A stretch of DNA of 40,546 nt, taken from assembly GCA_024698145.1 (NCBI GenBank), contig JAILRO010000041.1, positions 1 to 40,546 on the forward strand, given 5' to 3'. The stretch is from Lachnospiraceae bacterium (GTDB lineage Bacteria > Bacillota > Clostridia > Lachnospirales > Lachnospiraceae). How positions within the stretch are numbered: position 1 is the stretch's first letter; each line of letters opens with the position of its first letter. Both the position numbers and the translations under genes were made by a program. The notes beneath the pieces are model-generated. The model was not told where the DNA came from. It did no database searches and was given only the letters and a program-made list of their open reading frames with translations. This document shows, one piece after another, positions 1 through 40,546 of this stretch.

Positions 1-229
1 ATGCCGTGAGTACATAAGCGAATGCCTGACATGGATGTCAGGCAAGGCATGCTGAGACAGGATGTCGAATCCATAGCCGGTCGCGTATTATAAGAAAGTG
101 TAGTCGGCATACCTACAACCTCTTAGTGCGTTTCACCTGGAAACAGGATATTCATACATCTGATAATCTATACGCGTTTGTTAGGAATAAAAGTGCATTA
201 AACAGCAATAGAGAGAAAGGAAGAAGAAT
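1..229. other. Unassigned leader region upstream of dapB, possibly structured RNA
   Basis: No convincing gene is present; only short open stretches occur and no tRNA, rRNA, T-box or lysine-riboswitch signature is recognised. The region is rich in short complementary segments. A perfect 8-bp hairpin with a TGGA loop lies at 24-43, and a 4-bp stem closed by a GAAA tetraloop at 136-147. ATGCCG at 1-6 can pair with CGGCAT at 105-110, and CGCGTA at 82-87 with TACGCG at 171-176. The last two pairings cross, so both can form only as a pseudoknot. It could be the end of a structured RNA cut by the window edge, or simply an operon spacer before dapB. Confidence 0.25.
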
Positions 230-994
230 ATGACAAGAATTATAATGCATGGCTGCAACGGTCATATGGGTCAGGTAATTACAGGACTTGTAAATGACGA
301 CCCGGATGCACAAATCGTTGCGGGAATTGATATAGTAGATAATAAAGATAACGGATATCCGGTATTTACAGATATCTTTGCATGTGATGTAGAAGCAGAT
401 GTAATAATAGATTTTGCTGCTGCTGTTGCAGTTGACAACCTTTTAAAATACAGTGCTGACAAGAATATCCCGGTTGCTCTTTGTACAACGGGACTTACAG
501 ATGCACAGCTTGCTCTCGTTAAGGAAACAAGTGCTAAGGTTGCAATACTTAAATCGGCAAATATGTCACTTGGTATCAACACCCTTATGAAGCTTCTTAA
601 GGATGCAGCGAAAGTGTTTGGTCCTGCCGGATTTGACATTGAGGTTGTTGAACAGCATCACAGACTTAAGAAGGACGCACCGAGCGGTACTGCACTTGCA
701 CTTGCTGACTCGGTAAATGAAGCCCTTAACAACGAGTATGAATATGTGTATGACAGAAGTAAGCGTTCAGAGCAGCGTCCTGACAAAGAGATTGGTTTAT
801 CGGCAGTTCGCGGTGGAACAATCGTAGGTGTTCATGATGTAATCTTTGCAGGAACTGACGAGGTTATAACATTTAACCACACTGCTTATTCTAAGTCTGT
901 ATTTGCCAAGGGTGCCATAGAGGCAGGCAAGTTCCTTGCAGGAAAGCCCGCCGGAATGTACGATATGGCAGATGTTATCGCTGCAAAACAGTGA
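230..994 (+). CDS. dapB: 4-hydroxy-tetrahydrodipicolinate reductase (DapB)
   Basis: This is the NAD(P)H-dependent cytoplasmic reductase that makes tetrahydrodipicolinate in the diaminopimelate/lysine pathway, feeding peptidoglycan and protein synthesis. The 254-residue length is normal for the family. The N-terminus carries the dinucleotide-binding turn GCNGHMG (residues 8-14). The catalytic region reads EQHHRLKKDAPSGTA, with the family's paired histidines, lysine and SGTA substrate loop (about residues 141-155). The C-terminal domain ends with the usual FNHTAYSKSVFAKGA segment. The start is supported by an AGAAAGG ribosome-binding site just upstream. It is probably the last gene of an operon entering from outside the window, perhaps with dapA, which is not visible. 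It converges on the next gene with only four bases between stop codons. Confidence 0.96.
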   Translation: MTRIIMHGCNGHMGQVITGLVNDDPDAQIVAGIDIVDNKDNGYPVFTDIFACDVEADVIIDFAAAVAVDNLLKYSADKNIPVALCTTGLTDAQLALVKETSAKVAILKSANMSLGINTLMKLLKDAAKVFGPAGFDIEVVEQHHRLKKDAPSGTALALADSVNEALNNEYEYVYDRSKRSEQRPDKEIGLSAVRGGTIVGVHDVIFAGTDEVITFNHTAYSKSVFAKGAIEAGKFLAGKPAGMYDMADVIAAKQ

Positions 995-998
995 TTGA

Positions 999-1652
999 TT
1001 ACATAGAAGCAAGATAAGCTTTGACAACGTCGTATATCCTTTTGTGTCCTGCATCACTTGGATGAAGACCGTCAGGATTATATGTACTTTGAAGAATTGG
1101 AAGCTCAGGCTGCATGCCGCTTGTTTCGTATAAGTCTATAACGGGAAGTGCATAGTACGCGGCAACTTCCTTGATAATATTAACATAGTCTTTTAATGTT
1201 CCGACATTGCGTATTCCAAAACCGTTAATGTCATCATTTTCACCGAGACGGTGAAGAGGTGTCATGACGATAATACGTGATGTCGGATATTTTTCTATAA
1301 GGGCGGTATAAAGGTTGTGAAGTGCACCGTAGAAAGTATCATCCGTTCTGTCGCTCATGTGACCAAGCGGTGCATCACCGTGTCCGTGGTCATTTGTTCC
1401 ACCAAATACAAGCACGATATCTGCATCGTTTGTCATACCGGCAACTCTTTTTCCAAAATACTCATCATATTTTGCTTCTTCTGACGGGACACGCTGCTTG
1501 GCAATTCTCGTTCCACCAATTCCGTACGCATTTACAGTTGCACCATCAATCGTCTCAAAATACTTCCAATATGTGTGGTTCTCATCCGACGCACCCGTTC
1601 CTTCTGTAATACTGTCCCCGAGTATGTTAATCTTAAGTCCTTCTAAGTTCAT
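999..1652 (-). CDS. SGNH/GDSL-family hydrolase
   Basis: This 217-residue protein is a probable cytoplasmic esterase/lipase or acetylxylan-esterase-like enzyme of the SGNH superfamily. Block I is GDSITEG near residue 12, with the nucleophilic serine. Block III is FGGTNDHG, and block V is DGLHPSDAGH near the C-terminus, with the catalytic Asp and His. No signal peptide is seen. The ATG at 1652 was chosen because a strong GGAGGG site precedes it; the reading frame stays open further upstream only because it runs through AT-rich repeats, giving an implausible Phe-rich extension. A promoter is predicted at 1683-1711. The substrate cannot be deduced; in rumen and gut Lachnospiraceae such enzymes often deacetylate plant polysaccharides, but nothing nearby supports that. 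Confidence 0.88.
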   Translation of the reverse strand: MNLEGLKINILGDSITEGTGASDENHTYWKYFETIDGATVNAYGIGGTRIAKQRVPSEEAKYDEYFGKRVAGMTNDADIVLVFGGTNDHGHGDAPLGHMSDRTDDTFYGALHNLYTALIEKYPTSRIIVMTPLHRLGENDDINGFGIRNVGTLKDYVNIIKEVAAYYALPVIDLYETSGMQPELPILQSTYNPDGLHPSDAGHKRIYDVVKAYLASM

Positions 1653-1682
1653 GTTCTTATCCCTCCTGTTATTTTTTAATAT

Positions 1683-1711
1683 ATGGTAACAAATACTTAC
1701 AAGAATATCAA
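1683..1711 (-). promoter_or_regulatory. Predicted sigma-A promoter for the SGNH hydrolase gene
   Basis: On the minus strand, TTGATA (1706-1711) and TACCAT (1683-1688) are separated by exactly 17 bases, 31 bases upstream of the chosen ATG. The 23-bp AT-rich tandem repeats lie directly upstream of the -35 box, where an UP-element or operator would be expected. Confidence 0.5.
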
Positions 1712-1724
1712 CTGATAGCATTTT

Positions 1725-1808
1725 CGAAAAAATCAAAACAAAATACTCGAAAAAATCAAAACAAAATACTCGAAAAAATAAAAACAAAATACTCGAAAAA
1801 TCCAAAAC
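1725..1808. repeat. 23-bp AT-rich tandem repeat between divergent promoters
   Basis: Three full units lie at 1725-1747, 1748-1770 and 1771-1793, followed by a partial unit at 1794-1808. Units 1 and 2 are identical and unit 3 differs at one base. Each unit begins CGAAAAAAT and ends AAAATACT, so A-tracts recur every 23 bases, about two helical turns, which would favour DNA curvature. The array occupies the centre of the divergent intergenic region between the SGNH hydrolase and the DUF4143 ATPase. Confidence 0.9.
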
Positions 1809-1812
1809 CAAC

Positions 1813-1841
1813 TTGTTTTTTTAAATAAAATAGGGCATAAT
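1813..1841 (+). promoter_or_regulatory. Possible promoter for the DUF4143 ATPase gene
   Basis: TTGTTT (1813-1818) and CATAAT (1836-1841) are spaced by 17 bases. The -35 matches consensus only in its first three bases. A second TATAAT occurs at 1848-1853 but has no good -35. The exact start site is uncertain, but the location fits the divergent arrangement. Confidence 0.35.
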
Positions 1842-1885
1842 ACAACATATAATAAGTATGTGCGGAAAGGAGATGTTTGTAAAAT

Positions 1886-3190
1886 ATGGAATACGTTGAA
1901 AGAATCGTTGATAAAGTCATAGATGAAAAGATAAAAGCGTTTAATGCCGTTAATATTGTCGGTCCCAAAGGGTGTGGGAAGACAAGAACTGCGAAAGAAC
2001 GCTGTAAGACAATTATTGAGTTTCAAGATGAAGAAAATAGGGAACGCTATATTAATATTTCGGAGATAAGTCCCAAATTGCTTCTTAAAAATGAAAAACC
2101 GATATTATTTGACGAATGGCAGGATGCTCCGAAAATATGGGGAACTATAAGGAAGGATTGTGATGATAATCCTGAAGCTATAGGTCAATATTATCTGACC
2201 GGGTCGACAAGTAAAAGAATTGATACACCACATACGGGTACGGGTAGAATTTCAGAGATAACAATGTACCCAATGACACTTTTTGAGACCGGTGATTCGA
2301 ATGGCTCCATTTCAATAACAAAGTTATTTGAAGATGATTATGATATAGATGGAAAAACATGTGATATAGCTCTGGAAGATCTGTTTTACGTTATTTGTAG
2401 AGGCGGCTGGCCGAGGTGCCTGGCAATTAAGGATGTTGATGCGAGGCTTCAAATAGCGAGAGATTATTTTGAACAGATATATAAAAAAGATATAATTGCT
2501 ATTGATGGTATCAAAAGAAATCCGGAGTGGGCAAGAACAATATTATGGTCGTATGCAAGAAATATGGCTACGATTGTAAAAAAGAATATTATTTATGCAG
2601 ATATTAAAGCGACAAATGATATTTCAGATGCAACCATTTCGTCGTATATTGAAGCATTGGAAAATTTGTTTGTTATAAAGGATATCGATGCATGGACACC
2701 ACAGATTAGGTCAAAAACATCTATTCGGTCATCAAAGAAACATATTTTTATAGACCCGTCAATTGGTTTGGCTGCATTAGGAATAAAGCCAGATTACTTT
2801 ATCAATGATTTGGATACGTTTGGTCATGCATTTGAAAATCTGGTTATACGCGATCTTTTGTCATATGCTCAGTCACAAAATGCAAGAGTAATGCATTATA
2901 GAGATGATATGGGCATGGAAGTTGATGCTATATATCAATTACCGGATGGAAGATACGCCCTAATAGAGATAAAAACGGGTGAAAATGCTGTCGCTAAGGC
3001 AGAGGAAGGATTTTTGAAATTTAAAGAGTTAATAAAAAAACATAATGAAGAGATGCTGTCTAATAAAGACCATCCCGGTGTTGCATATAGAGAGCCGTCG
3101 GTGCTTATGGTGATATGTGCCAATGCTACTATGGCTTACACAACAAAAAACGGAGTGAAAGTTGTACCTGTTGGGTGTTTGCGTAATTGA
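1886..3190 (+). CDS. AAA+ ATPase of the DUF4143 family
   Basis: This 434-residue cytoplasmic protein has the architecture of the widespread, poorly understood AAA_14/DUF4143 ATPases. Walker A is VGPKGCGKT (about residues 26-34), Walker B is PILFDEWQDAP (about 73-83), and a sensor-1-like YYLTGSTSK follows. The middle is a winged-helix-type region. The C-terminal DUF4143 part contains MEVDAIYQ and ALIEIKTG, which have the spacing of a PD-(D/E)xK nuclease-like fold (D...ExK). Whether it cuts DNA is unknown. These genes are common, often horizontally spread, and stand alone. The start has an AAAGGAG site about 13 bases upstream, slightly long. Base composition is a little more AT-rich than its neighbours, compatible with acquisition. 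Confidence 0.88.
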   Translation: MEYVERIVDKVIDEKIKAFNAVNIVGPKGCGKTRTAKERCKTIIEFQDEENRERYINISEISPKLLLKNEKPILFDEWQDAPKIWGTIRKDCDDNPEAIGQYYLTGSTSKRIDTPHTGTGRISEITMYPMTLFETGDSNGSISITKLFEDDYDIDGKTCDIALEDLFYVICRGGWPRCLAIKDVDARLQIARDYFEQIYKKDIIAIDGIKRNPEWARTILWSYARNMATIVKKNIIYADIKATNDISDATISSYIEALENLFVIKDIDAWTPQIRSKTSIRSSKKHIFIDPSIGLAALGIKPDYFINDLDTFGHAFENLVIRDLLSYAQSQNARVMHYRDDMGMEVDAIYQLPDGRYALIEIKTGENAVAKAEEGFLKFKELIKKHNEEMLSNKDHPGVAYREPSVLMVICANATMAYTTKNGVKVVPVGCLRN

Positions 3191-3297
3191 TTTTTCTTTA
3201 ATTAGAATTAAGAATGTGCTAAACTACTTGATGAAAGATCTGGCAAATTAGAAAAATTATATATACATGAAAGAAGGAAGAACGGAGGACGTATCGT

Positions 3298-5208
3298 ATG
3301 AAGGACGGTTTTGTCAAGGTTGCGGCAGCAACACCAATGCTTAAGATTGCGGATTGCGATTATAACAAAGAGCAGATAATAAAGCTAATCAAAGAGGGAA
3401 ATGATGCAGGTGTCAAACTCCTTGTTTTTCCTGAATTATGCATAACAGGCTACACTTGCGGGGAACTCTTTTTGCAGGAACTTTTGCTTCGTGAGGCGGA
3501 AAATACATTATCAGATATATTATCACAGACAGAAGATAAGGATATGATATTTGTCCTTGGTCTTCCTCTTATGGTTGGAAACAGCTTGTATAATGTTGCT
3601 GTGTTCTGTCAAAGTGGCAATATCCTCATGGCTGTTCCAAAAGTATTCCTTCCGAATCATCAGGAGTTTTATGAGGCAAGATTTTTTGCAAGCGGTAATT
3701 CAGAGCCGATAGTAATCACTCTTTGTGGTCAGAGAGTTATATTCGGAACTGATCAGATATTGGTAAATGAAGATATGCCGGAGTTTTCAATAGCCGGAGA
3801 AATCTGCGAGGACATGTGGGTGGCAAACTCTCCGTCTTATGGTCATGCGATGAGCGGGGCAACAATCATTTGTAATCCGTCTGCAAGTGATGAGATAGCA
3901 ACCAAGGCTTCTTACAGAAGAAAACTCATATCCGTTCAGTCTGCAAAACTTATCGGTGGATATATATATGCAGATGCGGGTTGCGATGAGTCTACGCAGG
4001 ACCTTGTATATGCAGGCCATAATCTCATTGCTGAAAACGGCAGAATACTTGCAGAATCTGACAAGTTCACCTACGGACTTACAATAACGGAAATTGATGT
4101 TAAGAGACTTGCGGCGGAAAGAAGAAGACATACGACATTTGAGAATCATATAAATGATGAGCACTTTTATGAGTATATTCCGTTTACCGTAGACATGGAA
4201 GATACGGTGCTCACAAGAACATTTTCAAAAACACCGTTTGTTCCGTCTGATGATGCAAAAAAGACGGAAAGATGCGAGGAAATTATTACATTTCAAGCTA
4301 TGGGACTTAGAAAACGTCTTGCACACACCGGTTGTAAGACATGTGTTATCGGTCTTTCAGGTGGTCTTGACTCGACACTTGCTCTGCTTGTCACGGTTAA
4401 GGCATATGACATATTAGGGTATGACCACAAGGGTATTCTTGCAGTAACAATGCCCGGATTTGGTACGACAGACAGAACTTATCAGAATGCGTTAAACCTT
4501 GCAAAATCAATCGGAACGACTATCAAGGAAATCTCGATTGTTGATTCGGTTAGACAACATTTTAAGGATATAGGCCAGGATGAGAATGTCCATGATATAA
4601 CTTACGAAAACTCACAGGCAAGAGAGCGTACGCAGATTCTCATGGATCTTGCCAACATGAATAACGGTCTTGTAATCGGAACGGGCGATATGTCGGAGCT
4701 TGCTCTTGGCTGGGCGACTTATAACGGTGACCATATGTCTATGTACGGTGTAAATGTTTCCATTCCGAAGACACTTGTTCGCTATTTGGTAAGGTGGTAC
4801 GCAGACCATACGGATGATGCTACAGCAAAGGTGCTTTACGATGTGCTTGATACACCGGTAAGTCCGGAGCTTCTTCCACCGGAGAATGGCGAGATTGCAC
4901 AGAAGACGGAAGATATTGTTGGTCCTTACGAACTTCATGATTTCTTCTTATACTATATGATCAGGTTCGGTTATTCGCCGAAGAAGATTCTTCGTATTGC
5001 ACAGAGTGTTTTTGAAGGTGAGTATGATAAAGAAACAATTCTTAAATGGATGAAAGTATTTTACAGAAGATTCTTCTCGCAGCAGTTTAAACGTTCGTGC
5101 ATACCTGACGGACCGAAGGTTGGTACGGTTTCGCTTTCACCGAGAGGTGACCTTCGCATGCCAAGTGATGCTTGTGGTGCATTATGGCTTAAAGAATTGG
5201 AGAATTAA
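3298..5208 (+). CDS. nadE: Glutamine-dependent NAD+ synthetase
   Basis: This enzyme carries out the last step of NAD biosynthesis, amidating nicotinic acid adenine dinucleotide with ATP and ammonia drawn from glutamine. It is a two-domain enzyme of 636 residues, normal for the class. The N-terminal nitrilase-type glutaminase has the Glu-Lys-Cys triad at E46 (FPELCITGY), K115 (VPKVFLPN) and C170 (GEICEDMW). The C-terminal synthetase has the ATP pyrophosphatase loop LSGGLDST near residues 353-360 and a conserved GTGDMSELALGWATY segment. The ATG follows a GGAGGA site. It appears to be a single gene; no clear terminator is seen after it. Confidence 0.96.
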   Translation: MKDGFVKVAAATPMLKIADCDYNKEQIIKLIKEGNDAGVKLLVFPELCITGYTCGELFLQELLLREAENTLSDILSQTEDKDMIFVLGLPLMVGNSLYNVAVFCQSGNILMAVPKVFLPNHQEFYEARFFASGNSEPIVITLCGQRVIFGTDQILVNEDMPEFSIAGEICEDMWVANSPSYGHAMSGATIICNPSASDEIATKASYRRKLISVQSAKLIGGYIYADAGCDESTQDLVYAGHNLIAENGRILAESDKFTYGLTITEIDVKRLAAERRRHTTFENHINDEHFYEYIPFTVDMEDTVLTRTFSKTPFVPSDDAKKTERCEEIITFQAMGLRKRLAHTGCKTCVIGLSGGLDSTLALLVTVKAYDILGYDHKGILAVTMPGFGTTDRTYQNALNLAKSIGTTIKEISIVDSVRQHFKDIGQDENVHDITYENSQARERTQILMDLANMNNGLVIGTGDMSELALGWATYNGDHMSMYGVNVSIPKTLVRYLVRWYADHTDDATAKVLYDVLDTPVSPELLPPENGEIAQKTEDIVGPYELHDFFLYYMIRFGYSPKKILRIAQSVFEGEYDKETILKWMKVFYRRFFSQQFKRSCIPDGPKVGTVSLSPRGDLRMPSDACGALWLKELEN

Positions 5209-5258
5209 GCATTTATTAAGTAATATATTAAGAATTTGTGAAATAGATTGAAAAAATC

Positions 5259-5286
5259 TTTTCATTTTGTATATGTGTGATATAAT
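5259..5286 (+). promoter_or_regulatory. Extended -10 promoter for the first ABC operon
   Basis: A perfect TATAAT (5281-5286) is preceded by TG one base upstream (TGATATAAT, an extended -10). A weak TTTTCA -35 lies 16 bases away at 5259-5264. The transcript would start near 5293, about 60 bases before the chosen GTG. Confidence 0.55.
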
Positions 5287-5295
5287 AATGCTCGT

Positions 5296-5318
5296 TGACA
5301 TACGGGCATTTTATGTCA
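5296..5318. repeat. Inverted repeat in the 5' region of the ABC operon
   Basis: TGACAT (5296-5301) and ATGTCA (5313-5318) form a perfect inverted repeat with an 11-base centre, just after the predicted transcription start. It could be a repressor operator or a weak RNA hairpin. No known regulator is encoded beside it. Confidence 0.35.
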
Positions 5319-5356
5319 CATATTTTGTGTTTACAACAAACGAAGGATGTGTTTTA

Positions 5357-6088
5357 GTGGCAGATGTTGTGATTGAAGTCAAAGATTTATATAAGTTTTT
5401 TGAAGTCGGTTCTTCCGAGGTTCATGCTCTTGATGGAGTCGATTTCAAAGTATATGAAGGCGAGTTTTGTGCGATAGTCGGAACATCGGGCTCCGGCAAA
5501 TCGACACTTCTTAACATGCTTGCCGGTCTTGAGAAGCCAACGAAAGGCGAAGTAATTATCGCAGGTCATCATATTGAGAAGATGAACGAGAACAAGTTGG
5601 TTAAGTTTCGCCGTGATAATGTCGGATTCATATTTCAATCCTTTAATCTGTTGGGAACAATGACGGCGCTTGAGAATGTTGCGTTGCCCTTATCATTTAG
5701 AGGTATGGATAAGGAGAAGAGACTCAAACGTGCTGTTAAGATGCTTAAGCTTGTAGGACTTAAGGAACATGCTATGCACAAGCCGAATCAGATGTCCGGT
5801 GGACAGCAACAGCGTGTCGGTATGGCAAGAGCACTTGTCGTTAATCCGAAGATTATGTTTGCGGACGAGCCAACCGGTAACCTTGACTCAAAGACCTCGA
5901 AGGATATGATGAGACTGATGAGAGAGGTAGTTAACAAGCATCATAAGACACTCGTCATGGTAACTCATGATGACAGTCTGGCGGCAATCGCCGATAGAGT
6001 AATCAGAATTGTGGATGGAAAGATAGTCAAGATAGAAGATCATCGTAATATAGATGGAGTGCAGGAGGATAAAGATAATGAAGAATAA
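5357..6088 (+). CDS. ABC transporter ATP-binding protein (MacB/LolD type)
   Basis: This is the nucleotide-binding subunit that powers the permease encoded two genes downstream. All motifs are intact in 243 residues: Walker [10 protein letters not shown] (42-50), Q-loop FQSFNLL, signature [15 protein letters not shown], Walker [13 protein letters not shown] and the H-loop VTHD. The GTG at 5357 is chosen because it has a GAAGGA site nine bases upstream and begins the conserved domain. An upstream ATG in the same frame would add an unconserved 30-residue tail lying over the promoter. The gene overlaps the start of the next one by 11 bases, so translation is probably coupled. This family drives export or mechanical work on envelope substrates, not import. 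Confidence 0.93.
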
Positions 6089-7853
6089 TATTGTTAGGAA
6101 AATAACAGCGATTAGTATGATGTTGCTTCTTATGTCCGGTTTGTTGTTTAACAGCAATGGGCTTGCAAAGGTTCATGCAACAGAAGTTGATACATCGACT
6201 CAAACAACAACGGTTGTAAACAATAGCCAGAATAACAATGAGAATACTAATATCGATCCTAATGGTACGCTTGGTAAAAATTCTGATGTAGGTGTCGAAC
6301 TTACTAAGTCAATCACAGGTGTATCCGGTAAGGATGTTACCATTTCTTTCAAAATCAAATCCAACAACACTGCAAGCATCAAGCTTAAAAGTGTATATCC
6401 TGTAATTGATAATATGTTTCCGTTTGAAACAAGCGGAGATGCATACAAGATTATCCCTGCTGTTGATGAAGCAACTCAGGCTGCTATTGATGCAGAGTTT
6501 ACATTAAAGGCAAGATCCGACCTTGAAGACGGATATCAGAGTGTACGTTTCATCGGTGAATACACGAAGTTTGAAGCAGACGGTACATCTAAAGACTTTT
6601 ATGTAATTAAGACAATTAATATTTATTTTTCACACCAGGATGCTACTACCGAGTCTTCGTCAAGTGATTCAGGCAAGAGTTCAAAAAGCTCAAAATCTTC
6701 GAAGTCTTCATCAAGCTCATCAAGTAGTTATGATGACGACGATGACGATGACGATGACGACAGCAGTAGCAGTGGTTCGTATTCGAGCTTTACAAGCGGT
6801 GGTTCAACTTCGGATGGAGAAGCAGAGGCACCAAAGCTCATCATAGAGGGATTCGATACAGAACCTGAGAAAGTTATGGCAGGTCAGAGTTTTAAGATGA
6901 AGATTCATGTTAAGAACTCATCTAAGAAAACATCAGTATGTAACGGTAAGTTCCTTATAGGTGATGAGTCCGGTAATTTCCTTCCAACATCCGGATCAAA
7001 TGCTGTTTATGTAGAGAAGATTGAACCGGATAAGACCGGTGATTTGGAGATAGAATTAAAAACTTCTGCAGACCTTGCACAGAAGAATTATCGTCTTATT
7101 GTTAAGGGTGATTTTGATGACGGTAACGGTAATAATTTCTCTGCAAGTGAGAGTGTTTATCTGCAGGTTAATCAGGAAATTAAGTTAAATGTTACAGACC
7201 CTTCCATGACACCTGAGTCAATTGGAGTCGGTTCTTCAGGAAGCCTTGTTTTCACAATCAACAATTCAAGTGGCGCAGGCGTGTACAATGTAAGCGTTGC
7301 TGCAAAAGACGATGCGGTTACTGCACCGGAATCATTTGTTGGTAATATTGCTGCTAATTCTTCGGCATATGCTACACTTGAACTTACAGGTCAGGCAGAT
7401 AACTCCGACAAAGGTACTATTAAGGTTGTTATAAGTTATGAGGATGCTGACGGTACCAAGGGAGAACTTGAGCAGGAAGTTGCCTGCTATGTAGGTAAAG
7501 ATGTGTTCTCTGAAGATGGTTTTGAAGATGACGAAGAGTGGGATGAAGAAGAAGAAGAAGGCATTCCATGGTGGGTATGGCTTATAGTTGCTATTATAGT
7601 GGTTGCTGCAATTGTAGCTATAGTCATTGTAGTACTTAAGAAGAGAAAGAAGAAACTTGCGGAACTCATGGATGACAATGATGAAGATGGTTTTGAGGAT
7701 GAATTGTTGTCTGATGAGGAAGTGATTTCTGAAGAAAATCAGCCTGCAGAGGAGAAGTCTGTTGAAGAGAATCAGACTACGGAGCCGGAGCAGGAAGAAG
7801 ATGAAATATATGAGGGAGAGGTTGTAGACGTTTCTCACAGAGAGGATGATTAA
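6078..7853 (+). CDS. Secreted, C-terminally membrane-anchored protein of an ABC module (CARDB/COG1361-like)
   Basis: This 591-residue protein lies between the ATPase and permease genes, where a membrane-fusion protein would normally sit. A signal peptide covers about residues 1-34, ending near VHA. A beta-rich region follows, then a low-complexity linker (about 187-240) of Ser/Lys and an unbroken run of ten Asp. Two or more CARDB/S-layer-like beta-sandwich stretches come next, then an acidic patch, one membrane helix (about 498-520) starting PWWVWLIVAI, a basic stop-transfer and a very acidic cytoplasmic tail. There is no lipoyl domain or HlyD-type coiled coil. The ATG at 6078 is favoured over upstream starts by an AGGAGG site nine bases before it. 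It may present or guide substrate to the permease on the cell surface; this is inference. Confidence 0.82.
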   Translation: MKNNIVRKITAISMMLLLMSGLLFNSNGLAKVHATEVDTSTQTTTVVNNSQNNNENTNIDPNGTLGKNSDVGVELTKSITGVSGKDVTISFKIKSNNTASIKLKSVYPVIDNMFPFETSGDAYKIIPAVDEATQAAIDAEFTLKARSDLEDGYQSVRFIGEYTKFEADGTSKDFYVIKTINIYFSHQDATTESSSSDSGKSSKSSKSSKSSSSSSSSYDDDDDDDDDDSSSSGSYSSFTSGGSTSDGEAEAPKLIIEGFDTEPEKVMAGQSFKMKIHVKNSSKKTSVCNGKFLIGDESGNFLPTSGSNAVYVEKIEPDKTGDLEIELKTSADLAQKNYRLIVKGDFDDGNGNNFSASESVYLQVNQEIKLNVTDPSMTPESIGVGSSGSLVFTINNSSGAGVYNVSVAAKDDAVTAPESFVGNIAANSSAYATLELTGQADNSDKGTIKVVISYEDADGTKGELEQEVACYVGKDVFSEDGFEDDEEWDEEEEEGIPWWVWLIVAIIVVAAIVAIVIVVLKKRKKKLAELMDDNDEDGFEDELLSDEEVISEENQPAEEKSVEENQTTEPEQEEDEIYEGEVVDVSHREDD

Positions 7854-7856
7854 TAT

Positions 7857-9479
7857 ATGAGATTATCTGATATTTTAGGTATGAGTCTCACTAATCTGTG
7901 GCGACGTAAGATACGAACCTTTCTAACCGTACTTGGAGTTGTTATAGGAACGGCGTCGATTGTTGTTATGTTGTCTCTGGGTTTGGGACTTAAGGCCGCT
8001 ATGCTTGCACAGGTTAGTACTGCGGGCGGACTTACAGAGATAACCGTAACGTCGGAATCTGATTACGGTGAAGGGGATCTTTTGCTTGATGATTCGACAG
8101 TATCAAAGTTTATGGAACTGGACAATGTCAAGAGTGTTGAACCGCAAATGAACTTTACGTTGTCGATGATAACCGGTAAGTATGAAGCAGAGGATGTTTC
8201 CATAATAGGTGTTACACAGAACTATCTTAAGACTATAGAAATTGAACAGGGGAAAATACCTGAATCAAAAACAGACGGTTCACTTTCGTTGATATTCGGT
8301 AATCAGGTGCTTGGTGAGTCTTTTTATGAAAGTGCAACAGGTGTGTATCCGTATTGGGAAAGAGAAGAAATGCCTGATGTTGATTTGTTAAAAGCAGCAA
8401 TTTTTGGTGGAATTATCAAAGATGACGAGGCCGAGGAGGAAACTGAAACAGACATGACAACGACTGTGTCTAATGATGTGGATCCTGCATTTGCTGATGT
8501 AGATAATGAGTTTGAAGGCGAGTTCTCGGATGATACGTTTTCGTCGGACAGTTCGGATGATGCCGGAGAATTGGAACAACCATCAACAACAGAGACAGAA
8601 GCGCCTGTAGATAAAGCAACGGATTCTACGGAACAAAATGGTGAGTCGGGAACGGACGGCAGTATCGATGGTTTTAATGACATCGATGCTGATTCCGATT
8701 CAAATGGCGGTTCTGCTACGATTTTTACAGCGGATGTTAAGAGAGTTCCTATAAAAGTATGTGGAATTACAGCAGGTGAAGATTCGGATTATACTGATTT
8801 CTCGTATAACTGTTATGCGGATATGGATGCATTGAAAGCCTTTATCCATAAGAACTATACGTTAAATGATATCGTTCCGGAGCAGCCGGTTACGAAAGAT
8901 GGAAAACCATACAAGGACCTTAAGTATTCACAGCTTACGGTTAACGTTGATGGTTCGGATAATGTAGAGGATGTATTGCAGACAATTCAGGACATGGGTT
9001 ATCGTGCTGAGGCTAACAAGGAATGGCTTGAGGAAATAGAGAAAGAGTTTATGATTATTGAAGCGGTACTTGGAGGAATCGGAGCGGTAGCAATGTTGGT
9101 TGCTGCAATAAGTATTGCTAATACAATGACGATGTCAACATATGAAAGAACCAAGGAAATCGGTATTATGAAGGTGCTTGGTTGCAGCCTTGGTAATATT
9201 CGATCAATGTTCCTTTCGGAAGCTGCCTTTATTGGATTTTTGGGTGGAATTGCAGGTTGTATATTAAGTTTTATAATATCAATAATTCTTAATCAGTTCC
9301 TGGCGCCTACGATAATGGAGGAGTATGGATACGGAGAGAATATGAACATATCGGTTATACCGATTTGGCTTGTGCTTCTTGCGATAATATTTGCAACTGT
9401 TATCGGTATGGTAGCGGGATTCTTCCCGGCACAACGTGCAACTAAGTTAAGTCCTCTTGCGGCAATACGTAATGAATAA
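7857..9479 (+). CDS. ABC transporter permease, MacB/FtsX family, with large acidic extracellular insert
   Basis: This is the membrane subunit of the module, with four predicted membrane helices: one near residues 20-42 and three in the C-terminal third (from about 398). Conserved FtsX-family features include the N-terminal RRKIRTFLTVLGVVIG and the segment YERTKEIGIMKVLGC before the C-terminal helices. The extracellular MacB-type domain is interrupted by an insert (about residues 188-288) made almost entirely of Asp, Glu, Ser and Thr, absent from ordinary MacB permeases, which are about 390-400 residues long. The gene starts three bases after the previous stop and is followed by a strong terminator, closing the operon. 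The substrate is unknown. Confidence 0.92.
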   Translation: MRLSDILGMSLTNLWRRKIRTFLTVLGVVIGTASIVVMLSLGLGLKAAMLAQVSTAGGLTEITVTSESDYGEGDLLLDDSTVSKFMELDNVKSVEPQMNFTLSMITGKYEAEDVSIIGVTQNYLKTIEIEQGKIPESKTDGSLSLIFGNQVLGESFYESATGVYPYWEREEMPDVDLLKAAIFGGIIKDDEAEEETETDMTTTVSNDVDPAFADVDNEFEGEFSDDTFSSDSSDDAGELEQPSTTETEAPVDKATDSTEQNGESGTDGSIDGFNDIDADSDSNGGSATIFTADVKRVPIKVCGITAGEDSDYTDFSYNCYADMDALKAFIHKNYTLNDIVPEQPVTKDGKPYKDLKYSQLTVNVDGSDNVEDVLQTIQDMGYRAEANKEWLEEIEKEFMIIEAVLGGIGAVAMLVAAISIANTMTMSTYERTKEIGIMKVLGCSLGNIRSMFLSEAAFIGFLGGIAGCILSFIISIILNQFLAPTIMEEYGYGENMNISVIPIWLVLLAIIFATVIGMVAGFFPAQRATKLSPLAAIRNE

Positions 9480-9483
9480 AATT

Positions 9484-9524
9484 GAGCCTTTGAATTATAA
9501 GAAGCATAATTCAAAGGCTCTTTT
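9484..9524. terminator. Strong intrinsic terminator, probably bidirectional
   Basis: A perfect 15-bp stem (9484-9498 with 9506-9520) has a 7-base loop and is followed by TTTTATT on the plus strand. It ends the ABC operon. On the minus strand the same stem is followed by AATTTTATT, so it can also terminate the convergent EF-hand-like gene. Confidence 0.9.
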
Positions 9525-9550
9525 ATTATAAAAAGGGCGTTTTATAATAT

Positions 9551-10678
9551 CTAAGCGGTTTTTTCGTCTTTGTGTGCAAAATCAATTTGTTGAATAAGTC
9601 CTGCGGCACCGGTCGATTCATGCAAGAAGAAGCCGCTTTGTCTTACAACTGCACGTGTCACATTGTCATCAAGACTTGTATGCGAGAATTGAGTGCCTAA
9701 CGCACCCAAATATATGGCGCCGATATCTGCAGCGGCAAGCCCCATAAGAATATCTTTGCCTGTCGAATCTTTTCTCCATACTTTGAGATTGTCGAACACA
9801 GAATCATTTTCATCAATGAAGCCGTTGCCGTCTTCATCAAACTCTGCAAGTTCAGCAAAACCGTTGCCGGTTGTTGCACCGAATAGTTCTTTGCCATTAT
9901 CGATGTTTCCGTTGCCGTCTCTGTCTAATGCGAGAAAAGCGTTGCCTGATGCAAGAGAAGAAATCTCTTCTTCGACACCGTCGCCGTCTAGGTCAAAGAA
10001 CCATTGCTGGTCACTTATCGTTTCCGGAACATCATCAAGATTAATTACGAGTGGATCGGTTAACATGAAAGGCACACCTTCCGATATTTCCGACACTGTC
10101 CGGGTAAATGATCTTCCCATTGCAAGAGACATGTTAAAATCAATAGTTCTCCCATCGGCGGTCCGCACTGTTCCCACTGTATTGTAGGAAACATACTCGA
10201 CTTCGGACAAGGTAAATGTTGTTTCCTGTCTTGACCAGAGAGTTCCCGGTTGACCGATGTGCGTGGTTAAGTCAAGAACGGATTTGTCTTCAGGATTTTT
10301 GTAGGAATGTCCAAGCAGTTGCTGCTTGATGCGTTCCATAAGTTCCTCAATCTGCTTAATAAGCTGTTCGTGGAAATCCTGAATTGTCGTTTTGACGTTT
10401 GTTATCCCGTTCGTTCCCATATAAAAGTTTGAATACAAGTCCGAACCAAGATAAGATATTTGTTCATCAAAATCTGATGATGGCTCGTAGCTGTCTTGAT
10501 GGCTACGATTAGTGTTGCCGGTATAGCTTTGAAATCTCATGTAGTTAGATGCAAAGCTGCCGTAAGATACGGTTGCCGGTTCCTTCGGCATAGAGTAAGA
10601 CATCGTCCGTGATGTCTGCGTAGTGTTTTCTTGGAACCTTCCGGAACCCATGAAAACGGTGCTTGAGTCAATCTTCAT
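9551..10678 (-). CDS. Protein with DxDxDG calcium-binding (EF-hand/dockerin-like) loops
   Basis: This 375-residue protein has three calcium-loop motifs in its C-terminal half: FDLDGDGVEEE, DRDGNGNIDNG and DEDGNGFIDEND. An IYLG segment typical of the bacterial 'FDLDGDG' calcium-binding family follows. The N-terminal third is Ser/Thr/Asn-rich with a short amphipathic helix (EQLIKQIEELMERIKQQL). No signal peptide or membrane segment is visible, so it is either cytoplasmic or exported by a non-Sec route. The ATG at 10678 is preferred over a GTG three codons earlier because the AAAGGA site is only three bases from that GTG but twelve from the ATG. It stands alone between the ABC operon and the HD-GYP gene. 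Its function is unknown. Confidence 0.82.
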   Translation of the reverse strand: MKIDSSTVFMGSGRFQENTTQTSRTMSYSMPKEPATVSYGSFASNYMRFQSYTGNTNRSHQDSYEPSSDFDEQISYLGSDLYSNFYMGTNGITNVKTTIQDFHEQLIKQIEELMERIKQQLLGHSYKNPEDKSVLDLTTHIGQPGTLWSRQETTFTLSEVEYVSYNTVGTVRTADGRTIDFNMSLAMGRSFTRTVSEISEGVPFMLTDPLVINLDDVPETISDQQWFFDLDGDGVEEEISSLASGNAFLALDRDGNGNIDNGKELFGATTGNGFAELAEFDEDGNGFIDENDSVFDNLKVWRKDSTGKDILMGLAAADIGAIYLGALGTQFSHTSLDDNVTRAVVRQSGFFLHESTGAAGLIQQIDFAHKDEKTA

Positions 10679-10773
10679 ACGTCTCACTCATCCTTTCAAT
10701 TAGATTCCAGTCTAACCTGATATATATTTCGGAATAAATATCCTGAAAAATATAGTAGTTTTTACCAAATATT

Positions 10774-10802
10774 TTGACAGTTTTGTAACAATATGATAAA
10801 AT
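10774..10802 (+). promoter_or_regulatory. Consensus promoter opening the c-di-GMP gene run
   Basis: A perfect TTGACA (10774-10779) and TAAAAT (10797-10802) are separated by 17 bases. Transcription would begin near 10809, about 40 bases before the HD-GYP start codon. Because spacing between the next genes is 6-28 bases, this promoter could drive everything to feoB. Confidence 0.75.
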
Positions 10803-10850
10803 TATCTCTATATATTCTATGGTATTGATGTCTGGAACGGGGGTAATGGA

Positions 10851-12986
10851 ATGAAAAAGCATTCAAAAAAAACTATGAGTAATTCAGCCAGATACTGCCT
10901 GCTTATTTCGGTGGGTGTTACTGTTAATATATTGTTGGCTTTACTTATGAAAGGCGTTGGATTACCTTTGTTTTTGGATACTGTAGGAACTATCGCTGTA
11001 TCAGCGGTAGGCGGCTGGTTCCCGGGAATATTGACAGCAATAGCAACCAATCTATTGTGTACAAGTTTCGATTATAATGCAATTTATTTCAGTTTTATCA
11101 ATGCACTTGTTGCAATCTTTACTTACATATACGTAAGGAAATACTCTTTTAAGAATATAATAAAAACAATTACGTTTGTTGTTATACTGGCGGTTTTTGT
11201 CGGTTTGTTAAGTTCGCTTATTCATTGGTATGTGCTTGGTGGAGTGCACAATACTATTATTGATGAGACAGCCAAAAGCTTGCAGGCGACAACCGGATGG
11301 GGACCGTATGCATCGTTTTGTGCGGTATATATGATTATCAATCTTATAGACAAAGGCTTTGCGATTTTGGTCGCAGCAGTAATAATGGCGGTTGTACCCC
11401 AAAAGGTGCTTTCAAATATTGGTCAGCAAAGCTGGATGCAGAAACCGCTTTCTCATTCGGAGGTTATGTCCATAAGGAAATGGTCCGAGTCTGTTGGTAT
11501 GTCAATGCGTACACGAATTACATTTACAATAGTTGCGATATCCTACGTGTTGATAATTGTCACGGAGTGTATTGCGGTTAATTTGTATTTTGAGCACGAG
11601 AGACAGGAAAAGACGGAGATAGCGCGGGATGCTGTTAAGTTCGCGTCGGATGTCGTGGATGCTGATAAAGTTGAGGATTATCTTAAGTATGGCAGAAATG
11701 TTCCCGGGTATGATGATACAGAAGCGCTTCTGTATAAGATAAGAGAAAATGCAAAAGGCGTTAAATATATGTATATTACGCAGGTCAGAGATGACGGTTG
11801 TTATTTCGTATTTGATTTGGATTCGCCGGATCAGGAGGGTTGCAAACCCGGAGAAAAAGCAGAATTTGAAGAAGCTTTTTTTCCATATGTCGATGACCTT
11901 TTGGAAGGCAAGCAGATAGAACCTGTAGAGTCTAATGATTTGTCAGGATGGGTGCTTACGGTATATTATCCGATTAAAAATAAAGACGGGAAATGCGTGT
12001 GTTACGCGGGAGCCGACGTTTCTCTTGATTATTTGAGTTCATATATGAAGAGGTTTCTGGTTCGATCCGTGCTTATTCTCACCGGCTTTTGTATATTGGT
12101 AATTGCTTTTGGATTGTGGATTACGGAAATGTACATGACATATCCGTTAAGTTCAATTGCAAAATGTTTGGATGATTTTGATGAAACCAATGATGACCAG
12201 GAATATCTGGAAGCTAATGTAAAAAAACTTCGCAGTTTGGATATTCATACTGATGATGAAGTTGAGCAGCTGTACAAATCTATTTGTCGAATGACTCTTA
12301 ACCAGTCAGAGCAAATGAGAAACATACGTAGATTATCCGAATCGACAGCCAACATGCAGGACGGTCTTATTATAACAATGGCAGATATGGTCGAGAATCG
12401 TGACTCTGATACAGGTGCACACATTCAGAAAACGGCGGCGTATGTTAAGATTATTGTAGAGGGACTCAAGAATAAAGGATACTATCCGGAGAAGATTACA
12501 CCTAAGTTTATGTCGGATGTAGTAAGGTCGGCACCTCTTCATGACGTTGGCAAGATTAATATACCGGACGGTATTCTTAACAAGCCTGGCAAGCTTACTG
12601 ATGAAGAATATGAAATAATGAAGACTCACACGACTGCAGGTAAGAGGATTATGGAGAATGCCATAAGTACCGTTAAGGGTGAGAACTACTTAAAAGAAGC
12701 TAGAAACATGGCGGCATATCATCATGAACGCTTTGACGGAAAGGGATACCCGGAGGGGTTGCATGGTGAAGTTATACCATTGTCTGCACGTATCATGGCG
12801 GTTGCGGATGTATTTGATGCTCTTTCATCACCGCGTGTTTATAAGCCGGCATTTCCGCTTGAAAAAGTACTTGGAATTATTAAAGAGGGTTCAGGTACTC
12901 AGTTTGATCCGAAATGTGTGGAAGTATTCATTGAAGCTTTGCCTGAGGTTAAAGTTATTCTTAAAAAATACAACGAAGAATTATAG
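10851..12986 (+). CDS. Membrane HD-GYP c-di-GMP phosphodiesterase with ECF-S-like and CACHE-like sensor regions
   Basis: This 711-residue protein probably hydrolyses cyclic di-GMP in response to an outside signal. The N-terminus (about 10-190) is a multi-helix membrane domain resembling ECF-transporter S components, including LPLFLDTVGTIAVSAVGGWFPG-like residues. A helix (about 222-243), a CACHE-like extracellular domain (about 250-395), another helix and a linker of HAMP type follow. The HD-GYP domain (about 505-705) keeps every expected metal ligand: H564-D565 in LHDVGKI, H593 in MKTH, H624-H625-E626 in YHHERFDGKGYPEGL, and D653. It is the first gene after a consensus promoter and is 15 bases from the hybrid kinase gene. 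Its HD-GYP domain is therefore predicted active, unlike the one at 17232. Confidence 0.92.
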   Translation: MKKHSKKTMSNSARYCLLISVGVTVNILLALLMKGVGLPLFLDTVGTIAVSAVGGWFPGILTAIATNLLCTSFDYNAIYFSFINALVAIFTYIYVRKYSFKNIIKTITFVVILAVFVGLLSSLIHWYVLGGVHNTIIDETAKSLQATTGWGPYASFCAVYMIINLIDKGFAILVAAVIMAVVPQKVLSNIGQQSWMQKPLSHSEVMSIRKWSESVGMSMRTRITFTIVAISYVLIIVTECIAVNLYFEHERQEKTEIARDAVKFASDVVDADKVEDYLKYGRNVPGYDDTEALLYKIRENAKGVKYMYITQVRDDGCYFVFDLDSPDQEGCKPGEKAEFEEAFFPYVDDLLEGKQIEPVESNDLSGWVLTVYYPIKNKDGKCVCYAGADVSLDYLSSYMKRFLVRSVLILTGFCILVIAFGLWITEMYMTYPLSSIAKCLDDFDETNDDQEYLEANVKKLRSLDIHTDDEVEQLYKSICRMTLNQSEQMRNIRRLSESTANMQDGLIITMADMVENRDSDTGAHIQKTAAYVKIIVEGLKNKGYYPEKITPKFMSDVVRSAPLHDVGKINIPDGILNKPGKLTDEEYEIMKTHTTAGKRIMENAISTVKGENYLKEARNMAAYHHERFDGKGYPEGLHGEVIPLSARIMAVADVFDALSSPRVYKPAFPLEKVLGIIKEGSGTQFDPKCVEVFIEALPEVKVILKKYNEEL

Positions 12987-13001
12987 GGGGTGTGCGTGTT
13001 A

Positions 13002-16000
13002 ATGGTGAACAAGAAAGTTGTTACAGCCGTATTGACGGTTATGTTTGCTTTGTCTTTAATTTCATATAACGCGAATACTTCTTTTGCAGCCGGAGAAAAA
13101 ACAACTATTGGCGGAGGATACGCGGTAACAGGTCAGATAGAAGGGGTTGGTTATGCATCTGAGTTGTACGACGCGACGAATGGATTGCCTACATCTGATG
13201 CTAATTATATTCTTGGTGCAAGTAACGGTTACATTTACATAGGTGGCTATAGCGGAATTATGCGCTATGATGGTACTGAGTTTAAGAAACTTACTTTAGA
13301 TGGTCTTACAAGTGGTAGAGGACTTTTCGAAGATAAGTTGGGTAGAATATGGGTAGGTACCAACGATAACGGTGTTGTAGTAATTGACGGTAATGAGAGC
13401 AAACATTTTACTTACAAAGACGGGTTGCCTTCTTCTTCCGTAAGAATATTTGCTGAAGATAACAATGGTAATGTATATATTGGAACGACAGCGGGTGTTT
13501 GTTATGTCGATTTGAATATGTCACTTACCGTAATAGATGATGAGAGAATCAATGAAGAACGCGTATTAAAACTGGAGTCTGATGTAAACGGAATAATATA
13601 CGGGCAAACAAAGAACGGTAATGTTTTTTCAATAAAAGACAAAAAAGTATCAGCTTTTTACAGTAGCAGTGATTTGGGAATGGAGACCATCACAACTATT
13701 CTTGTCGACAAGGATAAGGCCGGTATTGTGTATTTATGTACGGAAGGCGAAGATGTATATTATGGACTTTTTGGTAAGAAAGCATCAGACCTTGAGAAAA
13801 TATTGGTTGCACCTATTTCGAATGTGCACTGGGCAACCTATGCCTGTGATAGAGTGTGGTTCGCATCAACAACGGTTGTAGGTTATCTGGATGAGGATAA
13901 GAATTTTGTTGAAGTTAAGAATTTGCCGATGGATAGCGCAATTGAAATGATGACTGCAGATTATCAGGGTAATATGTGGTTTGCTTCTTCAACTCAAGGT
14001 GTCATGAAGATTGTAACTAACAATTTTGTTAATATAACACAGAAGAGTGGTCTGCCTGAAGAGGTTGTCAATGCGACATGTTTATATGACGGACTTCTGT
14101 ATATAGGTACAGATAACGGTGTTCGTGTTGTTGATGACAATAATTATACATTGGAGAACAAGCTCACGAAGTTTATCGGCGATTCAAGAATACGTTCATT
14201 TTATTCGGATAGCCATGGCAATATCTGGGTTGCTACATTTACCAACAATGTAGGTCTTGTGCGTTACAATAAGAACGGAACAATAACGCAGTTTACTGTA
14301 GATGATGGCATGCCCAGTAACGAAGTAAGGTGTCTGATCGAGTTAAAGGACGGTACGATATGTGCAGGTACCAATGGTGGAGTTGTATTCATCAAAGACA
14401 ATAAAATTGTCCGTACGGTCGGCTCGGAAGAAGGCCTTAAGAATACGGTTATATTGACGGTTGCTGAAAAAACAACAGGTGAAATACTTGCCGGTTCCGA
14501 TGGAGATGGAATATATGTTATAAAAGACAATGGAATAGAACGATTAGGTAGGGATGAAGGACTTACAAGTGATGTCATAATGCGAATTAAACGAGATGAT
14601 AAAAGAGATATGTATTGGATCGTGACATCCAATTCTATTCAGTATATCCAAAACGATTTAATAAAAGAAGTGACAACGTTCCCTAATAATAACAACTATG
14701 ACCTGTATTTTGATAACAGTGATAATATGTGGATACTGTCTTCATATGGAATATACACACTCAAAGCAGATGATATGTACTATGATAAGGTCAGCGATTA
14801 CAGACTTTATGCTATTGCAAACGGTCTGACCAGTACACCTACTTCCAATTCTTATAGTGCCTTGTCTGATGATGGTGATTTGTATGTATCCGGAAGATCG
14901 GGAGTGTGTAAGGTTAATATTGATCATTTCTTTAGCGGCAAAATGAAGGTTAAAGTAGATATCAGTTCGGTGTACTGCGGTGATACGGAGATTCTTGCCA
15001 ACAAAGCAGGTATCTATGAAATACCTTCTTCGGATGGACGTATCAAGATATCGGCAGCAGTGCTGGATTACACTCTTGTCAACCCTACTGTTCGTGTATA
15101 TATAGAGGGGAAAGAAAAAGAAGGTATCAACTTAAGAAGAAGTCAGCTTACACCACTTGAATATACCGGACTCAAATATGGTAATTACAAACTGCACATA
15201 CAGGTTTTTGAGAATGATGAGAAGACAGAGATGCTTAATGAAGTATTTGTCTTTAACAAGCAACCTCGCATGTATGAGCTTATTGCGTTTAAGATTATGA
15301 TATTTATCCTTGTGGCTGCGATTGCCGGCATTGTTGTATGGCGAGTAATGAAAACAACGGTTATAAGGAAACAATATGCTGAAATAAAACAGGCAAGAGA
15401 TGAGGCGGAGCGCGCCAATACAGCAAAGACAAGATTCCTTGCTAATATGTCACATGAAATAAGAACGCCTATCAATACTATTATGGGTATGGACGAGATG
15501 ATTCTTCGTGAGGATGCAACGGACGTTCCCAAGGGTTATTTTATGTCTATGATTAACTATGCCTTAGATATTCAGAATGCTTCCGAGACACTTCTCGGAC
15601 TTATAAATGATCTCTTGGATATGTCAAAAATCGAATCCGGCAAGATGCATCTTGTAGAGCAGGAATATGACGTTGTTGAATTACTGCGCTCAATTGTTAC
15701 CATGATAAGAGTCAGAAGTACCGAAAAGGAATTGATTTTTGATGTCAATGTCGATGAGATAATTCCTCGTCGTATGTATGGTGATGCGGGTAAGATAAAA
15801 CAGATAGTACTTAATCTTTTGACGAATGCCGTTAAGTACACCGAAAAGGGTGGATTTTCACTTAACCTTTCTCTTTTGGAGAGACAGGATGATGATTTGC
15901 TGATTAGCTTTTCTGTTAAGGATACAGGAATAGGTGTCAAAGAGGAGGATATGGATAAACTCTTTACGGCATATGAGCGTCTTGATGAGGAGAAGAACAG

Positions 16001-17225
16001 TGGAATACAGGGAACCGGACTCGGACTTGATATATCCAGACGTTTTGCCGAGCTTATGGGCGGAAGTCTTGTGTGTGAGAGTGTATACGGAAAGGGTTCA
16101 GAGTTCATTCTTACCATTAATCAGAAAATTGTAGATGCAACACCAATAGGAGTTTTTAAGGAGCATGATGAAGGACTTACAAAGGGTCCTTACGTTCCGC
16201 TTTTTGTTGCGCCGGATGCAGATGTTCTGGTTGTGGATGACACACCGATGAACCTCACGGTTATCAAGGGATTGCTTAAAGCAACCAAGATTTTTGTGAC
16301 GACTGCATCAAGCGGAGAGGAATGTCTTGAGAAGATTAAAGAGACGAAGTTTAATATTGTATTGCTCGATCACATGATGCCGGGAATGGATGGTCTTGAA
16401 ACCGTTGCCGAGATTAGAAAGGAATTCCCTGATCTGCCTGTATATGCACTTACAGCTAATGCGACAGTGGGAGAAGAGTTCTACAAATCAAAAGGTTTCG
16501 ATGGATATCTTTCAAAACCTATTGATAGTGAGGCATTAGAGAGAACTATTCTTAAGCATCTTCCTGAAGAAATGGTTCAAAAGCCGGAAGCAACAGCACA
16601 GGTATCGGAACTGACGGAGATACCTGAAGATAAGCTGTGGATATATGAAACCGATGGAATTGATGTTGATGAGGGTATTAAGAACTCAGGCGGTATATCA
16701 CAGTTCTTGTTCTCTCTTGGAATGTTTAGAGAGACAATTGACGGCAATGTCAAAGTAATACAAGATGCTTATGATAACGAAGATATAAGGCTTTACACAA
16801 TTAAAGTACATGCCCTTAAGAGTTCTGCAAGATTTGTCGGAGCTATGCATCTTTCAAAGCTTGCTGAGGCGCTTGAAGATGCCGGTAACAAAGAAAATAC
16901 AGAGTTTATAAAAGCCAATAACGATGATCTTATAAATGAGTACACAGCATACAAAGAAAAACTTGAAAGAATAATCGATACCGATGATGAGGAAGAAGAT
17001 GACAGAGAAGAGATTCCAAAAGACGAGTTGGATGATGCTTATAATGCCTTTAGAGATCTTATCCCTCAGATGGATTACGATTCTGTAGAGATGGTATTGG
17101 ATCAGTTAAAGGAATACAGACTTCCCAAAGACGATGCCGAATTTATGGCGGAACTTGAGAAGAAATTAAAGACTTTTGATTGGGACGGAATGGAAGAAAT
17201 GATAAACAATGTGCAAAGGAGTTGA
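13002..17225 (+). CDS. Hybrid sensor histidine kinase: Reg_prop beta-propeller, Y_Y_Y, HisKA, HATPase, REC, Hpt
   Basis: This giant one-protein phosphorelay has 1407 residues. A signal peptide (about 1-31) leads to an extracellular Reg_prop beta-propeller (about 45-640) with recurring blade motifs such as DGLPSSSVRIFAEDNNGNVYIGT. A Y_Y_Y-like domain and one membrane helix (about 760-785) follow. The kinase core has H818 in MSHEIRTP, N-box NLLTNAVKYTEKG, DTGIGV and GTGLGL. A receiver domain follows with D1123 in LLDHMMPGMDG, then an Hpt domain with H1270 in VHALKSSAR, then an acidic tail. No DNA-binding output is present. The ATG at 13002 has AGGGGG upstream, whereas a GTG at 12990 overlaps that site. 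It sits tightly between two HD-GYP genes, which suggests that output is through c-di-GMP. This propeller class commonly senses sugars or oligosaccharides; the ligand here is unknown. Confidence 0.93.
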   Translation: MVNKKVVTAVLTVMFALSLISYNANTSFAAGEKTTIGGGYAVTGQIEGVGYASELYDATNGLPTSDANYILGASNGYIYIGGYSGIMRYDGTEFKKLTLDGLTSGRGLFEDKLGRIWVGTNDNGVVVIDGNESKHFTYKDGLPSSSVRIFAEDNNGNVYIGTTAGVCYVDLNMSLTVIDDERINEERVLKLESDVNGIIYGQTKNGNVFSIKDKKVSAFYSSSDLGMETITTILVDKDKAGIVYLCTEGEDVYYGLFGKKASDLEKILVAPISNVHWATYACDRVWFASTTVVGYLDEDKNFVEVKNLPMDSAIEMMTADYQGNMWFASSTQGVMKIVTNNFVNITQKSGLPEEVVNATCLYDGLLYIGTDNGVRVVDDNNYTLENKLTKFIGDSRIRSFYSDSHGNIWVATFTNNVGLVRYNKNGTITQFTVDDGMPSNEVRCLIELKDGTICAGTNGGVVFIKDNKIVRTVGSEEGLKNTVILTVAEKTTGEILAGSDGDGIYVIKDNGIERLGRDEGLTSDVIMRIKRDDKRDMYWIVTSNSIQYIQNDLIKEVTTFPNNNNYDLYFDNSDNMWILSSYGIYTLKADDMYYDKVSDYRLYAIANGLTSTPTSNSYSALSDDGDLYVSGRSGVCKVNIDHFFSGKMKVKVDISSVYCGDTEILANKAGIYEIPSSDGRIKISAAVLDYTLVNPTVRVYIEGKEKEGINLRRSQLTPLEYTGLKYGNYKLHIQVFENDEKTEMLNEVFVFNKQPRMYELIAFKIMIFILVAAIAGIVVWRVMKTTVIRKQYAEIKQARDEAERANTAKTRFLANMSHEIRTPINTIMGMDEMILREDATDVPKGYFMSMINYALDIQNASETLLGLINDLLDMSKIESGKMHLVEQEYDVVELLRSIVTMIRVRSTEKELIFDVNVDEIIPRRMYGDAGKIKQIVLNLLTNAVKYTEKGGFSLNLSLLERQDDDLLISFSVKDTGIGVKEEDMDKLFTAYERLDEEKNSGIQGTGLGLDISRRFAELMGGSLVCESVYGKGSEFILTINQKIVDATPIGVFKEHDEGLTKGPYVPLFVAPDADVLVVDDTPMNLTVIKGLLKATKIFVTTASSGEECLEKIKETKFNIVLLDHMMPGMDGLETVAEIRKEFPDLPVYALTANATVGEEFYKSKGFDGYLSKPIDSEALERTILKHLPEEMVQKPEATAQVSELTEIPEDKLWIYETDGIDVDEGIKNSGGISQFLFSLGMFRETIDGNVKVIQDAYDNEDIRLYTIKVHALKSSARFVGAMHLSKLAEALEDAGNKENTEFIKANNDDLINEYTAYKEKLERIIDTDDEEEDDREEIPKDELDDAYNAFRDLIPQMDYDSVEMVLDQLKEYRLPKDDAEFMAELEKKLKTFDWDGMEEMINNVQRS

Positions 17226-17231
17226 TAATAT

Positions 17232-19589
17232 ATGTTTGAATTGATTAGAGAAAACCAATTAAATATTATGTTGCTTCTTTGCGGAGCGTGTGCCTCCATT
17301 ACATTGCTTTTGATAATCACAAGATTTATATCAAATAGCAGGAAGAACGTATTGATTTTAATGGAAGTAATTGCTTTCTTCCTGTTATGGTTTGACAGAC
17401 TGGCATACATTTATTCCGGCGTGGAAACAAAAAAAGGCTATAACATGGTAAGGGTGAGCAATTTTGCTGTCTTCTTTCTTACATCAGCGATAGTTTGTGG
17501 ATTTAACATGTATCTTATTGACTGGTTGAAACATGAAGGCGGAATGAAAGAGACACCTGCCAGACTCAGGTTTGTAGCGATAGTGTCTATTCTTGGAATG
17601 TTGCTTTCGATTGTATCAGCATTTACGGGCTTGTATTATTATTTTGATGAAACAAACCGTTATCATAGAGGACCGGGATTTCTTATTGCATATATCGTTC
17701 CGATTATATGCCCGATTGTTCAGTTTACGTTGATTGTGAAGAAGCGGAAACTGTTCAGTAGGATAATCTTTTTGTCGCTTGTTTTGTATATTTTCGTTCC
17801 TATCGTGTGCGGAGTAATACAGATATTTGCATACGGTATATCTATTGTTAATATGTCTATGGTGGTTGTATCCATATTCTTATACATCTTTACCTATCTT
17901 GATATTAATGATGAGGTAGAACGTATACACGAAATGGAAATGGATGATTTGAAGGAAGAACAGAACAGTATCAAGAGGCTTTTTGAACAGACGGCAACAG
18001 CCTTTGTTAAAGCTGTTGAGAGAAAGGATGATTTTTCAAAGGGACATTCTGAACGTGTTGCTACGTACGCAAGAAGAATTGCCGAGATTTATGGTAAAAA
18101 TGAAGAAGAATGTGAAAGAGTGTATTATGCTGCACTGCTTCATGATGTCGGAATTATAGGAGTTCCTGACAACGTTATCAAAAATGAGGCCAACCCCGAT
18201 AAATGGGATTACGAAGTAATGCGAAAGAAACCTGAAATTGGTAGAGAAATACTTTCCGATATTACAGAGTATCCATACCTTAGTCAGGCTGCTTATTACA
18301 GTCATGAAAGATATAACGGAACAGGATATCCGGAAGGTTTATCAGGAACCGATATTCCCGAGATTGCAAGAATAGTTGCGGTTGCGGATGCATTTGCGAC
18401 CATGACAAGTAAGAAAAGATATCGTGAAGCGAAACCGGAGTTTGTGGCAAGAGAAGCATTTGTAAAAGGATCCGGTGAAGAGTTTGATCCTGATTTTGCC
18501 AATATAATGATTAAGATAATAGATGAAGACACAGATGAGAAAAAACAGGAAGAATTATCGAAAAATGCTACGGAGCTTCATTGCGAAGAATACAGAGATA
18601 CTATTTCTTCCGGTATCGAAATAGATCGAGAGAAAGTGAAGATAAGCTTTGAGTGCGAACCGTCTAAAGAGTCGGAGGGAGCATATAGCGCACCATCGAT
18701 TATTTTGTTTGAGTCATTTGATAAACGAGTTCATAATAATGCAAAGACTATAAGTGCTTATTATTATCTTGAATACGCAGAGGTGTGGTTTGATAATAAT
18801 ATTATTGATACTGCAGCAAGAAAAATCGAGGTTACAAAATCCGAGATAAGAGAAGCTTCCGATGATTCACACTATGAAATAACAGCGGCCAGATATGAGG
18901 ATCATTTAAAAATTCGTATGACAAGCCCGACTTACATGAAGGAAATTATTGTTGCACTGCCAAGTGGTTCAAAAGGTGCATATATCGGCATTACCGGTGA
19001 GCATTGTGATATTACCGATATCGTTGTAGAATATACGGGTGTGAGTGTTGGTACTTATGACATTCCAAGAATCGCAGATGAAATCAGTTATATTGATCGT
19101 ATCGAATCTGATATTAAGAATATACAGATTGACAGAACACGTTCGGCGACAACTGAAGGAATCGAAATCGAAGACAGGTTACAGATCAACTTCCACACTA
19201 TGAGTTTGCCGGATTCAAAGTTTGTTTGGCATTGCCCATACATCGTGTTATTCTACTCTGATAACAATATGGTTGGAGGACCTAATTATCGCGAGTACGC
19301 ACTTATCAAATTAAATGGTGAGAATGAAGTTAAAGGCAATTATGCGGAGAATAGATTCAATATGAAGCGTAAGGCTGAATTCCCTGGTTGGGAAGAGTGG
19401 AAGACTGTTAATCAGAAAGGTATGGAGTGCGAGGTTGTTATAGAAAGGAGTGGCAATCGCATTGTCACGACAACCGAGAATCTCGGTATTGAAATTAAGA
19501 ATATTACTACGATTAACGAGTTAAAAGATAATGTATGCGTCGCTCTTACAGGCGATCAGTGTGCATTGACGGATATAAGATTAAAGTAA
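17232..19589 (+). CDS. 7-TM HD-GYP-like protein with degenerate metal site and duplicated C-terminal domain
   Basis: This 785-residue protein has seven predicted membrane helices (about 1-230), a short coiled linker, an HD-GYP domain (about 250-440) and a long C-terminal part. The HD pair is present (H304-D305), as are GTGYPEGL (about 363-370) and D386. Three normally invariant positions are altered: the Lys of HDxGK is Ile308, the His of the MKxH motif is Lys333, and the first His of HHE is Ser357. Phosphodiesterase activity is therefore doubtful. Residues about 460-602 and 642-785 form two related copies, each beginning GIEI and ending with a pattern like TGEHCDITDI or TGDQCALTDI. They resemble a beta-sandwich but I do not recognise the family. 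The gene starts six bases after the hybrid kinase, so they are probably one operon. Confidence 0.88.
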   Translation: MFELIRENQLNIMLLLCGACASITLLLIITRFISNSRKNVLILMEVIAFFLLWFDRLAYIYSGVETKKGYNMVRVSNFAVFFLTSAIVCGFNMYLIDWLKHEGGMKETPARLRFVAIVSILGMLLSIVSAFTGLYYYFDETNRYHRGPGFLIAYIVPIICPIVQFTLIVKKRKLFSRIIFLSLVLYIFVPIVCGVIQIFAYGISIVNMSMVVVSIFLYIFTYLDINDEVERIHEMEMDDLKEEQNSIKRLFEQTATAFVKAVERKDDFSKGHSERVATYARRIAEIYGKNEEECERVYYAALLHDVGIIGVPDNVIKNEANPDKWDYEVMRKKPEIGREILSDITEYPYLSQAAYYSHERYNGTGYPEGLSGTDIPEIARIVAVADAFATMTSKKRYREAKPEFVAREAFVKGSGEEFDPDFANIMIKIIDEDTDEKKQEELSKNATELHCEEYRDTISSGIEIDREKVKISFECEPSKESEGAYSAPSIILFESFDKRVHNNAKTISAYYYLEYAEVWFDNNIIDTAARKIEVTKSEIREASDDSHYEITAARYEDHLKIRMTSPTYMKEIIVALPSGSKGAYIGITGEHCDITDIVVEYTGVSVGTYDIPRIADEISYIDRIESDIKNIQIDRTRSATTEGIEIEDRLQINFHTMSLPDSKFVWHCPYIVLFYSDNNMVGGPNYREYALIKLNGENEVKGNYAENRFNMKRKAEFPGWEEWKTVNQKGMECEVVIERSGNRIVTTTENLGIEIKNITTINELKDNVCVALTGDQCALTDIRLK

Positions 19590-19617
19590 ATGATAAAAGG
19601 AAAAGAAAGGCAAAACA

Positions 19618-21960
19618 ATGTTTCTTGATGAGTTAAAAGTTGGTGAAAACGCAATTGTAAAAAATGTCGGAGGTCAAGGCGCACTTCGCCAACATTTCCT
19701 TGATATGGGAATTATTCCCGGAACCCGAATTAAAATAATTAAGTTTGCGCCTATGGGAGATCCCGTAGAAATCAAACTTCACGATTATGAACTGACACTT
19801 CGTATCGCAGAAGCAGGGCAGATTGAGGTTGACAAGAAGCAGGCGGAGGATAAAGAAGAGCCTGTAAATGTTAAGCAGGAAAAGACTTACAATGAGCATC
19901 CCGGACTTGGTGAGGGAGGAAGATTTCATCAGAAAGGAAGCGGTAATCCGTTGCCGGAGAATGAACAGATTACATTCGCTCTTGTCGGCAACCAGAACAG
20001 CGGAAAGACAACGCTTTTTAATCAGTTGACCGGAAGCAGACAACATGTCGGTAATTTTCCCGGTGTTACGGTTGACAGAAAAGACGGTGTTATTAAAGGA
20101 CACCCTAATACACTTGTAACCGATCTTCCCGGTATTTACTCGATGTCGCCTTACAGTAATGAAGAGGTGGTATCGCGTAATTTTGTGTTGGACGAAAAAC
20201 CGAAAGGTATTATCAATATAGTAGATGCAACTAACATAGAGAGAAACCTTTATCTTACAATGCAGCTTTTGGAAATGAATATTCCGATGGTTGTGGCTCT
20301 TAATATGATGGACGAGGTGCGCGAGAACGGTGGCTCTATCGATGTCAACAGGATGGAGCAAATGTTGGGAGTTCCTGTCGTGCCGATTTCTGCAGCAAAG
20401 AATCAGGGTGTTGACGAGCTTGTAGAACATGCACTTCATGTTGCTTATTATCAGGAGAAACCGCTTCGTCAGGATTTCTGTGACGAGAGCCAAGACGGTG
20501 GTGCCGTGCATAGATGTCTGCATGCGGTAGTTCACTTGATTGAAGATCATGCAAAAGAAGCCGGAATCCCGGTTCGTTTTGCGGGTTCTAAGGTAATTGA
20601 GGGAGATAAACTAATATTAAAGCCTTTAAAGCTTGAAGATAACGAGATTGAAACGATAGATCACATTGTTTTGCAGATGGAGAAGGAACGTGGTCTTGAT
20701 AAGAATGCAGCAATTGCGGATATGCGATTTGCATTTATTGAGAAGGTTTGCAGATATTGTGTTCACAAAATGGGCGAGAGTAAGGAACGTATCCGAAGTG
20801 AGAAAATCGACAGGATTTTAACAGGCAAATACACAGCGATTCCTGCGTTTTTCGGAATCATGTTTTTGGTGTTCTTCTTGACATTTAACGTTATTGGTGC
20901 GTTTTTGCAGGAACTGTTGGAAAACGGTATTGAAATGCTTGGCGGATGGCTTTCTGATGTCATGCAAAATGCCGGTGTTAATGAAGTGCTTAAGAATCTT
21001 GTAATTGACGGTATATTTGAAGGTGTCGGTAGTGTGTTATCTTTCCTACCGATTATTGTTGTAATGTTCTTCTTTTTGTCGCTTCTTGAGGATAGCGGAT
21101 ACATTGCACGAGTTGCCTTTGTAATGGATAAATCGTTAAGAAAGATTGGACTTTCGGGACGAAGTATCGTTCCAATGCTTATAGGATTTGGTTGTACTGT
21201 GCCGGCGGTTATGGCAACACGTACGATGCCAAGTGAGCGAGATAGGAAGATGACTATACTGCTTACACCTTTTATGAGTTGTTCGGCAAAGCTTCCTATA
21301 TATGCTTTCTTTGTAAGTGTATTCTTTCCAAAGCGCGGCGGACTAGTGATGATTGCTTTATATGCGTTTGGTATTGTTATGGGAATTCTTGCGGCACTTC
21401 TTTATAAAAAGACACTGTTTCGTGGTGAAGCGGTTCCTTTTGTGATGGAACTTCCAAATTATCGTATGCCCGGTGCGAAGAATGTAATAAGACTTTTGTG
21501 GGGAAAATCCAAAGATTTTCTTCAGAAAGCTTTTTCGGTTATTCTTATAGCTACAATTGTTGTCTGGGTATTTAGAAGTTTTGATATACATTTTAATCCG
21601 GTGACAAACGAGGCGGACAGTATTCTTGCACTTTTGTCCAAAGGATTTGAACCGATTATGAAACCGCTTGGTCTTGGTGACTGGAGAATATGTAGCGCGC
21701 TTATAACAGGATTTATTGCAAAAGAAAGTGTAGTATCAACTTTGCTGTTGTTGTTTAGCAATGGTGTGGAGAGTGCACTTACCACTCTTTCGGCAGTTGC
21801 ACTTTTGGTATTTTCATTACTTTATACACCTTGTGTGGCAGCAGTTGCATCTGTTAAAAGAGAGCTTGGAGCCAAGTGGGCATTGGCAGTTGTTATATGG
21901 CAATGTCTGGTTGCGTGGGTTGTGACATTTGCCGTGTATCATATTGGTTTGATGCTGTAA
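19618..21960 (+). CDS. feoB: Ferrous iron transporter, FeoA-FeoB fusion
   Basis: This 780-residue inner-membrane GTPase transporter takes up Fe(II) under anoxic conditions. Residues 1-75 form a FeoA SH3-like domain (LRQHFLDMGIIPGTRIKI), normally a separate protein, joined by a charged linker. The FeoB G-domain has G1 GNQNSGKT (124-131), G3 DLPGIYS, G4 NMMDE and G5-like ISAAK. The membrane part has the two Gate motifs with conserved cysteines, GFGCTVPAVMATRT and PFMSCSAKLPIYAF. The start has GAAAGG upstream, and the gap to the preceding gene is 28 bases without a terminator, so it may be co-transcribed with the c-di-GMP genes. No Fur/IdeR/DtxR box was recognised immediately upstream. Confidence 0.96.
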   Translation: MFLDELKVGENAIVKNVGGQGALRQHFLDMGIIPGTRIKIIKFAPMGDPVEIKLHDYELTLRIAEAGQIEVDKKQAEDKEEPVNVKQEKTYNEHPGLGEGGRFHQKGSGNPLPENEQITFALVGNQNSGKTTLFNQLTGSRQHVGNFPGVTVDRKDGVIKGHPNTLVTDLPGIYSMSPYSNEEVVSRNFVLDEKPKGIINIVDATNIERNLYLTMQLLEMNIPMVVALNMMDEVRENGGSIDVNRMEQMLGVPVVPISAAKNQGVDELVEHALHVAYYQEKPLRQDFCDESQDGGAVHRCLHAVVHLIEDHAKEAGIPVRFAGSKVIEGDKLILKPLKLEDNEIETIDHIVLQMEKERGLDKNAAIADMRFAFIEKVCRYCVHKMGESKERIRSEKIDRILTGKYTAIPAFFGIMFLVFFLTFNVIGAFLQELLENGIEMLGGWLSDVMQNAGVNEVLKNLVIDGIFEGVGSVLSFLPIIVVMFFFLSLLEDSGYIARVAFVMDKSLRKIGLSGRSIVPMLIGFGCTVPAVMATRTMPSERDRKMTILLTPFMSCSAKLPIYAFFVSVFFPKRGGLVMIALYAFGIVMGILAALLYKKTLFRGEAVPFVMELPNYRMPGAKNVIRLLWGKSKDFLQKAFSVILIATIVVWVFRSFDIHFNPVTNEADSILALLSKGFEPIMKPLGLGDWRICSALITGFIAKESVVSTLLLLFSNGVESALTTLSAVALLVFSLLYTPCVAAVASVKRELGAKWALAVVIWQCLVAWVVTFAVYHIGLML

Positions 21961-21967
21961 AAAATAC

Positions 21968-21995
21968 TTGTTTATATTGTAAAAAATGGTAATAT
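21968..21995 (+). promoter_or_regulatory. Possible promoter for the GGDEF gene
   Basis: TTGTTT (21968-21973) and TAATAT (21990-21995) are spaced by 16 bases in the 69-base gap after feoB. No terminator separates the genes, so this may be an internal promoter in a longer operon. Confidence 0.35.
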
Positions 21996-22029
21996 ATAAC
22001 TATAAGAAACGTGTTGATAGGAGCGCAAT

Positions 22030-23100
22030 ATGTGGTTAGTTAATTTTATCAACAAAGACGTTGTTGCACAGAACGAGAATAAGCGCAGCATGGTTGCTTT
22101 GAGGATATTGTACATGGTTTTGTTTGTTGCTTTTGCAACAGATGTTTTGGCATTTGGAGTGGATGCCTTTAATGTATTTCCATATAGAATTTTTGGCTTC
22201 TTTGCTGTTAATATAGTGCTTTTTGCATTAACCTACAATACGAGAACAAGAACATCGGTAATAATGTTTGTGTTTTATGTTTTTGCATGGACTTTGGCGA
22301 TGATTCCCTGTTTTGGATGGAGTGCGGGAATGCAGAATTATTATATCCTTATTTTGATGTTATGCTTTTTTGCAGTACCCGGAAAACCAGTGTATAAGTT
22401 CGTGTTAGCATCGATTGTTCTTGTTGCAAGAATTGCGACGATAGGAATATATGGAGGCGTTAAGCCGATTGTCGAGATAGCATCAATTCAGGATAAGATA
22501 TTGCAGATTAGTAACATTTCTGCCGTATATATAGCAATTATATTGATATCCTACATTTACAGTCATGATGAAATTGAAGCTGAAGATAAGCTTATGAAGT
22601 ACAACGACAAGCTTAAGAAAGAGGCGGGTACGGATCAATTGACTGGACTTGTCAACAGAAGAAGAGCGCTCGAATATTTGCAGGAACTTCGAGATGCTAA
22701 TTTTTCAAGTTTTATAAGTATTGCTATGGGTGATATTGACTTCTTCAAGAAGGTTAATGATACATATGGTCATGACGCAGGAGATGAAGTGCTTAAGTCG
22801 GTAGCTAATACAATGAAGGAAGTCTGCGGCTCAAAAGGACTTGTATCGCGCTGGGGTGGAGAAGAGTTTTTGATAATATTTGCAGATGTCAACGGTGATG
22901 ATGCATTTATTGATATGGAGAAATTAAGACGTGAGATTTCTAAGAGGACAATAGTTGTGGGTGAGCAGGAAATCAATATAACCATGACGATTGGACTTAC
23001 GGAATACAATATCAAAAAGAACATTGAGAATGCTATCAAAGAAGCAGACGAGAAATTATATCTTGGTAAGACGAACGGAAGAAACCAGGTAGTATATTAA
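22030..23100 (+). CDS. Membrane GGDEF diguanylate cyclase
   Basis: This 356-residue enzyme is predicted to make cyclic di-GMP from two GTP. About six membrane helices (residues 20-185) form an uncharacterised sensor region, followed by a short helical linker and a GGDEF domain (about 200-356). The active site is GGEEF (276-280), preceded by SRW, and DQLTGLVNRR and GDIDFFKKVNDTYGHDAGDEVL are typical. The RxxD product-inhibition site expected five residues before GGEEF is absent (GSKG in that place). The start has an AGGAG site. It is followed after 34 bases by the FapA-like gene. It is the only GGDEF in the window and the natural source of the signal read by the riboswitch and PilZ protein. 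Confidence 0.94.
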   Translation: MWLVNFINKDVVAQNENKRSMVALRILYMVLFVAFATDVLAFGVDAFNVFPYRIFGFFAVNIVLFALTYNTRTRTSVIMFVFYVFAWTLAMIPCFGWSAGMQNYYILILMLCFFAVPGKPVYKFVLASIVLVARIATIGIYGGVKPIVEIASIQDKILQISNISAVYIAIILISYIYSHDEIEAEDKLMKYNDKLKKEAGTDQLTGLVNRRRALEYLQELRDANFSSFISIAMGDIDFFKKVNDTYGHDAGDEVLKSVANTMKEVCGSKGLVSRWGGEEFLIIFADVNGDDAFIDMEKLRREISKRTIVVGEQEINITMTIGLTEYNIKKNIENAIKEADEKLYLGKTNGRNQVVY

Positions 23101-23134
23101 ACATGAGTTTTCACCTTGATCGGAGGTTGTTACT

Positions 23135-24550
23135 ATGGAGAACAAGCAACAGACAGATCCAATCAGCGAAAATCCAATTAAGATATTTATATCCGAAGAT
23201 AAGATGAATGCTTATCTTTTCCTCGCAATTCCTCAGGAAGGACAGGAAGCATACAAAGAGTCGGAGATTTATGACGCAATTGCCGCAGCGGGAGTTAAGG
23301 GGCAGGTTAATAAGGATGTCATTAGTCAGATGCTTTCCTCGGGATGGTATGGAAGTAAGAGACTTATATGTGAGGGCATACCGGTTAGAGATGGTGTCGA
23401 CGGATATTTTGAGTATTTCTTTCATCAGAAGGATGAGAAGAGCGGTAAACCGCGCGTGTTAGACGACGGTTCTGTTGATTATACAAGTGTCAATACGGTT
23501 GGTACCGTATCAGAGGGAGACCTTATTGCAATCTATCATCCGGCAATACCCGGGCATTTTGGATATACGGTTACGGGCGAATTATTAAAGCCTAAGATTC
23601 CCAAAGGTTATCCGGTGCCGCAGCTTAACGGTTGTCGATATGATGAGAGTACATACTCTTATTACGCAACAATAGATGGTAAGGTTGAGGCTACCAATAC
23701 TAAGTTGCAGGTAACTCAGACTTTGCAGATTAATAAGAACGTTAACGTGGCTTTTGGAAGCATTTATTTCATGGGCGATATTGAGATATACGGTGATGTA
23801 GATTCGGGTGTAGAGATAACTGCGAGTGGCTCCGTTACAATAGGTGGAAGCGTTCAGGGCGCAAGTATCATGGCAGGTGAGAATATCACGATACGTGGAG
23901 GAATACTGGGTGATGACAATACACGTATTTCCTGCGGTGGAGACTTAGAAGCACGTTTCATGCAGTATGTCAATGTTGTTGCGGGTGGCAATGTTACGGC
24001 TAAGTCAATTCTTGACTGTAATGTTCGTGCAGGAGGAATGGTATTGATTGAAGATACCAACGGACTTATATCGGGCGGTTTCATTTACAGTACCAAGGGT
24101 ATTGACGGACAGGCATTTGGTAATAAACGTTCGGTTAAGACTATACTTTCTGCCGGAAAGAATAATAAGGTATTGGCTGATAAAGTGGAGTATCCAAGGC
24201 TTATACAGGAGCTTGATTTGAAGCTTACGGGAATTAACAGCCGAGAGATTCAGTTAGACAGAGAAGCCAAGAAGGATCCTACCAAAAAGAAATCCAATAT
24301 GCTTCATATAATTAGACAGAACAAGGCAAGAATATTGGCTGAGAAGAAACAATTAGAGGCTGTATATGCAGCATATGACAACATGAATAATTCGGCAAAC
24401 GCCAGGACAATAATAAAGGGTAGGAAGTTCTTCCCGGGTGTTATTGTGCAAATCGATAACAAAGACTATTCAATAGATTTTGAAATGATACTTGTTTCAT
24501 TCAGGAATAATGAAGAAGGAATTTCCTATGTTCAGGAGAGTGATGAATGA
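23135..24550 (+). CDS. FapA-family protein (DUF342)
   Basis: This 471-residue soluble protein of the DUF342/FapA family has an N-terminal domain, then a right-handed beta-helix region rich in Gly/Val repeats (about 190-330; for example GGSVQGASIMAGENITIRGG), then a coiled-coil-like basic helix (about 345-420) and a short C-terminal beta domain. Members are called polymerase-associated or flagellar-assembly-type proteins, but their biochemistry is poorly defined. No signal peptide is seen. The start has a GGAGG site. The stop codon overlaps the next start by 4 bases (ATGA), so translation of the DNA polymerase gene is probably coupled to it. Its place after a GGDEF gene suggests a c-di-GMP-related or surface role; this is inference. 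Confidence 0.88.
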   Translation: MENKQQTDPISENPIKIFISEDKMNAYLFLAIPQEGQEAYKESEIYDAIAAAGVKGQVNKDVISQMLSSGWYGSKRLICEGIPVRDGVDGYFEYFFHQKDEKSGKPRVLDDGSVDYTSVNTVGTVSEGDLIAIYHPAIPGHFGYTVTGELLKPKIPKGYPVPQLNGCRYDESTYSYYATIDGKVEATNTKLQVTQTLQINKNVNVAFGSIYFMGDIEIYGDVDSGVEITASGSVTIGGSVQGASIMAGENITIRGGILGDDNTRISCGGDLEARFMQYVNVVAGGNVTAKSILDCNVRAGGMVLIEDTNGLISGGFIYSTKGIDGQAFGNKRSVKTILSAGKNNKVLADKVEYPRLIQELDLKLTGINSREIQLDREAKKDPTKKKSNMLHIIRQNKARILAEKKQLEAVYAAYDNMNNSANARTIIKGRKFFPGVIVQIDNKDYSIDFEMILVSFRNNEEGISYVQESDE

Positions 24551-26055
24551 TGCAGGAAAAGCAACGCTATTATATTGCGATAGATTTAAAATCGTTCTAT
24601 GCTTCGGTAGAGTGTAGAGAACGTCAACGTAATCCGCTTACCACCAATCTGGTGGTGGCGGATTTTTCTAGAACGGAGAAGACAATATGTCTTGCTGTAA
24701 CCCCCTCGCTTAAAGCTTTCGGAATACCCGGAAGAGCGAGGCTTTTTGAGGCTGTACAGAAGGTAAAACAGGTTAATGCATCAAGAAAAACATATGCACC
24801 GGGCGGAAACTTCACGGGCAAGTCAGACGATGCAATAGAGCTTGAAAACCATCCGGAACTTGAGCTTGATTATATTGTTGCACCACCTAGGATGGCGCTT
24901 TATATGGAATACAGTACGCGCATCTATAATATATATTTGCGTTATATTGCGCCAGAGGATATTCACGTCTATTCTGTTGATGAGGTGTTTATCGATGTGA
25001 CGGATTATCTTAATACTTACAAGATGTCGCCAAGACAACTTGCAAGCAAAATGATTAAAGAAGTGCTTGATGAGACGGGTATAACGGCAACAGCGGGAAT
25101 CGGAACGAATATGTATCTTTGTAAAATTGCTATGGATATTGTGGCAAAACATATTCCTGCTGATAAGGACGGAGTGCGTATCGCCAAGCTTGATGAGCTA
25201 AGCTACAGACAGCTTTTGTGGGAGCATAAGCCGATTACGGATTTCTGGCGAGTTGGAGGCGGTATCGCAAGAAAGCTTGCAAAGTACGGAATGTACACAA
25301 TGGGGGACGTCGCGAGATGTTCCATTGGAAAGCCTTCGGATTTTCATAATGAAGAGCTTTTGTATAAGCTTTTTGGTGTCAACGCTGAGCTTTTAATTGA
25401 TCATGCATGGGGCTATGAGCCTTGTACGATAGAATATATCAAGGCATACAAACCTGAGAATAACAGCTTGGGTTCAGGACAGGTGCTGCAAAACCCATAC
25501 GAGTTTGATAAGGCAAGAATTGTAATTCGTGAAATGACCGAGGCGTTGGTGCTTGATTTGGTTGATAAGAGACTGGTTACAGATCAGCTTGTAATTACTG
25601 TCGGTTATGATATTGAGAATTTAACCAAAGATAATATTCGCAATTCTTATACGGGAGAGGTTACGGTTGACAGGTACGGAAGAAGTGTGCCTAAGAGTGC
25701 ACATGGAAGTACCAATCTTCGGACGCATACTTCATCAACAGAAGAAATAGTAGATGCAGTTATAGAGCTTTTTGACAATATTGTTGATAAAAGACTTCTG
25801 ATAAGAAGAATGTACGTAACGGCTAATCATGTTATAACGGAAAAGGCAGCACAGGAGAATAAGTACGAACAGTTGTCATTGTTTGATATGGATAATGACA
25901 GGAAGGTAGATAAGACTGACGAGCGTAACATTCAACAGGCAGTTTTGTCGATACAAAAAAAATACGGAAAGAATGCATTGCTAAAAGGAGTAAGTCTTAT
26001 GGAGGGTGCGACGGCAATGTCAAGAAATCAGCAAATCGGAGGACACAAGGCATGA
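24547..26055 (+). CDS. Y-family DNA polymerase (UmuC/ImuB-like)
   Basis: This 502-residue protein is predicted to do translesion DNA synthesis. The N-terminal catalytic palm has IAIDLKSFYASVE (the first metal Asp) and the second metal site SVDEVFID with D145-E146; both are intact, so it should be active. The thumb and little-finger regions follow (about 220-430), including a helix-hairpin-helix-like ITDFWRVGGGIARKLAKYG. Near the C-terminus is YEQLSLFDMD. QLSLF there matches the beta-clamp-binding motif QLxLF. It overlaps the FapA gene by 4 bases at the start and the YolD gene by 4 bases at the end. Pairing with YolD is the known Firmicute arrangement, where it is often SOS or stress linked. 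No LexA box was identified nearby. Confidence 0.94.
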   Translation: MMQEKQRYYIAIDLKSFYASVECRERQRNPLTTNLVVADFSRTEKTICLAVTPSLKAFGIPGRARLFEAVQKVKQVNASRKTYAPGGNFTGKSDDAIELENHPELELDYIVAPPRMALYMEYSTRIYNIYLRYIAPEDIHVYSVDEVFIDVTDYLNTYKMSPRQLASKMIKEVLDETGITATAGIGTNMYLCKIAMDIVAKHIPADKDGVRIAKLDELSYRQLLWEHKPITDFWRVGGGIARKLAKYGMYTMGDVARCSIGKPSDFHNEELLYKLFGVNAELLIDHAWGYEPCTIEYIKAYKPENNSLGSGQVLQNPYEFDKARIVIREMTEALVLDLVDKRLVTDQLVITVGYDIENLTKDNIRNSYTGEVTVDRYGRSVPKSAHGSTNLRTHTSSTEEIVDAVIELFDNIVDKRLLIRRMYVTANHVITEKAAQENKYEQLSLFDMDNDRKVDKTDERNIQQAVLSIQKKYGKNALLKGVSLMEGATAMSRNQQIGGHKA

Positions 26056-26474
26056 GGGCTTATGACGATATAATTAATCTTCCACATCCAACATCGGCCA
26101 ATCATCCGCGCATGAGTATGCATAACCGTGCAGCTCAATTTGCGCCTTTTGCGGCACTTACCGGTTATGAGGATGCAATCGATGAGGAAGGAAGACTAAC
26201 CGAGGACAAGATTGAGCTGGATGAACAACGTCGTGAGTTGTTGGATGAGAAAATAAGAATGTTAATGGATCATAAGGAGTTAAATCCGTCCGTAAAGATT
26301 ACTTATTATGTGCCGGATGAGAAGAAAGAGGGCGGCGCCTACAAGGAGCATGTCGGCACGATTAAGAAGATTGATACGCTCAAACATATCATTTGTTTTG
26401 ATGATGGCGTTGAGCTATCGGTTGAAAACCTGTTCGATGTTGAAAGTTCAATCTTTAATGGGATATTCGATTAA
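26052..26474 (+). CDS. YolD-like protein
   Basis: This 140-residue cytoplasmic protein resembles the YolD family, which pairs with Y-family polymerases and has been proposed to be UmuD-like in Gram-positives. Visible features are the conserved RMSMHNRAAQFAPFAAL segment (about 20-36), a charged helical middle, and a C-terminal beta part with ITYYVPD and IICFDDGVELSVENLFDV, which looks like a YolD SH3-like fold. The ATG overlaps the polymerase stop (ATGA), so expression is coupled. It ends the run; a fresh promoter begins 17 bases after its stop. Confidence 0.85.
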   Translation: MRAYDDIINLPHPTSANHPRMSMHNRAAQFAPFAALTGYEDAIDEEGRLTEDKIELDEQRRELLDEKIRMLMDHKELNPSVKITYYVPDEKKEGGAYKEHVGTIKKIDTLKHIICFDDGVELSVENLFDVESSIFNGIFD

Positions 26475-26490
26475 TTTTCAGAAAATTGTA

Positions 26491-26519
26491 TTGACAATAC
26501 CCAAAATAAGTGTTAAAAT
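26491..26519 (+). promoter_or_regulatory. Consensus promoter for the riboswitch-controlled gene
   Basis: TTGACA (26491-26496) and TAAAAT (26514-26519) are separated by 17 bases. Transcription would begin near 26526, just before the c-di-GMP aptamer, so the riboswitch is carried at the very 5' end of the leader. Confidence 0.8.
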
Positions 26520-26531
26520 AATCAGTAAATT

Positions 26532-26606
26532 AAATATATGGGCAAAACAAGGGAAACTTTGTGACGCAAAGCTATAGGGCCTTTAACATGGCAGCCAGTT
26601 GCTTTT
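26532..26606 (+). ncRNA. Cyclic di-GMP-I (GEMM-I) riboswitch aptamer
   Basis: The sequence matches the GEMM-I consensus closely. It has GGCAAAAC, a P2 hairpin closed by a GAAA tetraloop (CAAGG/CTTTG), the invariant GACGCAAAGC, then CTATAGGGCC, ATGGCAGCCAG and a closing TTGC. The aptamer core is about 26540-26606. It lies between a consensus promoter and a secreted transglutaminase-like gene. The 5' strand 26532-26544 can also pair with 26653-26665 inside the downstream terminator arm, which gives the switching mechanism. Confidence 0.93.
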
Positions 26607-26647
26607 CTGATTGATGTCAGAGAATATTACTAGATTTGGGATGTAGA

Positions 26648-26690
26648 AACATTGCTCATATATTTGTTGTGAGTGATGTTTTTTTATTTT
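26648..26690 (+). terminator. Riboswitch-controlled terminator (expression platform)
   Basis: An 11-bp stem (26648-26658 with 26670-26680, two G-U pairs) is followed by TTTTTATTTT, directly before the ribosome-binding site of the transglutaminase gene. Its left arm is the partner of the alternative pairing with the aptamer's 5' strand, so aptamer formation should release it and stop transcription. Confidence 0.85.
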
Positions 26691-26708
26691 CCAAAGAAGG
26701 TAATGATT

Positions 26709-28310
26709 ATGAGATATGAATTGAGACTGAAAAATTTAATAGCATTATTTTTCTTAGCAGTCTTATTTGTGATTTCGTCCGGTAGATTTGTAAAAGCTGC
26801 AGAGATTGAGGATGAAATTACGGAAGCTATAGAAGAGCAGGGATATTATGAAACCGAGCTTTCAGAGTATTCCGTTATGAAGGAAAGGTACAGTAGTATC
26901 GCTACGGCATCATTTACAAGATATAATCCTTTAACTACAGCGGTTGAAGACAGGGACTGGCTATCGTACAGAACAACGTATGTATATGATCAGATGAACT
27001 CTTCAGAGAAGGCGCTGTATCAAAGACTTGAGGAGAATTGCATTTATTATGCTAAGAACAGTAGCGTTGATGCTATAGAATTAAAGGACTCGTATGGTAA
27101 TAAAGCCGATTATCTTTCACCCGTGTCATACACTGGTTTGACATTGAAGGAGATGACTAAGGTAGTTCAGCTTTTTATATACAACAATCCGCAGTATTAT
27201 TTCACAACGACAGCTTACGCATATAACACGGATACTAAGCAGGTTTATCTGTATTGTTATCCGGAGTTTGCTGACGGTGATGATAGGGCGGAAGTAACTA
27301 ATGATATTTTCGATACAGTTGATTTGTGGTTATCAGAGATTGAAACTGACAATTCGCTAGCAATCGATATAGAGAAGGCGGCACATGATCTGCTCTGTAG
27401 TGAAGTTATCTATGAAAATGGAACCTTCAGCCAGTCCATATACAGTGTTCTGGCTACGGGAAAAAGTGTGTGTGCAGGATATTCATTAACGTTTGAGTTG
27501 CTTATGAACGCCGCTGGGATACCTACCGTTGCTACATTTAGTGACGTTCATGCTTGGAACAAGATAAAACTTGATGACAATTGGTATGCGGTTGATGTTA
27601 CATGGGATGATGGTGGCAATGTGTCGCAGATTCATTACACCTATTACAACATGTCCGATGTTAATATCAAGAAGTATGATATCGGAAGCGCAGCATATGC
27701 TCATGATGAGAAGTTGTCGTCTTATTATCCAAAGGCTTCGTCTGATTATGTTGGGGGACAGAGTGGTGACGAAGATGATGTGATAATAGGTGGACAACAA
27801 GATGAGCAACCTGGGGAGGTTACGGTTGAGCTATCCGATAATCAGGAGGCCGAGCAGATAGAGGATGCTTCCCAAGACGAGGTTTTGGATGAGCAGACGA
27901 AAGAGGGTGTAGTGCCTGCTTCGCAGGAAACAACGCCGGTTATTGATACGGTAACCGAGACTGCCGAGACAGACGATGTCGAAGACGAGGAGGAAGAAGA
28001 GTTCGATGATGAGGAGGACATCGAACTTGAACCTTCAAGTATTAAGAAGCTCAAAGCAGGCAAAAAGAAATGTAAGGTTACATGGAAGAAGATAAAAGAT
28101 ATTGATGGTTATGAGCTTTGCATAAGCACTTCTAAGAAGTTTAATAAGAGTGTGAAATATGTCAAGGCTTCCAATAAAGAGACTTCTCTAACACTTAAGA
28201 AGTTGAAAAAAGGTAAAACTTATTATATTCGTATCCGCACCTATAAGAAGATTGATGGATACAAGTGTGTGTCAGATTGGTCGGGCGTTAAAAAGGTTTC
28301 TCTCAAATAG
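26709..28310 (+). CDS. Secreted transglutaminase-like cysteine protease/peptidase with fibronectin III-like domain
   Basis: This 533-residue secreted protein is under c-di-GMP riboswitch control. A signal peptide lies at about 1-33 (cleavage near VKAAE). The transglutaminase-like core (about 140-330) has the Cys-His-Asp triad: C255 in SVCAGYS, H281 in VHAWN and D296 in DVTWDD. A long acidic linker (about 345-440) follows, then a C-terminal fibronectin III-like domain that is Lys-rich (about 445-533) and could bind wall polymers. Such domains are often peptidases or wall-modifying enzymes rather than cross-linkers. The ATG at 26709 is chosen because AGAAGG lies eight bases upstream; the frame's earlier codons fall inside the terminator stem. 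A terminator follows. Confidence 0.87.
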   Translation: MRYELRLKNLIALFFLAVLFVISSGRFVKAAEIEDEITEAIEEQGYYETELSEYSVMKERYSSIATASFTRYNPLTTAVEDRDWLSYRTTYVYDQMNSSEKALYQRLEENCIYYAKNSSVDAIELKDSYGNKADYLSPVSYTGLTLKEMTKVVQLFIYNNPQYYFTTTAYAYNTDTKQVYLYCYPEFADGDDRAEVTNDIFDTVDLWLSEIETDNSLAIDIEKAAHDLLCSEVIYENGTFSQSIYSVLATGKSVCAGYSLTFELLMNAAGIPTVATFSDVHAWNKIKLDDNWYAVDVTWDDGGNVSQIHYTYYNMSDVNIKKYDIGSAAYAHDEKLSSYYPKASSDYVGGQSGDEDDVIIGGQQDEQPGEVTVELSDNQEAEQIEDASQDEVLDEQTKEGVVPASQETTPVIDTVTETAETDDVEDEEEEEFDDEEDIELEPSSIKKLKAGKKKCKVTWKKIKDIDGYELCISTSKKFNKSVKYVKASNKETSLTLKKLKKGKTYYIRIRTYKKIDGYKCVSDWSGVKKVSLK

Positions 28311-28348
28311 TTATAATGTCCGATAAAACATAATTCCCCTTTACAAGA

Positions 28349-28385
28349 CCGTCATGCTGCATTTTTGTGCAGTATGGCGGTTTTT
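28349..28385 (+). terminator. Intrinsic terminator after the transglutaminase gene
   Basis: A 13-bp stem with two G-U pairs (28349-28361 with 28368-28380) and a 6-base loop is followed by TTTTT. It separates the riboswitch unit from the amidase gene. Confidence 0.85.
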
Positions 28386-28507
28386 CCGTGCGTTAGGTTA
28401 AAAGATGTGTTAAGATAACGTCAGAGTTTTTGCTTTTTAAGAATGTATAATGTACATTTCATAATATATATACATATAAGTTACGAGTAATTGGGAGATT
28501 ATCGATT

Positions 28508-29764
28508 ATGAAAAGATTGCGTTTGGGAATATGTATTTGGGGTTTGATTTTGATTGGATTAACGACTGTTACGGTTAAGGCATCTTCGCAAGAAGGAAAG
28601 GTTGTTATTGCATTAGATCCCGGACACGGTGGTGAGGAAAAAGGTGCCGATTATTATGGGGAGAGAGAAAAAGATATCAATTTACAGATTGCCCGATACG
28701 TAAAGGAAGGTTTGGAACAATACGATGGTGTTGAAGTTGTGCTGACAAGAGATGATGATGTAGAACTAGGGTTGAAGGATAGAGCAGACAGAGCCGCATC
28801 TGCAGGTGCTGACATGTTTATAAGTCTTCACTGTAATGCGAGCGCATCGCATCAAAGCAACGGAGCATCCGTCTATATAAGTACGGGAGAGTATAACAGG
28901 AAAAGTCTTATGGACTTTGCTGATTACTTCTTGGGAGAGTTTGAAGCCATAGGTCTTAGAAATGCAGGAACATTTGCAAGGGTAACACAGATGGGTTACA
29001 GAAGAAATGACGGCAGCTTTCAGGATTATTATGGAGTGTTACGCCATGCTTACAATAATGGGATTCCTGCGTTGTTAGTCGAGCATTGTTTTATGGATAG
29101 TCCAAAGGATTGGAAGTTTGTACGAAGTGATGAGGGCATCAAGAAGCTTGCCGATGCAGATGTGTCTGCTATAGTGGCTTACTACGGATTAAAGTTAAGT
29201 GACGGCGGCATTTACGAGGGAAAACACGCCAAAGTGTATGGAGCAACTTCAAAGGGAGTTGGAATGAACTGTTATGACGCGCCGAAACTTACGGGGATTG
29301 AACTTGTAGAGTATGACGGCAAGACGCCGGCGGTTGCAAAGTATAAGGTGAGTCTGGAAGATAAAGTCGGAGTCTCATCTATATACCTTGTGTACAAGAA
29401 CGGTTCCGGCAACAGCGTGACTGTAAGCCTGATGATAAATGAACCTCTAAAAACCGGAAACCATGAGCTTATGGCATATATACCGGATGGAATGGAACTT
29501 TGCAATCACACTTTATCCTATGTTGGTATGTATAACGTAGCCGGTTACGATGCGGGATATAATTATGCCGGTGGCTCTCTCATTGGTTTTGGTAAATGTG
29601 ATTGGTTAAATGAGTTTGTTTATAATGGTGTGGCGAATCTTCCTGTCACTGTTAAAGGAGAATTGTCTAAAGCCTACATAAAAAAACTTGACTGTGAAAT
29701 AAATTTGGGAATAAAAAGAAGACAGGACGTATATCCTGTCTCCTTGATAAATGCTTCAAATTAG
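28508..29764 (+). CDS. Secreted N-acetylmuramoyl-L-alanine amidase (Amidase_3)
   Basis: This 418-residue secreted zinc hydrolase cuts the bond between MurNAc and the stem peptide of peptidoglycan. It has a signal peptide (about 1-25). The Amidase_3 domain (about 30-225) has zinc ligands H40 (DPGHGG), E54 (GEREKD) and H108 (SLHCNAS), and the catalytic E192 in LLVEHCFM. The C-terminal part (about 255-365) resembles a GBS Bsp-like Ig-type repeat and may position the enzyme at the wall. The ATG follows a GGGAG site. A TATAAT at 28446-28451 is the best upstream promoter element but lacks a clear -35. It converges on the PilZ gene with a 4-base overlap of the stop codons. Confidence 0.93.
   Translation: MKRLRLGICIWGLILIGLTTVTVKASSQEGKVVIALDPGHGGEEKGADYYGEREKDINLQIARYVKEGLEQYDGVEVVLTRDDDVELGLKDRADRAASAGADMFISLHCNASASHQSNGASVYISTGEYNRKSLMDFADYFLGEFEAIGLRNAGTFARVTQMGYRRNDGSFQDYYGVLRHAYNNGIPALLVEHCFMDSPKDWKFVRSDEGIKKLADADVSAIVAYYGLKLSDGGIYEGKHAKVYGATSKGVGMNCYDAPKLTGIELVEYDGKTPAVAKYKVSLEDKVGVSSIYLVYKNGSGNSVTVSLMINEPLKTGNHELMAYIPDGMELCNHTLSYVGMYNVAGYDAGYNYAGGSLIGFGKCDWLNEFVYNGVANLPVTVKGELSKAYIKKLDCEINLGIKRRQDVYPVSLINASN
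29715..29741 (-). terminator. Terminator of the PilZ gene, inside the antisense amidase coding end
   Basis: An 8-bp stem AGACAGGA/TCCTGTCT (29720-29727 with 29734-29741) is followed on the minus strand by TTCTTTTTATT. On the plus strand there is no T-run, so it acts for the PilZ gene only, although it lies in the last codons of the amidase gene. Confidence 0.7.
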
Positions 29765-30126
29765 TGCTGTTCTGCTTCGTGGTCAACAAGTTTCTCGTAG
29801 TCATCAAAAACATAATTGAAGATGCCTGCAAGACCTACGAATTCACAACCGTATCTGTAATTGCCGTCTTCTAATTCGGTTACGTTAAGAATCTTTACAA
29901 CAGTAAGAATCTTCTGTTCAGACGATTCCATAACTATCGTTGCGTTGAAATAGTAACCTTCAGGAAGGTATGTAGATGTTGTAAAACCGATACCTGCCTT
30001 GCTGATATCAAATACGTGAATCTCAGCATCAAGATCGCTTATCTTGTTATTGTCCTGTTTGAATACTTCAGATACTTCAAGATTTAACTGAATCGGAAGT
30101 CTCTTGTATCTACGTTTTTCGCTCAT
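29761..30126 (-). CDS. PilZ-domain c-di-GMP receptor
   Basis: This 121-residue single-domain protein is predicted to bind cyclic di-GMP and pass the signal by contact with a partner. The two hallmark sites are present: RxxxR at R5-R9 in KRRYKR and DxSxxG at D40-S42-G45 in DISKAGIGF. No membrane helix or YcgR N-domain is present. A GGAGG site precedes the ATG. A promoter is predicted at 30191-30219. It overlaps the convergent amidase gene by 4 bases. With the GGDEF, HD-GYP and riboswitch nearby, it completes a local c-di-GMP circuit; its target cannot be deduced. Confidence 0.92.
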   Translation of the reverse strand: MSEKRRYKRLPIQLNLEVSEVFKQDNNKISDLDAEIHVFDISKAGIGFTTSTYLPEGYYFNATIVMESSEQKILTVVKILNVTELEDGNYRYGCEFVGLAGIFNYVFDDYEKLVDHEAEQH

Positions 30127-30190
30127 ATTGCGTCCTCCAATCGTCGTTTAAAATATCGATTTGAAATACGTTCTTAAGTCATATGCGTAT

Positions 30191-30219
30191 ATTGTAACAT
30201 AAGCCTTGCAAAATAACAA
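30191..30219 (-). promoter_or_regulatory. Predicted promoter of the PilZ gene
   Basis: On the minus strand, TTGTTA (30214-30219) and TACAAT (30191-30196) are separated by 17 bases, about 65 bases before the ATG. It is back to back with the purB promoter: the two -35 boxes are 18 bases apart. Confidence 0.6.
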
Positions 30220-30237
30220 ATAAAATCGCTTTTTCAT

Positions 30238-30266
30238 TTGACAATTTGTTCTAAAACAGTTACTAT
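30238..30266 (+). promoter_or_regulatory. Predicted promoter for purB
   Basis: A perfect TTGACA (30238-30243) and TACTAT (30261-30266) are spaced by 17 bases. The leader of about 90 bases before purB contains no recognised purine (xpt-type) riboswitch or PurR PurBox. Confidence 0.65.
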
Positions 30267-30361
30267 TTTGGTTGAGTGTATAAATATACAGTAACTTCGC
30301 GGGCACCATTTTTTAATGTAAGTGCTATGCGGTCAAAATATAAATATTTTTAGGAGGCACT

Positions 30362-31810
30362 ATGAAAGATAAATACGTAAGCCCATTATCAGAAAGATAC
30401 GCAAGCAAGGAGATGCAGTACATTTTCTCTCCTGATATGAAGTTTAAGACATGGAGAAAACTTTGGATTGCATTGGCAGAGACAGAGAAAGAGTTAGGTC
30501 TTTCAGAGAATGGTAATCCTGTTATTACCGATGAACAGATAGAGGAACTTAAAGCATTTGCTAATGATATCAATTACGATGTTGCTAAGAAGAGAGAGAA
30601 GCTTGTACGTCATGATGTTATGAGTCATGTGTACGCATACGGTAAGCAGTGTCCGGCTGCAGCGGGAATCATACACTTAGGTGCAACAAGCTGTTATGTT
30701 GGTGATAATACAGATGTTATTATAATGACAGAGGCTATGAAGCTTGTCAGAAAGAAGCTTCTCAATGTTATTAATGAACTTTCGAAGTTCGCTATGGAAT
30801 ACAAGGATCTTCCTACTTTGGCATTTACACATTTCCAGCCTGCACAGCCTACAACAGTTGGTAAGCGTGCAACTTTATGGATGGAAGAGCTTATGCTCGA
30901 CTTATCAGATCTTGATTATATGATAAGCCAGCAGAAGTTACTTGGTTGTAAGGGAACTACAGGAACACAGGCAAGTTTCTTGGAGCTCTTTAACGGAGAC
31001 CATGAGACTGTTAGAAAGATTGACGGAATGATTGCCGAGAAGATGGGATTTGACGATTGTTATCCTGTATCCGGACAGACATACTCTCGTAAGGTAGATA
31101 CAAGAGTGCTCAACGTACTTTCGGGAATTGCACAGAGTGCTCACAAGTTCTCCAATGATATTCGTTTGCTTCAGCATTTGAAGGAGATAGAGGAACCGTT
31201 CGAGAAGAACCAGATTGGTTCATCAGCTATGGCATATAAGAGAAATCCGATGCGTTCAGAAAGAATCGCTTCACTTGCCAACTATGTTATGGTAGATGCG
31301 CTTAATCCTGCAATCGTTGCAGCAACACAGTGGTTTGAAAGAACACTTGATGATTCGGCAAACAAGAGAATTTCCGTACCGGAAGCATTTCTTGCAATAG
31401 ACGGAATACTTGACCTTTACTTAAACGTAGTGGATGGTCTTGTTGTATATGATAAGGTTATTTATCAGAGATTCATGAAGGAGATTCCTTTCATGGCAAC
31501 TGAGAATATAATGATGGATGCCGTTAAGCGTGGCGGTGACCGTCAGGAGTTACATGAGAAGATAAGAGAGCATTCTATGGCAGCCGGTATGGTTGTTAAG
31601 AAAGAGGGTAAGGAGAACGATTTGGTAGACAGAATCGCTAACGACCCGGCATTTGGAATGACTAAGGAAATGATACAGGAAGTATTGGATCCTAAGAACT
31701 TTGTAGGACGTGCACCGGAGCAGACAGAAGAGTTTGTTAATGAAGTAGTTAAGCCGGTATTGGATGCTAACAGTGCACTTCTTGGATTGACAGCAGAAAT
31801 TAATGTATAA
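30362..31810 (+). CDS. purB: Adenylosuccinate lyase
   Basis: This 482-residue member of the fumarase/aspartase superfamily catalyses two steps of purine synthesis, cleaving SAICAR and adenylosuccinate to release fumarate. The signature loop GSSAMAYKRNPMRSER is present (about 284-299), as are HLGATSCYVGDNTD (about 101-114) and LAFTHFQPAQPTTVGKR, which carry the conserved catalytic-site residues. Length fits the longer eukaryote/Clostridia-type enzymes. The ATG follows a near-perfect AGGAGG site. The citrate synthase gene starts 17 bases downstream, so the two are probably co-transcribed. Confidence 0.95.
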   Translation: MKDKYVSPLSERYASKEMQYIFSPDMKFKTWRKLWIALAETEKELGLSENGNPVITDEQIEELKAFANDINYDVAKKREKLVRHDVMSHVYAYGKQCPAAAGIIHLGATSCYVGDNTDVIIMTEAMKLVRKKLLNVINELSKFAMEYKDLPTLAFTHFQPAQPTTVGKRATLWMEELMLDLSDLDYMISQQKLLGCKGTTGTQASFLELFNGDHETVRKIDGMIAEKMGFDDCYPVSGQTYSRKVDTRVLNVLSGIAQSAHKFSNDIRLLQHLKEIEEPFEKNQIGSSAMAYKRNPMRSERIASLANYVMVDALNPAIVAATQWFERTLDDSANKRISVPEAFLAIDGILDLYLNVVDGLVVYDKVIYQRFMKEIPFMATENIMMDAVKRGGDRQELHEKIREHSMAAGMVVKKEGKENDLVDRIANDPAFGMTKEMIQEVLDPKNFVGRAPEQTEEFVNEVVKPVLDANSALLGLTAEINV

Positions 31811-31827
31811 CAGGAAAGGGTGATTGT

Positions 31828-33213
31828 GTGAATAACAACCACAAAGAGAGAATAAATGAGTATTCAAAGGTAACTGATGAGATAAAAGGACTTTCTGAAC
31901 TTTGTCTTGAGAATCTTAAGATAGATCAGGATTTGTATTCTAAGTATGAGGTTAAGCGTGGTCTTCGTGACCTTGACGGCAAGGGTGTTTTGACAGGACT
32001 TACTGAGATTTCGAAAATCCAGTCGTACATTGTAGAAGACAATGATATGATACCTTGCGAAGGTAAGCTTTACTATCAGGGTGTTGATGTAGAAGATATC
32101 GTTGCAGGCTTCATGGAAGAAAAGAGATTCGGATTTGAAGAGACAGTATATCTTTTGTTGTTTGGAAAACTTCCTTCAAAAGATGAGCTTAAAATGGTGT
32201 CTGGTATATTGGCGGATTACAGAACCTCATTGCCGACACATTTTGTAAGAGATATTATTCTTAAGGCACCAAGTAAGGACATGATGAATACGCTTCAGAG
32301 AAGTGTGCTTACTTTATATGCTTATGATGAGAAGGCAGATGACATATCAATTCCAAACGTGTTAAGACAGTGCTTGCAGCTCATATCGGTTGTTCCGCTT
32401 CTTTCAGTATACGGTTATCAGGCATACAGTCATTATCATGATGGCAACAGTTTGTTTATACATACACCGAGAAAGGATTTGTCGACAGCAGAGAATATTC
32501 TTCATTTGCTTCGACCTGACAGTAAGTACAGTGAGTTAGAGGCAAGAATACTTGACCTTGCACTCGTTATTCATGCAGAGCATGGTGGAGGTAACAACTC
32601 AACATTTACAACTCATGTTGTAACATCATCAGGAACAGATACATATTCTTCAATGGCAGCTTCTCTTGGTTCCCTCAAAGGTCCTAAGCATGGTGGTGCC
32701 AACATCAAGGTTACCAAGATGTTTGAGGAGATGAAGAGTGAAGTTTCCGATTGGAATGATGATGAAGAGATTAAGGTATATCTGAAGAAATTGCTTCATA
32801 AGGAAGCATTCGATAAAGCAGGTCTTATATATGGTATGGGACATGCGGTTTACTCGATATCAGATCCAAGAGCTAAGGTATTCAAGGGCTTTGTAGAGAA
32901 ACTTTCTATCGAGAAAGGCTACCAGGACGAGTATCAGCTTTATGCCAATGTCGAGAGACTTGCACCGGAGGTTATTGCGGAAGAGAGAAAGATATACAAG
33001 GGTGTTAGTGCCAATGTCGATTTCTATTCGGGATTTGTTTATCAGATGCTTGGACTTCCGATGGAATTATTCACTCCGCTTTTCGCTGTTGCAAGAATGG
33101 CAGGCTGGAGTGCACACAGAATAGAAGAGTTAATTAATCAGGGCAAGATAATTCGTCCGGCATACAAAGCGGTTAAGAAGAATCAAACCTACATTCCTAT
33201 GGATGAAAGATAG
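31828..33213 (+). CDS. gltA: Citrate synthase
   Basis: This enzyme condenses oxaloacetate with acetyl-CoA; in this kind of anaerobe it probably feeds 2-oxoglutarate and glutamate synthesis by a partial TCA path. The 461-residue protein has an unusually long N-terminal extension (about 60 residues) before the core. The catalytic residues are H252 in HAEHGGGNNST, H339 in GMGHAVYSISDPR and D398 in NVDFYSG. A methylcitrate activity cannot be excluded. The gene starts at GTG, with AGGAAAGGG upstream, and shares an operon with purB. A hairpin terminator follows. Confidence 0.94.
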   Translation: MNNNHKERINEYSKVTDEIKGLSELCLENLKIDQDLYSKYEVKRGLRDLDGKGVLTGLTEISKIQSYIVEDNDMIPCEGKLYYQGVDVEDIVAGFMEEKRFGFEETVYLLLFGKLPSKDELKMVSGILADYRTSLPTHFVRDIILKAPSKDMMNTLQRSVLTLYAYDEKADDISIPNVLRQCLQLISVVPLLSVYGYQAYSHYHDGNSLFIHTPRKDLSTAENILHLLRPDSKYSELEARILDLALVIHAEHGGGNNSTFTTHVVTSSGTDTYSSMAASLGSLKGPKHGGANIKVTKMFEEMKSEVSDWNDDEEIKVYLKKLLHKEAFDKAGLIYGMGHAVYSISDPRAKVFKGFVEKLSIEKGYQDEYQLYANVERLAPEVIAEERKIYKGVSANVDFYSGFVYQMLGLPMELFTPLFAVARMAGWSAHRIEELINQGKIIRPAYKAVKKNQTYIPMDER

Positions 33214-33215
33214 GA

Positions 33216-33245
33216 AACAGCGGAGATTATTTCTCCGCTGTTTTT
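33216..33245. terminator. Intrinsic terminator between gltA and the convergent histidine kinase
   Basis: An 11-bp stem AACAGCGGAGA/TCTCCGCTGTT (33216-33226 with 33232-33242) is followed by a T-run on the plus strand. On the minus strand it is followed by TTTCCTATCTTTC, so it may also serve the kinase gene, whose last codons overlap it. Confidence 0.85.
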
Positions 33246-34621
33246 ATGCTTACAGAAAATGTTGTTATTCCATCGGCACAATCTACGCCGATTTTTCCCT
33301 TGTGATTTGTAACGATTGTCTTGGCTATTGAAAGTCCTAATCCAAAGTGTCCGCTTGCACGATGTCTTGATTCATCGGCACGATAGAATCTTTCAAACAG
33401 CTTCTCCCGTTCTTCTTCGGGAATTTCTTTTCCTGTGTTTGCTACAGTAAGATGTACATGGTGAGGTGTTTTCCATAATTTGATGTCAATCTTTCCACCG
33501 TTATCTGTATGGGTGATTGCGTTATCAATAAGTATTGCAACTACCTGTCCGATTTGTTCTTTGACACCGTTTAGAGTGATGTCCGGTGTGATGCCTTCAT
33601 AATCCATTACGATTCCTTTTTCAAAGGCCACGCTTTCCATTGGAAGAACTCTTTCAAGTACCGTATTGCTCATGTCAAAATCATTTTTATCAACATCTTC
33701 GTAAGGAGTCTGCTCAAGATGTGTGAGAGTAAGTAGTGAAGTGACAAGTTGATGCATACGGTCGCATTCATATTTGATGTATGAAAGCTGCTTGTTCTCT
33801 CCAATAGAATCCTCCAACAACTCGCTGTTTGAAAGGATTACGGTAATAGGTGTTTTTAATTCATGACTGGCATCGGATATGAATTGCTTTTGCTTGTTAA
33901 ATGCTTCTTCGACAGGTCTTACAAGCCAGCCGGATAAGAAGTATGAAATAAGTGCAAATATAAAAACTGCAAGTACGCATGCGATAATGGAAATAATTAA
34001 AAGATTCTTTCCTGTACGTACTGCTGATGAGTGATCGATAAATACTATCGTAATCTCGTCACCGTTTTCTCGCATCATATACCGAAGCTGATCTATCGTT
34101 CCTTCCTTTTTATCTGCGGTTAAAATCTTCTCGCAATATGCAGTGATATCTTCATCTGTATAACTGTCGGATAAAGTGTTGTCAATCGACTTTAATTCTT
34201 TATCTTTTGTATAGCGAACTGTTATGTGGTGAGCAACTGCCAACGCAATTCCCTTATCTGTAGGGAAGGATGGAGGTGCCTCCTTGTCGGTTTCTTTTGC
34301 GCTTGCGGTATCATCACTTATCTTTTCCTGTTGTTCATTGTCTGTATTTTCACAAGTTTTTTCCGCTTGCTGTTTATCTGTGCCATTCATACTCTCATCT
34401 TTGGAAAAATCGGGTGCGTTATCGGGTTTATCACCCGGCATAATGCCCGGCATGTTCCCGGGAGCGGTTTCACGCTGCATGAGAACATTGAGACTTTCGT
34501 TTGCCATATTACGGCTGCCACCGCGCATTCCAAGATTAATCGCAACAATTATTGCGATAAAAGTTATCGAAAGCAATAGCATAAGTATTATCATAATTCT
34601 CTTACGTAATTGTCCGGTCAT
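33227..34621 (-). CDS. Sensor histidine kinase
   Basis: This 464-residue membrane kinase is probably the partner of the response regulator encoded upstream. A first membrane helix (about 9-30) and a second (about 207-232) enclose an extracellular sensor. Its start is rich in Met, Pro, Gly and Asp (GNMPGIMPGDKPDNAPDF), followed by an acidic Gln/Glu/Lys stretch and a small folded part. The kinase core has H253 in ASHELKTP, an N-box with LIDNAITHTDNGG, and GLGLSIAK. The G1 box reads NTGKEI rather than DTGxGI. The ATG at 34621 has AAAGGA upstream; a TTG at 34663 would overlap the regulator gene but has no ribosome site. Confidence 0.92.
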   Translation of the reverse strand: MTGQLRKRIMIILMLLLSITFIAIIVAINLGMRGGSRNMANESLNVLMQRETAPGNMPGIMPGDKPDNAPDFSKDESMNGTDKQQAEKTCENTDNEQQEKISDDTASAKETDKEAPPSFPTDKGIALAVAHHITVRYTKDKELKSIDNTLSDSYTDEDITAYCEKILTADKKEGTIDQLRYMMRENGDEITIVFIDHSSAVRTGKNLLIISIIACVLAVFIFALISYFLSGWLVRPVEEAFNKQKQFISDASHELKTPITVILSNSELLEDSIGENKQLSYIKYECDRMHQLVTSLLTLTHLEQTPYEDVDKNDFDMSNTVLERVLPMESVAFEKGIVMDYEGITPDITLNGVKEQIGQVVAILIDNAITHTDNGGKIDIKLWKTPHHVHLTVANTGKEIPEEEREKLFERFYRADESRHRASGHFGLGLSIAKTIVTNHKGKIGVDCADGITTFSVSIKTAEK

Positions 34622-34655
34622 AGCATTGTTTTTCCTTTCATATATTTGTTGATGC

Positions 34656-35333
34656 TTATACAAGTTTGTAGCCTAACTTTCTAACTGTCTGTATTTGTGT
34701 TTCTGCCTTAATAAAGGAAAGCTTTTTCCTTAAGAAAGATATATATACTTCTACATTGTTGTACTCGGCATCGGTATCATATCCCCATATCTTTTCTATA
34801 ATCTGTTCACGACTGATAATCTGTCCGCCGTTTCGAAGCAGGTATTCCATAAGCTGGTATTCTTTGCCGTTTAAGGCGATGCTGGTGCCTTTGGTTCTGC
34901 AATACAACTCATTGCCACCCTGTCTCATATATATATCGCCAAAAGCAACCTCTGTAGGTGTCTCTGAGTCGGTTGACTGTCTCCTTGTAAGAGCGCGAAG
35001 TCTCGCAAAAAGTTCTTCTCTGTGAAATGGTTTTGTCAGATAATCATCGGCACCGAGATCAAGCCCTGTTACTTTATCATTTATTTCAGACTTGGCAGTG
35101 AGCATAAGTACAGGAACGTGAATATCCTGACGTCTTAATTCTTTGAGTATCTCAAGCCCGCTCATTTTCGGTAACATTATATCAAGTATTATTGCGTCAT
35201 ATACATCTGAAAGTGCATAGTCAAGCCCTTCTTCGCCGTCGGCAGCGTGATCTACTATATAATGCTCTGCTTTTAATGAAGAGCAAAGCGCCTCTGCAAA
35301 ACCCTGCTCATCCTCTACTAATAGAATTCTCAT
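34656..35333 (-). CDS. OmpR-family response regulator
   Basis: This 225-residue DNA-binding regulator has a receiver domain with D8, the phosphorylated D51 in ILDIMLPKMSG, and K101 in YLTKPF. A winged-helix OmpR/PhoB domain with RNGGQIISREQIIEKIWGYD follows. The ATG at 35333 follows a GGAGGGAT site; an in-frame TTG five codons earlier overlaps that site and was rejected. The gene is transcribed away from the MacA-MacB-type operon, and a TATAAT promoter is predicted at 35366-35394. Control of the divergent exporter is likely by analogy with many two-component/ABC pairs. Confidence 0.94.
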   Translation of the reverse strand: MRILLVEDEQGFAEALCSSLKAEHYIVDHAADGEEGLDYALSDVYDAIILDIMLPKMSGLEILKELRRQDIHVPVLMLTAKSEINDKVTGLDLGADDYLTKPFHREELFARLRALTRRQSTDSETPTEVAFGDIYMRQGGNELYCRTKGTSIALNGKEYQLMEYLLRNGGQIISREQIIEKIWGYDTDAEYNNVEVYISFLRKKLSFIKAETQIQTVRKLGYKLV

Positions 35334-35365
35334 TTTTAATCCCTCCAATTAAAACCCTATTTATA

Positions 35366-35394
35366 ATTATAAGTTAGAAATGTTCTAAAAACAA
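35366..35394 (-). promoter_or_regulatory. Promoter of the two-component operon
   Basis: On the minus strand, TTGTTT (35389-35394) and a perfect TATAAT (35366-35371) are spaced by 17 bases, about 33 bases before the ATG of the response regulator. Confidence 0.6.
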
Positions 35395-35420
35395 TATACC
35401 GCAGAAATCTTAAAATAATA

Positions 35421-35436
35421 TTGAAATATTTTTCAA
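35421..35436. promoter_or_regulatory. Inverted repeat in the divergent regulator/exporter region
   Basis: TTGAAA-TATT-TTTCAA is a perfect palindromic pair with a 4-base centre, placed between the regulator promoter and the exporter gene. It is a candidate regulator site, although OmpR-family proteins more often use direct repeats. Confidence 0.35.
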
Positions 35437-35519
35437 CGTTTTTTTAAGGATTCTTTGTTAACCTTGCAGATGAAATGAAAAGTCCGATTAATAAATGATC
35501 GAAGAATGGAGGAAATATC

Positions 35520-37526
35520 ATGAAGAAAACTCAAAATGAAAAGACAAAAAAAATTAAAAGCAAAAAGCCCAAAAGGATATTGGCCTTCACGGTTGCGTTA
35601 GTCCTAGTGGTGGCACTTGTTGGCGGTGCAATAAGCAAGAAGCACAAAAGCAAAGCGGAAGAGAACAAGGTTATGAATGCCACAGTTGAAAAAGGAAGTC
35701 TTAAGGAAAGTGTATCGGGAACGGGTACAATTTCTTACGCAGACACAACTGATATAGAAGTTATGGATGACCTGGAGATCACATCGGTGCTTGTGAGTGA
35801 AGGCGATACTGTTTCAGAAGGTACGCTTCTTGCAACAGTTGATGAAAGCTCGCTTGAAGTTTGTATAGCCGAGGTTGAGGATGAAATCAGTTCTGTGGAT
35901 TCAACAATAACATCCGAACTTTCAAGCAGCACAACAAAGTATATCAAAGCAGGCGTATCTGGAAGCGTTCTTGAAATATACGGGAAAGAAGGCGATGAGG
36001 TAGCAGATGTCATGGTTGAACATGGTGCTTTGATGACCGTTCAAAATGGTGATGAGACAATCAAGGTTGTCGGAAGCGAAGGAACAATCAGTTCGGTAAA
36101 TGTTTCCGAAGGTAGCACAGTTAGCGCATCAACTAAGGTAATGACACTCGATTCGGATTCACAGTCAAGCGATTATGTATCAGCTGTTAAGGAAAGAGAA
36201 GAGCTTGTATCAATTCTTGACACATTGCTTTCTATAAAGAAGAATGGTGGAATTACAGCAACCGTTGCAGGAATGGTGGAAAGTGTTAACACATCAGATG
36301 AAACAAGTGCAAGTACAGATGACAAAGCGACAGTTGTTGCAGAGGATTCAAGTGAAAATGTTAATCAGGATGTGGCAGAGGGTGATAACACATCAGAAAA
36401 TGATACAGAAATTGCAAGCAACGTGCTTTACACAATCAAGCAGGATACAAAGACATATCTTACTTCAAACAGTGTATCATCATCAGGAACAGCCTCGTCA
36501 GGCGAGGGTGATGCTTCATCAGGGACACCTTCCGTAACAGGAAGTGAACAGACTGCCGGAGAAAGTTCTGCACCGGCTGCACCGTCTACAACAGACGGCT
36601 CTACAACAACGGATGGCGCAACAACCACAACGCAAGCATCTACGCAGGCTTCAATAGATACCACTGCAAGTACAGAAACCACGACAGAAGCAGCAAAGCA
36701 GACAACAACAGAAACTACAACAGATACATCATTTGATCCTACAAAGGCATCATCTGATAAATCTTCAGATAAGAGTACAAGTAATTCGGAGATGCAAAGT
36801 GTAAGTATGGGCGGTTCAACACCAAGTGTTGGCAGTTCACAATCGGCAACAGTAAGCACAGCTACAACTACAAGCACATCATCAGCTATTAGCACAAAGG
36901 TACTGTTTACTATAGCTAACGGCGACAAGATGAAAGTGACAATGAATGTTGATGAACTTGATATTATGACAATGAAAGTCGGACTTTCTACAGAGATTAC
37001 ATTGGACGCCGTAACCGGCAAAACTTTTGAGGGTGAAATAACATCCGTTAGTGCAACTGCAAGCTCAAGCAACGGATCATCGCAGTATCCGGTCGAGGTA
37101 ACATTTGACAAGACAGACGAAATTCTATCTGGAATGAACGCTTCCGTTGCAGTAATTATCAATGAAGTAAATGATGTTTTGACGATACCGTTGGTAGCGG
37201 TCATAGACGAAGGAAGAACCAGCTATGTATATACAGGATACAATGAGAGCACAGGTGAACTTACGGGAAAGACAGAGGTAACACTTGGTATGTCTGATGA
37301 GAGTAGTGTAGAGGTTACAGAGGGACTTTCGGAAGGCGACACTATTTATTATGAAGTTCAAAGCGAGTCTTCAGAGAGCGGTTTTAGCAAAGGTGGTATG
37401 GAAATGCCTACGGATATGCCATCGTTCGACTTTAACGGAGCACCACCTTCAGGCGGCAACTCCCCTTCAGGTGGCAACTTCCCTTCGGGCGGGTCTTCGG
37501 GAGATTTTAAGCCAAAGAGCAACTAA
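35520..37526 (+). CDS. MacA-like membrane-fusion protein (HlyD family) with long Ser/Thr linker
   Basis: This 668-residue periplasmic-adaptor homologue belongs to the downstream ABC pair. One N-terminal membrane helix (about 20-37) anchors it outside the cell. Lipoyl-type halves are visible (VSEGDTVSEGTLLATVDES near residues 92-110), and a beta-barrel and membrane-proximal domain follow (about 460-625). Between them lies an insert of roughly 145 residues (about 313-458) of Ser, Thr, Ala and Asp, where a coiled-coil hairpin would be in Gram-negative MacA. The C-terminal tail is Met/Pro/Gly-rich (GGMEMPTDMPSFDFNG). A GGAGG site precedes the ATG. With no outer membrane, it probably acts as a cell-wall-spanning or substrate-capturing adaptor. 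Confidence 0.9.
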   Translation: MKKTQNEKTKKIKSKKPKRILAFTVALVLVVALVGGAISKKHKSKAEENKVMNATVEKGSLKESVSGTGTISYADTTDIEVMDDLEITSVLVSEGDTVSEGTLLATVDESSLEVCIAEVEDEISSVDSTITSELSSSTTKYIKAGVSGSVLEIYGKEGDEVADVMVEHGALMTVQNGDETIKVVGSEGTISSVNVSEGSTVSASTKVMTLDSDSQSSDYVSAVKEREELVSILDTLLSIKKNGGITATVAGMVESVNTSDETSASTDDKATVVAEDSSENVNQDVAEGDNTSENDTEIASNVLYTIKQDTKTYLTSNSVSSSGTASSGEGDASSGTPSVTGSEQTAGESSAPAAPSTTDGSTTTDGATTTTQASTQASIDTTASTETTTEAAKQTTTETTTDTSFDPTKASSDKSSDKSTSNSEMQSVSMGGSTPSVGSSQSATVSTATTTSTSSAISTKVLFTIANGDKMKVTMNVDELDIMTMKVGLSTEITLDAVTGKTFEGEITSVSATASSSNGSSQYPVEVTFDKTDEILSGMNASVAVIINEVNDVLTIPLVAVIDEGRTSYVYTGYNESTGELTGKTEVTLGMSDESSVEVTEGLSEGDTIYYEVQSESSESGFSKGGMEMPTDMPSFDFNGAPPSGGNSPSGGNFPSGGSSGDFKPKSN

Positions 37527-37542
37527 GAAGAAGGTGACGACT

Positions 37543-38220
37543 ATGATAGTACTTGATAATCTTTGTAAAAATTATGAGATAGGCGATGACGTGGTAAGAG
37601 CGCTTGACCACGCGAGCCTTCACATTGATGATGGCGAGTTTGTCAGCATAATCGGACCTTCCGGAAGCGGTAAATCAACGCTTATGAATGTTATAGGTTG
37701 CCTGGATGTGGCAGACGAGGGCGATTATTATTTGGATGGTATGTCTATTGAGGATTATGATGACGACGAGCTTGCCAGAATTCGTAATGAGAAAATAGGA
37801 TTTGTGTTTCAGAACTTTAACCTCTTAAGCAGACTTTCTGCCAAGGAGAATATCGAGCTCCCATTAGTGTATCAGCAGCTTCCGAAGGAGGAGAGAAAGG
37901 AGCGAGTTGAGGAAGCGTTAAGGCGAGTTAAACTATACGAAAGAAGAGAGCATAGACCGATGGAGCTATCCGGTGGTCAGCAACAGAGAGTGGCAATCGC
38001 AAGAGCACTTGTCACCAGACCGTCAATGATATTAGCGGATGAGCCGACCGGAAATTTGGACAGTAAAACCGGGGATGAGATAATGAAATTATTCCATGAG
38101 CTGCATGCTCAGGGCAACACGATAGTGCTGATTACACACGATGAAAAAGTGGCAGATCAGGCAGAAAGAAAGATAAGAATATTAGACGGCAAAGTATATG
38201 ATGTGGAAAAGGGGGCATAA
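37543..38220 (+). CDS. ABC transporter ATP-binding protein (MacB type)
   Basis: This 225-residue nucleotide-binding subunit is complete: Walker A GPSGSGKST (about 38-46), Q-loop FQNFNLL, signature [15 protein letters not shown], Walker [13 protein letters not shown] and H-loop ITHD. The ATG at 37543 has GAAGAAGG upstream and begins the conserved domain; the frame is open further upstream only by reading over the previous gene. It lies 16 bases after the adaptor gene and 5 before the permease, forming a three-gene exporter operon. Confidence 0.95.
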   Translation: MIVLDNLCKNYEIGDDVVRALDHASLHIDDGEFVSIIGPSGSGKSTLMNVIGCLDVADEGDYYLDGMSIEDYDDDELARIRNEKIGFVFQNFNLLSRLSAKENIELPLVYQQLPKEERKERVEEALRRVKLYERREHRPMELSGGQQQRVAIARALVTRPSMILADEPTGNLDSKTGDEIMKLFHELHAQGNTIVLITHDEKVADQAERKIRILDGKVYDVEKGA

Positions 38221-38225
38221 GAGTT

Positions 38226-39404
38226 ATGGTATTACAATCAATCAAAATGGCATTGGACTCTGTATTGTCTAACAAGATGCGTTCCTTTCTCACAATGCTT
38301 GGAATGATTATCGGTGTAATGTCTCTTGTGGTGCTGGTATCGATTGTAAATGGTGCAACCAAAAGCGTGACAGATTCCATTGCCAACATCGGAACCAATA
38401 TGCTTACGGTAACAATTCAGGACGATAAGGATAACCCGATGACACTTGAAGAGGCCGAGGCACTAGAGGACAATGAGTCGGTACAGTATGTGGCACCTTA
38501 TAGCAGAGGCAATGCCACAGCAAAGTACGAGAGAACAAGCGAAGACATAAGCTTATACGGAACAACGGCTGCCTACTATGATATCAAGGGACTAAAACTT
38601 GCAAGTGGACGATTCCTTAAGAATGCAGATGTATCCGGAAGCACATATGTTGCTGTAATCAATCAGACTGCAGCGGAAGAACTATTCGGACGAATCGGTG
38701 TCGCTGGCGAGACATTATCTCTTAACGGTTATCATTTTACGGTAATCGGAGTACTTGAAGAGGAAGATAGTACAACGGGTAACACCTCGGATAGACTTGA
38801 GGCATATATACCATTTACCGTACTTTCCAAAATATCGGGAGGCAGCAGAAACGTAGAAACCTTCTATCTTTCATCGGCAGATGACAAGAGTATGGATAAG
38901 GTTGAAACAGAGATTACGAATCTTATGTACAAGAGATTTTCGTATGATTCAGATGCCTTCTCTGTAACCAATTCTTCAACGATTATGGAGACTATGAGCA
39001 GTGTAAATGATACCATGAAGTGGATGCTTGGTGGCATTGCTGCAATATCATTGTTGGTTGGTGGTATAGGCATTATGAATATAATGCTTGTTTCGGTAAC
39101 AGAAAGAACCAAAGAAATTGGTATAAGAAAGGCTATTGGAGCCAGAAAGAAAATTATTCTTATGCAGTTTCTTATAGAGGCGTTGCTTATAAGTATTATA
39201 GGCTGCCTTATAGGAATCGGATTGTCGGGAGTGGTTGTTATAGCAATTAATGGTTTGATGACTTCCGTATCCGCAAGTATATCGTTGGATGTCGTGTTAT
39301 TCGCGATGGGATTTTCCGCATTCATCGGTGTAGTGTTTGGAATGTATCCGGCATACAAGGCGGCTAACAAGCCACCTATCGAAGCCTTAAGATACACAAA
39401 TTAA
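38226..39404 (+). CDS. ABC transporter permease (MacB/FtsX family)
   Basis: This 392-residue permease has the classical MacB layout: an N-terminal helix (about 22-42) after MRSFLTMLGMIIGVMS, an extracellular MacB core domain (about 50-260), then three helices. TERTKEIGIRKAIGARK precedes the last helices, and the C-terminus reads YPAYKAANKPPIEALRY, typical of the family. It has no acidic insert, unlike the permease at 7857, and its length is normal. The substrate is unknown; peptides, antimicrobials or envelope lipids are usual. It is the last gene of the operon. Confidence 0.94.
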   Translation: MVLQSIKMALDSVLSNKMRSFLTMLGMIIGVMSLVVLVSIVNGATKSVTDSIANIGTNMLTVTIQDDKDNPMTLEEAEALEDNESVQYVAPYSRGNATAKYERTSEDISLYGTTAAYYDIKGLKLASGRFLKNADVSGSTYVAVINQTAAEELFGRIGVAGETLSLNGYHFTVIGVLEEEDSTTGNTSDRLEAYIPFTVLSKISGGSRNVETFYLSSADDKSMDKVETEITNLMYKRFSYDSDAFSVTNSSTIMETMSSVNDTMKWMLGGIAAISLLVGGIGIMNIMLVSVTERTKEIGIRKAIGARKKIILMQFLIEALLISIIGCLIGIGLSGVVVIAINGLMTSVSASISLDVVLFAMGFSAFIGVVFGMYPAYKAANKPPIEALRYTN

Positions 39405-39460
39405 TGTAAGCAACCCGTGGGTTAAATGTGATTGATGACGTATATCCTCTACTACCCTTT

Positions 39461-40465
39461 TTAATAAATGATTTTATCAAAATCGTCGTTAATCACTGTG
39501 CCTACGGGTTTTTGTTTTTTCCTTGCTTTGATACAAATAATAATTACAGCGATATTAATAATGATAAGACCTGCATCAATCAGAATATTTCGAATGAAAC
39601 GTGTTGAGTGTATAGCCATGGAAACAGGTAGGTGGTAAGAGTCATCTGATATTAAGTCATTAAGCTCTGCAGGCGAGTAACTGTCATCAGCAATATGATT
39701 TGGGAAATCATTTTTTCCTTTTAAGAAATATGTGTAGCTGACATTCTCACCTTTTGCATCATCCCATGTTGCGTCGTAGTTATACCATTTCCCGTCAACC
39801 TGTACGATATTCCATGCATGAAGATTCTGTTCGCTGTCTCCACCGGCATGTCCAATGATTATTCTACATGGTATTCCCATCTTTGCAAAAATCGCATACG
39901 ATGCCATTGCATACCCCTGACAGACCATGACATTATCACGAAATCCTTCTACATCTGTGTAGTTGGTTTTCTTTTTGCTGTAGTCATATTCTACACGACG
40001 GATTATGTAATCGTGAACTGCTTTTACGGTTTCAAAATCAGAATCTCTTTTCAGACTTTTTGCCAAGTCTTCTATTTCATCCATATATTCTTTTTTTCGG
40101 CTTTTAATTACGTTATATTCAAATGTTACATTGAGTGTATGACTGTGTGATTCGTACCATGACATACTATAACTTTTGACGCACAGATAGTTGTAACATC
40201 CGGATAACAGGGGATCCTTTGGATTATAATGATGCATGAAATCGTCTTCTATATTTTTCTGAACGGTTATTTTTTGATGTAAGTCATCCGGTGAAATATA
40301 GTATAATTCATGTTTTTTACATTCAGATATCTGTTTGCTCAAAGCTGTATAGAAATCATTCTCGTTATGTATTTTGATGGCGTCCGCCTTGCAATGTAAC
40401 GGTTTTAACAGGAAAAGTCCGAAAATAAGTGTTATAACCAATAATGATTGAATGTGTTTTTTCAT
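39461..40465 (-). CDS. Secreted transglutaminase-like protein with C-terminal membrane anchor
   Basis: This 334-residue protein has a signal peptide (about 1-29, CKADA), a transglutaminase-like core with a complete triad (C182 in VCQGYAM, H216 in LHAWN, D231 in YDATWDD), and a C-terminal membrane helix (about 291-314) followed by a basic cytoplasmic tail. It is therefore probably a surface-tethered enzyme, whereas the one at 26709 is released or wall-bound. The ATG follows an AGGGAG site and a good promoter is predicted upstream. It converges on the MacB permease gene with no strong terminator between them. Its substrate is unknown. Confidence 0.87.
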   Translation of the reverse strand: MKKHIQSLLVITLIFGLFLLKPLHCKADAIKIHNENDFYTALSKQISECKKHELYYISPDDLHQKITVQKNIEDDFMHHYNPKDPLLSGCYNYLCVKSYSMSWYESHSHTLNVTFEYNVIKSRKKEYMDEIEDLAKSLKRDSDFETVKAVHDYIIRRVEYDYSKKKTNYTDVEGFRDNVMVCQGYAMASYAIFAKMGIPCRIIIGHAGGDSEQNLHAWNIVQVDGKWYNYDATWDDAKGENVSYTYFLKGKNDFPNHIADDSYSPAELNDLISDDSYHLPVSMAIHSTRFIRNILIDAGLIIINIAVIIICIKARKKQKPVGTVINDDFDKIIY

Positions 40466-40498
40466 GTGTTGCTCCCTTTTACGATTTCAGTAAGGGTG

Positions 40499-40527
40499 AT
40501 TGTATCAGAAATAATAAGCTTAAGCAA
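40499..40527 (-). promoter_or_regulatory. Promoter of the second transglutaminase-like gene
   Basis: On the minus strand, TTGCTT (40522-40527) and TACAAT (40499-40504) are separated by 17 bases, about 33 bases before the ATG. The leader is too short for a riboswitch, so this paralogue is not controlled like the one at 26709. Confidence 0.65.
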
Positions 40528-40546
40528 GTTTAAATTTAGTAGTAAT

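Follow-up and report, generated by a model that had tools for sequence, protein, structure and literature searches.

The window, by which we mean the whole 40,546-nucleotide stretch of Lachnospiraceae DNA analysed here, encodes a 785-residue membrane protein whose HD-GYP domain almost certainly does not hydrolyse c-di-GMP (Table 1). We draw this from residues mapped onto mutants of the active enzyme PmGH and from a conserved group of relatives. On balance, we think that the protein is probably a pseudo-phosphodiesterase that persists as a membrane subunit of an operon-like module, where its HD-GYP domain would serve as a folded switch. Inactive HD-GYP proteins are already known, namely PA2572, VC1087, VCA0895, Bd1817, and DvhD, according to the excerpts of the literature cited below. 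As far as our searches go, the novelty lies in a large conserved degenerate group with its own consensus and architecture, and in the link between this group and one phosphorelay/phosphodiesterase cluster. Literature searches that combined HD-GYP with Lachnospiraceae, with Butyrivibrio, or with pseudoenzyme found nothing on topic by title or abstract, and no paper on HD-GYP function in rumen bacteria was found by title or abstract in the literature searched.

That degenerate GGDEF and EAL domains can act as receptors is well established, but studies of dead HD-GYPs are few, and DvhD (2026) is the only HD-GYP receptor recognised in the literature searched. The family described here, whose genetic context recurs, offers a large natural series in which intact domains grade through partial loss into dismantled ones. 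This series allows one to ask which residues a signalling HD-GYP needs after catalysis is lost, and it also bears on the role of c-di-GMP in rumen bacteria.

Table 1. Positions in the window of the pseudo-HD-GYP gene, its domains, and the two cluster genes upstream
Feature	Position	Strand	Basis
7TM pseudo-HD-GYP protein with tandem lectin-like C-terminal domains	17232..19589	+	785 aa ORF
N-terminal seven-helix membrane domain, residues 1-227	17232..17912	+	AF2 model, loop charges
Degenerate HD-GYP domain, residues 258-421	18003..18494	+	Pfam HD_5 match
Tandem concanavalin-A-like (LamG/galectin-like) beta-sandwiches, residues 440-785	18549..19586	+	AF2 (pLDDT 90.6), Foldseek
Intact D-T-G (trinuclear-type) HD-GYP protein, 711 aa, cluster's first gene	10851..12986	+	
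Hybrid sensor kinase (Reg_prop propeller, HisKA, HATPase, receiver, Hpt), cluster's second gene	12990..17225	+	

Catalytic residues and domain architecture

Membership of the protein in the HD-GYP family follows from a Pfam HD_5 match far over the cut-off (98.5 bits vs. 27.2, E 4.6e-28) and from the HD-GYP fold of its model, for which the top Foldseek ranks are PA4781 (4r8z), DvhD (9rbz), and PmGH (4mcw). A preliminary description, made from the sequence alone, had reported that H304-D305 and GTGYPEGL are retained while three catalytic positions are damaged, and the translated reading frame bears it out at each point. The Lys of HDxGK is I308 (H304-D305-V-G-I308), the His of MKxH is K333 (M330-R-K-K333), and the first His of HHE is S357 (S357-H358-E359), whereas H272, H304, D305, H358, and D386 are retained and the GYP motif is present as G365-Y366-P367. 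That description missed a fourth essential loss, A389 at the position of PmGH D308. Thus, I308, K333, S357, and A389 stand where PmGH has K225, H250, H276, and D308. Among the seven metal ligands (PmGH H189, H221, D222, H250, H276, H277, and D305) five are kept. The protein lacks both the complete ligand set and the K225 and D308 residues expected of an active phosphodiesterase. Excerpts of the PmGH study report that Ala at H250, H276, K225, or D308 singly abolished or nearly abolished c-di-GMP hydrolysis, whereas changes at E185 or D305 merely weakened it (Bellini et al.; PMC4159591). The E185 position is occupied here by F268, and Phe is described in the same excerpts as usual there for the Y/F HD-GYP subfamily.

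The AlphaFold2 model of the full protein, built with 59 sequences (mean pLDDT 88.2, pTM 0.65), begins with seven long helices, and the loop between TM4 and TM5 contains two short strands. The last of these helices extends as a stalk over residues 205-263, which is followed by the HD-GYP domain and then by two beta-sandwiches. Lys and Arg together number 3, 4, and 5 in the loops assumed to be inside and 2, 2, and 0 in those assumed to be outside. These charges fit, and suggest, an N-out/C-in topology, in which case the HD-GYP domain and the C-terminus should be cytoplasmic. When the C-terminal pair was modelled alone, its best Foldseek matches were laminin LG4-5, tandem galectins, and neurexin; as TM-scores over the whole pair reach only 0.20-0.25, we claim the concanavalin-A-like fold class alone. 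The seven-helix part has no Pfam match at E values up to 1 and the C-terminal pair has no confident one, and Pfam names considered for both were dropped as none was convincing. A Foldseek comparison of the model of residues 1-240 with GPCR structures gave weak matches (best E 0.005-0.007, over the 0.001 line), a general seven-helix likeness at most. Elsewhere, relatives of the seven-helix domain occur with GAF-GGDEF (L064), with HD-GYP and a receiver (L061, L062), and with a weak His_kinase start that is under the cut-off (L063). This domain may serve as a general-purpose sensor that Pfam has not named.

Relatives and the pattern of loss

Relatives were compared in 113 rows, of which 112 are distinct proteins that carry the C-terminal pair and one is a short 7TM-HD-GYP relative that lacks it. 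With gaps counted as lost positions, which affects five dismantled rows and the cut row L135, 15 rows keep all eight catalytic positions, two have lost one, two have lost two, and 94 have lost at least three, in a set that includes the best 80 of 542 confirmed matches to the C-terminal query. Ninety-two of these 94, each without at least three of the eight positions, lie on one side of a single branch; since the 80 loci are the best of 542 matches, 92 of 113 is not a prevalence. The branch is supported by SH-aLRT values of 98 (LG+G4) and 99 (LG+C20 mixture) in trees built from the 7TM and C-terminal columns only, with the HD-GYP columns excluded. The outgroup of these trees is not clean, one row (L170) having joined it, and the 92 rows can be called a clade only if the root lies among the intact rows. 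Outside this group there are separate losses in L131, in L171, and in the pair L054/L163, and L166 and L169 have each lost one position. Within it, five members have dismantled the domain: approximately 50 HD-GYP residues including MKxH, HHE, and GYP are gone, whereas the 7TM and C-terminal parts are retained.

Two further sets were drawn up. Removal of the five dismantled rows and L135 from the 92 leaves 86 rows. Addition of 20 proteins from other genomes enlarges the whole to 133 distinct proteins, of which 106 pass the 7TM test; the 27 that fail comprise 21 intact rows, three that begin at a contig end (L112, L128, and L135), one that is cut (L212), and two that are degenerate (L102 and L183). 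From this enlarged set come 84 degenerate rows, with L131, L171, failures of the 7TM test, and rows gapped at 304, 333, or 357 left out.

As a reference for the pattern of loss, we took the 80 positions that are conserved across 90% or more of 32 intact members and scored their retention in the 84 degenerate rows. Mean retention is 0.47 at nine catalytic positions vs. 0.76 at the 71 others (Mann-Whitney p 0.005, which is indicative because the rows are related). The H250 position is kept in none of the 84 and is Lys in 64, H276 is kept in one and is Ser in 55, and K225 is kept in seven and is Met or Leu in 56. The GYP Gly, the GYP Pro, and E359 are kept in all 84, and I375, D419, and others are likewise invariant. 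Retention of the other metal ligands is often high (H221 95%, D222 83%, D305 87%, and H277 65%), which indicates that the metal site is broken rather than erased. Some noncatalytic positions have shifted too (L258 to F, D263 to E, and Q403), and the degenerate group has a consensus of its own with F258, E263, K264, M/L308, K333, and S357. Chance or a sequencing error is rejected by the counts at H250 and H276 and by an orthologue of 88% identity that has the same four changes. A private mutation is also rejected, since orthologues carry the changes too.

The usual set of mononuclear HD proteins is H..HD..D. Hence, it might be supposed that catalysis has been altered rather than lost, with H272, H304, D305, and D386, all present in the 785-residue protein, forming a mononuclear HD site that hydrolyses another phosphoester. 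We regard this as improbable given that H272 is kept in only 40 of the 84 relatives, that Lys replaces H250 in most of them, and that loss of H250, H276, or K225 was singly sufficient to abolish activity in PmGH.

Selection on the degenerate domain can be gauged from pairwise dN/dS, which for the HD part of 14 degenerate pairs is 0.02-0.20, within the range of the other two parts (simple Nei-Gojobori estimates, with several dS values near or above 1). In two pairs of dismantled members, dN/dS is 0.11-0.20 in all parts. As judged from these comparisons, the HD-GYP fold and the GYP loop are under purifying selection, and the pattern of substitution looks like a replaced consensus and not like random decay. 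The notion of a functionless, dying gene copy could draw on the range of three to eight lost positions among degenerate relatives. We consider it very improbable: reading frames remain long and open across many genomes, for each of the three parts, dN/dS in the 14 pairs falls well under 1, and invariant positions and gene order recur. Simple decay is therefore set aside on the strength of dN/dS and of the selective loss of catalytic residues.

Named records of degenerate 7TM members number 66, of which 50 are assigned to Lachnospiraceae, ten to Oscillospiraceae, four to Spirochaetota, and two to no family, with the caveat that metagenome-assembled genomes may be misassigned. Ruminococcus albus and Butyrivibrio are among the strain names. 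In an even sample of the window's family, the C-terminal domain was found at E 1e-40 in 29 of 298 genomes. The 46 proteins concerned (45 and that of the window) comprise 22 that are intact, three that have lost one or two of the eight positions, 20 that have lost at least three, and one (L212) that is cut and unreadable. In the genome of the window, contig C30 encodes the nearest intact paralogue that shares the C-terminal domain (48% identity over residues 241-784). The same genome encodes another HD_5 domain (L014, G000:C3:2543-3043), with the odd motifs LIDIGR and YQHERVDGRGK and without GYP, which is probably also inactive to judge by these motifs. As a separate observation, the window gene and L050 9863-12214 differ by a dS of 0.25-0.39 in the HD and 7TM parts and of 1.79 in the C-terminal part; for the intact paralogues of the same two genomes (L056/L057), the values are 0.02 (HD part) and 0.91 (N-terminal part). 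This unevenness suggests that parts of genes have been exchanged.

The ligand pocket and known inactive HD-GYPs

The closest guide to what a dead HD-GYP domain might do is DvhD of Desulfovibrio vulgaris (9rbz, 9rc0). In excerpts of its description, HD is changed to SQ, there is no metal and no hydrolysis of c-di-GMP, and the ligand is bound with an effective Kd of 99 nM and a change in the dimer (PMC13090378). We mapped DvhD by alignment, numbering chain residue 1 as DvhD 491; with this offset, every named residue falls into register. Of the nine c-di-GMP contacts named in those excerpts, four are identical in our protein (Y621, M646, Y652, and R653 are Y366, M391, Y397, and R398), two are conservative (R650 is K395 and Y523 is F268), and three differ (L577, K582, and E668 are P322, Y327, and S414). 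Among the 84 degenerate rows, Y366 is retained in 88%, M391 in 87%, and R398 in 76%. All five pocket positions checked, the GYP Tyr and four others, are retained in 47 of the 86 degenerate relatives, and the Tyr is lost in ten, nine of which keep at most two of the other four. Such a pattern is what would be expected if a ligand pocket had been retained by most lineages and discarded by others. A tree-aware test of co-loss of the pocket residues was not significant (median p 0.125), and these residues are retained about as well as other conserved positions (median 0.89 for the 71 noncatalytic ones), not above them. In relatives that have lost the Tyr or approximately 50 HD-GYP residues, the pocket cannot be the function, and the dismantled members indicate that the 7TM part and C-terminal pair can persist without it. 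Taken with the analogy to DvhD, these comparisons leave binding of c-di-GMP by the 785-residue protein a real possibility, although one that we would place slightly short of an even chance.

On the published excerpts, DvhD and our protein share the HD-GYP fold, a metal site that is incomplete by sequence (here two of the seven shared ligands are missing), a membrane anchor, and a helical stalk before the HD-GYP domain. They differ in that DvhD has a dCache-PAS architecture and HD changed to SQ, whereas our protein has seven helices at the N-terminus, keeps HD, and ends in the lectin-like beta-sandwich pair, and its gene adjoins those of a kinase and an active HD-GYP. PA2572 of Pseudomonas aeruginosa, also of the HD-GYP family, is described in excerpts as inactive on c-di-GMP yet regulatory (PMC3411652, PMC3774798). 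By its name, this REC-YN-GYP protein has a changed HD motif, which ours keeps, and these excerpts mention no membrane part for it. No Response_reg match in Pfam, and hence no N-terminal receiver of the PA2572 type, was found in the 785-residue protein. VC1087 and VCA0895 of Vibrio cholerae and Bd1817 of Bdellovibrio resemble our protein as natural HD-GYPs, and in the excerpts consulted phosphodiesterase activity was undetected in them (PMC4212101, PMC3774798) and binding of c-di-GMP by the inactive Bd1817 was undetectable (PMC3774798). The two Vibrio proteins lack the HD motif, and all three proteins have other architectures and are described there singly rather than as a conserved group tied to one gene cluster. 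PmGH itself (Persephonella marina, 4mcw) has a homologous domain and serves as our reference for metal ligands; in the excerpts, it is an active trinuclear enzyme, and our protein is without four of its essential residues (PMC4159591).

A recurrent gene cluster and the module it may encode

The pseudo-HD-GYP gene is the last of a cluster with the recurrent order intact HD-GYP, Reg_prop hybrid kinase, often a double receiver, and 7TM pseudo-HD-GYP. In the window, the stop-to-start gaps are three bases between the HD-GYP and kinase genes and six between the kinase and pseudo-HD-GYP genes. The preliminary description had called the HD-GYP protein at 10851 an intact paralogue. Intact it is, as it keeps every metal and catalytic position and has D-T-G at the PmGH E185 position; a close paralogue it is not, being of another subfamily with 33% identity over the domain. 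In 43 distinct homologues of this protein (at least 40% identity, over 550 aa), H189, H221, D222, K225, H250, H276, H277, and D308 are kept in all 43, and E185 (as D) and D305 in 42. The double receiver, approximately 252 aa in length, lies between the kinase and 7TM genes in many relatives; its second half matches Pfam Response_reg and its first half does not.

To be counted as a neighbor, a gene had to give a BLAST match on the same strand no more than 7 kb away, with minimum identity and coverage of 45% and 8% for the kinase, 40% and 50% for the HD-GYP, and 45% and 50% for the receiver. Upstream sequence of 3 kb or more is available for 79 degenerate 7TM members. Every one of them follows the kinase gene, the active HD-GYP gene, or both in the same orientation, 74 with the kinase and five with the HD-GYP alone, some loci being too short upstream to show both; a further 12 members have too little upstream sequence. 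The double receiver was found for 40 of the 79. Because most of the 79 descend from one event, the association extends over a handful of lineages and does not represent 79 independent cases. All four 7TM members with one or two losses are in the cluster. Of nine intact 7TM members with enough sequence, four are inside it and five outside, the latter being the only members seen outside; thus, the cluster does not require a dead domain.

This association bears on the possibility that the dead HD-GYP is a contact scaffold without a ligand, kept only as a dimerisation surface. Such a surface might, for example, act at the membrane to hold or gate one of its cluster partners (the active HD-GYP, the kinase, or the double receiver), and binding of c-di-GMP would be irrelevant. 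We consider this unlikely but a serious alternative. The recurrent cluster with an active HD-GYP and a kinase would fit it, as would the five dismantled members, which keep their 7TM and C-terminal parts with the low dN/dS given above. Excerpts on PA2572 describe a protein contact by an inactive HD-GYP protein, there through its REC domain (PMC3411652), and the degenerate L069, L070, and L105 directly precede an intact paralogue with the same C-terminal pair. On the other hand, most members keep the GYP loop, and over half of the 86 relatives keep every pocket position checked. We reject the idea that an intact partner carrying the same C-terminal domain is obligatory, since at E 1e-40 none is found in ten of the 20 even-sample genomes that have a degenerate member. 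For regulation of the intact enzyme by contact, which the preliminary description had also raised, the recurrent cluster offers circumstantial support, with the qualification that this enzyme is of a distant subfamily. Its other proposal, a c-di-GMP-binding or signalling scaffold, fits the predicted loss of catalysis, the apparent purifying selection on the fold and GYP loop, and the six identical or conservative DvhD contacts, but is weakened by the loss of the pocket in some relatives.

We return to the preferred reading, a pseudo-phosphodiesterase that serves as a folded switch. The module would consist of the pseudo-HD-GYP protein, the active HD-GYP phosphodiesterase, the Reg_prop hybrid kinase, and, in many relatives, the double receiver. 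The 7TM part may sense a signal or pass it across the membrane, and the long helix 205-263 would couple it to a dimeric HD-GYP domain. As in DvhD, the dimer might bind c-di-GMP without a complete metal centre, and binding would rearrange it in a way read by, or relayed via, the C-terminal lectin-like pair, with the neighboring active HD-GYP setting the local level of ligand. We only infer the dimer, the direction of the switch, the partners, and the output. A guess would be that the Lys at the H250 position could replace the charge of the metal near D305 and D386. A bolder and rather doubtful extension would make these proteins a membrane receptor family of gut and rumen Bacillota and some Treponema metagenome-assembled genomes, one for which no name was found in the libraries and literature searched. 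In such a family, a seven-helix sensor would drive a dead HD-GYP as a metal-free c-di-GMP receptor with Lys333 at a former metal ligand, encoded in one operon with a phosphorelay and a dedicated, active HD-GYP, and with output via the cytoplasmic galectin-like pair. If this were true, signal input, c-di-GMP eraser, and reader would be made together.

Several candidates from the surroundings were rejected. The promoter/terminator argument for an operon was dropped as uninformative (30 promoter-like sites vs. 37.3 in shuffles and eight terminator-like sites vs. 6.6). A conserved downstream gene was rejected on 68 loci with at least 2.5 kb, among which the largest group of linked reading frames, with the intact paralogue of L105 at its head, is present in 12. 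HD-GYPs use iron, and a FeoA-FeoB fusion lies directly downstream in the window (19618-21960); it was rejected as a fixed partner because it is downstream only there and in the closest relative. It is followed by a diguanylate cyclase with an intact GGEEF motif (22030-23100) and by a protein with a weak MinC-like stretch (23135-24550), possibly of the FapA/DUF342 kind. Named by eye, proteins with ferredoxin-like Cys motifs are encoded 3' of the 7TM gene in seven of the 68 loci (e.g., L104) and ABC transporter-like ATPases in eight. Upstream, on the minus strand at 9551-10687, lies a frame of 378 aa without a Pfam match whose DxDGDG-like stretches may bind calcium. Residues 18-186 of the protein at 10851-12986 resemble the S component of an ECF transporter (NF045596, 64.8 bits, under the cut-off of 180).

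The same genome has a second copy of the cluster (G000:C57:85063-92245, L221 9064-16246) with an HD-GYP (53% identity), a kinase (58%), and a double receiver, and no 7TM gene was found alongside it on contig C57. Finally, L214 3278-7408, on the minus strand, encodes a protein of 1376 aa in which a Reg_prop propeller, Y_Y_Y, an intact HD-GYP, and the same C-terminal pair are joined in one chain, a further tie between the kinase's type of sensor and the 7TM pseudo-HD-GYP family.
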